DNA of 64,000 nucleotides from a bacterium HR40. GTDB lineage: Bacteria; Pseudomonadota; Alphaproteobacteria; Geminicoccales; Geminicoccaceae. The notes beneath the pieces were generated by a model. The model worked only from the letters and a program-made list of their open reading frames with translations. It did not search any database and had not been told where the DNA came from. Shown piece after piece: positions 1-64,000 of this stretch. The stretch is taken from the NCBI GenBank assembly GCA_002898275.1, contig BEIQ01000001.1, positions 923,899 to 987,898 of the forward strand. Direction: 5' to 3'. A program made the translations under genes and the position numbers. Positions within the stretch are counted from its first letter, which is position 1; each line of letters begins with the position of its first letter.

Positions 1-69
1 GGATACGGCTTCCTGCCGGCTGCGCTGGCAGCGGGCGCGGTATCGCCGTCTACCTCCTCCCCTCTCTGA
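1..69 (+). CDS. possible 3' end of an upstream gene (partial)
   Basis: Frame 1 is open from the window edge to a TGA at 67-69 and would encode a 22-residue tail (GYGFLPAALAAG and so on). A Gly/Ala/Leu-rich end would fit a membrane protein, but the stretch is too short to identify. The other two forward frames are also open for a while in this GC-rich DNA, so the call is weak. Bases 70-168 show no gene, only an AGGAGG at about 149-154 ahead of the cupin gene. Confidence 0.22.
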   Translation, partial: GYGFLPAALAAGAVSPSTSSPL

Positions 70-168
70 GGGCGGACGTCGTCGCTGGCCACCGACCTGC
101 GTCGGCTGGACGACCGACCGGGGCACCGTTAAAGTGAATCTCGACCCCAGGAGGGATGCGCGGCCGGC

Positions 169-654
169 ATGACCGGAATGCCAGCGGATATCCGCGTCCT
201 TCGCCGGGACGTGGTCCCGGACCGACGACGGACCGCCCATCCGGAGCCGTACGCCGCCGCTCGGCGGGACCGCTATCGGCGAGCTTTCGGCGATCGCTTG
301 CGATTGTCCGATATCCGGGTCCACCTCGCCCGGCTCGAGCCCGGTGCCGCGACCTCGCAGCGCCCCTGGCATATGCGAGAGGGCGAGCTCGTGATGGTGC
401 TCGAGAACGAGGCGGGGCGCGTGTGCGACGAGAGCGAGACGGCGATGCCTGCCGGCAGGGGCATCGGCTTCTTGCGCGAGGGGGTCGCGAACGCGCACCG
501 GCTCGTCCATCGCGGCGAGGTCGCGGCTCTCGTGCGCGAGGTCGCAACGCGACGCCCCGACATCGACGAGGTCCCCTATCCCGACATCGGTCTCCGCTGT
601 CGGCCAGGGCGGAGGTTCGTCCCCCGCGACGGCACACCCTGGGAGAGGCCGTGA
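169..654 (+). CDS. cupin-domain protein
   Basis: A 161-residue small cupin. The core holds the conserved WHxREGE stretch (about residues 66-73), a glycine-rich turn and a second histidine-containing strand (VANAHRLVHRG). It ends in the PDIDEVPYPDIGLRC pattern typical of single-domain bacterial cupins that bind a metal or small ligand. The substrate is unknown. The start is the ATG at 169; an AGGAGG lies about 13 bases upstream, which is rather far, and the ATG at 178 is an alternative. Its stop overlaps the GTG start of the L,D-transpeptidase gene (GTGA), so the two are probably translated together, although no functional link is obvious. Confidence 0.75.
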   Translation: MTGMPADIRVLRRDVVPDRRRTAHPEPYAAARRDRYRRAFGDRLRLSDIRVHLARLEPGAATSQRPWHMREGELVMVLENEAGRVCDESETAMPAGRGIGFLREGVANAHRLVHRGEVAALVREVATRRPDIDEVPYPDIGLRCRPGRRFVPRDGTPWERP

Positions 655-1598
655 ACGGAACGTCGCTGCCGCGCCGGTCGGTCCTCGCCGGCATGGCCGC
701 CATGGTCACCGGTTTGCCAGGCTGCTCGGTGCTTTCACCCCCGCGGAACGAGGGGCCGGCCTCGGTCGTCCCGGCCGATGCGGCCTTCGCCGTCTACCGG
801 GCGCGGCACGAGGATACGTTGATCGAGCTCGCCCGCCTCTTCCGCCTCGGTTACGTCGAGCTGCAAGCGGCCAATCCCGGGGTCGATCCGTGGCTCCCCC
901 GAGAAGGCACGGCGATCCGGGTGCCGACCCGCCATCTGCCGCCGGAGGCTCCGCGCCGCGGGCTCGTCGTCAATGTCGGAGACATGCGGGCGTGGTACTA
1001 TGACAAAGATGGCAAGAGCGTGCGCAGTTGGCCGATCGGTATCGGTCGCGAGGGCCACGACACCCCGCTCGGCACCACGCGCATCGTGAAAAAGCAAGAG
1101 CTCCCGACCTGGTATCCTCCCCCGTCGGTCCGGCGCGAACGGCCGGAGCTGCCGAGGGCCGTGCCACCGGGTCCCGACAATCCCCTCGGCAGCCACGCCC
1201 TCTACCTCGGCTGGCCCGCCTATCTGGTGCACGGCACCAACATCCCGTGGAGCGTCGGCCGGCGGCAGAGCAACGGCTGCATCCGCCTGTATCCGGAGGA
1301 TATCGTCGAACTCTATGCCCTCGTGGACGTCGGTACGCCGGTGACCGTCGTCGACCAGCCGGTGAAAGTGGCGTGGCTGTCCGGGCGGCTGTGGGTCGAA
1401 GCGCATCCGACGCGCGACCAAGCCGACGAACTCGAACAGCGGGGCAGCTTCACCCCGGTCGACGACCGCGCCGCTCTCGCCCGCGTGCTGCGCATGGCTG
1501 GCAAGCATCGCGAACGAGTCGACCTGGCGGCGGTGGAGCGGATCCTCGCGGAGCGGCGCGGCTGGGCGGAAGCCGTCACCCCGCCCGTTGCGACCTGA
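651..1598 (+). CDS. L,D-transpeptidase (YkuD domain) with LysM-like segment
   Basis: Cross-links peptidoglycan stem peptides or attaches proteins to them in the periplasm. The 315-residue protein starts at a GTG overlapping the cupin stop. It opens with a Tat-like or lipoprotein-like signal (RRSVLAGMAAMVTGLPGCS), followed by a LysM-like carbohydrate-binding stretch at about residues 45-90. The YkuD catalytic domain carries HGTN (His194) and SNGCIR with the nucleophile Cys210. A C-terminal tail of about 80 residues follows. The gene ends tail-to-tail with the M48 protease gene with no spacer: TGA at 1596-1598, opposing TGA at 1599-1601. An LdtR-like MarR regulator, a family known to control L,D-transpeptidase genes, is encoded at 10.7 kb. 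Confidence 0.9.
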   Translation: MNGTSLPRRSVLAGMAAMVTGLPGCSVLSPPRNEGPASVVPADAAFAVYRARHEDTLIELARLFRLGYVELQAANPGVDPWLPREGTAIRVPTRHLPPEAPRRGLVVNVGDMRAWYYDKDGKSVRSWPIGIGREGHDTPLGTTRIVKKQELPTWYPPPSVRRERPELPRAVPPGPDNPLGSHALYLGWPAYLVHGTNIPWSVGRRQSNGCIRLYPEDIVELYALVDVGTPVTVVDQPVKVAWLSGRLWVEAHPTRDQADELEQRGSFTPVDDRAALARVLRMAGKHRERVDLAAVERILAERRGWAEAVTPPVAT

Positions 1599-2369
1599 TC
1601 AGCCACGATGTCGGCGCTCGTATTCGGCGAGCGCCCGTGGCATCAGTCGCTGCAGCCGAGCGATGCGGGAGCCGTAAGACGGATGGGTCGAGAGGAACTC
1701 GATCGACGGACCCGAGCCGAACGCGGCGAAGTTCTCCCAGAGTCGGAGCGCCTCGCGCGGATCGTAGCCGGCCCGTGCCATGTAGAGGAGCCCGATTTCG
1801 TCCGCCTCCGCCTCCTGCTCGCGCGAGAAGGGCAGCGAAATCAGAAGGGTCGCGGCGACACCGGCGCCCGCCGCTACGCGTTCGTCACCCACCGCCGCGC
1901 CGAGCCCGGCGACACCGAGCGACAGCAACATCTCCCGCGACATCCGCTCCACCCCGTGGCGGGCGACGGCATGCGCGATCTCGTGGGCGAGCACCGCTGC
2001 GAGCTGGGCGTCGTTCTTGGCCACCTTGAACAGCCCCGTATGAACGCCGACCTTGCCGCCGGGGAGCGCGAAGGCATTGGGGTCGTCGTCCTCGAAGACG
2101 CGGAATTCCCACGGCCAGTCGGGGCGCGGCGAGACTCGAGCGATGCGCGAGCCGACCTCGCGGACCCGGCGGTCGAGCTCGGGATCGGTCGAGATCTTGC
2201 GCTCTTTCAAGAGCTGCCGCCAGGCGTTGAGGCCGAGGCCCAGATCCTCGCTCTCTGGCAGCAGCACGAGCTGCGAACGACCGGTCTCGGGGACCTCGGC
2301 GCACTGGGCGAGCAGCCCCACGATCACGAGGAGAGTGGCGAAGGTCCGATGAAACTGCTTCCTGTGCAC
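1599..2369 (-). CDS. M48 family metalloprotease (BepA/YfgC-like lipoprotein)
   Basis: A periplasmic zinc protease of the kind that degrades or helps fold outer-membrane proteins. The 256-residue product begins at a GTG preceded by GGGAGGA at good spacing; longer upstream extensions of the frame look non-coding. A hydrophobic signal ends near LLAQC, a possible but imperfect lipobox. The zinc motif is HEIAH (residues 129-133), followed by the third ligand region REQEAEADEIGL and a conserved STHPSYGSRI near the C-terminus. There is no TPR repeat domain, so it is shorter than E. coli BepA. The gene is divergent from the cyclase-family gene and convergent with the L,D-transpeptidase gene. Confidence 0.88.
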   Translation of the reverse strand: MHRKQFHRTFATLLVIVGLLAQCAEVPETGRSQLVLLPESEDLGLGLNAWRQLLKERKISTDPELDRRVREVGSRIARVSPRPDWPWEFRVFEDDDPNAFALPGGKVGVHTGLFKVAKNDAQLAAVLAHEIAHAVARHGVERMSREMLLSLGVAGLGAAVGDERVAAGAGVAATLLISLPFSREQEAEADEIGLLYMARAGYDPREALRLWENFAAFGSGPSIEFLSTHPSYGSRIARLQRLMPRALAEYERRHRG

Positions 2370-2415
2370 GCCGCTTCCTCCCGCGGCTTTGCGCTCTCGC
2401 TTGGGGACATATGAC

Positions 2416-3096
2416 ATGAGCCGGCGCATCGTCGACCTCACGCTACCGATCCGCGCCCATTTCCGCTGGCGCGTCGAGCGGTCGCGCACGGGCGATTTCG
2501 CCCGCGGCGACATTTTCGAGATCACCCAGCTGCGGTTTCCCGTCCACGCCTTCACCCACATGGACAGTCCGCGCCATTTCGTGCCCGACGGTCCCACCAC
2601 CAGCGACATTCCCCTCTCGGCCACCATAGGCGAGGCTGCGGTCATCGATCTCGCCGACGTCGGGCCGATGACCGCCATCGAGAGCGGACGGCTGGCGGAG
2701 CGGGCCGGACATGTGCGGCGGGGCGACATCGTGCTCTTGCGCACCGGCTGGTATGCCCGACGCTCGATCGACGATCCGGCTTTCTGGCTCGAGGCCCCGT
2801 GGCTCGAGCGGGATGCGGCGGTGTGGCTGCGGGACCGCGGAGTTCGCGCCTGCGGCTTCGACTTCCCGCAGGACTATACCATCCGGTTCTTGCTCGCGGG
2901 AGAGGTGCGACCGCGCGAGGAGCATGTCACCCACTTCGAGCTCTTGGCCCATGGGGTGATTCTCATCGAGTACCTCACCAACACGCTCCAACTCGTTTCT
3001 CCGCGCGTAGAATTTTTTGCCCTTCCCCTTTTCGTCCCGGATGCCGATGGGGCGCCGGTGCGGGCCATAGCCTGGGAAGCGGAAGGATCGGCATGA
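2416..3096 (+). CDS. cyclase family protein (kynurenine formamidase-like)
   Basis: A metal-dependent hydrolase of the Cyclase superfamily (PF04199), which hydrolyses amides or lactones such as N-formylkynurenine. The 226-residue product carries the family signature as FTHMDSPRHF (about residues 49-58), an RRGDIVLLRTGW strand and a late GVILIEYLTN segment. The start is the ATG at 2416, and a longer in-frame start lies 27 bases upstream. The stop overlaps the ATG of the next hydrolase (ATGA), suggesting a two-enzyme unit acting on an amide- or glutamyl-bearing metabolite. No tryptophan pathway gene is adjacent, so the kynurenine role is not supported by context. Confidence 0.8.
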   Translation: MSRRIVDLTLPIRAHFRWRVERSRTGDFARGDIFEITQLRFPVHAFTHMDSPRHFVPDGPTTSDIPLSATIGEAAVIDLADVGPMTAIESGRLAERAGHVRRGDIVLLRTGWYARRSIDDPAFWLEAPWLERDAAVWLRDRGVRACGFDFPQDYTIRFLLAGEVRPREEHVTHFELLAHGVILIEYLTNTLQLVSPRVEFFALPLFVPDADGAPVRAIAWEAEGSA

Positions 3097-3821
3097 GCGA
3101 CAAGCGACCGGTGATCGGGGTGACCCTCGATTCCGAACCGGGCGGCGGCTACAGCCGCTATCCGTGGTACGCGCTGCGGGAGAACTATTGCGACGTGCTG
3201 GCCGATCACGGAGCGCTGCCGCTTCCCCTGCCCCACGCGCCCGAGCTCGTGCCGCACTATCTCGCCCTGCTCGACGGGCTCGTGGTGAGCGGCGGCGCCT
3301 TCGACATCGACCCTGTTCTCTACGGCGGCGGACCCCCGCATCCGACGGTGCGGCTCAAGGCGCGGCGCACCCGCTTCGAGTGGGAGATCACCCGCGCCGC
3401 CCTGGCCTGCGACTTGCCAATCCTGGGAATCTGCGGTGGCGAACAGCTCTTGAACGTGGTGCTGGGCGGCACACTTCTGCAGCACATACCGGATGCCGTA
3501 CCCGAGGCCCTGGCGCACGAGCAGCCCACGCCGCGCCATGAACCGGGACACGAGATCGAAGTCGTTCGCGGCACGCTCCTGCACCGGATCACCGGTCGCA
3601 CGCGAATGCGGGTGAACAGCGCTCACCACCAGGCGGTGGATCGCCCGGGACCCGGGGTCGTGGTCGCGGCGCGGGCGCCGGATGGCGTGATCGAGGCGAT
3701 CGAGCATCCGGGATACCGTTTCTGCCTGGGCGTGCAGTGGCATCCGGAATTCCTGATCGATCCTGGCGACGGAGCCCTGTTTGCCGCCTTCGTCACTGCC
3801 TGTGCGAATCGATGTCCATGA
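3093..3821 (+). CDS. gamma-glutamyl-gamma-aminobutyrate hydrolase family protein (peptidase C26)
   Basis: A class I glutamine-amidotransferase-like hydrolase, of the PuuD type that cleaves gamma-glutamyl amides. The 242-residue product starts with RPVIGVTLDSE and has an oxyanion and substrate segment (VVSGGAFDIDP). The nucleophile elbow is GICGGEQ (Cys114) and the catalytic His/Glu pair is in WHPEF (His217, Glu219). The usual GICRGxQ reads GICGGEQ here, a mild variation. The start is set by the ATGA overlap with the upstream gene, and its own stop overlaps the rluB-like gene. It could serve polyamine catabolism, but no puu genes are adjacent. Confidence 0.85.
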   Translation: MSDKRPVIGVTLDSEPGGGYSRYPWYALRENYCDVLADHGALPLPLPHAPELVPHYLALLDGLVVSGGAFDIDPVLYGGGPPHPTVRLKARRTRFEWEITRAALACDLPILGICGGEQLLNVVLGGTLLQHIPDAVPEALAHEQPTPRHEPGHEIEVVRGTLLHRITGRTRMRVNSAHHQAVDRPGPGVVVAARAPDGVIEAIEHPGYRFCLGVQWHPEFLIDPGDGALFAAFVTACANRCP

Positions 3822-4609
3822 AGAGTGCCGTGGTGCCAGCCGTGAGCGCCGAGCCCCTCGCCAAGCGCATCGCACGCGCCGGACTGTGCTCGCGGCGCGA
3901 AGCCGAGGAGCTCGTCCGCCAAGGCCGGGTGACCGTCGACGGTCGTCCGATCGACACACCGGGCCTGCACGTCGGGGCGGGTTGCGACGTCCGGATCGAC
4001 GGTGAGCCCTTGCCGGAACCCCAGCCGCCGCGGTTGTTCCGCTTCCACAAACCGCGCGGGGTGGTGGTGAGTCGGCGCGATCCTGCGGGTCGGCCGACGG
4101 TGTGGGACTTGCTGCCACGCGAGTTCCAGCGGCTGCTTCCGGTCGGGCGACTCGACATCGCCTCGGAGGGGTTGTTGTTGCTCACCAACGACGGCGAGCT
4201 CAAGCGTCGGCTGGAGCTGCCGGCGACCGGCTGGAGACGCCGCTATCGCGTGCGAGCCTACGGTCGGGTCGATCCCGAGAGGCTCGCTGCCCTCGCTCGC
4301 GGTCTCGACATTGGCGGGGTGCGCTATGGTCCCGTCGAGGTGCGCCTCGACCGCCAGGAGGGAGCCAACGGCTGGTACACAGTGGTGCTACGGGAGGGGA
4401 AGAACCGCGAGGTGCGCCGCATCTTCGCGACGCTCGGGCTCGAGGTGAACCGATTGATCCGCGTCGCCTACGGTCCCTTCCAACTGGGATCGCTGCCCAA
4501 GCGGCGGCTCGCGGAGGTGCCAGCCAAGGTGATGCGCGAGCAGCTCGGGAGTCTGCTCGAGCAGTCGCCGATTTCGACTCGCGAGGCGCTCCGGAGACTG
4601 CGGTCGTGA
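3818..4609 (+). CDS. rluB: rRNA pseudouridine synthase, RsuA/RluB family
   Basis: Converts a uridine of rRNA to pseudouridine; RluB acts on 23S rRNA near the peptidyl-transferase region. The 263-residue protein has an N-terminal S4 RNA-binding domain (about residues 10-60, RIARAGLCSRREAEELVRQGRV) and a catalytic domain with GRLDIASEGLLLLTNDGE, where Asp113 is the nucleophile. A late EGKNREVRRI motif is typical of this branch. The start is the ATG overlapping the upstream stop; the ATG at 3812 is an alternative. It is directly followed by rsmD, a common pairing in alphaproteobacteria. RluB and RsuA specificity cannot be separated safely here. Confidence 0.85.
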   Translation: MKSAVVPAVSAEPLAKRIARAGLCSRREAEELVRQGRVTVDGRPIDTPGLHVGAGCDVRIDGEPLPEPQPPRLFRFHKPRGVVVSRRDPAGRPTVWDLLPREFQRLLPVGRLDIASEGLLLLTNDGELKRRLELPATGWRRRYRVRAYGRVDPERLAALARGLDIGGVRYGPVEVRLDRQEGANGWYTVVLREGKNREVRRIFATLGLEVNRLIRVAYGPFQLGSLPKRRLAEVPAKVMREQLGSLLEQSPISTREALRRLRS

Positions 4610-5184
4610 GCGTGCGCATCTTGACCGGTCGGTTGAAGGGGCGGCGGATCTATGTGCCGCGAGGCCAGGATATTCGCCCGACGAGCGAGCGCACGCGAGA
4701 GGCCCTCTTCGACATTCTGGCCCATGGCACGCCGCGGCTCGTCGGCTGCCGCTTCCTCGACCTCTTCGCGGGCACGGGAGCGGTCGGGATCGAGGCCTGG
4801 TCGCGCGGCGCGGCCGAAGTGGTGCTGGTGGAACTCGAGCGGACGGCGCGGGCGGTCATCGAGCGCAACCTCCGCACTCTCGATCTTCCCGATACCGTAC
4901 GGCTGCTCGTCGCCGATGCCACCAATCTCGGCGCCTGCCCGCGACCGTTCGACATCGTCTTCCTCGATCCGCCCTGGCGATCGGGGCAAGCCCGGCCGGC
5001 ACTCGAGCGGGCGCTCGCCGGCGGCTGGATCGCGCCGGAAGCCCGGGTGATCGTCGAACTCGCGGCCAAAGAGCCCTTCGCCCCACCTCTCGGCCTCGAG
5101 ATCGTCGACGAGCGGCGCTACGGCCTCGCCCGCCTCGTCTTCCTGCGCCCGACCCTTCGCCCGCAGACGGGCCCTGTGCCATGA
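4606..5184 (+). CDS. rsmD: 16S rRNA (guanine(966)-N(2))-methyltransferase
   Basis: Uses S-adenosylmethionine to methylate G966 of 16S rRNA during 30S assembly. The 192-residue product begins at a GTG overlapping the rluB stop (GTGA). It shows the RsmD opening RILTGRLKGRRI, the RPTSERTREALFDIL motif, the SAM-binding LDLFAGTGAVGIEAWSRGA and the catalytic LDPPW (Asp121-Pro-Pro-Trp). Length and motif order match the family. The gene shares a 4-base overlap with the following ABC permease gene, an unrelated function, which suggests read-through transcription. Confidence 0.93.
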   Translation: MSVRILTGRLKGRRIYVPRGQDIRPTSERTREALFDILAHGTPRLVGCRFLDLFAGTGAVGIEAWSRGAAEVVLVELERTARAVIERNLRTLDLPDTVRLLVADATNLGACPRPFDIVFLDPPWRSGQARPALERALAGGWIAPEARVIVELAAKEPFAPPLGLEIVDERRYGLARLVFLRPTLRPQTGPVP

Positions 5185-6137
5185 GGCGCGTCGTCGCCCG
5201 TCGCGCGTTCGAGACCGCGATCCTGCTCCTTGTCGTGTCCTTCGCCATCTACGCCCTCATCGGGCTCATGCCGGGCGATCCGATCGATCTCATGATCAGC
5301 GCGGATCCCCGCGTGACGAGCGCCGATGCGGCTCGCCTCAAGGCGCTCTACGGTCTCGACCGCCCCCTGGTCGAGCGGTACGGACGTTGGCTTGCCTCGG
5401 CCCTGACCGGAGACTTCGGCTACTCGCGCCTCTACGGCCAGCCCGTGGTCGCCGTGCTGCTGCCGCGCCTGTTCAACACCCTCCTGCTCATGGGCCCGAG
5501 CCTGATCCTCGCCCTCGCGCTCGCTCTTCCCGCAGGCGTCCTCTGTGCCCTGCGGCCGGCGAGCCGCCTCGACGCTACCCTCAATCTCCTCGCCTTTGCC
5601 GGCTTCTCTCTTCCCTCTTTCTGGCTCGCCCTGCTCCTCATCCTGCTGTTCTCGGTCGTGCTCGGCTGGCTGCCGGCTGGCGGCGTGGCGAGCCCGGACG
5701 GCGGCGACCTCCTCGACCGTGCGCGTCACGCGGTGTTGCCGGTGCTCACCCTGACCCTGCTCACCGCCGGAAGCTTCCTGCGCTTCGTTCGCGCCGCGCT
5801 CCTCGAGACCCTGAGCGACGACTATGTGCGCACGGCGCGCGCCAAGGGCTGCGGCCTGCGGCGCGTGGTGCTGGTGCACGCTCTTCCCAATGCCGCCCTT
5901 CCCATCGTCACCGTGGTGGCGCTGCACATGGGCACACTGCTCTCGGGTGCACTCGTGGTGGAGACCGTCTTCGCCTGGCCGGGGACGGGACGGCTCGTCT
6001 ACGATGCCATTCTCGGCAACGATTACAACCTGGCTCTCGCCGCTCTCATGCTCGCCACACTCCTCACCTTGTCGGCCAACTTCCTCGCCGATCTCCTCTA
6101 TCTCCGCCTCGATCCGCGCATCCGAGAAGGAGTGTGA
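5181..6137 (+). CDS. ABC transporter permease, DppB/OppB type
   Basis: Inner-membrane subunit of a peptide, nickel or opine type ABC importer. The 318-residue protein has about six membrane segments, the N-terminal helix and periplasmic loop usual for DppB (MPGDPIDLMISADPR), and the cytoplasmic EAA coupling loop around VRTARAKGCGLRRVVLVHALPNA. The ATG overlaps the rsmD stop. A second permease follows 12 bases downstream. No binding protein or ATPase gene is in the neighbourhood, so the complete transporter must draw on genes outside the window. Confidence 0.9.
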   Translation: MRRVVARRAFETAILLLVVSFAIYALIGLMPGDPIDLMISADPRVTSADAARLKALYGLDRPLVERYGRWLASALTGDFGYSRLYGQPVVAVLLPRLFNTLLLMGPSLILALALALPAGVLCALRPASRLDATLNLLAFAGFSLPSFWLALLLILLFSVVLGWLPAGGVASPDGGDLLDRARHAVLPVLTLTLLTAGSFLRFVRAALLETLSDDYVRTARAKGCGLRRVVLVHALPNAALPIVTVVALHMGTLLSGALVVETVFAWPGTGRLVYDAILGNDYNLALAALMLATLLTLSANFLADLLYLRLDPRIREGV

Positions 6138-6149
6138 AAGGAGTGTGAG

Positions 6150-7076
6150 ATGAGCGTCGAGGCAGCGCCCTTCCCCGCGGTTGGCCGGTGTGCGGGACTG
6201 TGTGCGCTCCTGCATCGCCCCTCCGGCTGTGCTGGGCTCCTCCTGCTCGGCACCATTGCCACGAGCTGTCTCGCAGCCCCTTTCGTCGCCATGCTTCTCG
6301 GCACCGATCCCGAGACCATCGACTTGCTCGCCCGACTCCAACCCCCGACGCCGACCCATCCCCTCGGTACCGACGAACTCGGCCGCGACCTCCTGCTGCG
6401 GCTTCTCTATGGCGGCCGGGTATCCTTGTTCACCGGCCTGCTCGCCGCTCTGCTGGCGGCCGCGCTCGGCACCGCGATCGGAGTGGTCGCCGGCTATGTG
6501 GGCGGGCGGGTCGACGCCTTTCTCATGCGCCTCACCGACGCCGTCATCGCCCTGCCGCTTTTGCCGCTCTTGATCGTGCTGGCAGCAGTCGACCTCGCCA
6601 AGCTCGGCCTTCCTGCCGACTTCGCCTCGGGATCGGTGGCGAGCGTCCTGCGCATCGTGACCATCGTGGCGCTCTTCGGTTGGACCACCGTGGCCCGGCT
6701 CGCCCGCGCCGCTACCCTATCGCTGCGGGAACGGGAGTTCGTGCTGGCGGCGCGGGCCCTCGGGGCTTCGGACTGGCGCATCGTGCTCGTCCACATCCTG
6801 CCCGGGGCGGCCTCGTCGATCGTGGTGGCGACCACCCTCTCGATCGGCAATGTCATCCTCGCCGAGTCGGTCTTGAGCTTTCTCGGTCTCGGCATCCAGC
6901 CGCCGCTCGCGAGCTGGGGCAGCATGTTGACCCATGCCCAGGAGCTGGTCTTCGAAGCGCCGTGGCTCGCTCTTTGGCCGGGACTCCTCATCTTCGCGAC
7001 GGTCCTCGGCTTCAATCTCTTGGGCGATGGGCTGCAGCAGGCCCTCGACCCGCGCCGGCGCGAGGGCCCGAGCTGA
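6150..7076 (+). CDS. ABC transporter permease, DppC/OppC type
   Basis: Partner permease of the preceding gene. The 308-residue protein shows the DppC N-terminal motif HPLGTDELGRDLLLRLLYGGR, about six membrane spans, and the EAA loop REFVLAARALGASDWRIVLVHILPGA. The conserved SFLGLGIQPPLASWGSML follows before the last helix. The start ATG is preceded by AAAGGAG at good spacing. Together the two permeases form a heterodimeric channel. The substrate (peptide, glutathione or metal chelate) cannot be read from the permeases. Confidence 0.9.
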   Translation: MSVEAAPFPAVGRCAGLCALLHRPSGCAGLLLLGTIATSCLAAPFVAMLLGTDPETIDLLARLQPPTPTHPLGTDELGRDLLLRLLYGGRVSLFTGLLAALLAAALGTAIGVVAGYVGGRVDAFLMRLTDAVIALPLLPLLIVLAAVDLAKLGLPADFASGSVASVLRIVTIVALFGWTTVARLARAATLSLREREFVLAARALGASDWRIVLVHILPGAASSIVVATTLSIGNVILAESVLSFLGLGIQPPLASWGSMLTHAQELVFEAPWLALWPGLLIFATVLGFNLLGDGLQQALDPRRREGPS

Positions 7077-7101
7077 ACCCTGCTTTCGGGAGGGACCGCC
7101 G

Positions 7102-7431
7102 ATGGAGCTCTGCACCTGCTATGTCACTTGTGCCTCGAAGGAGGAAGCGCTGGCGATCGGCCGGGCGGTGGTGGACAGGCGGCTCGCCGCCTGCGCCAAT
7201 GTCGTCGACGGCGTGACCTCCATCTACCGCTGGCAGGGGACCGTGCACACCGACCCGGAAGCGCTCCTGTTCCTCAAGACCCGTCGGGACCTCGTGGGCG
7301 CCCTGGTGAAGGCGGTGGTGGCGCTGCACAGCTACGACTGCCCTGCCGTCACCGTCCTGCCGATCGTCGACGGCCATCCGGACTATCTCGAGTGGGTGAT
7401 CGAACAGACCTCGCCCGAGCCGGCCGATTGA
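7102..7431 (+). CDS. cutA: divalent-cation tolerance protein CutA
   Basis: Small trimeric PII-like protein linked to copper and other divalent metal tolerance. The 109-residue product matches the family throughout: CYVTCASKEEALAIGRAVVDRRLAACANVV at the N-terminus, the central YRWQG, and near the end a YDCPAVTVLPI strand followed by YLEWV. The chosen ATG follows an AGGGACCGCCG region. The role of CutA is still loosely defined in the literature. Its position after an uncharacterised importer pair may hint at metal or chelate uptake, but the 25-base gap gives no proof of shared function. Confidence 0.93.
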   Translation: MELCTCYVTCASKEEALAIGRAVVDRRLAACANVVDGVTSIYRWQGTVHTDPEALLFLKTRRDLVGALVKAVVALHSYDCPAVTVLPIVDGHPDYLEWVIEQTSPEPAD

Positions 7432-7488
7432 CCGCTCGCGAACAGCGGCGCATCGTGCGGGCGGCATCCAGGTACGGGACGCAACCCG

Positions 7489-8628
7489 GTGTTCGAGCTC
7501 GACGACAATCGCGAGGCGCTGCGCCAAGCCGCGGCCGATTTCGCGCGCGAGGAGATGGCGCCCCATGCGCCGCGCTGGGACGAGGAGCACATCTTTCCTG
7601 TCGAGACCCTGAGGAAGGCGGCGGCGCTCGGTTTTGCCGGCCTGTTCGTGCGCGAAGACATGGGCGGAACGGGCCTGTCGCGGTTCGATGGGGTGCTCAT
7701 TTTCGAGGAACTGGCGACCGCCTGTCCGTCGACCGCGGCCTATATCTCGATCCACAACATGGTCGCCTGGATGATCGACTGTTTCGGCAGCGAGGAGCAG
7801 CGCCGCCGTTGGCTGCCCGACCTCGTGACCATGCGCAAATTCGCGAGCTACTGCCTGACGGAGCCGGGATCGGGCTCGGATGCGGCGAGCCTGCGCACCA
7901 CCGCTCGCCAGATGGGCGACAGCTACGTGCTCGATGGCAGCAAGGCCTTCATTTCGGGTGGCGGAGCGAGCGACGTCTATCTCGTCATGTGCCGCACCGG
8001 CGGCGAGGGAGCCAAGGGTATTTCCGCCATCCTTGTCGAGAAGGGCACACCGGGCCTGTCCTTCGGCAAACAGGAGAAAAAGATGGGCTGGCACAGCCAG
8101 CCGACTTCCCTCGTCCAGTTCGATGGCTGTCGGGTGCCGGTGGCCAACCGCCTCGGCGCGGAGGGCGAGGGCTTCCGCATCGCCATGCAGGGGCTCAACG
8201 GCGGACGCCTCAACATCGCCGCCTGTTCGCTCGGCGGAGCTCGCGAATGCTTCGAGCGGGCGCGACGCTACGTCCGCGAGCGACGGCAGTTCGGACGGCC
8301 GATCGCCGATTTCCAGGCGACCCAGTTCCGCCTCGTCGACATGGCGACCGAGCTCGAGGCCGCCCGGCTCCTCGTCTGGCGTGCCGCGAGCCAGCTCGAT
8401 GCCGGAGCTGCCGACGCCCCGGCCTGGTGCGCCATGGCCAAGCGTTACGCGACCGACGTCGGCTTCCGCGTGGTGGACGAAGCCCTCCAGCTGTTCGGTG
8501 GCTATGGCTACATCCGCGATTACGACATCGAGCGCTACCTGCGCGATCTGCGCGTCCACCGCATCCTCGAGGGCACCAACGAGATCATGCGGGTGATCGC
8601 CGCCCGCCGGCTGCTCGCGGAGGCGTGA
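7489..8628 (+). CDS. acyl-CoA dehydrogenase, isobutyryl-CoA dehydrogenase-like
   Basis: FAD enzyme that introduces a 2,3 double bond in a short branched acyl-CoA; the likely reaction is isobutyryl-CoA to methacrylyl-CoA in valine breakdown. The 379-residue protein has the two family signatures CLTEPGSGSD (FAD and substrate site) and QLFGGYGYIRDYDIERYLRD, and the catalytic-base region HRILEGTNEIMRV. It starts at a GTG. The assignment to isobutyryl-CoA rests on the two genes directly downstream, a hydroxyisobutyryl-CoA hydrolase and a hydroxyisobutyrate dehydrogenase. In a different context I would call it a generic short-chain acyl-CoA dehydrogenase. Confidence 0.85.
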   Translation: MFELDDNREALRQAAADFAREEMAPHAPRWDEEHIFPVETLRKAAALGFAGLFVREDMGGTGLSRFDGVLIFEELATACPSTAAYISIHNMVAWMIDCFGSEEQRRRWLPDLVTMRKFASYCLTEPGSGSDAASLRTTARQMGDSYVLDGSKAFISGGGASDVYLVMCRTGGEGAKGISAILVEKGTPGLSFGKQEKKMGWHSQPTSLVQFDGCRVPVANRLGAEGEGFRIAMQGLNGGRLNIAACSLGGARECFERARRYVRERRQFGRPIADFQATQFRLVDMATELEAARLLVWRAASQLDAGAADAPAWCAMAKRYATDVGFRVVDEALQLFGGYGYIRDYDIERYLRDLRVHRILEGTNEIMRVIAARRLLAEA

Positions 8629-8634
8629 AGAGGG

Positions 8635-9756
8635 ATGCGGGCGCAAGACCTCTCCTCCGAGGACATCCATTTCGCCCAGCGAGGTGCGCTCGGGCTCGTG
8701 ACCCTCGACCGACCGAAGGCGCTCCATGCCCTCACCCACGACATGGTGCGTCGCCTGTCGCGGGCGGCGGCGCTGTGGAAGGACGATCCGACCATCGGGG
8801 CCGTGCTGGTGCGCGCTACGCCCGGTCGCGCTTTTTGCGCCGGCGGGGATATCCGCGCCATCGTCGACGTGCTCCAGAGAGACGGGGTCGAAGCGGCCTG
8901 CCGCTTCTTTTTCGACGAATACCGGATGAATTGGCGGATCGCCCATTTCCCGAAGCCCTGGATCGCCCTGCTCGACGGCATCACCATGGGCGGGGGTGTC
9001 GGGATCTCGGTGCACGGCAGCCACCGGTTGGTCACCGAGAACACCATCTTTGCCATGCCGGAAACCGGGATCGGCTTCTTCCCGGACGTCGGCGGGACCT
9101 TTTTCCTGCCGCGTCTGCCGTGGCGAGCCGGCATGCATCTCGGTCTCACCGGCGAGCGTCTCGATGCCGGCGACTGTCTGGCCCTCGGGATCGCTCAGGC
9201 GTTCGTGCCGGCGGCACGGCTCTCGGACCTCGTCGACGCCCTCGCTCGACTGCCGGCCGCCGACCTCGCCCGGCAAGTCGACCGGGCGATCGCGACCTTC
9301 GCTCGCGAGCCGGGGCCATCTCGCCTCGCCGGTGAGCGGACCCGACTGGAGAGCGTTTACGCGGCGGACGACTTCGCCTCCCTCATCGCCAACCTCGAGC
9401 GCGAGCCTTCCGGCTTCGGCGCTCGGGTCCTCGCCACCCTCGCCGACAAGTCGCCGCTTTCCCTCCGCGTCACCTTCCTCCAGCTTCGCCGGGGAGCAGC
9501 CCTTGCCTTCGCCGACTGCATGCGGCTGGAATATCGGCTCGTCCATCGCTTCCTCGCCTGCGGCGAGTTCGCGGAGGGGGTGCGCGCATTGGTGATCGAT
9601 AAGGATCGCCGGCCGCGCTGGCGGCACGCCAGTTGGTGGGAGGTGGACGAGGGCGAAGTCGAGGGCTTTTTCGCACCGCTCGCCGGCCCCGATCTCGCCT
9701 TCGACTGGGAGGGACCAGAGCTCGGGACATCCGGGCGGACGGGAGACGGGGAATGA
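8635..9756 (+). CDS. 3-hydroxyisobutyryl-CoA hydrolase (enoyl-CoA hydratase/isomerase family)
   Basis: Releases free 3-hydroxyisobutyrate from its CoA ester in valine catabolism. The 373-residue length exceeds ordinary crotonases (about 260) and fits the HIBCH group. Motifs are FCAGGDIRAI (oxyanion hole), GGGVGISVHG, and the HIBCH-type METGIGFFPDVGGTFFLPRL with P in place of A in the initial MPETG. The C-terminal half carries SPLSLRVTFLQLRRG, as in HIBCH. The gene starts 6 bases after the dehydrogenase stop and overlaps the next gene by four bases, so all three are probably one transcript. Confidence 0.88.
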   Translation: MRAQDLSSEDIHFAQRGALGLVTLDRPKALHALTHDMVRRLSRAAALWKDDPTIGAVLVRATPGRAFCAGGDIRAIVDVLQRDGVEAACRFFFDEYRMNWRIAHFPKPWIALLDGITMGGGVGISVHGSHRLVTENTIFAMPETGIGFFPDVGGTFFLPRLPWRAGMHLGLTGERLDAGDCLALGIAQAFVPAARLSDLVDALARLPAADLARQVDRAIATFAREPGPSRLAGERTRLESVYAADDFASLIANLEREPSGFGARVLATLADKSPLSLRVTFLQLRRGAALAFADCMRLEYRLVHRFLACGEFAEGVRALVIDKDRRPRWRHASWWEVDEGEVEGFFAPLAGPDLAFDWEGPELGTSGRTGDGE

Positions 9757-10652
9757 CGGTGATCGCGTTTTTGGGCCTCGGCAACATGGGCCTGCCTATG
9801 GCGAAGAACCTGATGGCAGCGGGATTCGACGTGCGCGGGTTCGACGTCGCCGCAGCCGCGCGCGAGCGCGCCGCCGCCGCCGGCATCCGGCTCGGGGCCG
9901 AGATTGCCGATACGGTGCGCGAGGCTCAGTTCGTCATCACCATGCTGCCGGCCGGACCGCAGGTGCGCGAAGCCTATCTGTCTCCCGGCGGAATTCTCGA
10001 CAATGCGGCCGACGGCGTTCTGCTCGTCGACTGCTCCACCATCGATGTCGAGACCGCGCGGGAGGTGCATGCGGAGGCGAGGAGCCGCGGCTTCGCCATG
10101 CTCGATGCCCCGGTTTCCGGCGGGGTGGCGGGTGCCGAGGCGGCCACCCTCACCTTCATGGTCGGCGGCGAGGAAGAGGCGCTGAAACGAGCGGAGCCGG
10201 TGCTCGCGCGCATGGGCCGAGCGGTGATCCATGCCGGTCCCGCCGGTACCGGGCAGGCGGCGAAGATCTGCAACAATCTGATGCTCGGTATCCAGATGAT
10301 CTCGGTGTGCGAGGCCTTTGCCCTGGCCGAGCGACTGGGGCTCGCTGCCGACCGTCTGTTCGCCATCGCCTCGCGCTCCTCCGGCCAGTGCTGGTCGCTC
10401 ACCCATTACTGTCCGGTGCCGGGCCCGGTGCCTTCGGCACCCTCCAACCGCGGCTACCGCCCGGGCTTCACGGCGAGCATGATGCTCAAGGACCTGCGTC
10501 TCGCCCAGGAAGCGGCGGCCCGGGTCGGAGCGGTCACCCCGCTCGGCGCGGAGGCATGCCAGCTCTACGCTCTCTATAGCGCGCTCGGCCATGGCGGGAC
10601 CGATTTTTCCGGCATCTTCGAGATGATTGCAGGAAAGGCAAATAAGCTGTAA
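9753..10652 (+). CDS. mmsB: 3-hydroxyisobutyrate dehydrogenase
   Basis: NAD-dependent oxidation of 3-hydroxyisobutyrate to methylmalonate semialdehyde, in the cytosol. The 299-residue protein has the N-terminal Rossmann motif FLGLGNMGLPMAKNL and the substrate-binding DAPVSGGVAGAEA. The catalytic lysine lies in GTGQAAKICNNLML, and the C-terminal FTASMMLKDLRLAQEAA is typical of the family. The ATGA overlap fixes the start. The gene closes the valine set; mmsA (methylmalonate-semialdehyde dehydrogenase) is not in the window. Confidence 0.93.
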   Translation: MTVIAFLGLGNMGLPMAKNLMAAGFDVRGFDVAAAARERAAAAGIRLGAEIADTVREAQFVITMLPAGPQVREAYLSPGGILDNAADGVLLVDCSTIDVETAREVHAEARSRGFAMLDAPVSGGVAGAEAATLTFMVGGEEEALKRAEPVLARMGRAVIHAGPAGTGQAAKICNNLMLGIQMISVCEAFALAERLGLAADRLFAIASRSSGQCWSLTHYCPVPGPVPSAPSNRGYRPGFTASMMLKDLRLAQEAAARVGAVTPLGAEACQLYALYSALGHGGTDFSGIFEMIAGKANKL

Positions 10653-10713
10653 GGCGAATACGCACGTTCACGTTGGACGCAGGCATCGGCCGGGTTCCGC
10701 TGGCGAGGGCATC

Positions 10714-11166
10714 GTGAAGGACCAGTACATTCTCACCTCGCGCTTGATCGAGCGGCTGCACCGCCGCTTCCTCGATGTCGTGAAGGCCGAGCTCGACCGT
10801 CACAGCATCGAGGACATCAACAACGTTCAGACTCTCATCCTCTTCAATATCGGAGAAGAAACACTGACCGTGGGCGAGCTCACTCTCCGCGGCTACTATC
10901 TCGGCTCGAACGTGTCCTACAATGTCAAGAAGCTGGTGGAGAACGGCTATCTCGTCCAAGAACGCTCCGCCCACGACCGCCGCATGACGCGCGTGCGCCT
11001 GTCCGACAAGGGATTGCAGCTCATCGAGAAAATCGACGCCCTGTACGCCCGCAGCGCCAAGGAGCTGGAGGCCGCCGGCATCCGCGAGGCGGACCTCGAC
11101 GCGGTCAACACCGTGCTCAAACGGCTCGAACGGTTCTGGAGCGTCCAGCTCTCCTTCATCCGCTGA
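10714..11166 (+). CDS. ldtR: MarR-family regulator, LdtR-like
   Basis: Winged-helix transcription factor. The 150-residue product starts at a GTG preceded by GAGG at suitable spacing. It contains a sequence highly characteristic of the LdtR group of Rhizobiales and relatives: IERLHRRFLDVVK, INNVQTLILFNIG, LTLRGYYLGSNVSYNVKKLV and ERSAHDRRMTRVRLSDKG. LdtR regulates an L,D-transpeptidase gene and envelope stress traits in Liberibacter and Sinorhizobium. Here an L,D-transpeptidase gene lies 9 kb upstream, not adjacent. The group assignment is from recognition of these motifs, and target genes are unknown. Confidence 0.82.
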   Translation: MKDQYILTSRLIERLHRRFLDVVKAELDRHSIEDINNVQTLILFNIGEETLTVGELTLRGYYLGSNVSYNVKKLVENGYLVQERSAHDRRMTRVRLSDKGLQLIEKIDALYARSAKELEAAGIREADLDAVNTVLKRLERFWSVQLSFIR

Positions 11167-11305
11167 ACGCTGCCGCACCACCCGCTGCGACCGGCGAGCC
11201 GCGTCCGGATCGCAGAAGTTCCTGCCGCATCCCTAGCTGGCCGCGACCGCGCCGCCCGCTCACTTCCGGGACACGCGAGGATCCCTGGCCCCGGAGGTCT
11301 CAGCC

Positions 11306-13000
11306 ATGAACCCGCATCCCAGCGACATCGAGATCGCGCGCGCCGCCAAGCTCCTGCCGATCGAGGAGATCGCCGCACGCCTCGGCATTCCACCCGAGGC
11401 CCTTCACCTCTATGGTCGCCAGATCGCCAAGGTCGACCTCGACTTCGTCGCTCGCCTCGAGGGCCGGGCGCAGGGGCGGCTCGTGCTGGTGACTGCCATC
11501 ACCCCGACGCCGGCGGGCGAAGGCAAGACGACGACGACCGTCGGTCTCGGCGACGCGCTTCAGCGAATCGGCAAGAAAACGGCGATCTGTCTGCGCGAGC
11601 CGAGCCTCGGACCGTGCTTCGGTGTCAAGGGCGGCGCGACCGGCGGCGGCAGGGCGCAAGTCGTGCCCATGGAGACCATCAATCTGCATTTCACCGGCGA
11701 CTTCCACGCCATCGGCTCGGCCCACAATCTGCTCGCGGCCATGATCGACAACCATATCCATTGGGGCAACGAGCTGGGCATCGATATCCGCCGTATCCGG
11801 TGGCGGCGGGTCGTCGACATGAACGATCGGGCGCTGCGCTCGATCGTCATCGGCCTCGGCGGGTCCGGCAACGGCTTCGCGCGCGAGGACGGCTTCGACA
11901 TCACCGTGGCCTCGGAAGTCATGGCCGTCTTTTGCCTCGCCCGCGACCTGCGCGAGCTCGAACAGCGGCTGGGCGAGATGGTGGTCGCCGAGCGACGCGA
12001 CCATTCTTTGGTGCTGGCGCGCGATCTCTCGGCCCACGGGGCCATGACCGTGCTTTTGCGCGATGCGCTCGCCCCGAACTTGGTGCAGACCCTCGAACAC
12101 ACCCCAGCCTTCGTGCACGGCGGGCCATTCGCCAACATCGCCCATGGCTGCAACTCGGTGATCGCCACTCGCACCGCCCTCGCCCTCGCCGACTATGTGG
12201 TGACCGAGGCGGGCTTCGGGGCCGATCTCGGCGCCGAGAAGTTTTTCGACATCAAGTGCCGCAAGGCGGGGTTGCGACCGCATGCGGCGGTGGTGGTGGC
12301 GACCGTCCGCGCCCTCAAGATGCACGGTGGCGTGTCGAAGGCCGACCTCGGCCAGGAGAACCTGCCGGCCCTGCGCAAGGGCCTCGCCAATCTCGCCCGG
12401 CACGTCACCAATGTGCGCAAGTTCGGGGTGCCCGCCGTGGTCGCCCTCAATCGCTTTGCCGCCGACACCGAGGCCGAGCTCGCCTATGTGCGCACCTACT
12501 GCCGCGAGGAGCTCGGAGTCGAGGCCTTCGTGTGCACCCATTGGACGGACGGCTCAGCCGGGGCCGAGGATCTCGCCCGCTATGTGGTGGAACTCTGCGA
12601 AAGCCCGCATTTCCTCGATGGGCGCGGCTTCCGCTTCCTCTATCCGGACGACATGCCGCTGTGGGCGAAGATGCGCACCATCGCCACCGAACTCTACGGT
12701 GCCGCCGACATCATCGCCGATCGCAAGATCCGCGAGCGCTTCCGTGCCCTCGACGAAGAGGGATATCGCCAGCTGCCCATCTGTGTCGCCAAGACCCAGT
12801 ACAGCTTCTCCACCGACCCCGACCTCAAGGGCGCACCGAGCGGCCATGTGGTGCCGATCCGCGAACTCCGTCTCGCCCGCGGCGCCGGCTTCGTCGTCGT
12901 CATCTGCGGCGACATCATGACCATGCCCGGGCTGCCGAAGCACCCGGCGGCCGAACGCATCCGCCTCGACGACCACGGGCGGATCGAGGGCCTGTTCTGA
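11306..13000 (+). CDS. fhs: formate-tetrahydrofolate ligase
   Basis: ATP-dependent formation of 10-formyl-tetrahydrofolate from formate, the entry of formate into the folate one-carbon pool. The 564-residue protein is of normal length. It has the P-loop [18 protein letters not shown], the [20 protein letters not shown] motif, the FTGDFHAI segment with [10 protein letters not shown], and the C-terminal [11 protein letters not shown]. The start ATG follows GGAGG. Fhs is frequent in methylotrophic and formate-using alphaproteobacteria, which fits the XoxG/XoxJ-like genes at 45-47 kb. The gene is transcribed alone, convergent with the NDUFA12 gene. Confidence 0.96.
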
Positions 13001-13011
13001 GCGGCGGCACG

Positions 13012-13056
13012 GCAGGACGGGCGTTCCCCAGGATATCCACAGGACGTCCGTCCTGC
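13012..13056. terminator. inverted repeat between convergent fhs and NDUFA12 genes
   Basis: GCAGGACGG at 13012-13020 is perfectly complementary to CCGTCCTGC at 13048-13056, with a 27-base loop. No T-run follows on either strand, so intrinsic termination is uncertain. The position between two facing genes suggests a two-way transcription barrier or an mRNA 3'-end stabiliser. A weaker TGAGAC/GTCTCA pair lies at about 13068-13092. Confidence 0.35.
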
Positions 13057-13090
13057 ATGATGCGGCATGAGACAGGCTTGAGAGATCGTC

Positions 13091-13477
13091 TCAATCGGCG
13101 GGCCGCCAGGCCTCGTAGTCGCCGGTGGCAGGTGGCCTCTTGCCCCCCCGCAACGGATGCCCCGGCGGCAGCCATGCCTCTGCCGTTCCCGAACGGTTCG
13201 GGAGGTGCGGCTTTTCCCAGAAGGGCCGACGCAGCGGAAGACGGGTCGGGGGTTCGGCGACGACGTGGTGGAGCCAGGCGTGCCAGCCGGGCGGCACGGT
13301 GCTCGCTTCGATCTCCCCGTCGCCGGCATAGATCACCCAACGCCGCTCCTTGCGCCAGTCGCGCGCACCGCGCTCGCGATAATAGCGGTTGCCGAACTCG
13401 TCCTCGCCGACGAACTCGCCCTTGCGACGGGTGAACAGCCAGGTGGCGAGCCGGTTCCAGCCGAGCCAATCGCGCAC
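13091..13477 (-). CDS. NDUFA12-like NADH:ubiquinone oxidoreductase accessory protein
   Basis: Accessory subunit of respiratory complex I, shared by alphaproteobacteria and mitochondria (B17.2 family). The 128-residue product has the family pattern GEFVGEDEFGNRYYRERG, RRWVIYAGDGEIEAS, PPGWHAWLHH and the C-terminal PATGDYEAWRP. The GTG start is chosen because AGGAGG precedes it by six bases and upstream sequence is not protein-like. The presence of this gene is one of the better signs that the genome is alphaproteobacterial. Confidence 0.92.
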   Translation of the reverse strand: MRDWLGWNRLATWLFTRRKGEFVGEDEFGNRYYRERGARDWRKERRWVIYAGDGEIEASTVPPGWHAWLHHVVAEPPTRLPLRRPFWEKPHLPNRSGTAEAWLPPGHPLRGGKRPPATGDYEAWRPAD

Positions 13478-13848
13478 GGGAGGCCTCCTGCGGCGGTTGC
13501 AACGCACGGGACTATGGCGTCCTCCCCCGCCCCGGTCCAGTTGGTCCGATGACGGGGTCGGTCGCCCCGCCGGGGGCTGCCGCGGCGAGCCCTCGGCCGT
13601 GACCCGGAGGACACTGTGGAGCGTGGCTGGAAAATGCCCGCCATCGCCAGCTGTGGAGGACGGGGGAAAATGATGGGATTGATCGACTCTCCATCTCATT
13701 CCGCCTCGGCCACACCCTCTCCACCAGCCGTGACGTCGGGAGCGGGAGAAGCCGGAACGGGCGCGGTGGTTGATCCAGGATCAGGATAGCTGATTCCTGC
13801 TCCACGACTGTCACGGCGCCGGATCCCGACGACTGCTGCGCGTTCGAC

Positions 13849-13895
13849 ATACAAGATCTTGTTGCGTTCGCGTGCCAGCCTTGCTAGATGTAGAA
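13849..13895 (+). promoter_or_regulatory. pair of NrdR-box-like sites
   Basis: A perfect 12-base palindrome ACAAGATCTTGT occupies 13851-13862. A second, imperfect dyad CTAGATGTAG occupies 13884-13893. Their centres are 32 bases apart, the three-helical-turn spacing typical of tandem NrdR boxes upstream of ribonucleotide reductase genes. The second box overlaps the -10 of a promoter candidate. The only RNR gene nearby is nrdJ, which starts 260 bases downstream. Confidence 0.5.
13862..13890 (+). promoter_or_regulatory. candidate sigma70 promoter overlapping the NrdR-like boxes
   Basis: TTGCGT (13862-13867), a 17-base spacer, then TAGATG (13885-13890). The -10 lies inside the second NrdR-like dyad, as expected for a repressed RNR promoter. 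Transcription from here would give a leader of about 260 bases before nrdJ. Confidence 0.4.
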
Positions 13896-14102
13896 GTGTC
13901 GCGGCATCCCGCGGACGGCATCGATGGTCCGGGGGTGCCGGTCGGCGGTATCGCTCGCGCCATCTCCGTCTCGGGAGCGGGTCGCACTTGTGTCGGCGAG
14001 GCGATGGGTATAAACTGCGCGTTGAGTGAGAACGCGATCAGTTTTTGCTGATGGGTCTCATCGCGCATCCGGCCCTGCTCACCGCGTGCGGAGTCGAGGC
14101 GT

Positions 14103-14131
14103 TTGACGAACGCGCCACGAACGTTTAGGGT
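14103..14131 (+). promoter_or_regulatory. candidate nrdJ-proximal promoter
   Basis: TTGACG (14103-14108), a 17-base spacer, then TAGGGT (14126-14131). A transcript would start near 14138, immediately ahead of the GAGGAG ribosome-binding site and the ATG at 14156. The -35 matches the consensus in five of six positions. Confidence 0.5.
14108..14122 (+). promoter_or_regulatory. LexA-type SOS box in the nrdJ promoter
   Basis: The sequence is GAAC, seven bases, GAAC (14108-14111 and 14119-14122), which on the other strand reads GTTC-N7-GTTC, the alphaproteobacterial LexA operator. It sits between the -35 and -10 of the proximal promoter, where a bound repressor would block RNA polymerase. A match of eight fixed bases is expected about twice by chance in 64 kb on both strands, so the position is the main support. 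Confidence 0.55.
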
Positions 14132-14155
14132 ACAGGGCGAGGAGATGCAGGGCCG

Positions 14156-17100
14156 ATGAAAATCGAACGGCGGTTTACCCGAGCTGGCGACAGTCCCTAT
14201 GCCGACATCCCGTTCCGGGAGGCCGAGAGCGAGATTCGCAACCCCGATGGCAGCCTCGTTTTCCGCCTCGAGGGCATCGAGGTGCCGGCCCATTGGTCGC
14301 AGGTCGCCGTCGACGTCCTCGCGCAGAAGTATTTCCGCAAGGCCGGCATTCCTCGCCGGCTGAAGCGCGTGCGAGAGGCGGACGTCCCTTCCTGGCTGCA
14401 GCGACGGGTGGCCGACGAGGCGGCCCTCGCTCGGTTGCCCGTCGAGGAGCGCTATGGTGGCGAGACCAGTGCCCGGCAGGTCTTCGACCGGCTCGCCGGG
14501 ACCTGGACCTACTGGGGATGGAAGTCGGGCTATTTCGACAGCGAGGAGGATGCCCTCGCCTTCTTCGACGAGCTGCGCTTCATGATGGCGATGCAGCTCG
14601 GCGCCCCCAACTCGCCGCAGTGGTTCAATACCGGGCTGCACTGGGCGTATGGGATCGACGGCCCGGCGCAGGGTCATTTCTGGGCCGACCACCGCACCGG
14701 CGAAGTGCATGCCTCGGCTTCCGCCTACGAGCGGCCGCAGCCCCACGCCTGCTTCATCCAGTCGATCCGCGACGACCTCGTGAACCCGGGGGGCATCATG
14801 GACCTCTGGGTGCGCGAGGCGCGCCTGTTCAAATATGGCTCGGGCACCGGAACCAATTTTTCGGCGCTCCGGGGCGAAGGCGAGCCGCTCTCGGGCGGCG
14901 GCCGCTCCTCGGGGCTCATGAGCTTCCTCAAAGTCGGAGACCGCGCGGCGGGAGCCATCAAATCCGGCGGCACCACCCGGCGTGCGGCCAAGATGGTGAT
15001 CGTCGACATCGACCACCCCGATGTCGAACAGTTCATCGAGTGGAAGGTGGTCGAGGAACAAAAGGTGGCGGAGCTGGTCGCCGGTTCGCGGCTACTGGCG
15101 CACCACGCCCAGGCGATCATGAGGGCCTGCCACGAGGCGCCGGCGGAGGTCGAGGACCGCTTCGATCCCGAGCGCAATCCCGAGCTTCGCCGGGCCTTGC
15201 GCGAGGCTCGCCGCGCCATGCTGCCGGATGGGATCCTGCAGCAGATCGTGCTCTTCGCCAAGCAAGGCTATCGTCACATCGAGGTGCCGGTCTACGACAC
15301 CGATTGGGACAGCGAAGCCTATCTCACGGTGTCGGGCCAGAACTCCAACAATTCGGTGCGCGTTCCCGACGCTTTCCTGCAAGCGGTGCTCGAGGACGGC
15401 GAGTGGCATCTCGTTCGCCGCACCGACGGCAAAGTCGCGAAGACTCTCAAGGCGCGCGAGCTTTGGGAAAAGATCGCCGTCGCCGCCTGGGCGAGCGCCG
15501 ATCCCGGTATCCAGTACGATACCACCATCAACGACTGGCATACCTGCCCGAACGCGGGCCGGATCAATGCTTCGAACCCGTGTTCGGAATACATGTTCCT
15601 CGACGACACGGCGTGCAATCTCGCCTCCCTCAATCTCGTGCAGTTCCTGCGCGAGGACGGCCGTTTCGACATCGACGCCTTCCGTCACGCCGTGCGGCTG
15701 TGGACGATGGTGCTCGAACTGTCGGTGGTGATGGCCCAGTTCCCGAGCGCGCGGATCGCCGAACTGTCGTGGAAGTACCGCACTCTCGGTCTCGGCTTCG
15801 CCAATCTCGGCGGGCTGCTCATGGCCTCCGGCATTCCCTATGACAGCGACGCCGGCCGCGCCTATGGTGCGGCGATTGCCGCCCTCATGACCGGCACCGC
15901 CTATGCCACTTCGGCCGAGATGGCGCGGGAGCAGGGGCCGTTCGCCGGTTTTGCGGCTGACCGCGAGAACTGCCTCAGGGTCCTGCGCAACCACCGGCGT
16001 GCGGCTTGGAGCGAGCGCGAGGGCTATGAGGGGCTGCACACCCTGCCGGTGCCGCTCGATGCGGAGAACTGCCCGCAGCCGGAGCTGGTCCAGGCGGCGC
16101 GGCAGGCATGGGACCAGGCGCTGGCACTCGCCGAGCGCCACGGGCTTCGGAATGCCCAAGTCTCGGTGGTGGCCCCGACCGGCACGATCGGGCTCGTCAT
16201 GGACTGCGACACCACCGGCATCGAGCCCGATTTCGCCCTGGTCAAGTTCAAAAAGCTCGCAGGCGGCGGCTTCTTCAAGATCATCAACCGCCTGGTGCCG
16301 CGGGCGCTGAGGCGGCTCGGCTATGACGAGGGGCAGATCGAGGACATCGTCCGCTATGCGGTGGGCCACGGCACCCTCGCCGGTGCTCCCTTCATCAACC
16401 CCGAGACGTTGGCGGAGAAGGGCCTGCCGGAGCCGGTCATCGCCCGCATCGAGAAGGCGATCCCCACCGCTTTCGACCTGCGCTTCGTCTTTAGCCGCTG
16501 GACCGTCGGCGAGGAGGTGCTCGACAAGCTTGGCATCGGCAAAGAAGAAAGGACCAAGCCGGGTTTCGACCTGCTGCGGGCGCTCGGTTTCACCCGCGAG
16601 CAGATCGAAGCGGCCAACGCCTACTGCTGCGGCACCATGACCCTCGAGGGGGCGCCGCATCTGCGGCCCGAGCATTTGCCGGTGTTCGACTGCGCCAACC
16701 CCTGCGGGCGCGTCGGCAAACGCTATCTGTCGGTGGACAGCCACATTCGCATGATGGCCGCAGCCCAGCCCTTCATCAGCGGCGCCATCTCCAAGACCAT
16801 CAACATGCCGGCGCACGCCACGGTCAAGGACTGCGCTCAAGCCTACATGCAGGGTTGGCGGCTCGGCCTCAAGGCGCTCGCCCTCTACCGCGACGGCTCC
16901 AAGCTGTCGCAGCCGCTGCGCAGCATCGCCCTCCCCGACATCGACGAGGACGACGGCGGCGAGTCGCCGGTGGAGCGCACGGTGAAGACCGCTGAACGGC
17001 TCGCCGAAGCCTTTGTCGCCCGGCGACGCAAATTGCCGTCGCGGCGCAAGGGCTACACGCAAAAGGCGATCGTCGGCGGCCACAAGGTCTATCTCAGAAC

Positions 17101-17734
17101 CGGCGAGTACGAGGACGGCACGCTCGGCGAGATCTTCATCGATATGCACAAGGAAGGGGCTGCCTTCCGCTCGCTCATGAACTGCTTCGCCATCGCCATC
17201 TCCATCGGGCTGCAGTATGGAGTGCCGCTCGAGGAGTTCGTCGAGGCCTTCGCCTATACCCGCTTCGAGCCCTCCGGTCCGGTCCAGGGCAATGACTCGA
17301 TCAAAATGGCGACCTCGGTCCTCGACTACATCTTCCGCGAGCTCGCTATCTCCTATCTCGGGCGAACCGATCTCGCCAACGTCGATCCGAACCAGCTGCG
17401 GCACGACTCCCTGGGTCGTGGCATCGAGGAGGGAAAGCTCGTGCCGGATGCGGTGGTGCAGATCGCGAGCACGGGATTCTTGCGCGGCCGGCTGCAGCTG
17501 CGCGATCGCAGCGCGAGTCGCGCGACCGACAGCGGCGCGGCGAAGAACGGCACAGCCACCATGCAGCTCGCCGAATCCGCCGGCGCCTACGAAAGCCGCG
17601 TCGAGCAGGTGGAAATCGCGCGCCTCAAAGGCTACAGCGGCGATCCCTGCCCGACCTGTGGCAACTTCACGCTGGTGCGTAACGGCACCTGCCTGAAATG
17701 CGACACCTGTGGCAGCACCACCGGGTGCAGCTAA
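14156..17734 (+). CDS. nrdJ: adenosylcobalamin-dependent (class II) ribonucleoside-diphosphate reductase
   Basis: Makes deoxyribonucleotides using coenzyme B12 and so needs no oxygen-dependent radical subunit. The 1192-residue protein is of the long NrdJ type. It shows HACFIQS (Cys199, one redox-cysteine candidate), [34 protein letters not shown] (Cys476) and the late QNSN-type substrate segment. The C-terminal zinc-ribbon-like tail is [10 protein letters not shown] through [13 protein letters not shown] (from about residue 1165). GAGGAG precedes the ATG. Two hairpin terminators follow. Upstream sites suggest both NrdR and SOS control. No other RNR genes are visible in the window. Confidence 0.97.
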
Positions 17735-17747
17735 CGGGTGCGCATGG

Positions 17748-17769
17748 CGTCCCGTTGGGCAGCGGGACG
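17748..17769 (+). terminator. first hairpin after nrdJ
   Basis: CGTCCCG (17748-17754) pairs with CGGGACG (17763-17769) over an 8-base loop, followed by a loose pyrimidine stretch. It lies 14 bases after the nrdJ stop and could be an attenuating or stabilising hairpin ahead of the main terminator. Confidence 0.4.
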
Positions 17770-17796
17770 TCTCTTTCCTGCATTCTCCTCCAATTC

Positions 17797-17824
17797 GGGC
17801 CCGGGATCTCCCGGGCCCCTTTTT
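17797..17824 (+). terminator. strong intrinsic terminator of nrdJ
   Basis: GGGCCCGGGA (17797-17806) pairs perfectly with TCCCGGGCCC (17809-17818) over a 2-base loop in the paper fold; a real loop would open a pair or two. It is followed by CTTTTTC. This is the clearest Rho-independent terminator in the window. Confidence 0.85.
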
Positions 17825-18284
17825 CTTTCCGGGCGCCCGATCGTCGCGGCGCGGCCCCCGTCACCGCCTGACCCCGCCTCGGCCCTCGATCGCCGACCGC
17901 CGCTGGCCGGCCCCAGGCTGCAGCGCCTGCCGACCTCGCGGGATAAAAAAGGGGCTGGGATCACCGGGGACTCCCGCCACGCGCGGGTCCGCGGGCACAC
18001 CCGGAGTTGTCGCTCGCCTCTCGGGGCCGATGCGGCATCTCCAGACCAGTATCGACTTCTACCCTCATTGCCGCCGGGGCGCAAAGCCCATGTCCATCCT
18101 CCCTCGAGAGCCGCGCCGCGACCATGATCGCCGGGCATGACACGGGGCCAGGAGGCTGGCCGGGCCTCCACCGGCTTCGCGCCACAGCCCTTTGTCGAGG
18201 GATGCGAGGTGAGAGCGGCAGCCTCGCTGGGCGGGCTCCCCTTTTGCCTTCGCCCGAGCTACGGTGATGGCCGGGAGATGGACC
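17825..18284. other. intergenic stretch without a recognised gene
   Basis: About 460 bases between the nrdJ terminator and the VOC gene. It includes a GGGATAAAAAAGGGG patch at about 17939-17953 and several GC-rich short palindromes such as CCCGC-CACGC-GCGGG near 17971-17985. Small open frames exist but none has protein-like composition, a ribosome-binding site and a sensible start together. I see no RNA gene. Confidence 0.5.
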
Positions 18285-18695
18285 GTGAAGCTCAGGGGTG
18301 TTCTCGAAACCGTCCTCTATGCCGCCGATCTCGAGGCGGCGGAGCGGTTCTACGCTGGCCTGCTCGGCCTCCAGCTCGAAAGCCGCAGGCCCGGTGTCTT
18401 TCTCTTCTTCCGCATCGGCCCGGCGATGCTCTTGATCTTCGACCCGGAGGCGGCGGCACGCTCGCGCGAGGTGCCCTCGCATGGGGCGGTCGGTCCCGGA
18501 CATGTGTGTTTTGCCGTTCCGGAAGCCGAGCTGCCGCTCTGGAAGGCGCGCCTCGAGGAGGCGGGCGTCGAGATCGAGCATGTCCACCGCTGGCCGCGCG
18601 GCGGCTGGTCCTTCTACGTGCGCGATCCTGCCGGCAACAGTGTGGAGTTCGCCACCCCCCGCATCTGGGGTCTGCCCGAACCCGAATCCTTCTGA
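18285..18695 (+). CDS. VOC family protein (glyoxalase/bleomycin-resistance fold)
   Basis: Small metal-binding or ligand-binding enzyme of the vicinal-oxygen-chelate superfamily. The 136-residue product has the typical paired beta-alpha-beta units: LETVLYAADLEAAERFYAGLLGL at the start, GPGHVCFAVPEAEL in the middle and the closing YVRDPAGNSVEFATP. The GTG start at 18285 is preferred because GGGAG lies seven bases upstream; the ATG at 18267 would add six residues. The substrate is unknown. It is followed by the divergent-looking control region of a MarR gene and may be independent of that cluster. Confidence 0.85.
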   Translation: MKLRGVLETVLYAADLEAAERFYAGLLGLQLESRRPGVFLFFRIGPAMLLIFDPEAAARSREVPSHGAVGPGHVCFAVPEAELPLWKARLEEAGVEIEHVHRWPRGGWSFYVRDPAGNSVEFATPRIWGLPEPESF

Positions 18696-18750
18696 ACGAC
18701 CGATCGGTGTCGCTGCCGGCGCGCTTGCGCTGGTGGCGGCGAGCGGTTAT

Positions 18751-18762
18751 TTTAGCTCTAAA
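18751..18762 (+). promoter_or_regulatory. palindromic operator candidate ahead of the MarR gene
   Basis: TTTAG-CT-CTAAA is a perfect inverted repeat in an A+T-rich patch of otherwise GC-rich DNA, ending 15 bases before the GTG start of the MarR-family regulator. The position and the palindromic form fit an autoregulatory operator that would also control the downstream catabolic genes. Confidence 0.45.
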
Positions 18763-18777
18763 GGAAAGGGACAGGCG

Positions 18778-19278
18778 GTGTCGGTAGAAGGCGACGGCGT
18801 GCACCATGATGCGGAGACGGTGGCGGCACTGCGCCTGTGGCTGAGGCTGCTGGCCACCGTCACCGCAATCGAACGCGAGCTTGCGCGGCGGCTCCGCCAA
18901 CGCTTCGACTGCTCGCTCGCGCGCTTCGATCTCATGGCCCAGCTCGATCGCAGCCCGCACGGGCTGTCGATGAGCGAACTCAGTGCCCGGCTCATGGTCA
19001 CCAACGGCAATGTCACGGGCCTCGTGCAGCGGCTCGAACGCGAGGGCCTCGTCGCCCGCGAGACCGATCCCGTCGATCGCCGACTGCAGCGGGTGCGCCT
19101 GACGGCCGAGGGCAGCGCGCTCTTCGCCCGGATCGCGCAGGAGCACGGCAGCTGGGTGCGCGAGCGGCTCGGGCACCTGCGACCGACCGAGCGCGAGGCG
19201 CTGGCTGCGCTGCTCGCCCGTCTCCGGCACCCCGAGGCTTCGCTTCAACAGGAGGAGCTGGCCCGTGTCGCTCCGTGA
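18778..19278 (+). CDS. MarR family transcriptional regulator of an aromatic acyl-CoA cluster
   Basis: Winged-helix repressor, 166 residues. The DNA-binding region reads [11 protein letters not shown]-like (here [20 protein letters not shown]) followed by [18 protein letters not shown] and the wing [16 protein letters not shown]. The GTG start follows an AAGGAAAGGGA ribosome-binding region. MarR proteins heading ligase, hydratase and dehydrogenase operons usually sense the aryl-CoA product, and the four genes downstream fit that pattern. The gene overlaps the hydratase gene by 14 bases. An inverted repeat TTTAGCTCTAAA lies just upstream and may be its own operator. Confidence 0.88.
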
Positions 19279-20074
19279 GCTCCGGCCCCGCCACCTCCAG
19301 TGGGAGGTCGAGGGCAGGGTCGCCACCATCACCCTCTGTCGGCCGGAGCGCAAGAACCCCCTCACGTTCGAGTCTTACGCGGAGCTCCGCGATCTCTTCC
19401 TCGCCCTGCGGAGCGAATCCGAGATCCGAGCGGTGGTGATCGCGGGTGCGGGGGGCAATTTCTGTTCTGGCGGCGATGTGCACGACATCATCGGTCCTCT
19501 CACCCGCCGCGACATCACCGGCCTTCTCGCTTTCACCCGCATGACGGGCGATGTCGTGGTCGCCATGCGGCGCTGCCCGCAGCCGATCGTCGCCGCGGTC
19601 GACGGTGTTTGCGTCGGCGCCGGTGCGATCCTCGCCCTCGCCTCCGATATCCGCTTCGCCACCCCGCGTGCCCGCACCGCTTTTTTGTTCGTACGGGTCG
19701 GGCTCGCCGGTTGCGATATGGGTGCCTGCGCCTTGCTGCCGCGCGTCATCGGCCACGGCCGCGCGGCCGAACTGCTCTACACGGGCCGGGTCATGACGGC
19801 GGAAGAGGGTGAGCGCTGGGGGTTCTACAACCGGCTCGTGGAGCCCGAGCAGCTGCTCGCCGAAGCTTCGGTCTTCGCTCGCCAGCTGGCCGATGGACCG
19901 AGCTTCGCCCACGGTCTCACCAAGACCATGCTGCACCACGAGTGGTCGATGTCCATCGAGCAGGCGGTGGAGGCCGAGGCCCAGGCGCAGGCCCTGTGCA
20001 TGGCAACGCGCGACTTCCGCCGCGCCTTCGAGGCCTTCGTGGCCAAACGCGAGCCGCAGTTCGAGGGCGACTGA
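19265..20074 (+). CDS. enoyl-CoA hydratase family protein of the 2-aminobenzoyl-CoA type cluster
   Basis: Crotonase-fold enzyme acting on a CoA-bound ring-derived intermediate. The 269-residue product has the oxyanion-hole motif [11 protein letters not shown], the second loop [23 protein letters not shown], and [27 protein letters not shown]. In that last motif the usual glutamates of hydratases are partly replaced by V, G and D, so the reaction could be a hydrolysis or isomerisation instead of hydration. It starts at a GTG inside the MarR gene and its stop overlaps the following dehydrogenase start (TGATG). Confidence 0.85.
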
Positions 20075-21258
20075 TGGTCGAGACGCGGTTCCTCGACTGG
20101 CCCTTCTTCGACGATCGCCATCGGCAGCTCGCGGCCGAGCTCGAAGGCTGGTGCGCGGCGCGCGCGGCCTTGCTCGCGCGACGGCCAGCGGGAGAGGCGC
20201 CGGATGCCGCCGATGCGCTCTGTCGGGTCCTGGTGCGGGCGCTCGCCGCCGACGGCTGGCTGCGGCACTGCGTGCCCGCCGCCTTTGGCGGGGCGAGCGA
20301 GCGACTCGAGGTGCGGAGCCTGTGTCTGGTGCGCGAGATCCTCGCCCGCCACGCGGCCCTCGCCGACTTCGCTTTTGCCATGCAGGGGCTGGGCAGCGCC
20401 ACCATCGCCCTCTTTGGCAGTGACTGGCTTCGCCAGCGTTATCTTCCGGAAGTGGCACGTGGCGAGCGGATCTGCGCCTTCGCGCTATCGGAGCCGGAGG
20501 CTGGAAGCGATGTCGCGGCGCTCGCCACCACTGCCCGCCGCGACGGGACCTTTTGGATCCTCAACGGCGAGAAGACCTGGATCAGCAACGGCGGCATCGC
20601 CGACCACTATGTGCTGTTCGCTCGCACCGGGGAGGGTCCGGGGACACGGGGGATTTCGGCTTTCGTGGTCGATGCGCAAACGCCAGGGCTGGAAGTGGTC
20701 GAGCGCATCGCCACCATCGCCCCCCATCCCCTCGCCCGCCTGCGCCTCGCGGACTGTCGGGTTCCGGCGGAACAGCTCGTCGGCGAAGCCGGAGCCGGTT
20801 TCCGTTATGCCATGGCCACCCTCGAGATCTTCCGTCCGACGGTGGGAGCTGCCGCCCTCGGTATGGCGCGCGCCGCCCTCGCCACCACCCTCGCCCGGGT
20901 CACCCGCCGCCGACTGTTCGGCGGCCCGATGAGCGGACTCGCCGTGGTTCAGGAGAAGCTCGCCGACATGGCCACCGCGATCGATGCCGCGGCGCTGCTC
21001 GTCTACCGCGCTGCCTGGGAAAAGGACCGTGGACGGCAGCGCATCGACCGCGAGGCGGCGATGGCGAAGCTGTTCGCCACCGAGATGGCGCAGCGGGTGG
21101 TCGACGAGGCGGTGCAGCTCGCCGGAGGGCTCGGGGTGACGAGGGGAAGCCGCCCGGAAGAGCTCTACCGCGAGATCAGGGCTCTTAGGATCTACGAGGG
21201 CGCCTCCGAGATCCAGCGCCTCGTGATCGCGCGCGATCTCCTGCGCGCCCTCGCCTGA
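20074..21258 (+). CDS. acyl-CoA dehydrogenase family protein
   Basis: FAD-dependent dehydrogenase of 394 residues. It carries the signatures [14 protein letters not shown] and [17 protein letters not shown] in the beta domain. The C-terminal helical domain has [23 protein letters not shown] and the active-base region [19 protein letters not shown]. It starts one base inside the hydratase stop, so translation is coupled. In the known 2-aminobenzoyl-CoA pathway an acyl-CoA dehydrogenase acts on the reduced, deaminated ring product; context supports such a role here, but the substrate is not proven by sequence. Confidence 0.87.
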
Positions 21259-21274
21259 GGTCGGGAGAGGGAGG

Positions 21275-22903
21275 ATGGCCGAAACCGCGCATCTCGACAC
21301 CTTCGTCCGGGACCATCTGCCGCCCGAGGCGGAGTGGCCCGAGCTCATCTTCACCATCCCTGACGTGCAGTACGCCGAGCGCGTCAACTGCGGCGCCGAA
21401 CTGCTCGACCGCATGGTGGAAGCGGGCTTTGGCGACCGCCCCTGCCTGCGCTCCCCCAGCCTCGCCTGGAGCTACGCCGAGACGCTCGAGCGGGTGAACC
21501 GGATCGCCCGGGTGCTCGTCGACGAGATGGGGGTGGTGCCCGGGAACCGAGTGTTGCTGCGGGCACCCAATAGCCCGATGCTCGCCGCCTGCTGGCTCGC
21601 GGTCATGAAGGCGGGAGCGGTGGCCGTCACCACCATGCCGCTTTTGCGCGCGGTCGAGCTCGAGAAGATCGTGCGCAAGGCGGCAATCCGCCATGCCCTC
21701 TGCGACGCGCGACTGGCCGAGGAGCTGGAGCGCTGCCGGCAGGCGGTGCCCACGCTCGACCGGATCCTCTACTTTGGCGGCGACGCTTTGGACGGGCTCG
21801 AGGCACGGATGCGGCGTCAGAGCGACGATTTCGAAGCCTGCCCGACACTCGCCGAGGATCCCGCACTCATCGCCTTCACATCGGGCACGACCGGCGTTCC
21901 CAAGGGGTGCGTCCACTTTCACCGCGACGTGCTGGCGATGTGCGACACCTTCTCCAGACACATCGTCAAACCCTTGCCCGACGATCTGTTTTCCGGCAGT
22001 CCGCCCCTCGGTTTCACCTTCGGTCTCGGTGGACTGCTGTGCTTTCCGCTGCGGGTCGGGGCTTCGACCCTGCTGCTCGAACAGGCCCCGCCGCATGTGC
22101 TCCCCGAGGCGATCGAGACGTTCCGGGTCACCTGCCTCTTTACCGCCCCCACCGCCTATCGGCTGATGCTCTCCCAGCTCTCGAGCCGCAACGTCTCCAG
22201 TCTGAGGCGCTGCGTGTCGGCAGGCGAGACCCTGCCCAAGGCGACCTTCGAGGCGTTCCGCGAGGCGACCGGGATTCGGCTCATCGATGGCATCGGGGCC
22301 ACCGAGATGATCCACATCTTCATCTCGGCCGCCGACGACGACATCCGCCCGGGTACGACCGGCCGGCCGGTGCCCGGTTATGTCGCCACCGTGTTCGACG
22401 AAGAGTTCAACGAATGCCCGCCGGGTGTGCCCGGCCGGCTCGCGGTCAAGGGCCCGACCGGCTGCCGCTATCTCGCCGACGAGCGGCAACGGCAATATGT
22501 GCAGCGCGGCTGGAACATCACCGGAGACACCTATGTGCGCGATGCGGATGGCTATTTCGCCTATGTGGCGCGCAGCGACGACATGATCGTCTCGGCCGGC
22601 TACAACATCGCCGGACCCGAGGTGGAGGCCGCGCTGCTGACCCATCCGGCGGTGCTGGAGTGCGGCGTGGTCGGCGCTCCCGATCCCGAGCGCGGCCAGA
22701 TCGTCAAGGCCTATGTGGTGCTGCGGCCGGGCTACGAGGCGGGCCCGGCTCTCGTCGCGGAGCTGCAACATCACGTGAAGACCACCATCGCGCCCTACAA
22801 ATATCCCCGCGCCATCGAGTTCGTGCACGAACTGCCGAAGACCCTCACGGGCAAGCTGCAACGCTATCGCCTGCGCGAATCGGCAGCGAGGCAGCCGGCA
22901 TGA
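21275..22903 (+). CDS. AMP-dependent CoA ligase, 2-aminobenzoate-CoA ligase-like
   Basis: Activates an aromatic acid to its CoA thioester with ATP. The 542-residue protein shows FVRDHLPPEAEWPELIF at the N-terminus, close to the 2-aminobenzoate-CoA ligase group as I know it. It also has VPGNRVLLRAPNSPMLAACW, the P-loop TSGTTGVPKG, the GIGATEM motif, and the C-terminal AGYNIAGPEVE and catalytic-lysine region LPKTLTGKLQRYRL. GAGGGAGG precedes the ATG. Together with the hydratase, dehydrogenase and RidA genes it suggests anthranilate use. Benzoate-CoA ligase is the main alternative. Confidence 0.85.
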   Translation: MAETAHLDTFVRDHLPPEAEWPELIFTIPDVQYAERVNCGAELLDRMVEAGFGDRPCLRSPSLAWSYAETLERVNRIARVLVDEMGVVPGNRVLLRAPNSPMLAACWLAVMKAGAVAVTTMPLLRAVELEKIVRKAAIRHALCDARLAEELERCRQAVPTLDRILYFGGDALDGLEARMRRQSDDFEACPTLAEDPALIAFTSGTTGVPKGCVHFHRDVLAMCDTFSRHIVKPLPDDLFSGSPPLGFTFGLGGLLCFPLRVGASTLLLEQAPPHVLPEAIETFRVTCLFTAPTAYRLMLSQLSSRNVSSLRRCVSAGETLPKATFEAFREATGIRLIDGIGATEMIHIFISAADDDIRPGTTGRPVPGYVATVFDEEFNECPPGVPGRLAVKGPTGCRYLADERQRQYVQRGWNITGDTYVRDADGYFAYVARSDDMIVSAGYNIAGPEVEAALLTHPAVLECGVVGAPDPERGQIVKAYVVLRPGYEAGPALVAELQHHVKTTIAPYKYPRAIEFVHELPKTLTGKLQRYRLRESAARQPA

Positions 22904-23292
22904 CCCGGCGGGTGCTGCAGCCAGCCGGCTGGCCGCGGCCGCAAGGCTATGCCAACGGCATCGAGGCGACGGGGCGGATGGTGTTCGTGGCCGGCCAGGT
23001 GGGCTGGGACGAGGAAGGGCGGTTCGTGGCTGGCGACTTCGTGGCCCAGACACGCCAGGCCCTCGCCAATGTGCTGCGGGTGCTGGCCGAAGCCGGGCTC
23101 GGGCCCGAGCATGTGGTGCGCATGACCTGGTACGTGACCGACATCCACGCCTATCGGCAGGCCCGCAAGGCGTTGAGCGCGGTGTGGCGCGAGCTCATGG
23201 GTCGGCATTTCCCGGCCATGACGCTGGTGGCCGTGACCGCCCTCGTGGAACCCGAGGCGCTCGTGGAGATCGAGGCGACGGCGGTCGGCTGA
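22900..23292 (+). CDS. RidA family protein (enamine/imine deaminase)
   Basis: Small trimeric YjgF-fold protein that hydrolyses enamine or imine intermediates, releasing ammonia. The 130-residue product has GYANGIEATGRMVFVAGQVGWD, the central VRMTWYVTDIHAYRQAR and the terminal HFPAMTLVAVTALVEPEALVEIEATAV. The substrate-binding arginine of RidA subfamily 1 is not in its usual place, so this may be one of the Rid1-7 groups. The ATGA overlap with the ligase gene ties it to the aromatic cluster, where removal of an amino group from the reduced ring would need exactly such an activity. Confidence 0.9.
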   Translation: MTRRVLQPAGWPRPQGYANGIEATGRMVFVAGQVGWDEEGRFVAGDFVAQTRQALANVLRVLAEAGLGPEHVVRMTWYVTDIHAYRQARKALSAVWRELMGRHFPAMTLVAVTALVEPEALVEIEATAVG

Positions 23293-23318
23293 GGGGGAAC
23301 GGGCGGGACCGGAGGTCC

Positions 23319-23534
23319 GGAGACCACCTCTTGCAAGCTGCCCGCAGCTCGCTACATAAGCCGCCAGCAAAGCCGCACGGACAGGCGAGGCGCACTGCCG
23401 CAAAAGGGGTGCGCTTCGTCGTTCGTAGGGGCGGGGTGCGATCGGCAGGTCTCCTGCAAGAGCCCTTAATAAGCCTTCGGGCTCCCGCCCGCGGAAACAC
23501 GCTCTGCGGCCGGAGGCGCTAGCCCGTCCGGCCG
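23319..23534 (+). ncRNA. structured leader RNA of speD, possibly a speF-type element
   Basis: The 279-base gap before speD folds strongly. GGAGACC (23319-23325) pairs with GGTCTCC (23448-23454), and CTCTTGCA (23328-23335), inside that loop, pairs with TGCAAGAG (23455-23462), directly next to the first 3' arm. This is an H-type pseudoknot with 7- and 8-base stems able to stack. Downstream follow AGCC-TTCG-GGCT (23472-23483) and CGGCCGG/CCGGCCG (23507-23513 with 23528-23534). The stretch from TTAATAAGCC to the CCGGCCG resembles my memory of the alphaproteobacterial speF leader, known upstream of polyamine genes. That name is inference. Confidence 0.5.
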
Positions 23535-23571
23535 ACCCTTCACTTCCATTTCCGACAGGAGGAGAGGAGCC

Positions 23572-24060
23572 ATGGCCTACTCTCTCGCCCGTATCGGGAT
23601 GGAAGCCGAAGCGGAGGTGCTGGGCACCCGAGCCGAGGTTTCTGAAGCGGCCTTCATTGCCGAAGGCGGCCTTCCCGAGGCGGACACCCGCAAGGACTTC
23701 TTCGTCGAGCGCAATGGTCTGCGCTTCGCCGGCACCCATCTCATCCTCGATCTCTGGGACGCGGAGCGGCTCGACGACCTCGCCCACATCGAGCGCACGC
23801 TGCGCCAGTGCGTGGCGGCGGCGCGGGCGACGCTGTTGCACATTCATCTGCACGCCTTCACCCCGAACGGCGGTGTCTCGGGCGTAGCGGTACTGGCCGA
23901 AAGCCACATTTCCGTGCACACTTGGCCGGAACGTGGCTATGCCGCCTTCGACGTGTTCATGTGCGGCGCCGCCGACCCCCATGCCACCATTCCGGTGCTC
24001 AAGCAGGCGTTTCGTCCGGGGCGGCTCACCGTCACCGAACAGCTGCGGGGGATCTTCTGA
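23572..24060 (+). CDS. speD: S-adenosylmethionine decarboxylase proenzyme
   Basis: Provides decarboxylated S-adenosylmethionine, the aminopropyl donor for spermidine. The 162-residue class 1B proenzyme cleaves itself to form a pyruvoyl group; the site is Glu110-Ser111 in ESHISVHTWPE. Other conserved parts are FAGTHLILDLWDA and CGAADPHATIPVL. An N-terminal extension of about 45 residues precedes the core. Two near-ideal ribosome-binding sequences (GGAGGAGAGGAG) lie before the ATG. The structured leader upstream probably controls expression. The stop shares one base with the speE start. Confidence 0.96.
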   Translation: MAYSLARIGMEAEAEVLGTRAEVSEAAFIAEGGLPEADTRKDFFVERNGLRFAGTHLILDLWDAERLDDLAHIERTLRQCVAAARATLLHIHLHAFTPNGGVSGVAVLAESHISVHTWPERGYAAFDVFMCGAADPHATIPVLKQAFRPGRLTVTEQLRGIF

Positions 24061-24941
24061 TGGAAGATCAGTGGTACGAGGAGCTGCTGCACCAAAACTG
24101 GCGGCAGCGCCTCAAAATCGAGCGGGTCGTCTACCACTCCCGTACCGACCATCAGGATCTGCTCGTCTTCGACAGCCCCGATTGGGGGCGGGTGGTGTCG
24201 CTCGACCATGTGCTCCAGCTCACCACCGCCGACGAGTTCGCCTATCACGAGATGCTGGCGCACCCGCCCATTCTCGCCCACGGGCGGGCCCGCCACGTCT
24301 GCATCGTCGGTGGCGGCGACGGCGGCACGCTGCGCGAGGTGGCGCGCCACGCCACAGTGGAGAAGATCACCCAGGTCGAGATCGACCGCGGGGTGGTGGA
24401 GTTCTGCAAGAGGTGGATTCCCGAGGTGAGCGCCGGGGCCTTCGACGACCCACGGCTCGACCTGGTGATCGCCGATGCCGCCCTGTACATGAGGGAGGAC
24501 GGACCGAAGTTCGACGTCATCATCGTCGACTCGACCGATCCCCTCGGTCCTGGCGCGGTGCTGTTCACCGAGGAATTCTACCGCAACTGCCGCCGGCGTC
24601 TCGCCCCGGGCGGCATCCTCGTGACCCAGCTCGGCAATCCGGCGATCGAACCGCGCGAGTTCGTCGACTGCCAAGACCGCCAGCGTGCCGCTGGTTTCGC
24701 CGATGTCGCTTGGTATCTCACCGTGGTGCCGACCTACATCGGCGGGTTCATGACCCTCGGCTGGGCTTCCGACGATCCGACCCGGCGCAAGGTGCGGCTC
24801 GAGACCCTGAAGAGCCGGCCGGTGCCCGAAGGCCTGCGCTATTATTCGCCGGACATCCATGTCGCGGCCTTTGTGAGTCCGCCTTGGATCGAGCGACTCG
24901 CGCGGGAGCGGGTGATGCCCGATGGCCGGCGGGTCGGCTGA
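24060..24941 (+). CDS. speE: polyamine aminopropyltransferase (spermidine synthase)
   Basis: Transfers the aminopropyl group from decarboxylated SAM to putrescine. The 293-residue protein has the N-terminal beta domain (VVYHSRTDHQDLLVFDSPDWG), QLTTADEFAYHEMLAHPP, the nucleotide-binding GGGDGGTLREVARH, and the catalytic IIVDSTDPLGPGAVLFTEEFY containing the conserved aspartates. The TGATG junction with speD implies coupled translation and balanced supply of the two enzymes. It matches the bacterial spermidine synthase family over its full length. Confidence 0.95.
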   Translation: MEDQWYEELLHQNWRQRLKIERVVYHSRTDHQDLLVFDSPDWGRVVSLDHVLQLTTADEFAYHEMLAHPPILAHGRARHVCIVGGGDGGTLREVARHATVEKITQVEIDRGVVEFCKRWIPEVSAGAFDDPRLDLVIADAALYMREDGPKFDVIIVDSTDPLGPGAVLFTEEFYRNCRRRLAPGGILVTQLGNPAIEPREFVDCQDRQRAAGFADVAWYLTVVPTYIGGFMTLGWASDDPTRRKVRLETLKSRPVPEGLRYYSPDIHVAAFVSPPWIERLARERVMPDGRRVG

Positions 24942-24955
24942 AGGGAGCCGCGAGG

Positions 24956-26446
24956 ATGGCGCGCATCGCGATCGGCGGACTCCACCACGAGACCAACAGC
25001 TTCGCCCCCCAGCCTGCGACGTACGAGCGTTTCGTCGAGGCCGACGGTTGGCCGCCGCTCTCGCGCGGCGAGGAGATCTTCGAGCATACCGCCGGCGCCA
25101 ATCTCGCCGTCGCGGGCTTCGTCGAGGCGGCACGGGCCGGCGGGCACGAGCTCGTGCCGCTCTTGTGGGCGAATGCCTGTCCCTCCGGCCCCGTCACCCG
25201 AGACGCCTTCGAGCGGCTCGCGCAGGAGATGGTCGCGCGCCTGCGCGCTGCCCTGCCGGTCGACGGGCTGTTCCTCGACTTGCACGGAGCCATGGTGACC
25301 GAGCATCTCGAGGACGGCGAGGGGGAGCTCCTGCGCCGCATCCGCGACTGCGCGCCGGAGCTGCCGATCGTCTGCGCCCTCGACTTGCACGCCAATGTGT
25401 CGGAGGCGATGGTTCGGCACGCCGATGCCCTTCTCGCCTACCGCACCTATCCGCATGTCGATCTCGCCGAGACGGGGGCGCGCTGTTTGCCGCTGCTCGA
25501 AGAACGTCTGCGCGGCGGGCGCCTTTGCGCCTTCCATCGCAAGGGGCGCTATCTCATCCCCTTGCCTTGGCAGTGCACCGGCATCGATCCGGCACGGGCG
25601 CTCTACGCTCTCCTCGCCGAACTCGAGAAACGAGAGCGGGTGTCTCTTTCCCTCTGTCTGGGCTTTCCCGCCGCTGACACGCCGTGCTGTGGCCCCTCGG
25701 TGCTGGCCTACGGCCGCGATCCGCAGGCGGTCGCACGGGCCGGGGAGCAGCTCGCCCGGGCCCTCGCCGAAGCGGAGTCACGCTTTGCCGGACGGTTGTG
25801 GAGTCCGGGAGAAGCCGTCGTCTATGCCCTCACCCGGTCGTCGCGGCAGGGGCCCGTGGTGCTTGCCGACACTCAGGACAATCCCGGTGGCGGCGGCACT
25901 TCGGACACCACCGGCCTCCTGCTCGAGCTCGTCCGTCACCGAGCCGAGGGAGCGGCGTTGGCGCTGCTGTGCGATGCGGAAGCGGCGCGCGCTGCCCATG
26001 CCGCCGGCGAGGGTGCGGTGTTGCGGGGCATGCCCCTCGGCGGCCGGCACGGCCCGCGGGGCGTGGAGCCGGTGATCGCCGATTGGCGGGTGGAGCGGCT
26101 CGGTGACGGTCGGTTCGTCGCCACCGGTCCGATGTACGCGGGCAACCGCTGCGATATCGGACCGTCCGCCCTGCTGCGACCGGAGGCGGCGCCGGGAGTG
26201 GCGGTGCTCGTGTCCTCGCGGCGGTTGCAAGCGGCGGACCGAGCGATCTTCCGCCACCTCGGCCTCGCTCCGGAAAGCTGTCGTCTGCTTGTGCTCAAGA
26301 GTTCGGTTCACTTCCGTGCCGACTTCGAGGCCATCGCATCCGAAATTCTGGTTGTAGAAGCCCCAGGTTTTGTTACCGTAGATCCCCGCAACTTGCCGTT
26401 TACGCGTCTCCCACGGGAAATGCGGCGCGCACCTCTCGCCGACTGA
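24956..26446 (+). CDS. M81 family metallopeptidase (MlrC-like)
   Basis: Zinc peptidase family named after MlrC, which degrades linearised microcystin; most members have unknown substrates. The 496-residue product begins with RIAIGGLHHETNSFAPQPATY. It has FLDLHGAMVTEHLEDGEGELL, ALDLHANVSEAMVRHADALLAYRTYPHVDL and ADTQDNPGGGGTSDTTGLL, all signature segments with the predicted metal ligands (Asp, His, His). CGAGG precedes the ATG. It follows speE by 14 bases and may share its transcript, but no polyamine-related role is known for the family. Confidence 0.92.
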   Translation: MARIAIGGLHHETNSFAPQPATYERFVEADGWPPLSRGEEIFEHTAGANLAVAGFVEAARAGGHELVPLLWANACPSGPVTRDAFERLAQEMVARLRAALPVDGLFLDLHGAMVTEHLEDGEGELLRRIRDCAPELPIVCALDLHANVSEAMVRHADALLAYRTYPHVDLAETGARCLPLLEERLRGGRLCAFHRKGRYLIPLPWQCTGIDPARALYALLAELEKRERVSLSLCLGFPAADTPCCGPSVLAYGRDPQAVARAGEQLARALAEAESRFAGRLWSPGEAVVYALTRSSRQGPVVLADTQDNPGGGGTSDTTGLLLELVRHRAEGAALALLCDAEAARAAHAAGEGAVLRGMPLGGRHGPRGVEPVIADWRVERLGDGRFVATGPMYAGNRCDIGPSALLRPEAAPGVAVLVSSRRLQAADRAIFRHLGLAPESCRLLVLKSSVHFRADFEAIASEILVVEAPGFVTVDPRNLPFTRLPREMRRAPLAD

Positions 26447-26611
26447 CTGCAGCGTAACGAAGTATACATTCGGCGATTTATCGGTCATCGGCGGCTTTCC
26501 ACGGGGGCAAGCGACCTTGTCGGTTTCCCCCTGGCGCGTTAGTCGTAAAGCACGCCGACGGCGGCGGCTGCCCGGTCGCCAGGTGCCGCGGCGAACGCAG
26601 GAACGAGGCCG

Positions 26612-26947
26612 ATGACAGAAACGGAGACGGAGGCCGCAGCGGCGGGCGCCGCGGGGCAGTCGTCAGCCGGCGCGTGGGAGCCCGCGGAGAAGGCGGATCG
26701 GGTGGTGCTCAACCTGTCGGAACTCTTGTGCGACGAGAACGGCGAGGTGGTGCTCTACAACGACTCCGGTTTCCGGCGGGTGGTGCTGGAAGCCGACGCG
26801 CGTCCCGTGGCCCAGGGCATGGCCGAGCCCCATCTGACCGCGAGCGGCGAACAGGTGGCGGGTTATGCCTACGTCGCCTTCGACAATGGCATGACCTTGT
26901 ACTATCCGCCGGATCTCGAACTGATCGTGGTTCCGGGGCCGGCCTGA
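26612..26947 (+). CDS. hypothetical acidic protein
   Basis: A 111-residue protein that I do not recognise. The first 25 residues are low-complexity Ala/Glu/Gly. The rest looks folded and strand-rich: ADRVVLNLSELLCDENGEVVLYNDSGFRRVVLEADARP, then a YVAFDNGMTLYYPPDLELIVVP tail. It is acidic, with no signal or membrane segment. CAGGAACGAGG lies before the ATG. It has its own 165-base upstream region and ends at a perfect stem shared with the convergent gene. Codon use fits its neighbours, so I take it as a real cytosolic protein. Confidence 0.65.
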   Translation: MTETETEAAAAGAAGQSSAGAWEPAEKADRVVLNLSELLCDENGEVVLYNDSGFRRVVLEADARPVAQGMAEPHLTASGEQVAGYAYVAFDNGMTLYYPPDLELIVVPGPA

Positions 26948-26958
26948 CGGAACCCGCG

Positions 26959-26991
26959 GGCCGGGTGACGGGTGGGCCCCATCACCCGGCC
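26959..26991. terminator. bidirectional stem between two convergent unknown genes
   Basis: GGCCGGGTGA (26959-26968) pairs with TCACCCGGCC (26982-26991) over a 13-base loop. It lies exactly in the 51-base gap between two facing genes and probably ends both transcripts, although no T-run follows on either strand. Confidence 0.5.
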
Positions 26992-26998
26992 GGCGGCA

Positions 26999-27463
26999 TC
27001 AATCCTCTCCATGGTCGAACTCTGCGTCCTCTTCGGCGAGGGCCGCGAGTTTCTCCTCGAGGGCATCGGGCGCATTGCGCAGCTCGAACGGCCGCACCAG
27101 CCTGAGGCGGTCGGCGATCCACAAGAGCACCCGCAGATTGCCGTTGCGCACCTGCCGCTCGAGGTGAGCGTAGACCAGGTCGACCAACCGACGATAGGTC
27201 TCCTCCGGACTTTCGGCGCTCTCCTGGCGGTAGCGGGCGACGAGCTCGGCCACCCCACCCCAGCGCCGGATGCGCGCTCGCAGGGCACGCAGATCGCAGT
27301 CGAGGATCGTCGCCACCTCCCTCTCGTCGAGACCGGCGGCGAGCAAACGCACCACTTCTTGCCGGGGTACGGGTCGGCGGCTGCCCGCCCGCGTCCCCGC
27401 CCTGCCCTGCCCGTCTGGCTTCCTCGTGCCTCGCTCGGCCTTGTCTGCGGGGCGTTTCGGCAT
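26999..27463 (-). CDS. hypothetical helix-turn-helix protein
   Basis: A 154-residue basic-then-acidic protein that I do not recognise. The first 35 residues are Lys/Arg/Gly-rich. Then comes a helix-turn-helix-like stretch (VPRQEVVRLLAAGLDEREVATILDCDLRALRARIRRW), a helical middle with YRRLVDLVYAHLERQVRNGNLRVLLWIADRLRLV, and an acidic tail ending EEDAEFDHGED. GGAG sits seven bases before the ATG. The HTH-plus-helical layout is reminiscent of small terminase-like or resolvase-HTH proteins, but no phage genes are nearby. It is divergent from the hybrid kinase gene. Confidence 0.6.
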   Translation of the reverse strand: MPKRPADKAERGTRKPDGQGRAGTRAGSRRPVPRQEVVRLLAAGLDEREVATILDCDLRALRARIRRWGGVAELVARYRQESAESPEETYRRLVDLVYAHLERQVRNGNLRVLLWIADRLRLVRPFELRNAPDALEEKLAALAEEDAEFDHGED

Positions 27464-27516
27464 GCTCGCACTCCGTTTGCTCGGCGAATCCGCGCCGGTG
27501 GCGCAGCCTGCAGCAT

Positions 27517-27534
27517 ATAGGAAAACTTCCCTAT
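27517..27534. promoter_or_regulatory. inverted repeat in a divergent promoter region
   Basis: ATAGG-AAAACTTC-CCTAT, overlapped by GGAA-AAC-TTCC, lies in an A+T-rich patch between the divergent genes at 27463 and 27624. The symmetry is modest (five-base arms). It could be an operator for either gene. Confidence 0.3.
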
Positions 27535-27623
27535 GTCCAGTCGATTGTCGCCACAGTTGATGTTTTCGACCATGATGATATCAGAGGTTGTGGAGACCGG
27601 CTGCCACGTCCGGAGGCCTCGCG

Positions 27624-29165
27624 GTGACCGCCGCCACCGCTACCCCCGATCTTGACCGCTCCTTTCTCGCCTTCGTCACCCACGACATGCGCGAGCCGCT
27701 CAACGCCGTGGTCGGCATGACTCGCTTGCTCGCCGAAACGCCGCTCGACGCCGAGCAAAAGGGTTACGTGGCGGCGATTGGCGATGCCGCCGAGACCCTG
27801 CTGACGTTGGTGAACGATCTTTTGGACCTCGCGCGGGTGGAAGCCGGACGCCTCGAATTCGCCCGTATCGACTTCGATCTCGCCGACTTCCTCGAACGCC
27901 TCGTCACCCTGCTGCGGCCGACCGCCGAAGCCCAGGGCGCCCGTCTCGAGCTCGCCCTTCTTCCCGGGCTGCCGGCGCGGGTGCGGGCCGACCCCGCGCG
28001 GTTGCGCCAAATCCTCCTCAATCTCCTCGGCAATGCGGTGAAATATGGGGGCCCCTGTACCATCCGCCTCGATGTCGCCGCCGTCGGCCGTGGCGAGGTC
28101 GAGTTCCGGGTGATCGACCACGGACCCGGCATGTCGCAGGAGACCCTCGCCCGGCTGTTCGAGCCGTGGCGCCGGGGCCCCGAGGAACGGGCGGGTGGGC
28201 CAACGGGAAGCGGACTGGGCATGCTCCTCGCGCGCCGGCTGGTCGAGGCCATGGGGGGAAGCATGACCGTGGAAAGCCGCGAGGGTGCCGGCACCCGCGT
28301 GACAGTGCGGCTCGTCCTGCCAGAGGCTCCGGCCCTGCCTCCACCTGCAACGACGGCTGCGGCGTCGCGCCTCCGGGTGCTGCTGGTCGATCCGCAGCCG
28401 CGGACCCGGCTGCGGGATGCCGCCTTGTTGCGCGGCTTCGGTGCCGAGGTCGAGGCAGTATCCGACCTTGCCGAGGCGCGACGGCTTTTGGCCGGGGCTT
28501 CGCCGCATCTGCCGGACATCGTGCTGCTCGATCGCGATGCGGCGGGCGAACTGTTCACGACCTTCGGCCAGGAGCTGCGGGCTCTGCCGGGCGGCGAGCG
28601 CATCCGCCTCGTCCTGCTGTCGGCCGCCGGTCTGCGGGGCGACGCCGATCGCGCCCGCGCCGCCGGTTACGACGCCTTCCTCGGCAAGCCGCTGAGCGCC
28701 CGCCAACTCGAGGCTTGCCTGGTGGCGCTCGCTCGCGGCCGGCCGCCTAGCCTGCTCACCGCCCACGAGCTCGAAGCTGTCGCAGGTCCACCGCTCACCA
28801 TTCTCGTCGCCGACGACAATCCGGTGAACCTCCGGTTGCTGTCGGTGATGCTCGGGCGCCTCGGACATCGCGTGCTCGAGGCGTCGGATGGTCAGGAGGC
28901 GCTCGCCCTGTTCGAGCGCGAGCCGGTCGATCTCGTGCTCCTCGATGTCCAAATGCCGGTCCTCGACGGGCTCGCCACCGTCGCCCGCATCCGCGCCCAC
29001 CCCGATCCGGCGAAGGCCGCCACTCCGGTCGTGGCGGTCACCGCGAATGCCCTAGCGGAGGACGTCGTCGCCTATCGCCGAGCCGGCATGGACGATTGTC
29101 TCGCCAAGCCGATCGACCGCCTGGCGCTCGGGCGAGTCTTGGCGTCCTGTCGGCGGTCTGGGTAA
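27624..29165 (+). CDS. cytosolic hybrid histidine kinase with two receiver domains
   Basis: Two-component signalling protein of 513 residues. It starts almost directly with a HisKA domain (phosphorylatable His20 in FVTHDMREPLNAVVGM). The HATPase domain carries NLLGNAVKYGG, DHGPGMS and SGLGMLLARRLVEAMGG. A first receiver has phosphoacceptor candidate Asp303 (VLLDRDA), and a second, canonical receiver has DDNPVN and Asp441 in VLLDVQMPVLDG. There is no sensor or membrane domain, so the input is probably another protein. The GTG start follows GGAGG at seven bases; a TTG at 27588 would add 12 residues. It lies directly upstream of the pilus operon, which has its own promoter candidate. Confidence 0.88.
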   Translation: MTAATATPDLDRSFLAFVTHDMREPLNAVVGMTRLLAETPLDAEQKGYVAAIGDAAETLLTLVNDLLDLARVEAGRLEFARIDFDLADFLERLVTLLRPTAEAQGARLELALLPGLPARVRADPARLRQILLNLLGNAVKYGGPCTIRLDVAAVGRGEVEFRVIDHGPGMSQETLARLFEPWRRGPEERAGGPTGSGLGMLLARRLVEAMGGSMTVESREGAGTRVTVRLVLPEAPALPPPATTAAASRLRVLLVDPQPRTRLRDAALLRGFGAEVEAVSDLAEARRLLAGASPHLPDIVLLDRDAAGELFTTFGQELRALPGGERIRLVLLSAAGLRGDADRARAAGYDAFLGKPLSARQLEACLVALARGRPPSLLTAHELEAVAGPPLTILVADDNPVNLRLLSVMLGRLGHRVLEASDGQEALALFEREPVDLVLLDVQMPVLDGLATVARIRAHPDPAKAATPVVAVTANALAEDVVAYRRAGMDDCLAKPIDRLALGRVLASCRRSG

Positions 29166-29174
29166 ATCTTCCCC

Positions 29175-29202
29175 TTTACGTTAATTTTCTGCTACGTATT
29201 CT
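29175..29202 (+). promoter_or_regulatory. candidate promoter of the chaperone-usher pilus operon
   Basis: TTTACG (29175-29180), a 16-base spacer, then TATTCT (29197-29202), in the most A+T-rich patch of the area. A transcript would start near 29209, about 25 bases before the first pilin ATG. Each hexamer matches the consensus in four of six positions. Confidence 0.45.
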
Positions 29203-29233
29203 ACTCCTGGTTGTTCGCACAGGAGTCCTCGGC

Positions 29234-29725
29234 ATGCCCCATGGTCGGAGGGCAACTGTCGCGGCGTGGTTGATGGCCTTGACGCTGCTCGGCGCCGGAG
29301 CTGCCCTGGCCGCGACCACCACCGCCACCCTCACGGTCACCGCGACGGTGCGCAGCGGCTGTTCGGTCGACAACGCCACTCTCGATTTTGGCACCTATAC
29401 GTCGGGCCAGACCACCGATCTCGATTCGACCGGTTCGCTGCGTCTGCGCAACTGCCAAGGAAGCGCCCCGATCGTCGTGGAACTGGGCCCTGGCGGCTCC
29501 GGGAATGTCAGCGACCGGCGTATGAGCAGCGGCAACAATTCCCTCCGCTACCAGCTTTACCGGGACAGCGCGCGCTCGCAGGTGTGGGGGACGGGCACCA
29601 ACGCCGCCCAGTTCCAAGTGCTCAATGCCGACACTCAGGTGCAGGTCTTCGGTCGCATCCCGAAGAGTCAAACCGTACCCGCGGGGACCTACGCCGACAC
29701 GGTGACCATCACGGTGACCTTCTAG
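29234..29725 (+). CDS. spore coat U domain pilin (major subunit candidate, Csu-type)
   Basis: Secreted SCPU-domain protein, the subunit type of archaic chaperone-usher pili. The 163-residue precursor has a signal peptide ending ALAA. The mature chain opens with ATLTVTATVRSGCSVDN (the donor-strand candidate and first Cys), continues with LRLRNCQGSAPIVVEL (second Cys), NNSLRYQLYRDSARSQVWG, and closes with the terminal strand YADTVTITVTF. AGGAG lies eight bases before the ATG. As first gene of the operon it is the likely main pilin. Confidence 0.88.
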   Translation: MPHGRRATVAAWLMALTLLGAGAALAATTTATLTVTATVRSGCSVDNATLDFGTYTSGQTTDLDSTGSLRLRNCQGSAPIVVELGPGGSGNVSDRRMSSGNNSLRYQLYRDSARSQVWGTGTNAAQFQVLNADTQVQVFGRIPKSQTVPAGTYADTVTITVTF

Positions 29726-29727
29726 GG

Positions 29728-30462
29728 ATGTGGCGCGTCGCGCGACTGGCGGGGCTGTTGGTGGTGGCGGTCCTCCTGACTGGCGGAGGACGGCCGGGCG
29801 GATCCGCGGCTGTCGCCGCCTCCCTCACCGTCGTCCCGACCCGGGTCGTGCTCGAGGGAGACCGCCGCACCGCGAGTCTCGTCGTGCGCAATGGCGGCAG
29901 CGCACCGGTGCTCGTGCGCGTGGAAACGCTCCGCTGGATTCGGGCCGTACCCTCGATCGCCACCGAACCCGACCGCGAGCTCATTGCCGTGCCACCGGTC
30001 TTCCGGTTGCCGCCGGGGGGCGAGCAGACGATCCGCATCGGACTGCGGCAGATGCCGCCGTTGGAGCGCGAGCAGACCTATCGCCTCCTGGTGAGCGAGG
30101 TTCCGACCGAGGAGCCGAAACCCCGCGGTGGGGTGCAACTCGCCCTGAGGTTCAGCATACCGGTCTTCGTCCAACCGGCGGGCGTCGCACCGCGGCTCGA
30201 GGCCGCGCTCAGCCGCGAGCGCGATCGGCTCGCCGTCGTCCTGCACAATCGCGGCAGCGCCCACGCCCGGGTGAACCGCTTGCGGATCGCGCGCGCCGGG
30301 CGGGGCGACAGGTTGGGCGAGGCGGATCCCGGCTATTTGCTGGCCGGCGAGAGCCGGGTCGTCGAGCTGTCCGAACCCCTGCCGGTCGGCACGGTACTCG
30401 AAGTGGAGGTCGAGACGGAGGGTGGCACACGATCGTTCGAGCTGGTGGTGGCTGACGGCTAG
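29728..30462 (+). CDS. periplasmic pilus chaperone (PapD/CsuC-like)
   Basis: Periplasmic chaperone that holds pilin subunits by donor-strand complementation and delivers them to the usher. The 244-residue precursor has a signal segment (LAGLLVVAVLLTGGG). The N-terminal Ig-like domain carries SLTVVPTRVVLEGDRRTASLVVRN and PPVFRLPPGGEQTIRIGL, then REQTYRLLVSEVP, the chaperone G1/F1 pattern. A second domain is shown by LHNRGSAHARV. The ATG is two bases after the pilin stop. It overlaps the usher gene by 41 bases, a compact arrangement that implies coupled translation. Confidence 0.88.
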   Translation: MWRVARLAGLLVVAVLLTGGGRPGGSAAVAASLTVVPTRVVLEGDRRTASLVVRNGGSAPVLVRVETLRWIRAVPSIATEPDRELIAVPPVFRLPPGGEQTIRIGLRQMPPLEREQTYRLLVSEVPTEEPKPRGGVQLALRFSIPVFVQPAGVAPRLEAALSRERDRLAVVLHNRGSAHARVNRLRIARAGRGDRLGEADPGYLLAGESRVVELSEPLPVGTVLEVEVETEGGTRSFELVVADG

Positions 30463-33229
30463 CCTGCTCGCCTCGGTCGTCGGGACCGCCGCCTGGTGGT
30501 CGGCGGTCAAACCGGCGGCCGGGCAGGGAGCGGAGCTCCACTCGGAGATCCCGGAAGCGCTCCTCCGCCGCCTCGGCGAGCGTCGGGCACGACACCGACT
30601 GGCCGTGGCCGCGGCCAGGCCTGCCATCCCGCCGATCTCCTCGCTGGCGCAGCCCCTGCCGTTGCCTCCCTCATCCTCGGAGCCTCGGCGCGACGGCGAG
30701 AAGACCTACCTCGCGCCGGAGGATCCCGTCCTCGGCGCGCCGCCCCCGCACGCGCCAGCGGCGCCGGAATCGCAAAGCAGTCAGGGCCATCCTTCTTCCC
30801 TGCCCCCTTCGGCGGTCTCGAGCGAGCCGGACTCGGGTGCTGGCGAGACCAAGCTGGCGGGAGAAGCCGCAGCCGCCTCGCGCTCGGCTACGGCCGTGGT
30901 GTCGCCCGCAGCCGACGACCGTCCGCTGGCGACCGTCGAGCCGGCGGCGGGACCGCCCCTCACGCCCCGCCGCGATCCCTTGGACCTGCCGCTGCGCGAG
31001 GAGGAGCGATGGCAGGAATGGCTGCTGGCTGTGAAGCTCAATGGCCTCGAGGTGAGCAGCGGCACCCTCGTCATCCGCGATCGGGCGACCGGTCGTGTCG
31101 CTGTTCCGGTCGAGGAAATCCGCCGATGGCGCATCCGGATCGAGCAGGATCGCATCCTCACCTTCCAAGGAACGCCCTGGTATCCGCTCGACGCTTTGAC
31201 CGAGGCCCGGATCGAGATCGACGAGGCCGGACTGCAACTGCGACTCGCGGTCCCGCCGGAGCTGTTCGAGCCCACGGTCATCGACGGTGCCGCGCCGCCT
31301 CCAGCCACGCTGGGGGGTGCCCCAGCGATGGGGTTCTTCCTCGACTACGACCTCGTCTACGAGGCCGGCGAGCGCGCGCGGGAGATGCTCGACGGGCTCG
31401 CGGAATTCGGGCTGTTCGGGAAACTTGGGGCCCTGCTCTCGAGCGTGGTGCTGCGCGACGTCCCCGACGACCCCGAACTCGACCGGCTCGAGACCACTTT
31501 TCTGCGCGACTTTCGCGACACGCGCACGAGCCTGCGCCTCGGGGATAGCCTCACCGCCGGTGGCAGTTTCGCGCGCTCGGTCCGCTTTGGCGGCATCCAG
31601 TTCGGCACCAATTTCGCCACCGACCCGGAGTTCGTCGCCTTCCCCCTGCCGGTGATCGGCGGCTTCGCGGAACAGCCCTCGACCATCGAAGTCTTGGTGG
31701 ACGGCGTCCGTCAGCTCACCGAGCGGGTGCCGCCCGGACCGTTCACCATTCCCCAGGTGCCGGTCGTGACCGGTGCCGGCGAGATCCAGATCAAGGTCAC
31801 CGACCTGCTCGGTCGCGAGCGGCTCGTCACCCAGTCTTACTACGTTTCTCCCCGGCTCCTGCGTGCCGGGGTGCACGACTTTTCTTACGAAGCCGGCTTC
31901 GAGCGCGAGGCGTTCGGCGAAGGGAGCTTCGACTATGGCTCCCCCTTCCTCGCCGCTACCCATCGCTATGGCTTCAGCGACGAGGCGACGGGCGAGCTGC
32001 ATTTCGAGGCGGAGCCGGACCGGATCGCTGCGATCTTGGGTGGCGGGCTCCGGGTCGGATCCTTCGGGGTGCTCACCGGCGGCATCGGCGGCAGCGCCGG
32101 CGACCGCGGACCTGGTGGCTTCCTGCAAGCCGCGTGGGAATATGTCGGACGCAGCTTCGATGTCGGATTGCGCAGCCGATGGCTGGGATCCGATCTCGAA
32201 CTCCTCGGCGAGAGCCGGCGGATCGAGCGCACCGACGCCGCCAATCTCGGACTGCGGATCGGCGAGAACGCCCATCTCGGCCTTCTGCTCTCGCACCAGG
32301 TCCGACGCGACGACCGAGACGTGCTTGCCGGCAGCCTGAGCTTCAGCAAGCCGCTCGGCCCCGGCTCGCTCATCCTGAGCGCGGCCGCTCTCTTCCAGCC
32401 CGACCGGGATCTGGCCTTCACCCTCTCCTACACGCTGCCGTTCGCCCATTACCGCTCGGCTACGACCCAGCTCGATGTGCGGCAGGAGCGCGTACGTGCC
32501 CGCGCCCAGTTCCGGCAGGGGCGCGGCGCCTCCGATCTCGGCCTGGATTGGCGGGTCGCGGGAGAGGTCGGGCACGACCCGCGGTTCCTCGATGCTCGCC
32601 TCTCGTGGCAGGGACACCGCGGCGAGCTCGAGCTCGAGGCGGTCGCCGACGAGGATGGGGCCGACCTCCGCCTGGGTGCGGCCGGGACACTCGCCGCCAT
32701 CGACGGCCGCACCCTGCTCACCCGCCGCATCGGTCGGGCCTTCGGCTTGGTGCGCGTTCCCGGCTACCCGAACGTCCGCGTCTATCTCGACAATCGCGAG
32801 GTCGGCCGCACCGACGCGCGGGGCGAGCTGCTCGTGCCTGGGCTGCAACCGTGGAACGTGAACCGGCTGCGGCTCGAACTCGACGACCTGCCGGTGGGCG
32901 CCTTGCCCGAGACCGCCGAGCTCGCGGTGGTGCCGGCGGACCGGGGTGCGGTGGTGGCCGAGTTCCGCATCCGCGGCGGTCACCTCGCCACCGCCCGGCT
33001 GCTCGCCGCCGACGGCCAGCCCCTGCCGGCAGGGCTCGAGCTCACCGCCGACGGTGTCACAGCGGTGGTGGCGGATGAAGGCTTCGCCCAGATCACCGGC
33101 CTCGGCCGCGATCCGGTCGAGGTGCGCGGCGTCGATGCCAGGGGTACGAACCACCTCTGCCGCCTGCCCGGCACCAGCGGCGACGATCCGCTACCGGATC
33201 TCGGAGAAGTCCGATGCACGGCAACGTGA
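30422..33229 (+). CDS. outer-membrane usher, archaic (Csu) type, with long N-terminal extension
   Basis: Beta-barrel pore that assembles and secretes the pilus. The 935-residue product begins at a GTG inside the chaperone gene. After a signal-anchor-like start (WWWLTASLLASVVGTAAWW) comes about 150 residues rich in Pro, Ala and Ser. The usher N-terminal domain follows near residue 200 (LLAVKLNGLEVSSGTLVIR). The barrel and plug region has TTFLRDFRDTRTSLRLGDSL, FGGIQFGTNFATDPEF, LPVIGGFAEQPSTIEVLVDG and GAGEIQIKVTDLLGRE. C-terminal carboxypeptidase-like domains carry RVPGYPNVRVYLDNREVGRTDARGE. The long linker before the N-domain is unusual. Confidence 0.9.
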   Translation: MAHDRSSWWWLTASLLASVVGTAAWWSAVKPAAGQGAELHSEIPEALLRRLGERRARHRLAVAAARPAIPPISSLAQPLPLPPSSSEPRRDGEKTYLAPEDPVLGAPPPHAPAAPESQSSQGHPSSLPPSAVSSEPDSGAGETKLAGEAAAASRSATAVVSPAADDRPLATVEPAAGPPLTPRRDPLDLPLREEERWQEWLLAVKLNGLEVSSGTLVIRDRATGRVAVPVEEIRRWRIRIEQDRILTFQGTPWYPLDALTEARIEIDEAGLQLRLAVPPELFEPTVIDGAAPPPATLGGAPAMGFFLDYDLVYEAGERAREMLDGLAEFGLFGKLGALLSSVVLRDVPDDPELDRLETTFLRDFRDTRTSLRLGDSLTAGGSFARSVRFGGIQFGTNFATDPEFVAFPLPVIGGFAEQPSTIEVLVDGVRQLTERVPPGPFTIPQVPVVTGAGEIQIKVTDLLGRERLVTQSYYVSPRLLRAGVHDFSYEAGFEREAFGEGSFDYGSPFLAATHRYGFSDEATGELHFEAEPDRIAAILGGGLRVGSFGVLTGGIGGSAGDRGPGGFLQAAWEYVGRSFDVGLRSRWLGSDLELLGESRRIERTDAANLGLRIGENAHLGLLLSHQVRRDDRDVLAGSLSFSKPLGPGSLILSAAALFQPDRDLAFTLSYTLPFAHYRSATTQLDVRQERVRARAQFRQGRGASDLGLDWRVAGEVGHDPRFLDARLSWQGHRGELELEAVADEDGADLRLGAAGTLAAIDGRTLLTRRIGRAFGLVRVPGYPNVRVYLDNREVGRTDARGELLVPGLQPWNVNRLRLELDDLPVGALPETAELAVVPADRGAVVAEFRIRGGHLATARLLAADGQPLPAGLELTADGVTAVVADEGFAQITGLGRDPVEVRGVDARGTNHLCRLPGTSGDDPLPDLGEVRCTAT

Positions 33230-33651
33230 CCGTCCTTCTCCTCGCCCTCTTTGTCGCCCTGAGGGTGACCGTTGACGCTCGGGCCTGCACCGTCGACGTT
33301 TCCCCGGTCAGCTTCGGCACCGTCGATCTCGACCGCATCAATCGTTCGAACGGGCGCATCGACCTCGAATGTCCGGTCGACACCACGGCGGAGATCGCCA
33401 TCTCGGGCCAAAGCGTCGGCAGTCTGCGCGCCATGAGCGGTCCGGGTGGCCATCTCCTCTACTATCAGCTCGCGGCCGATTCCGGCTTCCGGCGGCCGTG
33501 GGGCGATGGCGGCAGCAGCGGCGATCCCGTGCGCGTCGGCCTGTACGCCGGACAGCGCGTGAGGGTTCCGGTCTACGGTGTGGTGCCGGCGCAACCCGGT
33601 GTGCCCGAAGGCGATTACAGCGATCAGCTGGTCGTCACGATAACCTATTGA
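33214..33651 (+). CDS. spore coat U domain protein (minor or tip pilin candidate)
   Basis: A second SCPU-domain subunit, 145 residues, with a signal peptide ending near VDARA. The mature part has CTVDVSPVSFGTVDLDRIN, IDLECPVDTTAEIAISG, LLYYQLAADSGFRRPWGDG and the terminal strand YSDQLVVTITY. The gene overlaps the usher by 16 bases and ends the operon. In Csu systems the last gene (CsuE) encodes a two-domain tip adhesin. Here it is a single, short domain, so either the tip is simplified or this protein is a terminating subunit. Confidence 0.83.
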   Translation: MHGNVTVLLLALFVALRVTVDARACTVDVSPVSFGTVDLDRINRSNGRIDLECPVDTTAEIAISGQSVGSLRAMSGPGGHLLYYQLAADSGFRRPWGDGGSSGDPVRVGLYAGQRVRVPVYGVVPAQPGVPEGDYSDQLVVTITY

Positions 33652-33737
33652 CGCGGAAGCAATCCGCACCGGCCGTCGGCGATCACGGTAAATTCCCGCG
33701 AAAGACTCGCACCCCCGCTGATGCTAAGGAAGAGCGT

Positions 33738-33758
33738 GCTTCCCGGTCTCGGGGAAGC
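33738..33758 (+). terminator. hairpin after the pilus operon
   Basis: GCTTCCC (33738-33744) pairs with GGGAAGC (33752-33758) over a 7-base loop, between the last pilin gene and the small secreted-protein gene. There is no T-run, so it may only reduce read-through. Confidence 0.35.
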
Positions 33759-33778
33759 CAAGAAGGGAGTGAACGCCC

Positions 33779-34060
33779 ATGCGGGTGCGATGGCCGTGGT
33801 TCGGACGGGTTGCGAGCGGGTGCGCGACACTGTCCCTCCTGATGGGAATGGCAGCTGGGCCGCTCGAAGCGGCATCGACGAGGGGAACGCTCGGCGTGCG
33901 GGTGGTGGTGGTGTCGCCGTGTCCCGGCGCCGCCCTTTGCGGTACGCTGGCACCCGGCGGCACCGCGGCGGGAGCGACGAGCCTACCCATGTCTTCTCTG
34001 CCGCTCGTCGTCTACACCGAGACCCATGGGACGCTCGTGATCCGCACCCTCGTCTTCTGA
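33779..34060 (+). CDS. small secreted protein, possible reduced pilin-like domain
   Basis: A 93-residue precursor with a clear signal peptide (CATLSLLMGMAAGPLEAAS). The mature part of about 60 residues begins with RGTLGVRVVVVSPC and ends with HGTLVIRTLVF. These two strands resemble the first and last strands of the two SCPU pilins encoded just upstream, with the middle of the domain missing. It has two cysteines. GGGAG precedes the ATG. I do not recognise a family; a pilus accessory or degenerate pilin is my best guess. Confidence 0.6.
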   Translation: MRVRWPWFGRVASGCATLSLLMGMAAGPLEAASTRGTLGVRVVVVSPCPGAALCGTLAPGGTAAGATSLPMSSLPLVVYTETHGTLVIRTLVF

Positions 34061-34159
34061 GGGACGCAGCGCGCACGGGACGCAGACAGCTCCAGGTTGC
34101 GCACGCCCACGGGCTGGAAACGGAACAGTGGTCGGGGTACCCTGCTCGCGCAGCGTCGG

Positions 34160-35161
34160 ATGCGGGCAAAGGGTTTGACTGGAACCCGTCGGAGTTTCCT
34201 CTTCGCTCTGCCGGCGGCGATGGCGTTCGCGCCCATCGCGCGAAGGGTGCGAGCCGCGGATTTCCGCGACTGGCTCGCCGGGCTGCGGCAGGAAGCGCTG
34301 CGAGCCGGCATCTCCGCCGCCACGTTCGAACGGGCATTCGCTGGGGTCGTGCCGCTTCCGGAGGTGATCGAACGCGATCGTCGCCAGCCGGAACGGCGGC
34401 TGAGCTTGCGCGAATACCTCGAGCGGGTGGTGACGGCCGCGCGCATCGAGACCGGACGTCGTCGGCTGCTCGAGCATCGGCCGCTGCTCGATGCGGTGGA
34501 AGCGCGCTACGGCATCCCCGCTCGCTTCATCGTCGCCCTCTGGGGGGTCGAATCGGATTACGGCCGTGTCCGCGGCCGCTTTCCGGTGATCGCCGCCCTC
34601 GCCACCCTCGCCTTCGAGGGCCGGCGAGCCAGCTTCTTTCGCCGGGAACTCCTGGCAGCACTCGCCATCCTCGAGCGCGGTGACGTGCGCCCCGAGGCGA
34701 TGTACGGCAGTTGGGCTGGCGCTATGGGCCAGCCCCAGTTCATGCCGACTACGTTCCTCGCCCACGCGGTCGATGCCGATGGTGACGGCCGCCGCGACAT
34801 CTGGGACAGCCTCGCGGACATTTTCGCTTCGATGGCCCGATATCTTTCCGCCGCCGGCTGGCGGCCCGGATGGACTTGGGGCCGGGCGGTACAGGTGACA
34901 GGGAACGTCCCCGCCAGCCAGCGCGGCCTCGACTACCGCGCCGCCCTCGCCGTCTGGCACCGGCGTGGCGTGCGGCTCAGCGATGGCGGACCGTTGCCGC
35001 AGCTGGCGGTCGAAGCCTCGCTCCTCATGCCGGAGGGGGACAGTGGACCCGCCTTCCTCGTCTACGACAACTTCCGCGCGCTGATGCGGTGGAACCGATC
35101 CACGCACTTCGCTTTCGCCGTGGGGCATCTCGCCGATGCATTGGCCGATCGCCAAGCCTAG
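34160..35161 (+). CDS. mltB: lytic murein transglycosylase (MltB/SLT_2 family)
   Basis: Cleaves peptidoglycan glycan strands to anhydro ends. The 333-residue product has a Tat-like signal (TRRSFLFALPAAMAFAP). The N-terminal helical part is RQEALRAGISAATFERAFAGV. The catalytic segment is ALWGVESDYGR with Glu131, followed by AMYGSWAGAMGQPQFMPTTFLAHAVDADGDGRRDIWDS-type family motifs. A C-terminal lobe ends NRSTHFAFAVGHLADAL. The ATG at 34160 is chosen for the signal peptide; a TTG at 34097 would add 21 residues. It heads the wall-enzyme run mltB-rlpA-dacC. Confidence 0.9.
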   Translation: MRAKGLTGTRRSFLFALPAAMAFAPIARRVRAADFRDWLAGLRQEALRAGISAATFERAFAGVVPLPEVIERDRRQPERRLSLREYLERVVTAARIETGRRRLLEHRPLLDAVEARYGIPARFIVALWGVESDYGRVRGRFPVIAALATLAFEGRRASFFRRELLAALAILERGDVRPEAMYGSWAGAMGQPQFMPTTFLAHAVDADGDGRRDIWDSLADIFASMARYLSAAGWRPGWTWGRAVQVTGNVPASQRGLDYRAALAVWHRRGVRLSDGGPLPQLAVEASLLMPEGDSGPAFLVYDNFRALMRWNRSTHFAFAVGHLADALADRQA

Positions 35162-35186
35162 CGCTGGGCTCCGTTGCAAGCGGTGG

Positions 35187-36020
35187 ATGGCGCGCGGCTT
35201 GTTCTGCGGTCTCCTGCTGCTGCTCGCCTCCTGTACGGCCGTGCGCCGCGAGCTGCCGGAGACGCCTACCCCGCAGCCTCGCGGCTGGTACAAGCTCGGC
35301 GAGCCCTACCGGATCGGCGACCGCTGGTACTATCCCGAGTACGATCCGGACTACGATCGTATCGGCCTAGCCTCTTGGTACGGGCCGGAATTCCATGGCC
35401 GCATCACCGCCAATGGCGAGCTCTTCGACCGCCGGCGGATTTCGGCCGCGCATCCGACCCTCCCGCTTCCCAGCCTGGTCGAGATCACCAATCTCGAAAA
35501 CGGCCGCAAGCTCGTCGTCCGGGTCAACGACCGCGGGCCCTTCATCGGCGAGCGGCTCATCGATCTTTCCGAAGCCGCCGCAGCGGAGCTCGGGTTTCGC
35601 GAGCGAGGCCTGGCTCGGGTGCGGGTCCGCTTTCTGAAGCTGGCCGAGGATGCCCTCGGCACGCCGCCGCAGCCGACCCGCCGCGCGGCAGCACGGGCGC
35701 TGCAAGCGGTGGCCACACGGGACATGGCGAGGACCGCTTGCGGCGATGGCACCGAAGGCTACCTCGTGCAGGTGGCGGCGGTTGGAGATCCGGACCGGGC
35801 GCGCCAGCTCGCCGAGCGCCTAGCCGGTCTCGCACCCGTGCGACTGGAACCGGCCAAAGGAGCGAGCGCGCGCCTCGTCCGGATCCAGCTCGGACCGGTG
35901 TTCGATGCGGCGGTGGCACGGCATCTCCTCGAGCGGGCGCGAGGCCTCGGCTATCGAGGGGCGTTCCTCGCTGCGGCGCCGGCCGAAGCTTGTGCGACCG
36001 CCTTCGTCGAGCGCGGGTGA
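35187..36020 (+). CDS. rlpA: RlpA lipoprotein, septal lytic transglycosylase with SPOR domain
   Basis: Outer-membrane lipoprotein that acts on naked glycan strands at the septum. The 277-residue product has the lipobox signal LFCGLLLLLASC. The double-psi beta-barrel domain shows GLASWYGPEFHGRITANGE, FDRRRISAAHPTLPLPS and VVRVNDRGPFIGERLIDLS, with the usual catalytic Glu/Asp positions. A C-terminal SPOR repeat follows (TEGYLVQVAAVGDPDRARQLAERLAG). The start is placed at 35187 so that the lipoprotein signal is N-terminal; an ATG at 35136 inside mltB is the alternative. dacC follows six bases later. Confidence 0.92.
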   Translation: MARGLFCGLLLLLASCTAVRRELPETPTPQPRGWYKLGEPYRIGDRWYYPEYDPDYDRIGLASWYGPEFHGRITANGELFDRRRISAAHPTLPLPSLVEITNLENGRKLVVRVNDRGPFIGERLIDLSEAAAAELGFRERGLARVRVRFLKLAEDALGTPPQPTRRAAARALQAVATRDMARTACGDGTEGYLVQVAAVGDPDRARQLAERLAGLAPVRLEPAKGASARLVRIQLGPVFDAAVARHLLERARGLGYRGAFLAAAPAEACATAFVERG

Positions 36021-36026
36021 GAAACC

Positions 36027-37169
36027 ATGGCCTTTGTCGCTGTCTTGTTCTCGCTGCTGCTGGTCCTGGGCGGCCTGGGGCCAGCCCCGGCGCAGGCCGT
36101 CACCTTCGATACCATGGCACGGGCGGCGATCCTCGTCGACCATCGCACCGGACAGGTGCTCTATGCCCGCAATCCCGACGAGCCCCTGCCACCCGCCTCC
36201 ATGAGCAAGCTCATGACCGCTTACCTGGTTTTCGAGCGGCTACGGGCGGGCACACTGTCGCTCGACGACGAGCTGCCGGTGAGCGAGAAGGCCTGGCGCA
36301 CCGAAGGCTCGCGCATGTTCCTGGAGGTCGGCAAGCGGGTGAAGGTGCGGGATCTCCTCCGCGGCATGATCATCCAGTCGGGCAACGACGCGTGCGTCGT
36401 ACTGGCCGAGGGGCTTGCCGGCAGCGAGGAGGCCTTCGCCGCCATGATGAACGACAAAGCGCGCGAGCTCGGGCTCACCCAGAGCCACTTCGCCAACGCG
36501 ACCGGCCTCCCCGATCCGCGGCACTACATGAGTGTCCGCGACCTCGCCATTCTGGCCTCCGCCATCATCCGCGACTTCCCCGAATACTACCGCATCTATT
36601 CGGAGCGCGAATTCACTTGGAACGGCATTCGCCAGTACAACCGCAATCCCCTGCTGCAGCGTGGCGTGCCGGGGGTCGACGGCATGAAAACCGGCTATAC
36701 GGCAGAGGCCGGCTACGGGCTCGTGGCCTCGGCCGAGCGCAACGGTCGGCGGCTCGTGCTCGTCATCAGCGGACTCGAAGGTGCCCGCCAGCGCGCGAGC
36801 GAGGCCGAGCGCCTGCTCGAGTTCGGCTTCCGCGAGTTCCAGGAGTACCGGTTGTTCGAGGCCGGGGAGACGGTGGTCGAGGCCGATGTGTGGTTGGGCG
36901 AGGTGGCAAAAGTGCCGCTCGTCGGCCAGCAGCTCATCGCCGTCACTCTCACCCGGGAAGCGCGCAAAGACCTGGTCGTCAAGGCTCGCTACGACAATCC
37001 CGTGGCGGCTCCGATCGCTGCCGGCACGCCGCTTGGCGAGCTCGTGGTGACCGCCCCCGGTATGGAGCGCTACAGTGTGCCCTTGATCGCCGGCCGCGAC
37101 ATCGCCTCGGCCGGGGTCCTCGGGCGCATTTCCGGAATCCTCCGTTATGTCCTGTTCGGAAACGGATGA
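36027..37169 (+). CDS. dacC: D-alanyl-D-alanine carboxypeptidase (PBP5/6 type)
   Basis: Removes the terminal D-Ala from peptidoglycan pentapeptides, limiting cross-linking. The 380-residue precursor has a signal peptide ending PAQA. The penicillin-binding motifs are all present: SMSK (Ser58, Lys61), SGN in IIQSGNDACVVLAEGLAGS, and KTG in GMKTGYTAEAGYGLVAS. A C-terminal beta-rich PBP5 domain (PLVGQQLIAVTLTREARKDL) is followed by an amphipathic end suited to membrane association. The stop lies 23 bases inside tmk, a tight overlap seen in many alphaproteobacteria. Confidence 0.94.
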   Translation: MAFVAVLFSLLLVLGGLGPAPAQAVTFDTMARAAILVDHRTGQVLYARNPDEPLPPASMSKLMTAYLVFERLRAGTLSLDDELPVSEKAWRTEGSRMFLEVGKRVKVRDLLRGMIIQSGNDACVVLAEGLAGSEEAFAAMMNDKARELGLTQSHFANATGLPDPRHYMSVRDLAILASAIIRDFPEYYRIYSEREFTWNGIRQYNRNPLLQRGVPGVDGMKTGYTAEAGYGLVASAERNGRRLVLVISGLEGARQRASEAERLLEFGFREFQEYRLFEAGETVVEADVWLGEVAKVPLVGQQLIAVTLTREARKDLVVKARYDNPVAAPIAAGTPLGELVVTAPGMERYSVPLIAGRDIASAGVLGRISGILRYVLFGNG

Positions 37170-37815
37170 AGGCGGGCGACGGCGGGCGCCCTTTTTGACC
37201 TTCGAGGGTGGCGAGGGGGTCGGCAAGTCCACCCAGCTGCGCCTGCTCGCCCGTCGTCTCCGCAGCCTCGGCATCGACCCGCTCGAGACCCGCGAGCCCG
37301 GTGGCTCCCCGGCCGCGGAAGCCGTGCGCCGGTTGCTGCTCGCCGGTGCGCCCGATCACTGGCTGCCGCTGTCGGAGCTCTATCTCGTGCTGGCGGCGCG
37401 GGCGGACCATGTGGCGCGGGTGGTGGCGCCAGCGCGCGCTGCCGGACGCTGGGTGCTGTGCGATCGCTACGTCGATTCCACGCGCGTCTATCAAGGCCTC
37501 GCCGGCGGGCTCGGGCTCGATCTCGTGGAGCGATTGCAACGACCGGCGGTGGCCGGCGAGTGGCCGGATCTCACGATCCTCCTCGATCTGCCCGTCGAGG
37601 AAGGTCTCGCTCGCCGCAGCCGCGCGGGACCCGGCAGTCGCTTCGAGGACAAGGATCCGGACTTCCACGCCCAGGTGCGGCAGGGCTTTCTCCATCTCGC
37701 TGCGCTCGAGCCGCAGCGTTTTGCCGTGATCCCGGCATCGGAGCCACCCGAGACGGTGGCCGAACGGATATGGCACGCGGTGCGTGACCGCTTTGCCCGC
37801 GAGTTGGCGCCGTGA
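37147..37815 (+). CDS. tmk: dTMP kinase
   Basis: Phosphorylates dTMP to dTDP for DNA synthesis. The 222-residue protein has the P-loop FEGGEGVGKSTQ, the TREPGGSPAAEAVR motif with the DR(Y/H) region CDRYVDSTRVYQG, and a lid segment RSRAGPGSRFEDKDPDFHAQV. The start ATG lies within the end of dacC, and the stop overlaps the GTG of holB. Linkage of tmk and holB is the classic bacterial arrangement and supports both calls. Confidence 0.95.
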   Translation: MSCSETDEGGRRRAPFLTFEGGEGVGKSTQLRLLARRLRSLGIDPLETREPGGSPAAEAVRRLLLAGAPDHWLPLSELYLVLAARADHVARVVAPARAAGRWVLCDRYVDSTRVYQGLAGGLGLDLVERLQRPAVAGEWPDLTILLDLPVEEGLARRSRAGPGSRFEDKDPDFHAQVRQGFLHLAALEPQRFAVIPASEPPETVAERIWHAVRDRFARELAP

Positions 37816-38867
37816 CTGTCGCCCTGCCGCCACCGCGCGCCCAGGCGCTGCTCGTCGGGCATGGACAGGCGGCCGAACGCTTCCGCCGCGCCTTGGCGGC
37901 TGGCGCCTTGCATCCCGCGTGGATGATCAGCGGACCGCGGGGAATCGGCAAGGCGACCCTCGCCTGGCATTTGGCCCGCGAGCTGCTGGCCGATCCCGCG
38001 ACCGCGCCGAACGCGGTGCACGATCCCACCTCGCCCCTCTTCCGCCGCGCGATGAGCGGATCGCACCCCGATCTCTTCGTGCTCGAGGCGGAACAAGGTC
38101 GCGGCGGACGGACGGTGGAGCTCGCCGTGGAGCGGGTCTCGGAAGTGGTGGAACGCCTCCACGGCACCGCCTACGGATCCCGCCGGGTGGTGGTGATCGA
38201 CCCAGCGGACGCGCTCAATCGCAACGCTGCCAATGCGCTCCTCAAGCTGCTCGAGGAGCCACCGGCGCATACCGTGTTCCTGCTCGTGGTCCATCGCCCG
38301 GCGGCGGTGCCGGCAACCCTTGCCTCGCGCTGTGTGCGGCTATCCCTCGCCCCCCTCGCCGAGCCGGAGATGCGACAGCTGTTCACGGCCCTGCTCGGCG
38401 AGCTGACGGAACGCGAGCGGGAGCGTTTGGTCGAGCTGTGCGAGGGCCGCCCAGGTCAGTTGCCGTTGTGGCTCGATGGCCGCGCCCTCGCGCTTTACGA
38501 ACAGCTGCTGGCCTGGCTCGAGGCGCGAGCGCCGGCGTCCCAGCTCGCCCCGCTCGTCGCCGCCTTCGAGGGCCACGCACGCGACCTCGGGATCGAGGCC
38601 ACCTGTGCGGTTCTCGCGCTTCTCCTGCGCCGCATGGTGCATGCCGTCCTCGGCACGCCCTCGCGGGCGACGCTGGTTCCCCGCGAGACTGTGCGACTCG
38701 GGGAATTGGCCCGCCGCACCCCGCTTGAAGGCCTCGCCCGGCTGTGGGAGAAGCTCACCGCCCTGCCGCGGCGGATCGAGGATCACTATCTCGATCCTGC
38801 CCAGGTTTTCATTGTCGCCCTCGATGAGCTCGCCCGGACGTTGGTCGCTCCGGGAGAGCCATCCTGA
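37812..38867 (+). CDS. holB: DNA polymerase III subunit delta prime
   Basis: Clamp-loader subunit that helps load the beta clamp. The 351-residue product begins at a GTG overlapping the tmk stop. It shows the modified Walker A SGPRGIGKATLAWHLA, SGSHPDLFVLEAEQG, and the strongly conserved NRNAANALLKLLEEPPAHT followed by SRCVRLSLAPL (sensor 1 and arginine region). The zinc-binding cysteines found in gammaproteobacterial HolB are absent, as usual for alphaproteobacterial versions. metG follows 20 bases downstream. Confidence 0.93.
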   Translation: MTVALPPPRAQALLVGHGQAAERFRRALAAGALHPAWMISGPRGIGKATLAWHLARELLADPATAPNAVHDPTSPLFRRAMSGSHPDLFVLEAEQGRGGRTVELAVERVSEVVERLHGTAYGSRRVVVIDPADALNRNAANALLKLLEEPPAHTVFLLVVHRPAAVPATLASRCVRLSLAPLAEPEMRQLFTALLGELTERERERLVELCEGRPGQLPLWLDGRALALYEQLLAWLEARAPASQLAPLVAAFEGHARDLGIEATCAVLALLLRRMVHAVLGTPSRATLVPRETVRLGELARRTPLEGLARLWEKLTALPRRIEDHYLDPAQVFIVALDELARTLVAPGEPS

Positions 38868-38887
38868 TCGCCCGCGTGGAGTCTCGC

Positions 38888-40423
38888 ATGTCGGCGCCCG
38901 ACGCCTTCTACGTCACGACCCCGATCTATTACGTGAACGATTCGCCCCATATCGGTCACGCCTACACTTCGCTCGCCTGCGATGCCATCGCGCGCTTCGC
39001 CCGCCTCGATGGCAGGCGGGTGCGCTTCCTCACCGGCACCGACGAGCACGGCCAGAAGGTGGAGAAGGCCGCCCGCGCCGCCGGCATGGAACCCCAGGCC
39101 TTCACCGATCTCGTCTCGCAGCGCTTTCGCGGGCTGGCGACCCTGCTCGACCTGACGCCGGACGATTTCATCCGCACCACCGAAGAACGCCATCGCCGGG
39201 GAGTGCAGGCCTTCTGGCAGAAGCTCGTGGAAGCTGGCGCCATCTATCTTGGCCGCTACGCCGGCTGGTACTCGGTGCGGGACGAGGCCTATTATGCCGA
39301 ATCCGAACTCGTCGATGGCCGCGCCCCAACTGGCGCACCGGTCGAGTGGGTGGAGGAGCCGAGCTATTTCTTTCGCCTCTCGGCCTGGCAGGAACGGCTC
39401 CTCGCCTTCTACGCCGCCCATCCGGACTTCGTTCTGCCCCAGAGCCGCTACAACGAAGTGGTGAGTTTCGTGCGGGGCGGTCTCACGGACCTTTCCGTAT
39501 CCCGCACGACCTTCCGCTGGGGGATTCCCGTTCCGGGCGATCCCGATCACGTCGTCTATGTGTGGCTGGATGCGCTCACCAACTACATCACCGCGCTCGG
39601 CTACCCCGACACCGACAACGAGCTCTTTCGCACGTTCTGGCCGGCCGACCTGCACGTCATCGGCAAGGACATCCTGCGCTTCCACGCCGTCTACTGGCCA
39701 GCCTTTCTGATGGCGGCCGGGCTCGAACCGCCCAAGCGCGTCTTCGCCCACGGCTGGTGGACCAACGAGGGCCAGAAGATCTCCAAATCCCTCGGCAATG
39801 TCATCGATCCGGTCGAGCTGGTCGGGCGCTACGGCCTCGATCAGACCCGCTATTTCCTCTTGCGCGAGGTACCCTTCGGCCAGGACGGGGACTTCCGCCA
39901 CGAGGCGATGGTGCGCCGGATCAACCATGACCTGGCCAACGACTATGGCAATTTGGCGCAGCGGGTGCTGTCGCTCATCGCGCGTCACTGCGAGGGCCGG
40001 ATGCCGGAGCCGGAAGGTCTTTGCAGCGACGACGAGGCGCTCCTCGCCCTCGCCTACGCACTCCTGCCGCGCACCCGGGCCGCCATGCGCGAGCAGGCGC
40101 TGCATCGTGCCCTCGAGGCGATCTTCGAGGTGATCGGCGAGGCCAACCGCTACGTCGACACGATGGCGCCATGGGTGCTGCGCAAGACCGACCCGACACG
40201 GATGCGCACGGTCCTCTGGACCCTGGCCGAGACCCTCCGCCACATCGCCACCCTCACCCAGCCTTTCGTGCCACGGGCTTCGGCCCGACTCCTCGACCAG
40301 CTCGGGGTGCCGCCCCAGCGCCGCGATTTCGCCGCCCTCGGACCCGACGGCACGCCGGTCGTTCCCGGAACGCCGCTGCCGCCGCCGGAACCCATTTTTC
40401 CGCGCTGGCAGGAGACGCCCTGA
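38888..40423 (+). CDS. metG: methionine-tRNA ligase
   Basis: Charges tRNA-Met. The 511-residue class I synthetase has the HIGH motif in IYYVNDSPHIGHAYTS and the KMSKS loop as NEGQKISKSLGN (Lys297 in KISKS). The connective domain lacks the four-cysteine zinc knuckle, marking the shorter alphaproteobacterial form. The C-terminal helical anticodon domain carries ANRYVDTMAPWVLRK. The ATG at 38888 is preferred because GGAG lies seven bases upstream; a GTG 12 bases earlier is in frame. It is followed by tatD after three bases, a conserved pairing. Confidence 0.96.
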   Translation: MSAPDAFYVTTPIYYVNDSPHIGHAYTSLACDAIARFARLDGRRVRFLTGTDEHGQKVEKAARAAGMEPQAFTDLVSQRFRGLATLLDLTPDDFIRTTEERHRRGVQAFWQKLVEAGAIYLGRYAGWYSVRDEAYYAESELVDGRAPTGAPVEWVEEPSYFFRLSAWQERLLAFYAAHPDFVLPQSRYNEVVSFVRGGLTDLSVSRTTFRWGIPVPGDPDHVVYVWLDALTNYITALGYPDTDNELFRTFWPADLHVIGKDILRFHAVYWPAFLMAAGLEPPKRVFAHGWWTNEGQKISKSLGNVIDPVELVGRYGLDQTRYFLLREVPFGQDGDFRHEAMVRRINHDLANDYGNLAQRVLSLIARHCEGRMPEPEGLCSDDEALLALAYALLPRTRAAMREQALHRALEAIFEVIGEANRYVDTMAPWVLRKTDPTRMRTVLWTLAETLRHIATLTQPFVPRASARLLDQLGVPPQRRDFAALGPDGTPVVPGTPLPPPEPIFPRWQETP

Positions 40424-40426
40424 CGC

Positions 40427-41218
40427 ATGTTCGTCGACAGCCACTGCCACCTCGATTTCCCGGGCCTTCGCGAACGCGTCGAGGAGGTGGTCGCGCGAGC
40501 ACGGGCCGTCGGTGTGGAGCGGATCGTCACCATCGCCACTCGGCGAAGCGCCTGGGAAGAGGCCATCGCCTTGTGCGAACGATTCCCCGAGGTGTTCTGC
40601 GCCCTGGGCGTCCATCCCCATCAGGCCGCGTCCGAGGGCCTCGAGGATGTCGAGCCGCTTTGCGCCGCCTGTCGGCATCCCAAGGTCGTGGCGGTGGGGG
40701 AAGCCGGTCTCGACTATCACTACGATCGGGCGCCCCGCGAGCGGCAGCTGGCGAACTTCCGTGCACACATCGAGGCCGCTCGACAGACCGGCCTGCCGCT
40801 CGTCGTGCACACCCGCAATGCCGACGAGGATACGGCAGAGCTGCTCGAGGAGGAGATGGAACGGGGCCATTTCACCGGGGTCATCCATTGCTTCAGCTCG
40901 AGCCGCGCGCTCGCGACACGTGCCCTCGCCATCGGCTTCTTCTTTGGCATCGGCGGGATCCTGACCTTCCGTCGCAGCGACGAGCTCCGCCGCATCGTCG
41001 CCGAACTGCCGACCGATCGGTTGCTGCTCGAGACCGATGCCCCCTACCTCGCCCCCGAGCCCTGCCGCGGCCGCACCAACGAGCCGGCCCTTCTCGTGCA
41101 CACCGCCGGCATGCTGGCACGCCTCAAGGGAGTGGCCGTCGAGGAGGTGGGACGCATCACCACCGCCGCCTTCGATCGTCTGTTCTGGAAAGCGCGAGTG
41201 CAACGGTGCGGGTCATAG
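40427..41218 (+). CDS. tatD: TatD family hydrolase
   Basis: Metal-dependent deoxyribonuclease or deacylase of the TIM-barrel amidohydrolase type (YcfH group). The 263-residue protein has FVDSHCHLDFPG, CALGVHPHQAA, VAVGEAGLDYHYDRAPRERQ, GVIHCFSSS and LLLETDAPYLAPEPCRGRTNEP, which include the metal ligands. It lies three bases after metG and overlaps the next gene by 13 bases. The metG-tatD-metallohydrolase order is common in alphaproteobacteria. Confidence 0.94.
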   Translation: MFVDSHCHLDFPGLRERVEEVVARARAVGVERIVTIATRRSAWEEAIALCERFPEVFCALGVHPHQAASEGLEDVEPLCAACRHPKVVAVGEAGLDYHYDRAPRERQLANFRAHIEAARQTGLPLVVHTRNADEDTAELLEEEMERGHFTGVIHCFSSSRALATRALAIGFFFGIGGILTFRRSDELRRIVAELPTDRLLLETDAPYLAPEPCRGRTNEPALLVHTAGMLARLKGVAVEEVGRITTAAFDRLFWKARVQRCGS

Positions 41219-41994
41219 TGCTCGGCTGCGGGACCTCGGCTGGCGTGCCGCAAATCGGGTGCGACTGTGCGGTGTGCCGGTCGTCCGATCCGCGCAACCA
41301 TCGGCGTCGCTGCGCCCTCTACATCGAGGTCCTTGGTCAGAGGATCCTCGTCGATACCGGCCCCGACCTGCGCATGCAGTGTCTCGATGCCGGCATCGCC
41401 GCCATCGACGCCCTCATCTATACGCACGGTCACGCCGACCATCTGCACGGCATCGACGATCTCAGGCAGATCAACAATCTCATCGGCCGGCCCATTCCCA
41501 CTTACGCCCATCCGGAGGTGTTCGCCAGGATCCGCGAACGCTTCGGTTATGTTTTCGAGGGCGGGCGCAGCGAGTTCGGCTTTTGGCGGCCGGAGCTCGA
41601 GGCGCACGAGGTGGGCGAGGGGCCGTTCGCGATCGGTCCGGTTCCCTGCCTGCTCTTCCGCCAGAAGCATGGCCGCGGCTCGAGCTTCGGCTTGCGCATT
41701 GGCGGCTTCGCCTACTCCACCGATACCGATGGCCTCGCCCCGGAGGTCATGGCGCAGCTGCGAGACCTCGAGGTGTGGATCGTCGATGCCCTGCGCGAAC
41801 GGCCGCACCCCAGCCACGCCCACCTCGCCCTCACCCTTTCCTGGATCCGCGAACTGGAGCCGCGGCGCGCGTACCTGACCCACATGAACCATGAAGTCGA
41901 TTACGCGAGCTGGCTCGCCAAACTGCCCGCCAACGTCGAGCCGGCCTACGACGGACTGGTGATCGAGCTTCCCGATCCGGAGCCCTCGGCATGA
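41206..41994 (+). CDS. MBL-fold metallohydrolase (PhnP-like)
   Basis: Beta-lactamase-fold phosphodiesterase-type hydrolase, 262 residues. The N-terminal VIVLGCGTSAGVPQIGCDCAVCRSS includes a cysteine cluster that in PhnP binds a structural zinc. The di-metal site is THGHADHLHGIDDLR, with further ligands in FRQKHGRGSSFGLRI, YSTDTDGL and LTHMNHEVDY. The GTG start lies inside tatD. PhnP cleaves cyclic ribose phosphates in phosphonate use; no phn genes are here, so its role in this conserved tatD neighbourhood is unclear. Confidence 0.9.
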   Translation: MRVIVLGCGTSAGVPQIGCDCAVCRSSDPRNHRRRCALYIEVLGQRILVDTGPDLRMQCLDAGIAAIDALIYTHGHADHLHGIDDLRQINNLIGRPIPTYAHPEVFARIRERFGYVFEGGRSEFGFWRPELEAHEVGEGPFAIGPVPCLLFRQKHGRGSSFGLRIGGFAYSTDTDGLAPEVMAQLRDLEVWIVDALRERPHPSHAHLALTLSWIRELEPRRAYLTHMNHEVDYASWLAKLPANVEPAYDGLVIELPDPEPSA

Positions 41995-42611
41995 GCGCCG
42001 GCAGGCTCGAGCGCGATGGCTATTACGAGGTGCCAGCGGGCAAGATCGCAGCCGTGGTGACCTCGCTCGAGATGCACGAACCGCCCGCCGCAGAAGCACC
42101 CCCCGCGCCCGAGGGGGTGGCGTTGGTGCGTGTCATGGCACCCGACGTCGACTGGTATCTTTCCCTGTTTCGGGCAATCGGCACGCCCTGGCTGTGGTTT
42201 TCCCGCCTGCGCCTCGGGCGAAACGAGCTTTCGGCCATCCTCGCCGATCCGCGCATCGAGGTCTGGGCAGTCCGACACCGAGCCACCGACATCGGTCTCG
42301 TCGAGCTCGACTTCCGCGATTCCCCCCATGTCGAGCTGTCGTTCTTCGGCTTCCGACCCGAGTGGACCGGCCGCGGCCTCGGGCGCTTTGCCATGGCCCA
42401 CGCCATTTCCCGGGCATTCGGGAATGGCGGCCGTCGCCTTTGGGTGCATACGTGCACCCTCGACCATCCGGCAGCCTTGCGTTTCTATCTGCGCTGCGGT
42501 TTCCGCGCTTTCGCCCGCTCGGTCGAGATCGCCGACGATCCACGACTGACGGGCCTTCTTCCCCGCGATGCCGCGCCCGACGTGCCCCTCGTCGACGGCG
42601 TCGGGCGTTAG
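41991..42611 (+). CDS. GNAT family N-acetyltransferase
   Basis: Acetyl-CoA dependent acyltransferase, 206 residues. The GNAT core is at the C-terminal half: IGLVELDFRDSPHVELSFFGFRPEWTGRGLGRFAMAHAI contains the R/QxxGxG/A CoA motif as RGLGRF, and LWVHTCTLDHPAALRFYLRCGFRAF is the B motif. The substrate is unknown. The ATGA overlap with the metallohydrolase gene makes it the last gene of the metG run. It ends convergently on the diguanylate cyclase gene, with the two stop codons overlapping by a few bases. Confidence 0.87.
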   Translation: MSAGRLERDGYYEVPAGKIAAVVTSLEMHEPPAAEAPPAPEGVALVRVMAPDVDWYLSLFRAIGTPWLWFSRLRLGRNELSAILADPRIEVWAVRHRATDIGLVELDFRDSPHVELSFFGFRPEWTGRGLGRFAMAHAISRAFGNGGRRLWVHTCTLDHPAALRFYLRCGFRAFARSVEIADDPRLTGLLPRDAAPDVPLVDGVGR

Positions 42612-43510
42612 GCCGCAGGAGACGGCCTCGCTGGCGGCGGGAAGATCTGGTCGCGACCAGCTTCCTTCGCTGCGTAGAGCATGCGGTCGGCGGTGGTCAG
42701 CAGCCGATCGAGATCGACCTCGTCCCCGCGCAGCGCCGCAAGGCCGATGCTGACGGTCAGGCCGAAATCGGCCTGTCGCCTGAGCCTCTCCCGCAGTCGC
42801 TCGGCGTAGCGCCTGGCCCCTTCGAGATCGGTGAGGGGCATGAGGACGGCGAATTCATCGCCGCCGAGGCGGGCGACGAGCTCGCTGGCGCGTGCCTCGC
42901 TGCGCAATGCCGTGGCCACCTCGCGCAGGGCTGCATCGCCGGCGGCATGGCCGTAGCGGTCGTTGACCGTCTTGAAACGGTCGATGTCGCAGAGTGCGAG
43001 GGCAAGGGAATGACCGTAGCGCCGGGCGAGCGCGACGAAGGTCGCACCCCGCTCGAAAAAGGCTCGGCGATTGAGGAGCCCGGTGAGATCGTCGGTATCG
43101 GCGAGACGCCGCAAGCGCAGCTCGACATGCCGCCAACGGTGCAGCTGCTCGTACAACTCGGCCCGCGCCCGCACCCATTCGCCCGCGGCACGGGCAAGCC
43201 ACAGGGCCGGCATGCCACTTCCGACCGCCGCGGCGACCGCCGCGGTGGCGGCGATGGCGAGGCGCTCGTCCGTCTGCCGGGTGAGCGACCAGGCGAGCAG
43301 GCCGGCGACGAGGGCAGCTGCGCCTGCCACCACCAGCGCCGCGCCGAGCCGCGCGGCGCTGTTCACGAGCTTGAGCCACAGGGCCAACATCGACGGCAGC
43401 GGCGGCAAGCGAACCGGTTCGAGATGCCGCTCCGGTGCTCCCTCGTCGATCCCGCTGCCGCACGCCGCCACAGTCGCATCCCTGCTGCGGGCGGCCGCTG
43501 CCGCCCGCAT
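42608..43510 (-). CDS. membrane diguanylate cyclase (GGDEF)
   Basis: Makes the second messenger cyclic di-GMP from GTP. The 300-residue protein has two membrane helices (about residues 52-73 and 84-105). A short helical linker with ELYEQLHRWRHVELRLRRLADTDDLTGLLNRRAFF leads to the GGDEF domain. The catalytic motif is LGGDEF (Gly216-Phe220). The usual RxxD inhibitory site five residues upstream is replaced by ASELVARLG, so feedback inhibition may be absent. There is no EAL domain. It starts nine bases after the binding-protein gene and is likely co-transcribed with it. Confidence 0.9.
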   Translation of the reverse strand: MRAAAAARSRDATVAACGSGIDEGAPERHLEPVRLPPLPSMLALWLKLVNSAARLGAALVVAGAAALVAGLLAWSLTRQTDERLAIAATAAVAAAVGSGMPALWLARAAGEWVRARAELYEQLHRWRHVELRLRRLADTDDLTGLLNRRAFFERGATFVALARRYGHSLALALCDIDRFKTVNDRYGHAAGDAALREVATALRSEARASELVARLGGDEFAVLMPLTDLEGARRYAERLRERLRRQADFGLTVSIGLAALRGDEVDLDRLLTTADRMLYAAKEAGRDQIFPPPARPSPAA

Positions 43511-43519
43511 CCTGTTCGA

Positions 43520-44656
43520 TCAGTAGAGATATTTCCAGGCTCCGCCAGAGACCTCGAGCATTTTGAAGGATTCGAGGCCGAGGCCCATGTGGTCCTGCGG
43601 GCTCATGGTGAAGATGCCATCCACTCCGACGAAGCCCTTGGTCGTCTCGAGAGCCTCGCGCACCTTTTCGCGGTCGGTCGTCCCGGCGCGGCGGATCGCG
43701 TCGACGAGCAGCATGAGACCGTCATAGGCATGACCGCCGAAGGTCGAGACGTCTTCCTTGTAGGCCTTGGTGTAGGCCTCGATGTAGGCGAGGGCCACCG
43801 CACGCTGCGGATCCGACTCCGGTAGCTGGTCGGCCACGAGAAGAGCGGCGCAAGGGAGGCGCACGCCTTCGGCAGCGGCGCCGGCGCCCTGGATGAACTG
43901 CTTGGAGCACGAACCGTGATTGTGGTAGAGCCGAGCCGAAAGACCGAGCTGGGCGAAGTTCTTGGTGACCACCACCGACGGCGCGCCGAAGCCGCAGAAT
44001 AGAACAGCCTCCGCACCTGAGTTACGAATATTGACGAGCTGGGGCGTGACGTCGGTGACGTCGGTACCGTACTGCTCGGTCGCAACGATCGTGAGCTCGT
44101 AGTTCTTTGCCTGCTCCTGGGCGTTCGCGAGACACGACTTATCGAAGCCGCCCGATCCGCCGATCAGACCGACCTTGCGCAGGCCCGCCTTCTTCATGTC
44201 TTCGTAGACCTTCTGGACCGCCATGCGGTCACTGTGCGGGGTCTTGAACACCCACTTCTTCACCGGTTCGACGATGACCGAGGCGCCGGCCAGCGAGATG
44301 AAGGGGATCCCGGCTTGCTCCACGAGCTCGACCACCGCCATGGTCTCGCCGGTGGTGGTGCCGCCGACGATGAAGTCGACCCGATCCTGCTCGATCAGCC
44401 GCTTGACGAAGGTGACCGCATCCTTGGCACTGCTGCCGGTGTCGTAGACCACGAGCTCGACCTTGCGACCGAGCAGGCCGCCCTCGTCGTTGAGCTTTTT
44501 CACATAGAGCTCGAGCGTTTTCTTCTCGGGATCGCCGAGAAAAGCCGCCGCTCCCGTGACGGCGAGAAAGGAGCCGATCCGGATCGCCTCCTGAGCCGAC
44601 GCCGTAGCGCTGGCCAGGATCGCGACAGCCATCGCAGCCCGTGCGAGTCCGCGCAT
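43520..44656 (-). CDS. branched-chain amino acid type ABC substrate-binding protein
   Basis: Periplasmic type I binding protein (LivJ family). The 378-residue precursor has a signal peptide ending ASAQ. The mature chain begins AIRIGSFLAVTGAAAFLGDPEKKTLELYV, continues with VVYDTGSSAKDAV, FIVGGTTTGETMAV and FAQLGL, and ends with DGIFTMSPQDHMGL. The ATG at 44656 is better spaced from GGGAGG than the ATG at 44662. No permease or ATPase gene is adjacent. The only partner is the diguanylate cyclase gene downstream, so the protein may supply a distant transporter or act in sensing. Confidence 0.9.
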   Translation of the reverse strand: MRGLARAAMAVAILASATASAQEAIRIGSFLAVTGAAAFLGDPEKKTLELYVKKLNDEGGLLGRKVELVVYDTGSSAKDAVTFVKRLIEQDRVDFIVGGTTTGETMAVVELVEQAGIPFISLAGASVIVEPVKKWVFKTPHSDRMAVQKVYEDMKKAGLRKVGLIGGSGGFDKSCLANAQEQAKNYELTIVATEQYGTDVTDVTPQLVNIRNSGAEAVLFCGFGAPSVVVTKNFAQLGLSARLYHNHGSCSKQFIQGAGAAAEGVRLPCAALLVADQLPESDPQRAVALAYIEAYTKAYKEDVSTFGGHAYDGLMLLVDAIRRAGTTDREKVREALETTKGFVGVDGIFTMSPQDHMGLGLESFKMLEVSGGAWKYLY

Positions 44657-44788
44657 TCCCATTCCTCCCTCGGTTGCTGGTGCCGGCCTTCGCAAATCTG
44701 CCGGCGCCATCGCGGCTCGCCATACACCGGCCGGCACCGGCAGGCAAACGCGCGGGCGCGAGTCCACGGCTGGACTTCCCGAGTGCGC

Positions 44789-44806
44789 GCGACCATAATT
44801 GGTCGC
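44789..44806. promoter_or_regulatory. perfect inverted repeat in a divergent intergenic region
   Basis: GCGACCA-TAAT-TGGTCGC: seven-base perfect arms around an A+T centre, lying between the binding-protein gene (starting leftward at 44656) and the small gene at 44830, 23 bases before the latter's ATG. This is the form of a dimeric repressor site. Confidence 0.45.
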
Positions 44807-44829
44807 TCGAGCGGCGAACGAGTCGCAGC

Positions 44830-45033
44830 ATGAACGAACTTCTGGCTCTCGTCTTCCTCGCCTGTACCACCGTTGCCGGCGGCGAGCGCTGCGAGCGGAT
44901 CTCGATTCCGTGGGACCGCCCGGCGATGGCCTGCATGTTGCTGGGACAGGCGGAAATCGCCCGCTGGTTCGAGGAACATCCCCGCTATCGGTTGCGGGGC
45001 GGATGGCGGTGCGAGCGGGATCGCGACACCTGA
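44830..45033 (+). CDS. small conserved hypothetical protein
   Basis: A 67-residue protein starting with a hydrophobic segment (MNELLALVFLACTTVAGGE) and containing RCERISIPWDRPAMACMLLGQAEIARW and a final YRLRGGWRCERD. The three to four cysteines and the Trp/Gly pattern look conserved rather than random, and I recall similar short proteins in other alphaproteobacteria. The N-terminal part could be an uncleaved or cleaved signal, giving a periplasmic disulphide protein. No function can be given. A perfect inverted repeat lies just upstream. Confidence 0.6.
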   Translation: MNELLALVFLACTTVAGGERCERISIPWDRPAMACMLLGQAEIARWFEEHPRYRLRGGWRCERDRDT

Positions 45034-45152
45034 CGCCCCGCGCTGGTCGCGACACGGCGACGCAGGAGGGGCAGACGAAAGACTTTGCCATCCGGCGGTC
45101 GTGCTGCTAACTCGGGGCCGCCCCGGTAGCGGTTCGGGAGGTCACGGGAAGG

Positions 45153-45599
45153 ATGTCCTTGGTGCGTGCCGCCGTATTCGTTGGTCTGCTCGCCTTCGCC
45201 GCTGGCAGCGGCTTCGCGCAGCAGCAGGGCCAGAGCAGCGACAGCGACGACGCCTACGAACGTCCCTACAAGATCTGTGCCGAGAACACCGTCGATCCCG
45301 GCACCTATAACGGCTACCGGCGCTATCATGCCTTCTGTCACCAGTGCCATGGGCCGGACGGGCTGGGCAGCTCCTACGCCCCGAAGCTCGTCGATTCCCT
45401 CCAGGTCCTGAAGCGAGACCAGTTCAACGAGGTCGTCGTCAACGGCCGCCAGAACTTGGCCGCCGGCCAGGAAAAGGTGATGCCGTCGTTCGGTCACGTC
45501 GAGGACGTCATGATGTATCTCGACGACATCTATTCCTATCTCAAGGCGCGTTCGGACGGCAAGCTCGGCCGCGGCCGGCCGCAGCGCTGCCCAGCCTGA
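45153..45599 (+). CDS. c-type cytochrome, methanol/alcohol-oxidation related (XoxG-like)
   Basis: Periplasmic single-haem cytochrome. The 148-residue precursor has a signal peptide ending GFAQ. Haem is bound at FCHQCHG (Cys62, Cys65, His66), and the distal methionine is probably in EKVMPSFG. The pattern YNGYRRYHAFCHQCHGPDGLG, VVVNGRQNLAAGQEKVMPSF and YLDDIYSYLKARSDGKLGRGRP belongs to the small four-cysteine cytochromes that accompany PQQ alcohol dehydrogenases, where they take electrons from the enzyme. The next two genes fit that context, but the dehydrogenase itself is not in the window. Confidence 0.85.
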   Translation: MSLVRAAVFVGLLAFAAGSGFAQQQGQSSDSDDAYERPYKICAENTVDPGTYNGYRRYHAFCHQCHGPDGLGSSYAPKLVDSLQVLKRDQFNEVVVNGRQNLAAGQEKVMPSFGHVEDVMMYLDDIYSYLKARSDGKLGRGRPQRCPA

Positions 45600-45611
45600 G
45601 GTCGGAGAGTC

Positions 45612-46967
45612 GTGCGCGGGGCGCTGGTCGGTCTGGTTTTAGCCCTCCTCTCGTTCGCCGGCCGCGAGCTGTCGGCGGCAGGTGAGCCCAGCCGAGGCGA
45701 GCTCGCCTCGCGCACCGCTTTCCGGGTCTGTGCCGATCCCGACAATCTGCCGTTTTCCAACGCCGCCGGAGAAGGCTTCGAGAACCGTATCGCCGAGCTC
45801 TTCGCCGCCGAGCTCGGGCTTCCGGTCGAATATACCTGGCATCCGCAGACACTGGGCTTTATCGCCAACACGCTCCGCAGCTACCGCTGCGACGTGATCA
45901 TCGGGACGAGCGCCGTCCACGAGCTCGTTCAGAACACCCGCTCCTACTACCGTTCCACCTATGTGCTGGTGTATCGGGCGGAGGATCGCGACCGCTTCTC
46001 GAGCCTCGACTCCCCGCTCGTCGGAATCGCCCGCATCGGTGTGGTGGCGAACACGCCGCCGGCGGCGTTGCTCGTCCGTCGCGGGCTCATCGCCAATGTC
46101 CGTTCCTACGATCTGCAGGTCGACACCCGGATCCGCCATCCGGCCCGCGAGGCGGTCGAGGCGGTGGCCAGCGGCGAGCTCGACATGGCGCTCGTCTGGG
46201 GCCCGATCGGCGGCTATTTCGCCGCCCGCAGCCCGGTACCCCTCGAATGGGTGCCGGTGGCGAGCGAGCCCGGAAGCCCGCCGATGGACTATCGCATCAC
46301 CATGGGTGTGCGCTTTGGCGAGACCGAGTGGCTCGACACCTTGAACGAACTCATCCGCAAGAAGAGCCGCGAGATCGAGGCCATCCTCGCCGACTATGGC
46401 GTGCCGTTGCTCGACCGCAACGGCCGCCTCATGAACCCTCCGCCCTGGCTCGCCTCGCCCCAACGACAAGGACAGCTGTTCGACCCTCTGGGCTATCGGA
46501 TCGCCGACTACCGCGCCCCAGTGCCAGACGCGCCGGAGGGGGTGAGCGCCGCGGCCACCTCCGAGGTGGTCGCGCTGCTGCGCGACGGTGCGCTGGCCCT
46601 CGACGTCTTCCCGGCGTCGCCGCGGCCACCTGGCCGGCCCGCCGATGCGCTGTGGCTTCCGCCCAAGCGCGAGACGATCGCCGGCGCTGTCTGGTTGCCC
46701 AATGTCGGCCTCGGCATCCTTCCTCCCGACACGGCGGCCTATCTGCGCGCGGCCCTCGCTGCCCTCACGGGCGGCGATCGCGCGCGTCCCTTGGTCTTCT
46801 TTTGCGAGCGCGACTGCTGGATGTCGTGGAACGCCGCGCGCCGAGCGCGTCACGAGCTGGGCTTTACCCGCGTCTTCTGGTATGGGGACGGAACGGATGG
46901 CTGGCGAGAAGGCGGGCATCCGCTCGTGTCGACAACGCCCTACGAAGTGCCCCCGCACACTCAGTGA
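45612..46967 (+). CDS. XoxJ-like binding protein fused to a PQQ-associated rhodanese-like domain
   Basis: Two domains in one 451-residue secreted protein. After the signal peptide (about residues 1-28), residues 35-265 form a periplasmic binding-protein fold of the quinoprotein-dehydrogenase-associated type: FRVCADPDNLPFSNAAGEGFENRIAEL, SYRCDVIIGTSA, then LVWGPIGGYFAARS. Residues 315-451 are a rhodanese-like domain with ALDVFPASPRPPGRP, IAGAVWLPNVGLGIL and CERDCWMSWNAA (Cys398, Cys402, Trp403), then WYGDGTDGW. These two families are normally encoded by separate genes in PQQ alcohol-oxidation loci. XoxJ is thought to help activate or partner XoxF. Confidence 0.85.
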   Translation: MRGALVGLVLALLSFAGRELSAAGEPSRGELASRTAFRVCADPDNLPFSNAAGEGFENRIAELFAAELGLPVEYTWHPQTLGFIANTLRSYRCDVIIGTSAVHELVQNTRSYYRSTYVLVYRAEDRDRFSSLDSPLVGIARIGVVANTPPAALLVRRGLIANVRSYDLQVDTRIRHPAREAVEAVASGELDMALVWGPIGGYFAARSPVPLEWVPVASEPGSPPMDYRITMGVRFGETEWLDTLNELIRKKSREIEAILADYGVPLLDRNGRLMNPPPWLASPQRQGQLFDPLGYRIADYRAPVPDAPEGVSAAATSEVVALLRDGALALDVFPASPRPPGRPADALWLPPKRETIAGAVWLPNVGLGILPPDTAAYLRAALAALTGGDRARPLVFFCERDCWMSWNAARRARHELGFTRVFWYGDGTDGWREGGHPLVSTTPYEVPPHTQ

Positions 46968-47000
46968 GGCGCACGGCGAGGGGGCGGTGAGAGGAGGGTG

Positions 47001-47795
47001 ATGCGTCGTCGCCATCTCCTGTACGTCGCAGCATCTGGCCTCGTGGCGGCGGCTGCTGGCGTGCGCGGCCAGAGCATGATGGGGAATGTCGATCTCGCTT
47101 CCCCGCGCATGTCCCAAGCGGAGCTCAGCCGCGCCGATATCGAACGCATGCTGGGCGAGGCCTCCGGAACCCCTCTCGATCTCCGCGACCGCAGCCTCAA
47201 CCGTCTCGACCTGTCCGGTCTGGATCTGCGGGGCGCGAAGCTGCAATGGGCGCGCCTCAACGGTGCGAACCTCGAGGACTGCCAGCTCGAAGGAGCCGAT
47301 CTCTCCTTGGTGTGGGCGATGGGTGCCCGGTTCGCCGGGGCCCGGATGCGTGGCAGCGATCTCTTCCAGGGCCAGTTCCGGGGCGCTGTTTTCGACCGTG
47401 CCGATCTGAGCGGTGCGCGGCTCGTCGGCAATTTCGAGATGGCGCGCTTCGACCATGCCATCCTGCGGGCGGTGCGGGCAGGTGCAGACATGCGCAACCA
47501 GAGCATGGGCCTCATCCGTGCCGTCTTCCGCTCGGCGACGCTGGTCGGCGCCGATCTGACGGGCGGCGACTTTTCCCGCGCCGACTTCGAATATGCGCGG
47601 CTCGCGACTGCGACCCTGCGCGACGCCGACTTCACGATGGCGCTGCTCGGGGGTGCCAATCTCCAGGGCGCCGATTGCACGGGTCTCGATCTTACCGGTG
47701 CCGACATCGCGAGTGCCGATTTCCGCGGCGCCCGTGGCATCGAGGGGATTCGCGGCCTCGATGCCACCACGAACCGGCATCGCGCCTTCTTCTGA
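47001..47795 (+). CDS. secreted pentapeptide-repeat protein
   Basis: A 264-residue protein with a Tat-like signal (RRRHLLYVAASGLVAAAAG), then a long run of A(D/N)LxX repeats, for example LDLRGAKLQWARLNGANLEDCQLEGADLS-type units from about residue 70 to the end. These form a right-handed quadrilateral beta-helix. The function is unknown; similar proteins occur beside PQQ-dependent dehydrogenase and cytochrome genes, as here. GAGGAGG precedes the ATG; a GTG directly before it is also possible. It is the third gene of the alcohol-oxidation-like set. Confidence 0.85.
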   Translation: MRRRHLLYVAASGLVAAAAGVRGQSMMGNVDLASPRMSQAELSRADIERMLGEASGTPLDLRDRSLNRLDLSGLDLRGAKLQWARLNGANLEDCQLEGADLSLVWAMGARFAGARMRGSDLFQGQFRGAVFDRADLSGARLVGNFEMARFDHAILRAVRAGADMRNQSMGLIRAVFRSATLVGADLTGGDFSRADFEYARLATATLRDADFTMALLGGANLQGADCTGLDLTGADIASADFRGARGIEGIRGLDATTNRHRAFF

Positions 47796-47964
47796 ACCGG
47801 AGGCGCCCAGCTGGCGCGAGCCCGCCGCCACCCGAGCCTCCGCCCGTGACAGCATGGATCGCGGTTCTCGGTCGGAGGCCGTGCCGGTGCCGGGCGAGGC
47901 CGCCGCACGGTCGGGCGGTGCGCCGCCGGCATGCGCGACTGCAACGGCGAGGGGAGATGCAGCC

Positions 47965-48567
47965 ATGACACGGGAGCGGCCGTCCCGGGCCGAGGCGGAA
48001 GCGGCGGTGCGCACGCTCCTCGCCTTTTCCGGCGACGATCCGGGACGGGAAGAACTGCGGGCCACCCCGGCGCGCGTGGTCGAGGCGTTCGAGGAGTATT
48101 TCTCCGGCTATCGGCGCGAGGCAGCGGAGTTGTTCCGCGACAGGATGCCGGCGGGTCCTATGCGCGGCCAGCCGGTCGTCCTGCGGGGGATCGACTTCGC
48201 CTCCCATTGCGAACACCATCTCGCCCCCTTCTTCGGTACCGCCCAGGTGGGCTTCATCGCCGGGGAGAACCTGGTCGGCCTCGGGCAACTCGTCGAGCTC
48301 GTGCGCATCTACTCCCGGCGGCTCCAGATCCAGGAGCGGCTCACGCGCCAGATCGCCGACGCGCTCGAAGCGCATCTCGCCCCTCTCGGCGTCGGGGTCC
48401 TGCTCGAGGCCACCCACACCTGTGCGGCCGTGCGCGGCCCCTGTCAGCCGCGCGGCCGTTTTGTCACCGCTTGCTTCCGGGGCGCGTTCGCCGAGGATTC
48501 GGCGCTGCGCGAACTCTTGCGCAGCGGCACCACGGGCTCCTCCTCCCCGTCCGTGGTCTGCGGTTGA
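47965..48567 (+). CDS. folE: GTP cyclohydrolase I
   Basis: First step of tetrahydrofolate synthesis, GTP to dihydroneopterin triphosphate. The 200-residue protein has the RATPARVVEAFEEYFSGY start, the zinc and active-site segment SHCEHHLAPFFGTAQVGFIAG, LVELVRIYSRRLQIQERLTRQIADAL and the second zinc cysteine in EATHTCAAVRG. The usual CMxxRGV of that last motif reads CAAVRGP, a noticeable variation. GGGGAG precedes the ATG by about ten bases. It faces the HAD hydrolase gene convergently. Confidence 0.93.
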   Translation: MTRERPSRAEAEAAVRTLLAFSGDDPGREELRATPARVVEAFEEYFSGYRREAAELFRDRMPAGPMRGQPVVLRGIDFASHCEHHLAPFFGTAQVGFIAGENLVGLGQLVELVRIYSRRLQIQERLTRQIADALEAHLAPLGVGVLLEATHTCAAVRGPCQPRGRFVTACFRGAFAEDSALRELLRSGTTGSSSPSVVCG

Positions 48568-48589
48568 GCCGCCCCGGCGACTCCGCCCC

Positions 48590-49465
48590 TCAGAGCCTCA
48601 CCCGCTCGATCACGAAGTCCGGGATCGCTCCGAATTCTTCGCCGAGTTGGCGGGCGACGGCGGCTACCTGCGCGGGCGTACGGGCTGCGGCAAAGGCGTC
48701 GCGATGGATGCCCGAGGTGACGAGGCAGACAGCGAGACCGGAACGCTTGGCCCCGACGACGTCGTGCGAGGCGGAGTCGCCGATCGCGAGAATGCGTTCG
48801 CGGGCGACGCCCGGGAGACGGGAAAGGCAAGCGTCGTAGATGAGCGACGCGGGCTTGCCGATATAGGTGACCGGTCCGCCGAGTTTCTCGTAGGCTTCCG
48901 CCACGGCACCTGGCCCCAGCGCCAGATGCCCTCCCACTGGGGCGATCCGGTCGGGATTGGAACAAATGGCCGGAATGCGTCTGATCGCCGCCTGCTGCAC
49001 GATGGGCAGATAGTCCTCGAGCGTCTTCAGCGGGCTGTCGACGCCGGTGATGAAGAGGAAATCGGCCTTGTCCACGTCGTCGACGAGCTCGAGATCGAGT
49101 CCCTCGACCACCCCGAGGTCGCCGAAGCGCGTCAACAAGTAGCAACGACGTCCGAGCTCCGAAAACGGGGGCTCGCTTCGCGCTTTGAGCAGCTCGTAGG
49201 CCACCTCGCCCGAGGTGACCGAGCCGGCGAGGAGCGAAAGATCGAGTCCCATCTCGGCAAGCCTGCGATCGTTGTAGGAGGCACGCCGGCCAGAGTTGGA
49301 GAGCAGCACGATCCGCTTGCCCGCCGCCGCCAGCTGGGCGAGAGCATCGATGACGCCCGGGAACATGCACCGGCCGTCGTGCATCACTCCCCACTGGTCG
49401 AAGAGGAAGGCGTCGTAGTGCTCAGCGATCTCCGCGAGAGACCGCAGGACCTGGGGCTCCGCCAT
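48590..49465 (-). CDS. HAD superfamily class IIA hydrolase (TIGR01459-type)
   Basis: Phosphatase-like protein of unknown substrate, typical of alphaproteobacteria. The 291-residue product has the nucleophile motif FLFDQWGVMHDG (first Asp), LLSNSGRRASYNDRRLAEMG (motif II), the class IIA cap region with LEDYLPIVQQAA and PDRIAPVGG, YIGKPASLIYDACL and the magnesium-binding ILAIGDSASHDVVGAK. The ATG at 49465 is chosen for a GGGA eight bases upstream and for normal family length; an ATG at 49477 is close by. It is in the same orientation as coq9 and def. Confidence 0.88.
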   Translation of the reverse strand: MAEPQVLRSLAEIAEHYDAFLFDQWGVMHDGRCMFPGVIDALAQLAAAGKRIVLLSNSGRRASYNDRRLAEMGLDLSLLAGSVTSGEVAYELLKARSEPPFSELGRRCYLLTRFGDLGVVEGLDLELVDDVDKADFLFITGVDSPLKTLEDYLPIVQQAAIRRIPAICSNPDRIAPVGGHLALGPGAVAEAYEKLGGPVTYIGKPASLIYDACLSRLPGVARERILAIGDSASHDVVGAKRSGLAVCLVTSGIHRDAFAAARTPAQVAAVARQLGEEFGAIPDFVIERVRL

Positions 49466-49523
49466 GCCGTATCCCATGGGCAGGTGAGGGTTCGCTCGAA
49501 AGGTCGTCGGGTGCGATGCGACG

Positions 49524-50183
49524 TCAACCCGTGCGGCCGTCGGTGCGCTCTCGCCCAAAACCGGGAAAGATGCGGGCAAAGCTGGCACACCGTGCGGACA
49601 GGCGGCCGAGATTCACCACCTCCTCGAGGCGACGATCGAGAAAGGCCCAGGTATCCCGGTATCCCTCGCTGTCTTCCTCGAGCCAGTAGAACAGGGTGGC
49701 AACGAGCACCCCGGCGAGCAGGATGCGACGGGTGTACCCGTTCGCGCCCTCGCTCTCGGCATCGTCGAAGCCGGCCTTCTTCCAGATGCGGTCGCACGTC
49801 CGCCACAGTGCCGCCACACCTCCGGGGAGATGGCGCGGCAGGCCGCGGGCGAGCACTGCCCGGCGCACCGCCTCGCGGTAGGGTGCCAAGGCCTCGAAAC
49901 GCGCGCGCACCAGCCGGGCGATGCGCCGCCGGACGGGAAGCTTCGTCAGGTCCTCTTCGGCGACGGCCGCGAGCATCCGCCGATCCGCCCAGTCGTCGAG
50001 CCAGTCGAGGAGAGCCGCCGGACCTTGGGGGAAAAGGCGGCGAGCGGTGGCCGGATCGATGCCGGCATCGGCGATGGCACGGCGGAAGGTGTGCTCGCCG
50101 AACCCGTCGAAGGCGGCATGTTCGAGGGCCGCTTCGAGGATCCGGTCCTTGAGCTCGATTCGCTTGCGGACGGCGTCCTTCAC
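49524..50183 (-). CDS. coq9: COQ9 family protein
   Basis: Lipid-binding accessory factor of ubiquinone biosynthesis, shared by alphaproteobacteria and mitochondria, with a TetR-like fold. The 219-residue product begins with VKDAVRKRIELKDRILEAALEHAAFDGFGEHTFRRAIADAG, followed by LFPQGPAALLDWLDDWADRRML. The central region has RARFEALAPYREAVRRAVLARGLPRH and the lipid-binding C-terminal part has YTRRILLAGVLVATLFYWLEEDSEGYRDTWAFLDRRL. The GTG start overlaps the def stop, with GGAGAG upstream. No other ubiquinone genes are in the window. Confidence 0.93.
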   Translation of the reverse strand: MKDAVRKRIELKDRILEAALEHAAFDGFGEHTFRRAIADAGIDPATARRLFPQGPAALLDWLDDWADRRMLAAVAEEDLTKLPVRRRIARLVRARFEALAPYREAVRRAVLARGLPRHLPGGVAALWRTCDRIWKKAGFDDAESEGANGYTRRILLAGVLVATLFYWLEEDSEGYRDTWAFLDRRLEEVVNLGRLSARCASFARIFPGFGRERTDGRTG

Positions 50184-50722
50184 TTGCGGCTCTCCGGCGC
50201 GACGACTTCCGCGAGGAACCGCTCCAGCTGCTCCTCGACCGAGAGATAGCGCAGATCGGGCATGCGCATCAAAAACAGAATGCCATCGAGGTGATCGATC
50301 TCGTGCTGGAGGATGCGCGCGAACAGGCCCTCGGCCTCGCCCTCGACGGCCTCCCCCTGCTCGTCGACAGCGCGGTAGCGAACGCGCCGATAACGCGGCA
50401 CGAGCCCGCGCAGCGAGGGGATCGAGAGACATCCCTCGAGTCCCATTTCCATCTCCTCGCCGAGCGGTTCGACGACCGGGTCGACCAACACGAGCGGTGG
50501 GACCTGGCGTGCCGTTTCCCGCTTTCCCACCGGTCGGGCAAGCAGGATACGCAGGCTCTCGCGCACCTGCGGTGCCGCCAATCCGAGACCGCGCGCCTCC
50601 TCCAGGGTCTCGCGCATATCGGCGACGAGCCGCCGGATGTCGCCTGTCGTGGGATCCCCGACCGGCTCCGCCCGCCGCAGCAGGACCGGATGACCGATTT
50701 TCGCGATGTCCAGAACCGCCAA
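50180..50722 (-). CDS. def: peptide deformylase
   Basis: Removes the formyl group from nascent proteins. The 180-residue metalloenzyme carries the three motifs GLGLAAPQV, EGCLSIPSLRG and QHEIDHLDGILF, with the Cys and two His metal ligands. The start is a TTG at 50722, chosen because AGGAG precedes it by seven bases and LAVLDIAKIGHPVLL is the usual N-terminus. An upstream ATG would add 18 non-conserved residues. It is not next to fmt here, and is paired with coq9 through a GTGA overlap. Confidence 0.94.
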   Translation of the reverse strand: MAVLDIAKIGHPVLLRRAEPVGDPTTGDIRRLVADMRETLEEARGLGLAAPQVRESLRILLARPVGKRETARQVPPLVLVDPVVEPLGEEMEMGLEGCLSIPSLRGLVPRYRRVRYRAVDEQGEAVEGEAEGLFARILQHEIDHLDGILFLMRMPDLRYLSVEEQLERFLAEVVAPESRK

Positions 50723-50934
50723 GGGAGACTCCTGCCCTCTGCCTCCTCGCCAACATATCGGGCATCGTGCCCGCACGCCAACGGGCCGAGACTGCCAGCC
50801 CCTGCGCAGGCTGCGACGTCGCCGGCGATTGACCCGATTTGCGAGACAGCCTAGCTAGCCGGTGGGCTGCCGGTCCGGGCGCGAGCCGGACGGCGGCCGG
50901 ATCCCGCAAACTCGAGCGACGGGCTCTGGCATCC

Positions 50935-53277
50935 GTGAGCGAACGCCCCGAAGCCATCGGTTCCTGGCCCTATTTCCGCCGCGATCCGGAATGCGTGGTG
51001 CTGCCTCCGCGCCCGGGCGTGCGGCCGAGCGACAAGCCGCCGGTGCGGATCTTCCTCGGCACCGAGGACGCCCAATACCGGGCCGAGCGCATCTTCTTTT
51101 GGTCGATCGAGAAGGTGCGCGATCCCTCCCGGGTCTATGAGATTTATCTGATGAAGAACATCGCCGGCTTCAACCGGCGTGGCTGGCGTACCGGATTCAC
51201 CAACTACCGCTTCGCCATTCCGGACTTCGCCGGTCGCCGAGGCCGCGCCATCTACAACGACGTCGACCAGATCTACCTCGCCGATCCGGCACTGCTCTTC
51301 GACCTCGATATGGGCGGCCACGGCTATCTCACGATCGATCCGCGCGACACCTCGGTCATGCTCATCGACTGCGAGAAGATGTGGCCGTACTGGAACCGCG
51401 AGACGGCCGCGCGCAGCAGCAAGACGGAGCTCGTCCAGAAGCCGGCTGCGGTGCCCGGGCTCTGCGGATTGCTCGATCCGCATTGGAATGCCCGCGACCT
51501 CGAATATGTCGAGGGCCGCACCAAATGCCTGCACTATACGGCTTTGCACCAGCAGCCGTGGCAGCCATTCCCGGGCGATTATTCCTACCACCCGAACCCC
51601 CTCGCCTATATCTGGTACGAGCTCGAGCGCGAGGCGGACGCGGCAGGCTACCAAGTGTTCACCCGGCAGCGACCGAGCCCTGGCTTCGCCGTCACGCTGT
51701 CGCGCCGCGACCTTTCGCTCTCTCCTCTGCCCTCCGGTCTGCCGGGAGTCCGGGCGCTGGCGCTCGCCAACCAGCTGAAGATCGCGAGCCAGCTCGTGGT
51801 GACGGCCGGCGGCGAGGCACCGGAGCTCGGGCTTGCCGCTGATGTCACCGCGCGCCTCGACCTCACCGCCGATCCCGCGGGGTGGCCGGACAGCCGGTTC
51901 GATGCGGTGGTCGCAGGGTCGCTCTTCGAGCGGGTGCCGCCTTCCGACATCGCCTGGTTGCTCGACGAGCTCTTCGCTCGGGCGCGCCGTCTCGTCGTGC
52001 TGGCGATCGCCGCGACGGCTCGCTACGGCCTCGGCAGTCCCGAATGGTGGCACCGGCGAGTGGCCGAGGCGGCGGGGCGCCGTCCGGGTGTGAGCTGGCA
52101 CCTCGATACCTTTCCGGCGACGACCGAGGCTCCGGCGCGCATCTCCTTCTCCGCCCTGCGGCGCGAGGATCCGGGCCAACCCAAGGTGTGGGCGCTGCTC
52201 GGCGACAATGCGGTCGGCAACGCCCAGGTGCGGCGTCTGGTCGAGGCACTGGGGTGGCCCTACGAAGAGCGGAGACTCGCTTTCAACGCGCGCGCCGCTT
52301 TGCCGCCGTTGCTGCTCGGGGCGAGCCTGGCTGGAGTCGATGTCGCCCGTTCGAGCCCGCTCGCGCCACCCTGGCCCGACCTCGTGATCGCGGCCGAGTC
52401 GAAGAGCGTTCCGGTCGCCCTGTGGATCCGTCGGCAGTCGCAGGGACACACCCGCCTCGTTCAGCTCGGCCGACCGCTCGCCCCCTTCCATCTCTTCGAT
52501 CTCATCGTCGCCGGGCCGCAGCACCGCCTGCCCATCCGCGACAATGTCTTGCACGTGACCGCACCCTTCGCCGGCATGGATGCAGCGACGCTCGCTCGCG
52601 CCACCGCCGCCTGGCGGCCGCGAATCTCCAACCTGCCGCAGCCGCGCACGGCACTCTTCGTCGGCGGTGGTGGTTGGCTTCGGCGGGTTGCGGTCGGCAA
52701 GGCTGCCGAGCTCGCCCGAACCGTTTCCCGGCGCGTGGCTGCGGAAGCGGGCTCGGTGCTGGTGGCCTTTGCTCCGGACGTGCCGGCGCGGGCGCGCGAG
52801 GCCCTTCTCGCGGCCCTGGATGTGCCGCACCTGGTGGCGGATCCTGGCCGCGAGCGCGAGGCGCAGGCGGCCTTCCTCGCCCTCGCCGACGGGTTCGTCG
52901 TCACCGACGACGATCCGGCGCTTCTCGCCGAGGCCTGCCTGACCGGCAAGCCCGTCGCTCTGTTCGGGCGCTCCCACCGCGAGCCGAGCCGGCTCCTCGA
53001 CCCGCTGTGGAAACTCGGGGCCATGGTCCTGGGCCTTACCTATCGGGGTACGCCGCACCAACAGACCTGGCTCGGGCGGCTCGCTGACGAGCTCGCGACC
53101 CGCGGGCTGCTCGTCCTGCCGCGCGACCTCGAAGCCTATCACGATGCGCTCGAGGCGCGCGGGCTGCTGGTGCGGATCGGCTCCGAACCACGGGCACGAC
53201 CGCGGCCGCTGGACGATTTGGCACGGACCGTGGAGCGCGTGCACAGCCTCATGAGCGAGGTGCCGCAGGCAGGCTGA
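50935..53277 (+). CDS. fusion of GT8-like glycosyltransferase, methyltransferase-like and ELM1 domains
   Basis: A 780-residue cytosolic protein in three parts. Residues 30-260 resemble a GT8-type nucleotide-sugar glycosyltransferase, with YNDVDQIYLADPALLFDLD as the DxD-like site and a late HYTALHQQPWQPFPGDYSYHP. Residues 275-405 look like a class I methyltransferase fold without the glycine-rich SAM loop (FDAVVAGSLFERVPPSDI). Residues 415-770 are an ELM1 (mitochondrial fission protein-like) domain with VWALLGDNAVGNAQV, AAESKSVPVALWIRRQ and FVVTDDDPALLAEACLTGKPVALF. Bacterial ELM1 proteins are viewed as putative glycosyltransferases. The GTG at 50935 is preferred over a TTG 96 bases upstream. 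Confidence 0.75.
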   Translation: MSERPEAIGSWPYFRRDPECVVLPPRPGVRPSDKPPVRIFLGTEDAQYRAERIFFWSIEKVRDPSRVYEIYLMKNIAGFNRRGWRTGFTNYRFAIPDFAGRRGRAIYNDVDQIYLADPALLFDLDMGGHGYLTIDPRDTSVMLIDCEKMWPYWNRETAARSSKTELVQKPAAVPGLCGLLDPHWNARDLEYVEGRTKCLHYTALHQQPWQPFPGDYSYHPNPLAYIWYELEREADAAGYQVFTRQRPSPGFAVTLSRRDLSLSPLPSGLPGVRALALANQLKIASQLVVTAGGEAPELGLAADVTARLDLTADPAGWPDSRFDAVVAGSLFERVPPSDIAWLLDELFARARRLVVLAIAATARYGLGSPEWWHRRVAEAAGRRPGVSWHLDTFPATTEAPARISFSALRREDPGQPKVWALLGDNAVGNAQVRRLVEALGWPYEERRLAFNARAALPPLLLGASLAGVDVARSSPLAPPWPDLVIAAESKSVPVALWIRRQSQGHTRLVQLGRPLAPFHLFDLIVAGPQHRLPIRDNVLHVTAPFAGMDAATLARATAAWRPRISNLPQPRTALFVGGGGWLRRVAVGKAAELARTVSRRVAAEAGSVLVAFAPDVPARAREALLAALDVPHLVADPGREREAQAAFLALADGFVVTDDDPALLAEACLTGKPVALFGRSHREPSRLLDPLWKLGAMVLGLTYRGTPHQQTWLGRLADELATRGLLVLPRDLEAYHDALEARGLLVRIGSEPRARPRPLDDLARTVERVHSLMSEVPQAG

Positions 53278-53332
53278 CGGCTGGTCGACCGGCGGTGCGG
53301 CGAGCGCGCTGCCGGCAAGGGGACGTCGAGCG

Positions 53333-54109
53333 ATGCGACTGGTGTGGGGTCCGTGGGATCCGGAACCGCGCCTGCTGAACCGGATGGGGTTCCGCGATCT
53401 GTTGCGCGCCTATTTCACCTACTACGCCATCCAGGTCTATCTCCTCTGCGTCGTCGCTGGAGGTCTTCTCGCAGCGCGGTGGGCCGAAAGCTGGGAAGGG
53501 CCAGCGTTGGCCGCGCTCGTCACCGTCCTCGTCTACCCGTTCGTCGAGTATCTCGTGCACCGTTTCGTGCTGCACTCGCGGTGGCTCTATCGCAGTCGTT
53601 TCACGGCCCGAGTGTGGAAGCGCATCCACTACGATCATCATCGGAACCCGAACGATCTCGGAGTTCTCTTCGGCGCCCTGTACACGACCCTGCCGACCAT
53701 CGCACTCGTCACCCTGCCGCTGGGCGGTCTCATCGGCGGTGCCGCCGGGGCCGCCGCGGCTTTCGCCGCTGGCTCTGCCGTCTTCGCCTTTTACGAGTTC
53801 TGCCATTGCGTGCAGCACCTCCCGGTGAGCCCGAAAAACCGCTGGCTCCGCGATATCAAGCGGCGTCACTTGGCCCACCACTTTCACAACGAGCAAGGGA
53901 ACTTCGGCATCACGAGCAGCCTCGTCGACCGCCTCGTCGGCACCTTCTACGATCCGCCTCACACGCGACCCAAGAGCCCGACCGTCTTCAATCTCGGCTA
54001 TACCGGTCCGGAGCGAGAACGCTATCCCTGGGTCGCGCAGTCCTCGGCCGAGGAGCGCACGAGCGCTCGCGCGCGTCGGCGACGTGCGGAGACGTTGGGT
54101 CGGACGTGA
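53333..54109 (+). CDS. fatty acid hydroxylase/sterol desaturase family membrane protein
   Basis: Di-iron membrane oxygenase acting on a lipid chain or sterol-like substrate. The 258-residue protein has four or five hydrophobic segments. The histidine boxes are HRFVLH (about residue 78), HYDHH, HCVQH and HLAHHFHNEQGNFG, the eight-histidine pattern of the family. It opens an eight-gene run of overlapping genes. The stop overlaps the GTG of the GNAT-like gene. Candidate reactions are acyl-chain or long-chain-base hydroxylation; sterol use is unlikely without other sterol genes. Confidence 0.87.
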   Translation: MRLVWGPWDPEPRLLNRMGFRDLLRAYFTYYAIQVYLLCVVAGGLLAARWAESWEGPALAALVTVLVYPFVEYLVHRFVLHSRWLYRSRFTARVWKRIHYDHHRNPNDLGVLFGALYTTLPTIALVTLPLGGLIGGAAGAAAAFAAGSAVFAFYEFCHCVQHLPVSPKNRWLRDIKRRHLAHHFHNEQGNFGITSSLVDRLVGTFYDPPHTRPKSPTVFNLGYTGPERERYPWVAQSSAEERTSARARRRRAETLGRT

Positions 54110-55245
54110 GCGACATCCGCATTGCTGCGGTCGAGAGCCGCGAGGATCTCGTCCGCTTTCTCGAGCTGCCGGCGTCGATCTACGCCAGCGACCGCAACTG
54201 GGTGCGGCCACTGCTGTTCGAGCGGCTGCGGCACCTCGACCGGAACCGCAACCCTTTCTGGCGCGGCATCGACATTCGCTTCTGGATCGCCCGCCGCGGG
54301 GCGCGCGAGGTGGGACGCATCAGTGCCCAGGTCAACCACCGCCATCTGGAGCGGCACGCCGACGCGACGGGCCATTTCGGCTTCCTCGAGGCGGTGGACG
54401 ACCCGGAGGTGTTCGCGGCCCTGTTGGAAACGGCAGAAGAGTGGTTGCGCGCCCAGGGAATGGAGCGCATCGCCGGCCCCTTCGATCCGTCGATCAACGA
54501 CTCCTGCGGGCTCCTGGTCGCCGGTTTCGAGCGACCTCCCAGTATGATGATGGGCCATGCCCGACCCTATTATGCCCAGCGGCTCGAGGCTCTCGGCTAC
54601 CGTAAGCTGCGCGATCTCCTCGCCTATGACTTCGACGTCACCGCCGACTGGCCGCCGGCGGCGGCTCGCTTGCTGGCTCGTGCCCGGCGACTCGAGGGCG
54701 TGCGGGTGCGTCCCCTCGACATGCGGCGCTGGTACGAGGAGATCGACACCATCTGCGCGATCTTCAACGACGCCTGGGCGGAGAATTGGGGCTTCGTGCC
54801 TTTCGACCAAGCGGAAGCGCGCTATCTCGCAGACGAGATCCGGCCCCTCGTGACCGGCGGTTGCTTCGCGATCGGCGAGCTCGACGGAGAGCCCGCAGCC
54901 ATGACGGTGACTCTGCCCAATCTCAACGAGGCCATCGCCGATCTCGGCGGTCGGCTTTGGCCATTGGGCTGGGCGAAGCTCCTATGGCGGCTGTTCGTGC
55001 GCGGCGTCTCGAGCTGGCGCATGCCCCTCATGGGGGTACGGCGCCGTTACCAGAACAGCCCGCACGGGGCGGCCCTGGCGCTGCTCGTCATCGAGGCCGT
55101 CCAGTCGTACCACCGGGCTCGCGGCGTGGCACGCGCCGAGCTCTCCTGGGTGCTCGAGGACAACCGACGGGTGCGCGATCTCATCGAGACCGTGGGCGGA
55201 GTGCCCTACAAGACCTACCGCATCTACGCGAAATCCTTGCGATGA
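54106..55245 (+). CDS. GNAT-fold acyltransferase-like protein (bacterial ceramide synthase-like)
   Basis: A 379-residue two-lobe GNAT protein. The first lobe has WVRPLLFERLRHLDRNRNPFW, VGRISAQVNHRHLERH and RIAGPFDPSINDSCGLLVAGF with PSMMMGHARPYY. The second lobe has NDAWAENWGFVPFDQAEARYLADEI, then MPLMGVRRRYQNSPHGAALALLVI and AELSWVLEDNRRVRDLIETVGG. This sequence type is often misnamed dATP pyrophosphohydrolase. As I recall, it is the family to which the Caulobacter acyl-CoA dependent ceramide synthase belongs. Acyl transfer to an amine is therefore likely, but the substrate is inferred. Confidence 0.72.
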   Translation: MSDIRIAAVESREDLVRFLELPASIYASDRNWVRPLLFERLRHLDRNRNPFWRGIDIRFWIARRGAREVGRISAQVNHRHLERHADATGHFGFLEAVDDPEVFAALLETAEEWLRAQGMERIAGPFDPSINDSCGLLVAGFERPPSMMMGHARPYYAQRLEALGYRKLRDLLAYDFDVTADWPPAAARLLARARRLEGVRVRPLDMRRWYEEIDTICAIFNDAWAENWGFVPFDQAEARYLADEIRPLVTGGCFAIGELDGEPAAMTVTLPNLNEAIADLGGRLWPLGWAKLLWRLFVRGVSSWRMPLMGVRRRYQNSPHGAALALLVIEAVQSYHRARGVARAELSWVLEDNRRVRDLIETVGGVPYKTYRIYAKSLR

Positions 55246-56045
55246 CTCCGATCCCTGCCCTCGTCCTGGCTGGAAGCCGTCTCGGGGAACACGATCCCGT
55301 CGCCCGCATCGCCGGTGTGGCCCACAAGGTGCTCGCTCCGGTGGCAGGCGAGGCCATGGTCTCGCGGGTGCTGGGCGCGCTCGAGGCCTGCCCGCGGATC
55401 GCCGGGATCGTGCTGGTCTCGGATATCGGCGACGAACTGCGCCGGCTGCCGCGGGTGCAACGCATGGAGCGTTCCGGACGGCTGCAACTGCGCGAGGCTG
55501 CCTCGAGCCCGTCGCTGTCGGTGGCGCAGGTGTTCGCCGAGTTCGGTGCGCCGCTGCTCGTCACCACGGGCGACCATGCACTGCTCGACCCCCCTATCCT
55601 GGCGGAGTTCCTCGCCGGCGCCGAGCGTGGCGGGAGCGATCTCGCCGTGGGCCTCGTCGAGGAGCGGGTGATCGCCGCGCGCGTGCCCTCGACCCGACGC
55701 ACCTATCTCCGCTTCCGCGACACCGCCGTCTCGGGCGCCAATCTGTTCCTCCTGCGCACGCCTGCTGCTGCCGCCGCACTCGGCTTCTGGCGGCGGGTCG
55801 AGGCCGAACGCAAACGCCCGTGGAAGCTCGCTGCGGCCTTCGGGCCACGGCTGCTCCTGGGCTTCTTGCTGCACGGGCTGACCCTCGAGCGGGCCTTCGT
55901 CCTCGCCGGCCGGCGCTTGGGTCTCGCCGTGGCGCCGGTGCTGCTGTCGGCAGCCGTTGCCGCGATCGACGTGGACCGACCCGAGGATCTGCAGCTCGTC
56001 CGCCAGCTCGCGGCAGCCCGTGCGCAGGCGGAGCCCGTAGCGTGA
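55242..56045 (+). CDS. NTP transferase domain protein (MobA-like)
   Basis: Nucleotidyltransferase of the GT-A or MobA-like fold, 267 residues. The N-terminal signature ALVLAGSRLGEHDPVARIAGVAHKVLAPVAGEAMV contains the LAG and late-Lys pattern used to bind NTP. VTTGDHALLDPPILAEFL carries the metal-binding Asp. A late SGANLFLLRT and AIDVDRPEDLQLVRQ complete the fold. It probably activates a sugar, sugar phosphate or polyol phosphate as an NDP derivative for the lipid made by the neighbouring genes. It overlaps its neighbours by four bases on both sides. Confidence 0.8.
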   Translation: MTPIPALVLAGSRLGEHDPVARIAGVAHKVLAPVAGEAMVSRVLGALEACPRIAGIVLVSDIGDELRRLPRVQRMERSGRLQLREAASSPSLSVAQVFAEFGAPLLVTTGDHALLDPPILAEFLAGAERGGSDLAVGLVEERVIAARVPSTRRTYLRFRDTAVSGANLFLLRTPAAAAALGFWRRVEAERKRPWKLAAAFGPRLLLGFLLHGLTLERAFVLAGRRLGLAVAPVLLSAAVAAIDVDRPEDLQLVRQLAAARAQAEPVA

Positions 56046-56959
56046 GACTGGCGCATCTGAGCGACCCCCACCTCGCCCCCCTTCCCTGCCCCCGAGCGCG
56101 CGACCTCCTGGGCAAGCGAGCGAGTGGCTTTCTGTCGTGGCAGCTGCGGCGCCGCTTCCGCCATCGTCCCGAAGTGCTAGAAGCGGTCGTCGCCGATCTG
56201 CGCGCGTTTGCACCCGATCACATCGTGGTCACAGGCGATCTCGCCAATCTCTCGCTGCCCGAGGAATTCGTCCGGGCGGCACGCTGGCTCGCCGGGCTCG
56301 GCTCGCCCGAACGCGTGAGCCTGGTGCCTGGCAACCACGACGCCTATGTCCGCCTGGCGCCCGAACAGAGCGCCGCCCAGTGGACGCCCTGGATCACGGA
56401 CGATGACGGGCGGTCCGGTTTTCCCTGGCTGCGACGGCGTCCGCCTTTGGCGCTCATCGGCCTTTCGAGCGCCGTGCCTTCCGCATGGTTCCGAGCGACC
56501 GGCTCGGTAGGGGAGACGCAGCTCGAGGCCCTCGAACGGATGCTCGCCGACCTCGGCGACGAGGATCTCATCCGCGTGCTGCTCGTGCACCATCCGCCGC
56601 TCGAGAGGGTGCCGCGGCGCAAGGCCCTGCTCGATCGCGAGGCGCTTTTGCGGGTCATCGCCCGGCACGGGGTCGAGCTCGTGCTCGCCGGCCACCTCCA
56701 TCGCTTCGCCGTGGAGTGGCTTTTCGGACCGCGGCAGCCGGTGCCCCTGCTCCTCGCCCCCTCGGCCTCCCTCCTCTCCTCCGCCGAAGGCTGTGGCGGC
56801 TATGTGCGGCTGGTCGTCGAGGGAACCCGCCGACAGCCCCGGATCGAGGTGGAGCTGCGCCGTTTCGACCCTGGATCGGGCCGGGTGACGGGCACCGGAC
56901 GTTTCTCGCTTTCGGCCGCGGCCGCCGGCCGCGCAGAGGCTGAGATGGCCCTGCCGTGA
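56042..56959 (+). CDS. metallophosphoesterase
   Basis: Calcineurin-like phosphoesterase of 305 residues. The five blocks are present: LSDPHLA (DxH), VVTGDLANLS (GDxxN), VPGNHDAY (GNHD/E), LLVHHPPL and AGHLHRFAVEW (GHxH). There is no signal peptide, so it works in the cytosol. It starts at a GTG overlapping the NTP transferase gene and its stop overlaps lptF. In the operon it could remove a phosphate from a lipid or head-group intermediate, as LpxH does in lipid A synthesis, though it is not close enough to call LpxH. Confidence 0.88.
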   Translation: MRLAHLSDPHLAPLPCPRARDLLGKRASGFLSWQLRRRFRHRPEVLEAVVADLRAFAPDHIVVTGDLANLSLPEEFVRAARWLAGLGSPERVSLVPGNHDAYVRLAPEQSAAQWTPWITDDDGRSGFPWLRRRPPLALIGLSSAVPSAWFRATGSVGETQLEALERMLADLGDEDLIRVLLVHHPPLERVPRRKALLDREALLRVIARHGVELVLAGHLHRFAVEWLFGPRQPVPLLLAPSASLLSSAEGCGGYVRLVVEGTRRQPRIEVELRRFDPGSGRVTGTGRFSLSAAAAGRAEAEMALP

Positions 56960-58164
56960 GGGTGCTGTCCCGCTATCTCACCAGCCAGACGCTGCATCCG
57001 ATGGCGGCGACCCTGCTCGTCGCGCTCCTCGCATTGCTCGCCGAACGGGCGCTGCGGGTCGTCAATATGGTGATCGGCTGGCGCGGCAGCCTGTTCGCCA
57101 TCGTCGAGATGCTGAGCTACCTCGTCCCTCACTACATGGGCCTGGCGCTGCCGGCGGCCCTCTTCCTCGGCATTTTCCTGGCGATGGCGCGGATGGCGCG
57201 GGAAGGTGAGGTGGACGCCATGCAGGCGGGCGGAGCGGGCCTCTGGACCTGTACCCGGCCGCTCTTTTTCAGCGCACTCGGCGTCGCCGCCGTCCACCTG
57301 CTCCTCGTGGGCTATATCCAACCCTACAGCCGCTATGCCTACCGCGCCGCGGTGTTCGCGCTCACCAATGTCTCCTTCCAGACCCTGCTCGAACCCGGCG
57401 TGTTCGCGACCCTCGGTCACACCACCTACCGGGTGCGCACCCTCGACCCGCGCAAGGAGCAGTTCGAAGACCTCTTCCTTTTCTCCGAGCTCGAGTCCGG
57501 CGATTCGGTGGTGCTCACCGCCCGTCGCGGCCGCATCGAGATCGAGGGCGCGGCACGTCCCATCCTCTTGCGCCTCGAGGATGGAGTACAGCAGATCGTG
57601 CCCGGGGAGCTTTCCTTGCGCGGGGTGGAGCGTCTGCCGCGCTCCCTCACCCTGCGCTTTCGCAACTTCACCACCGACCTGCGCGGCGCCGAGCCCATCG
57701 GGTTTCGGCCGCGGGGCGAGGACGAGCGTGAACTCACCCTCGGCGAGCTGTGGATGTTGCGCGACCGCCCCCCACCCCACATCGATGCCGCCGAGATCCG
57801 CGCCGAACTCGACGGGCGGCTCGCCCGCAGCCTGTCGATCCCGGTCCTGCCCTTCCTCGCCGTGCCGCTCGCTCTGGGCCGTCGTCGCGGCCGGCGATCC
57901 TATGGGTTCGTGATCGGGGTGCTGGTCCTCGTCGCCTACCACCAACTGCTGCAGACGGGTGAAGGGCTCGCCGACAACGGCGTCCTCGACACCGGGACCG
58001 CGCTTTGGCTGCCCACCGGCTCGTTCGGCCTGCTGTCGCTGCTCCTCTTCCTGCGCCGCGCCACGACCGTGCCCGATCCCGCCCGCGGCGCGGTTCTCGA
58101 TCGCTTCGCGGAAGCCGTCCAAGATCGTCTCGCCCGCTTGCTGCAAGAACGGATCGCCGACTGA
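56956..58164 (+). CDS. lptF: LptF-type permease (YjgP/YjgQ family)
   Basis: One half of the inner-membrane LptFG transporter that lifts lipopolysaccharide from the membrane for the periplasmic bridge. The 402-residue protein has six predicted membrane helices in two sets of three, with MLSYLVPHYMGLALPAALFLGIFLAMARMAREGEVDAMQAGG in the coupling-helix region. The periplasmic beta-jellyroll spans about residues 130-275, before the second helical set. It starts at a GTG overlapping the phosphoesterase gene. The location inside a lipid-enzyme operon is unusual: lptF and lptG normally sit near pepA or lptD. Confidence 0.87.
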   Translation: MRVLSRYLTSQTLHPMAATLLVALLALLAERALRVVNMVIGWRGSLFAIVEMLSYLVPHYMGLALPAALFLGIFLAMARMAREGEVDAMQAGGAGLWTCTRPLFFSALGVAAVHLLLVGYIQPYSRYAYRAAVFALTNVSFQTLLEPGVFATLGHTTYRVRTLDPRKEQFEDLFLFSELESGDSVVLTARRGRIEIEGAARPILLRLEDGVQQIVPGELSLRGVERLPRSLTLRFRNFTTDLRGAEPIGFRPRGEDERELTLGELWMLRDRPPPHIDAAEIRAELDGRLARSLSIPVLPFLAVPLALGRRRGRRSYGFVIGVLVLVAYHQLLQTGEGLADNGVLDTGTALWLPTGSFGLLSLLLFLRRATTVPDPARGAVLDRFAEAVQDRLARLLQERIAD

Positions 58165-59279
58165 TGGGCGTGCTCTCCCGCTATCTCTTGCGTTTCGTGC
58201 TGACGCGCTTGGCAGCGGTGCTGTTCGCCATTGTCTGCTTCGCTTTCCTCATCGACCTCCTGGATGCGAGCGAGGATCTGCTTGGCCGTTCCGATTCGCC
58301 AGTGCGCGATTTGCTCGTCTATACCGGTCTGCGTACGCCCTCCCTGCTCAGCGAGATCCTGCCCTTTGCCCTCCTCCTCGGTGGACTGTTCGCGGCGACC
58401 GACCTGATCCGACACCGCGAGCTCGTGGCCATCTGGAACGCTGGCCTGTCCTCGGCCGGCATCGCGCTCAGGCTCTTGCCGCTCGCTTTGCTGCTGGCAG
58501 TGGGCAAATATGGGAACGACGATCGTCTGATCCCGGCGAGTGTCGAGCGGCTGCGCGACTGGGGTGTCGGCCTCTTCTCCTCTCTCGGACCCGGACGCGA
58601 CGACCGTTGGTTGTGGGTGGCTGCCGACGACACGGTCCTGCGCTTTCACGCGCGAGCGGCGCGCGAGGGGAAGTTGCGCGAGATCGCCATCTTCCGCCGC
58701 AACGCCGAGGGGCTTTTGGTCGAGCGCATCCTCGCCGCCGAGGCGGAGGTACGGGAGGACGGGCTGCTGCTGCACCAGGTCGACCGCCGCCCGCTCGGTC
58801 AGGAGCGGAGCGAGAACATGGAGAGCCTGCTCGTTCCGGTGCACATCGACCTCGAGGCGGTGGCACTGATGACCCGACCGGCGAGCGAGCTGTCGCGAGC
58901 CGATCTCCTGCGCGTGGTGGCAGCGCGGGGCTTCGGCATGCAGCCGATCCACGCCCATCGCACCTGGCTCTACCACCGTCCGGCTGCAGCGCTCGCCGTC
59001 GCTCTGTTGCTCCTTTTGCCCTTCGCTCTCGCCCGCTCGGTACGACGGGTCGGGGGAACCACCGCCCTCTTCCTGCGCGCGCTCGCCTTGGGCTTCGGCT
59101 ACCAGATCGGCAACGGCTTGCTCGTGGCCCTCGGCGAGGGTGGCTTTCTTGCCCCGACCATCGCCGCCTGGGGCGCTCCTTCGCTGCTCGCGCTGACCGT
59201 GCTCGGGCTGTTGCTGCTGGGCGAAGTCGAAGGCCGACGGGCATCGGCAATGCCGGCGGAGGCCGCCCGATGCGCATGA
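58164..59279 (+). CDS. lptG: LptG-type permease (YjgP/YjgQ family)
   Basis: Partner of LptF, 371 residues. It has SRYLLRFVLTRLAAVLFAIVCFAFLIDLLDASEDL in helix 1, then TPSLLSEILPFALLLGGLFAATDLIRHRELVAIWNAGLS, the coupling region typical of the family. The periplasmic jellyroll spans about residues 110-255, followed by three C-terminal helices with LYHRPAAALAVALLLLLPFALA. The ATG shares one base with the lptF stop. Whether this pair serves lipopolysaccharide or another lipid made by this operon cannot be told from sequence; I see no LPS biosynthesis gene nearby. Confidence 0.87.
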   Translation: MGVLSRYLLRFVLTRLAAVLFAIVCFAFLIDLLDASEDLLGRSDSPVRDLLVYTGLRTPSLLSEILPFALLLGGLFAATDLIRHRELVAIWNAGLSSAGIALRLLPLALLLAVGKYGNDDRLIPASVERLRDWGVGLFSSLGPGRDDRWLWVAADDTVLRFHARAAREGKLREIAIFRRNAEGLLVERILAAEAEVREDGLLLHQVDRRPLGQERSENMESLLVPVHIDLEAVALMTRPASELSRADLLRVVAARGFGMQPIHAHRTWLYHRPAAALAVALLLLLPFALARSVRRVGGTTALFLRALALGFGYQIGNGLLVALGEGGFLAPTIAAWGAPSLLALTVLGLLLLGEVEGRRASAMPAEAARCA

Positions 59280-60229
59280 GCCTCGTCCACAATCCGCAAA
59301 GCGGCCGCAATCACCGCGACCCCCTCGATCCCGAGCGGCTGGCCCGGGATGTCCCCACTCTCGACCTCCATCTCCTCGGGCCAGACACCGACACCGCCGC
59401 GCTCGCCTGCCGCCTGCTCGACCGCCATCCGGACCTCCTCGTGGTGAGCGGAGGCGATGGCACGCTGCAGCGGCTGCTCACCGCTCTTCTGCAGGCAGCC
59501 GATGGCGCCCCTCTTCCCGCCGTGGCGATCCTGCCACGCGGTACCGCCAACATGATCGCGGCCGATCTCGGCCTCGTGCGCCGGCCGCCGCGCGCCACCA
59601 CCGTCGCCCGCCTGCTGCGCGATCTCGACGAAGGCCGCCGCGCCACCATCATGGAGGAACGGGCGGTGGTCGCGATCCAAACCGGCGATGCGCCGCCCGA
59701 GGCCGGCTTTTTCTTCGCGACGGGCGCGGTGTGCGATGCCATCGACTTCTGGGCCGAGCGGTTCCAGCGTCGGGGATTGGTCGGGGGGGTCTCCCAGCTC
59801 CTCACCTTCCTCGCGCTGCTCGCCGGGATCGCCACCAAGGGGCCGGAAGCCGCCGGTCTCAGACCCTTTACCGGCAAGCTCGAGATCGACGGGCATCCAC
59901 CGCTCGCCGGCTCCTTCCTGTTCGCGTTCGCCACGACTCTCGACCGACTGCTGCTCGGCGCCACTCCTTTCTGGAATGGCGACGGGGCCGCGCTGCGGGT
60001 CACGGCGGTGGAACGCGATGCCCCGCACTTGCTCGCCCATGCCTGGCGGGTCGTGCGCGGCAAGATGCGCAAACCGCCGCCCCGATACCATAGTTTTGGC
60101 GCCGGACGGGTACGGCTGCGGGGAGCCGAGCGCTTCGTCGTCGACGGCGAGTTCCGCGTCGTCGCCCCTGGAGCGGAGATCGTAGTGGCTGCTGGCCGGA
60201 GGCTGCGCTTTGTCCGGTTCGTCGACTGA
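59270..60229 (+). CDS. diacylglycerol/sphingosine kinase family lipid kinase (LCB5-type)
   Basis: ATP-dependent kinase of a lipid hydroxyl group, 319 residues. The N-terminal nucleotide-binding lobe begins SLVHNPQSGRN and contains VVSGGDGTLQRLL (about residues 57-69) and AILPRGTANMIAADLG, both signatures of the DAGK catalytic domain. The C-terminal beta-sandwich lobe ends RGAERFVVDGEFRVVAPG. GGAGG precedes the ATG, which overlaps lptG by ten bases. The family phosphorylates diacylglycerol, long-chain bases or ceramide; the bacterial ceramide kinase activity in Caulobacter is an example. Substrate here is unknown. Confidence 0.87.
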   Translation: MRMSLVHNPQSGRNHRDPLDPERLARDVPTLDLHLLGPDTDTAALACRLLDRHPDLLVVSGGDGTLQRLLTALLQAADGAPLPAVAILPRGTANMIAADLGLVRRPPRATTVARLLRDLDEGRRATIMEERAVVAIQTGDAPPEAGFFFATGAVCDAIDFWAERFQRRGLVGGVSQLLTFLALLAGIATKGPEAAGLRPFTGKLEIDGHPPLAGSFLFAFATTLDRLLLGATPFWNGDGAALRVTAVERDAPHLLAHAWRVVRGKMRKPPPRYHSFGAGRVRLRGAERFVVDGEFRVVAPGAEIVVAAGRRLRFVRFVD

Positions 60230-60236
60230 AGCGGGG

Positions 60237-61118
60237 GTGCGGGCCGAACTTGCCCGCATGTTGCGCGACGAACTCGCGGCACCAGTGCCGGAACCGGTCC
60301 GGATCGCCGCCGAGATGGCGCGGGCGCGCCACGGCGAGGGCATCGTCGCGGTGCTGTTCTATGGCAGCTGTCGCCGCGACGGCTGGAGCCCGAGGAGCCT
60401 CATCGACCTCTATCTGCTCGCCGAGACGTACGCGGCCGTGCATCGAGGCTGGCTCACCCGCCTCGCCAACCGCCTCGTCCCCCCCAACGTCTATCATCTG
60501 TCGGCCCCTTCGCCCTCCGGCCTCGTGCAGGCGAAATACGCCATCGTCTCCCTCGCCCAGTTCGTGAACCGCATGCGGCCGCAGGTGCGCAACCCCTATT
60601 TCTGGGCGCGCTTTGCCCAGCCGGTCGGGCTCGTGTGGGCGCGCGACGCCGACGTGCGGGAGACGATCGTCGCGGCCTGTCTGCTCGCCATCGAGACCGC
60701 TTGGGCGACGGCCCGGACCCTGTTCCCCGAAGCGGACACCCCGGAGGAGCTGTGGCCCGCTCTGTTCGCCGCCACTTACGCCACCGAGCTCCGCAGCGAG
60801 AAGCCCGAGCGGGCGCGCGAGATCTACCTCCATGACCGCGCCCGCTACGATCGCATCGGCGAGCTGCTGCGGCGGCTCGAACCGCTGCCGGTTCCGCGCA
60901 GCGGCCGCAGGCGACGGGAGCTCGAGGGCAAGATCCTCTCGCTCCTGCGCCTCGCCAAAGCCGCCTTCACCTTCGACGGCGGAAGCGACTATCTGGCATG
61001 GAAGATCGAACGGCACTCCGGGGTCCGCGTCGAGCTCGGCCCCTTCTTGCGCCGCCATCCGCTCCTCGCTGCCGCCGTCCTCGGCCTGCGACTTTACCGC
61101 CAGCGCGCCTTCCGCTGA
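60237..61118 (+). CDS. Tam41-like nucleotidyltransferase (putative CTP:phospholipid cytidylyltransferase)
   Basis: A 293-residue protein resembling the Tam41/Mmp37 family, whose mitochondrial member makes CDP-diacylglycerol from phosphatidic acid and CTP. The nucleotidyltransferase motif is VAVLFYGSCRRDGWSPRSLIDLYLL (YGS near residue 42, late Asp). It is followed by NRLVPPNVYHLSAP and KYAIVSLAQFVNRM, similar in order to the yeast protein. Starting at TTG 60210 would overlap the kinase gene; the GTG at 60237 is preferred. Coming right after a lipid kinase, it could convert the phosphorylated lipid into a CDP-activated one. Confidence 0.6.
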   Translation: MRAELARMLRDELAAPVPEPVRIAAEMARARHGEGIVAVLFYGSCRRDGWSPRSLIDLYLLAETYAAVHRGWLTRLANRLVPPNVYHLSAPSPSGLVQAKYAIVSLAQFVNRMRPQVRNPYFWARFAQPVGLVWARDADVRETIVAACLLAIETAWATARTLFPEADTPEELWPALFAATYATELRSEKPERAREIYLHDRARYDRIGELLRRLEPLPVPRSGRRRRELEGKILSLLRLAKAAFTFDGGSDYLAWKIERHSGVRVELGPFLRRHPLLAAAVLGLRLYRQRAFR

Positions 61119-61128
61119 CCAGCGGTCC

Positions 61129-61785
61129 CTAGCCGGCGCTGCGCTGCTTCTTGAGCCGCTCCTCCATGGTCGCGAGGAGCCCCTCGATCCCCTTCTGGCC
61201 GACGATCTCGGCCACTTCCGACCGCTGGGTGACGAGCATGCTCACCCCTTCCGCCACCACGTCGATCACCAGCAATCGCCCGTCGTGATCGCGCAGCCGC
61301 CAGTCCACCACATAGGGCGCGCCGCCGTTGGGCCGCTGCACCAATGTGCGGACGATGGTGTCGCGGTCGTCCACCTTTTGCACGTCCGTGACATCGAAGC
61401 TCTCGCCGCTGTAGCGATCCAGCCGCTCGGCAATCGCCCGCCGCAGCAATGCCCGAAAGAGCTCGAGATAGCGTTTCTGCTGGTCCGGTGTCGCCTGCCG
61501 CCAGTAGCGCCCCATCACCAAGCGCGCGATGAGATCGAGGTCGGTCGCCTCCTCGAGGAGGTCCTCGAGAGCGCCGATCTTCGCTTCGCGGTCGAGGTCG
61601 GTGCGTCGCAACACGGCGAGCGCGCGATCGCGCAGGTCGAGCACGAAAGCCTTGGGATCGGAAGCGGCGGCACCCGCCGGCAGGGCCCACAGCGCGACCC
61701 ATCCCAAGCCCGCTGCAGCCAAAAGACGGCGACGCGCCCAACGCCGGACCGACTCATCGATTGGCGGGGTCTTCGAAGGACTCAT
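61129..61785 (-). CDS. mlaC: MlaC/Ttg2D family phospholipid-binding protein
   Basis: Periplasmic shuttle that carries phospholipids between the outer-membrane MlaA complex and the inner-membrane MCE transporter. The 218-residue precursor has an N-terminal signal (WARRRLLAAAGLGWVALWALPAGAAA). The mature part has FVLDLRDRALAVLRRTDLDREAKIGALEDLL, DLIARLVMGRYWRQATPDQQKRYLELF and YSGESFDVTDVQ, with VDWRLRDHDGRLLVIDVVAEGVSMLVTQRSE at the end. The ATG lies inside the mlaA stop region (32-base overlap), so it is the second gene of a leftward pair. MlaF, MlaE and MlaD are not in the window. Confidence 0.9.
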   Translation of the reverse strand: MSPSKTPPIDESVRRWARRRLLAAAGLGWVALWALPAGAAASDPKAFVLDLRDRALAVLRRTDLDREAKIGALEDLLEEATDLDLIARLVMGRYWRQATPDQQKRYLELFRALLRRAIAERLDRYSGESFDVTDVQKVDDRDTIVRTLVQRPNGGAPYVVDWRLRDHDGRLLVIDVVAEGVSMLVTQRSEVAEIVGQKGIEGLLATMEERLKKQRSAG

Positions 61786-62548
61786 CAGGCGTCTCCCGGT
61801 AGACCGAGTCATCGAACGGGGCCGGCGCACCGTTGCGAATCTCAGCCCGTCGCCGCTGCAAATAGCTCGAACGCACGGCGGCGTAGAAATCGAGGCTCGA
61901 GCGTTCGAGATCGTCGAGCAGCGGATCGAGCTCGTAGCGGGTGACCACCGCCTCCGTCGCCAAGCGCGCGAGCTGGGCCTCGCCCGATAACGCCAACCCC
62001 GCAGGATCGAGCAGCACCGTGTCGACCGCACTGCCGACGAAGTCGCGCACCGTCGAAGGCCCGAGGAGAGGCAGCACCAAATAGACGCCCTCGCCCGCGC
62101 CCCACACCGCTAGAGTCTGCCCGAAGTCCTCGTCTTGCTCGAGGTAGCCGAGCTCGGCGGCGAAGTCGAACAGGCCGAAGAGCCCGAGGGTCGAGTTGAT
62201 CATGAACCGGCCGAGGGTGATCCCGGCACGCTCCCGCTCCCCCTGGAGGAGCGCGTTCACGAACACGACCGGCGCCGCGAGATGGTCGAGCAGGTTCCTC
62301 ACCATCCTCCGCACCGGCCGCGGCACCACGAGGCCATAGACTTCGGCCGCGGGCTCGAGGACCAGTCCATCGACCACCCGATTGACGGCGAACACGGCCC
62401 GGTTCACGGGTTCGAGGGGATCGTGGACGTCGCCGCGGGCTGTGGCACAGCCCGCGAGCAAACAGACCCCGAGCGGCACCAGCCGCGCCGCGCTGAAAAG
62501 CCGAGTCGTCTGCCAGCGACCCGCAAAAGCCGAAAGCGAGCTGATCAC
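61754..62548 (-). CDS. mlaA: MlaA/VacJ family outer-membrane lipoprotein
   Basis: Ring-shaped outer-membrane lipoprotein that extracts phospholipids from the outer leaflet. The 264-residue precursor has a lipobox signal (LVPLGVCLLAGC). The mature part has HDPLEPVNRAVFAVNRVVDGLVLEPAAEVYG, VRNLLDHLAAPVVFVNALLQGE, RFMINSTLGLFGLFDFAAELG, FGQTLAVWGAGEGVYLVLPLLGPSTVRD and a YELDPLLDDLERSSLDFY tail, all family signatures. The GTG start is chosen for a GGGA eight bases upstream and a compact signal. It is translated leftward ahead of mlaC. Confidence 0.94.
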   Translation of the reverse strand: MISSLSAFAGRWQTTRLFSAARLVPLGVCLLAGCATARGDVHDPLEPVNRAVFAVNRVVDGLVLEPAAEVYGLVVPRPVRRMVRNLLDHLAAPVVFVNALLQGERERAGITLGRFMINSTLGLFGLFDFAAELGYLEQDEDFGQTLAVWGAGEGVYLVLPLLGPSTVRDFVGSAVDTVLLDPAGLALSGEAQLARLATEAVVTRYELDPLLDDLERSSLDFYAAVRSSYLQRRRAEIRNGAPAPFDDSVYRETPDESFEDPANR

Positions 62549-62701
62549 GGTCCGTTCCCGCCACCAAGTAAACAGCGTTAAAGCGTAACACCATGCACCC
62601 GGCAAGGCATCGCCCGCATTGCCGGGCGGGTGCGCGATCGGTAAAATTTTCGTGAAATTCCAGCGATGCTCCGACCTCGCCAACATGGGGAAAAGGTCAC
62701 C

Positions 62702-62974
62702 ATGGATACCGTCCGCGTCGTTTCCCTCGTCGCCCTGCGACGCGACCTCGCCGAGCTGTTGCAGCCCCATCCGCTGCTGCGCCTGCGCTTCGAACGCGCG
62801 CTCGCCAAGCGCGATGGCAAGCTCCTCGACGACGCTTTCCGCACTCTCGCCCTCTATCCCCAGTCCCTGCGCGAGGCGATCGAGGATGCCATCTGCCGCT
62901 GGCTGTTCGGCGGCCGTCTCCTCTCCCGCGACAGCGTCGGCGGCCACGATCGGACGGGCGTCGCGGGCAGCTGA
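62702..62974 (+). CDS. small hypothetical protein
   Basis: A 90-residue protein, MDTVRVVSLVALRRDLAELL and so on, basic and mostly helical, with no signal or cysteine pair. LLQPHPLLRLRFERALAKRDGKLLDDAFRTLALYPQSLREAIEDAICRWLFGG looks like a folded helical domain. GGAAAAGGTCACC precedes the ATG. I do not recognise a family. It is divergent from mlaA across an A+T-rich 153-base region and overlaps the 3' end of the convergent secreted-protein gene by 121 bases, which slightly lowers confidence in one of the two. Confidence 0.5.
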   Translation: MDTVRVVSLVALRRDLAELLQPHPLLRLRFERALAKRDGKLLDDAFRTLALYPQSLREAIEDAICRWLFGGRLLSRDSVGGHDRTGVAGS

Positions 62975-63318
62975 GGCCGGTCTGCGGTCCCCTCCCCGGA
63001 GAGCCGCTGTGCCGCGGCACGAGCCGTCGTCGGAGGACGCCCGATCCACCCACGACCGGCGGCCACCAGGCAGGCGCGGCCGTTCGGAGCGATGCTTACG
63101 AGAGTCCAGCTATCCCCTCCTGCCGAGGTGAAGAGCTCGAGCAGATAGCCATTGTCGGCGAGCCCGTAGGCGATCGGGCGCTCGCCGAAACGCTCCATGA
63201 GCATGGTACCGAGAGCCTCGCGTGTGGCACAGGGCAGCCGCGCTACCGCTGCCGGCACCGCGGCGCTCGCCTCCGCGACACCGACCAGACTCAAAAGACC
63301 CAACAGACAAAGGCGCAT
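62854..63318 (-). CDS. secreted hypothetical protein
   Basis: A 154-residue precursor with a signal peptide (LCLLGLLSLVGVAEASA). The mature core of about 75 residues has LPCATREALGTMLMERFGERPIAYGLADNGYLLELFTSAGGDSWTLVSIAPNGRACLVAAGRGW, a pattern I recall from small secreted proteins of alphaproteobacteria with two cysteines. The last 45 residues are Arg/Pro/Ser-rich and lie opposite the convergent small gene, so the true protein may be shorter after a sequencing error, or the tail is real but unstructured. The function is unknown. Confidence 0.6.
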   Translation of the reverse strand: MRLCLLGLLSLVGVAEASAAVPAAVARLPCATREALGTMLMERFGERPIAYGLADNGYLLELFTSAGGDSWTLVSIAPNGRACLVAAGRGWIGRPPTTARAAAQRLSGEGTADRPQLPATPVRSWPPTLSRERRRPPNSQRQMASSIASRRDWG

Positions 63319-63467
63319 CGGCAGGCTTTCCGCAGGAAGGGACACGGTCGTTCGCACCGGCGATCCAACCACGCTTGGGTTGAGGATCGGTTAACGGTAC
63401 AGCCTCTCGACAGGCTGCCTCGCGGCGGTCCATCCTGCCGGCGGTTCCAGTGCCAACCGAGCGCCCC

Positions 63468-64000
63468 ATGACGACCGATCCCACCCTCTGGTCCGTACGT
63501 CGCATCCATCAGGCCTTCGGCCGTCGCGAGCTGTCGCCGGTGGAGCTGGCGCAAGCCTGTCTCCAGCGCATCGCCGAGCTCGATCCGTCGTTCGGGGCCT
63601 TCTGCCTGGTCGATGCCGAGCGCGCCCTCGCCGATGCCCGCGCTGCCGAGGCACGCTGGTTGCGAGGCGAGCCGCTGAGCCGTCTCGACGGCATTCCGAC
63701 GACGGTCAAGGACCTCGTCGACGTCAGCGGCTGGCCGACGCGGCGGGGCAGTCGAACCCTCGACGATGCACCCCCTGCCACCGCCGATGCCCCGGCCGTG
63801 GCCCGGTTGCGGCGCGCTGGGGTGGTGTTTCTCGGCAAGACCACCACCCCCGAGTTCGGTTGGAAGGCGGCGACCGACAATCCCCGCGGCGATCTCGCCC
63901 GCAATCCCTGGCAGCCGGAGCGTACCCCGGGCGGCAGCAGCGGCGGGGCAGCGGTGGCCGCGGCGACCGGCATGGGGATCCTCCATATCGGCACCGACGG
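63468..64000 (+). CDS. amidase (amidase signature family), 3' end cut by the window edge
   Basis: Hydrolyses an amide bond using a Ser-cisSer-Lys triad. 177 residues are visible from the ATG at 63468 to the window end. They include LSPVELAQACLQRIAELDPSFGAF, RLDGIPTTVKDLVDVSGWPT with the catalytic Lys, PAVARLRRAGVVFLGKTTTPEFGWK, and TPGGSSGGAAVAAATGMG with the first catalytic Ser region. The reading frame continues past base 64000. It resembles the non-GatA amidases of metabolism more than the tRNA amidotransferase, since no gatB or gatC is adjacent in the visible part. Confidence 0.88.
   Translation, partial: MTTDPTLWSVRRIHQAFGRRELSPVELAQACLQRIAELDPSFGAFCLVDAERALADARAAEARWLRGEPLSRLDGIPTTVKDLVDVSGWPTRRGSRTLDDAPPATADAPAVARLRRAGVVFLGKTTTPEFGWKAATDNPRGDLARNPWQPERTPGGSSGGAAVAAATGMGILHIGTD

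Follow-up and report, generated by a model that had tools for sequence, protein, structure and literature searches.

The window, i.e., the whole 64,000-nt stretch of DNA that was analysed, carries eight genes in a row on the + strand (positions 53333–61118; Table 1). From the hydroxylase through the kinase gene, successive reading frames overlap by 4, 4, 4, 4, 1, and 10 bases, in agreement with a preliminary description that had recognized an eight-gene, same-strand operon with overlaps of 1–10 bases. The kinase and Tam41-like genes are separated by 7 bases if the GTG start codon is assumed for the latter and overlap by 20 bases if the TTG start is. Another gene on the same strand ends 55 bases upstream of the hydroxylase gene and is probably the ninth, first gene of the operon; in a neighbourhood survey it was found to accompany the operon in 11 relatives. 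The Geminicoccaceae neighbourhoods that were retrieved mostly shared the order of the operon genes, which rules out chance proximity as the cause of the clustering. Scans for promoters and terminators gave nothing above chance level.

Table 1. Genes of the operon and their assignments (positions in the window).
Assignment	Coordinates	Strand	Basis or remark
Putative glycosyltransferase, GT8-like N-terminal region and C-terminal ELM1 (GT-B fold); probable ninth, first gene	50839..53277	+	start codon uncertain
Fatty-acid hydroxylase, Scs7-like; ceramide acyl hydroxylation predicted	53333..54109	+	Pfam, Scs7 match, histidines
GNAT-fold bacterial ceramide synthase CerS, CC_1154 counterpart	54106..55245	+	identity to Caulobacter locus, SPT co-occurrence
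MobA/CofC-like nucleotidyltransferase, CC_1153 counterpart	55242..56045	+	PF12804, identity to Caulobacter gene
Calcineurin-like phosphoesterase, CC_1158 counterpart	56042..56959	+	PF00149, identity, motifs
LptF, sphingolipid-cluster type, CC_1156 LptF2 counterpart	56956..58164	+	PF03739, tree
LptG, sphingolipid-cluster type, CC_1155 LptG2 counterpart	58164..59279	+	PF03739, tree
Ceramide kinase-like lipid kinase, CC_1160 CpgB counterpart	59270..60229	+	DAGK_cat, identity, GGDG motif
Tam41-fold CTP-dependent nucleotidyltransferase, CC_1161 CpgC counterpart; activity predicted	60237 (GTG) or 60210 (TTG)..61118	+	predicted fold, identity

Most of the encoded proteins were assigned by profile searches: the hydroxylase matched FA_hydroxylase (PF04116, E 1.8e-21) and yeast Scs7 (4zr0, E 2.1e-11) with conserved histidines, the nucleotidyltransferase NTP_transf_3 (E 2.6e-7), the phosphoesterase Metallophos (E 1.6e-14, metal-ligand motifs intact), LptF and LptG the LptF_LptG family (E 8.3e-58 and 2.1e-48), and the kinase DAGK_cat (E 5.1e-15). 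The upstream protein matched ELM1 in Pfam (E 6.8e-42) and Glyco_transf_8 at E 0.013–0.08, below the cut-off; its model resembled GT-B folds over residues 409–777 (Z about 14–18). For the GNAT and the Tam41-like proteins, Pfam and NCBIfam returned nothing decisive (Pfam GNAT at E 0.05 only for the former, an empty Pfam result for the latter), and a sequence search against solved structures found no match for either. The operon corresponds gene for gene to a locus of a Caulobacter sp. whose gene order equals the published one (PMC11324152), with 46% identity for CerS at the CC_1154 position (51% to the A. vinelandii gene at that position), 45% at CC_1153, 42% at CC_1158, 33% at CC_1160, and 38% at CC_1161. 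This match supports the earlier suggestion of a lipid assembly and export line akin to that for Caulobacter sphingolipids, and it places the GNAT protein and the kinase with the ceramide synthase and kinase types, as had been proposed. As sequence searches gave nothing, the Tam41-like identity, likewise part of the preliminary description, was settled by folding alone: the AlphaFold model (pLDDT 87.6) aligned with 7ecd (Tam41-CTP) at Z 18.1 and with 6ig4 at Z 14.3, the next best score being 7.8. By fold, the assignment holds; cytidylyl transfer to a lipid phosphate is an inference from the model. The fold is common to the mitochondrial CDP-diacylglycerol synthase Tam41 (6ig2, 6ig4) and the bacterial 7ecd, but identity to these is no more than ~15–17%, and the predicted substrate is ceramide-1-phosphate rather than phosphatidate.

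The phosphosphingolipid cluster of Caulobacter crescentus extends from CC_1168 to CC_1152 (PMC11324152). The operon unites the counterparts of CC_1154, CC_1153, CC_1158, CC_1156/1155 (LptF2/LptG2), CC_1160 (CpgB), and CC_1161 (CpgC), while those of CC_1165–1162 (aasR, cerR, acpR, spt) reside elsewhere in the genome. The C. crescentus genes are distributed over four operons and two cistrons, in contrast to the single compact operon in the window, and the cluster lacks the Scs7-like hydroxylase and the GT8/ELM1 gene. Because a cluster of this type has been published for Caulobacter, the operon itself is not new. No match to CC_1159 (CpgA) or CC_1152 (CpgD), both needed for CPG2 (PMC11324152), was found in the window or in the other Geminicoccaceae stretches searched, a search that was not genome-wide. 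As neither counterpart turned up in the vicinity, the operon may yield something other than CPG/CPG2, and the head group of the product is unidentified.

Long-chain-base synthesis, for which a genome search had been suggested, is encoded ~80 kb from the operon in an aasR-cerR-acpR-spt cluster (G000:C1, about 1,066–1,070 kb; G000 is the genome of the window). Its SPT matched a solved bacterial SPT at E 1.4e-123, with cerR, aasR, and the ACP gene adjoining. Roughly every second Geminicoccaceae neighbourhood has spt next to the operon, as do Pelagibius and other Rhodospirillales-type MAGs. Together with the cluster ~80 kb away, this makes a sphingolipid pathway well supported at the gene level. 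CerS and SPT occur together in 25 of the 31 family genomes and are both absent from the remaining six; every genome with CerS thus has SPT (25/25), and the neighbourhood survey proposed earlier bore out the linkage as well as the conserved gene order. The operon genes likewise occur in 25 of the 31 genomes, all 25 with spt, and the six genomes devoid of both are LPS makers. A sulfonolipid or another long-chain amine as product was rejected in view of the clear SPT and CerR and the Caulobacter-type CerS.

The operon's lptFG is the sole pair detected in this genome by a PF03739 search. In trees, LptF grouped with alphaproteobacterial sphingolipid-cluster LptF (support 100/99) and LptG with the sphingolipid-cluster copies (96/92); family monophyly was rejected by the AU test for both proteins (p 0.0008 and 3e-65, respectively). 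LPS-only relatives have the order pepA followed by lptF-lptG-lptD. From between pepA and lptD, lptFG is gone in the genome of the window, where the distance is reduced to 134 bp, and in 17 others, lptD staying in place. LptD is retained in 31/31 genomes, as a single copy here (E 1.8e-42); LptC (PF06835) was undetected by Pfam. Whole-genome searches found no LpxA, LpxB, or LpxC, although the same searches find all three in relatives; the absence of lipid A genes rests on these three families only, and the genome is a draft of 8 contigs with completeness scored at 100%. Thus, compared with the canonical LPS exporter LptB2FG-C-A-DE, LptF, LptG, and a full-length LptD are present as well, but LptFG is of the sphingolipid-cluster type, and canonical lptFG is missing. 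In C. crescentus, by contrast, LptF2/LptG2 exist in addition to a pair for LPS. The earlier claim of export through a dedicated LptFG needs amending in that the pair is here not an additional one but the only one. None of the findings named in advance as refuting (GNAT and kinase in unrelated families, no long-chain-base synthesis, a sole lptFG with clear LPS genes) was made.

From gene content, homology, synteny, the Tam41-like protein's fold, tree placement, and loss pattern, which are established here, we consider it quite likely that the operon makes a phosphorylated, hydroxylated ceramide lipid that is exported via the Lpt bridge and replaces LPS in this organism; no lipid or activity was measured, and none of the enzymatic steps, nor the cargo or the involvement of LptD, goes beyond inference. 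Ceramide would be made by SPT, AcpR, AasR, and CerR together with the GNAT CerS, its acyl chain then being hydroxylated by the hydroxylase. The kinase would yield ceramide-1-phosphate for activation with CTP by the Tam41-fold enzyme, the nucleotidyltransferase and phosphoesterase may finish the unidentified head group, and the upstream GT8/ELM1 protein possibly glycosylates it. The sphingolipid-type LptFG would extract the lipid and hand it to the single retained LptD, a route that would have replaced LPS with the disappearance of lpxA, lpxB, lpxC, and canonical lptFG. The hydroxylation–acylation–phosphorylation–CTP route proposed before is thus backed by gene matches, but the sequence of the enzymes and the nature of the head group are still a matter of inference. 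That LPS genes are absent, LptD is kept, and the operon's LptFG is the only one suggests that the line now carries the sphingolipid; its reassignment from LPS to phosphoceramide is our best reading.

It is conceivable, if only tentatively, that LptFG of this type transports both LPS and sphingolipid, the canonical lptFG pair having been lost first and LPS having decayed repeatedly later, which would be compatible with the reassignment in the genome of the window. G006, with lpxA, lpxB, and lpxC, and G017, with a largely intact lpxC, have an empty pepA/lptD site, and only sphingolipid-type LptFG was found in them, which may therefore also carry LPS; degenerate lpxC in nearby genera points the same way. 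However, both are drafts of only 86–87% completeness, and G004 has kept both LptFG pairs plus LPS. We regard it as improbable that the operon makes a sphingolipid while LptFG, together with LptD, serves chiefly to export something else, such as a GT8/ELM1-built glycolipid, with lptFG there by operon convenience. The cargo has not been shown, a GT8/ELM1 gene heads the operon, and control genomes of bacteria that make no LPS also contain LptF/LptG homologues; yet CerS/SPT clusters in Alphaproteobacteria and further afield come with lptFG, the LptFG of the sphingolipid type from alphaproteobacterial clusters fall into a single group, and C. crescentus mutants in CC_1156 (LptF2) show a cofitness of 0.60 with CC_1159 (PMC11324152). 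An ordinary LPS exporter was rejected for want of lpx genes, and that these were merely missed through an assembly gap or divergence is hardly tenable, for despite the 8 contigs and the omission of LpxD, LpxK, and KdtA from the searches, completeness is scored as full, three Lpx families found in relatives are all absent, LpxA and LpxB are missing from 23/31 family genomes, orphan LpxC is degenerate, and canonical lptFG is missing in place.

Returning to the reassignment of the Lpt line, its course in the family can be sketched with less assurance. In five relatives, the orphan lpxC no longer encodes the catalytic residues D242 and/or D246; the LpxC of G009 and G018 has intact motifs. We lean towards a handover of the Lpt bridge from LPS to phosphosphingolipid within the Geminicoccaceae: the single LptD would have been taken over by LptFG of the sphingolipid type, the canonical pair deleted in place on at least two occasions, and lipid A synthesis lost repeatedly thereafter, leaving living intermediates with LptFG possibly serving both lipids and with decaying lpxC. 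Sphingomonas and similar LPS-less bacteria (cited in PMC11324152) likewise have sphingolipid genes and no LPS genes, but the present case concerns a different order, and in-place deletion of canonical lptFG and lpxC decay are seen here among close relatives (no direct comparison was made). On LPS or sphingolipids of Geminicoccaceae, our literature search found only polar-lipid lists of Geminicoccus.

The route of bacterial sphingolipids to the outer membrane has been stated to be unknown (PMC11324152). A family that loses LPS genes and canonical lptFG, but keeps lptD and the lptFG of a sphingolipid operon, amounts to an experiment of nature that directs attention to the Lpt bridge. With LPS-only, dual, and sphingolipid-only genomes named among close relatives, the question of sphingolipid export is opened to direct tests, and it has a bearing on the ability of a Gram-negative cell to do without LPS.

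The preliminary description had read eight overlapping genes on one strand as an operon that assembles and exports an unusual envelope lipid related to the Caulobacter sphingolipids. This idea proved right in substance, as the genome contains ceramide genes and the operon matches Caulobacter one-to-one. The gene positions were borne out, and successive genes as far as the kinase gene overlap by 4, 4, 4, 4, 1 and 10 bases. Pfam profiles recognised the hydroxylase, MobA-like nucleotidyltransferase, phosphoesterase, LptF, LptG and DAGK-type kinase; the match of the GNAT protein was marginal, and the last, Tam41-like protein had none. Serine palmitoyltransferase (SPT; E 1.4e-123 to a solved SPT) is encoded about 80 kb beyond the window beside an NAD-epimerase-family ceramide reductase (CerR), in the order aasR-cerR-acpR-spt (acyl ligase, CerR, ACP, SPT) that is also that of Caulobacter CC_1165-CC_1162. 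In many Geminicoccaceae relatives, and in Pelagibius and other Rhodospirillales MAGs, SPT directly adjoins the operon, convergently in the former. Since the window proteins pair one-to-one with those of a Caulobacter sp. locus having the published gene order (GNAT 46%, NTP transferase 45%, phosphoesterase 42%, LptF 32%, LptG 27%, kinase 33%, Tam41-like 38%), the operon is a compact version of the phosphosphingolipid cluster known from Caulobacter (PMC11324152; its ceramide kinase, PMC10331486). CerS-like GNAT genes accompanied by SPT or further genes of the cluster were also seen at loci L178, L193, L194, L215, L216, L219 and L230, on contigs labelled Desulfobulbaceae, Geobacter(aceae) or Nitrospirales/Nitrospirae; L230 and L193 have two CC_1159-like genes.

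Features in and beside the operon (window positions)
Feature	Position	Strand	Remark
Probable ninth gene	50839-53277	+	fusion of GT8-like region, middle part and ELM1 GT-B domain
Eight-gene operon	53333-61118	+	
mlaC and mlaA homologues (phospholipid transport)	61129-62530	-	convergent, right after operon

A further gene, probably the operon's first, lies on the same strand, ends 55 bases upstream and travels with the operon in 11 relatives among those examined. Its product gave a weak N-terminal GT8 match and a C-terminal ELM1 match in profile searches, the ELM1 part having a GT-B fold in its predicted structure; a DVDQ motif is invariant in the GT8-like part. Neither the window nor the other Geminicoccaceae stretches searched contain counterparts of CpgA (CC_1159) or of the phosphoglycerate cytidylyltransferase CpgD (CC_1152; PMC12275187), which are present in other clusters of the 80 loci compared; in this genome they may be encoded at another site. 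The operon's hydroxylase resembles yeast Scs7, whereas Caulobacter uses as its acyl hydroxylase a protein of the DesA family whose gene lies elsewhere (PMC11324152). The Tam41-like protein yielded a good predicted structure (pLDDT 87.6) that matched Tam41 structures with Z 18.1 and 14.3 (next match, 7.8). This predicted fold fits the published hint that CC_1161 is a CDP-DAG synthase, CDP-ceramide formation being inferred. In the best-supported model, ceramide would be synthesized, then hydroxylated, phosphorylated, activated with CTP and given a head group, before LptFG extracts the lipid for delivery via LptD. The model rests on observed gene content and synteny, on trees and on one fold; enzyme steps, head group, cargo and use of LptD are inferred.

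Whole-genome searches found no LpxC, LpxB or LpxA in the window's genome (2.89 Mb, completeness score 100%). LpxA and LpxB are lacking in 23 of the 31 family genomes, all 23 with CerS and SPT; six have LpxA, LpxB and LpxC without CerS or SPT of this kind, and two (G004 and G006) have both sets. The 31 genomes are mutually related and no independent trials; on the LptD tree, LPS state requires three changes. Six CerS genomes retain lpxC without lpxA or lpxB, at its usual place by ftsZ wherever inspected. Relative to E. coli numbering, K239, D242 and D246 are replaced in G012, G020 and G025, H79, H238, D242 and D246 in G008, and D246 and H265 in G007. These five orphans (L157, L158, L159, L160 and L254), from relatives without LPS and altered at catalytic or zinc-binding positions, look like decaying genes, apparent fossils of lipid A synthesis. 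The lpxC of G017 retains the zinc-binding and main catalytic residues, and that of LPS-making relatives is intact.

The genome has no lptFG pair besides that of the operon. Apart from G004, which has two, each CerS genome carries a single pair, located within or next to the operon so far as contig ends permit. In LptF and LptG trees, operon copies and the second G004 pair cluster with sphingolipid-cluster copies of other Alphaproteobacteria, and the copies linked to lptD in relatives that make LPS stand apart; a single clade for all family copies was rejected. Because the cluster copies of Gammaproteobacteria and Desulfobulbaceae take other positions in the trees, the sphingolipid-type LptFG is an alphaproteobacterial group, not one universal type. 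In the seven genomes that have the canonical pair (six LPS-only and G004), lptF, lptG and lptD are consecutive, and pepA diverges upstream on those contigs long enough to include it. The window's genome shares with 17 others a direct pepA-lptD divergence that leaves no space for lptFG. Since G003 has lost the pair in this way while its relative G004 retains it, at least two deletions are likely. Genomes G006 (L255, L257, L258, L118) and G017 (L161, L127) keep lpx genes with no canonical lptFG between pepA and lptD, leaving only the sphingolipid-type pair, which suggests that lptFG loss preceded LPS loss and that this pair may have served both lipids. LptD is retained in 31/31 genomes. LptC (PF06835) was not recognised in the window's genome; apart from G003, only the six LPS-only genomes matched this profile, LptC being either divergent or absent elsewhere.

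We found no published lipidomics for a group member without lpx genes; polar-lipid lists exist for Geminicoccus (PMC9659566), a genus that may match the LPS-only group. Taken alone, the operon is a new variation on an already published cluster. The interest of the case rests instead on the added finding that the LPS branch has been replaced across the family and that the Lpt exporter has apparently passed to a sphingolipid.
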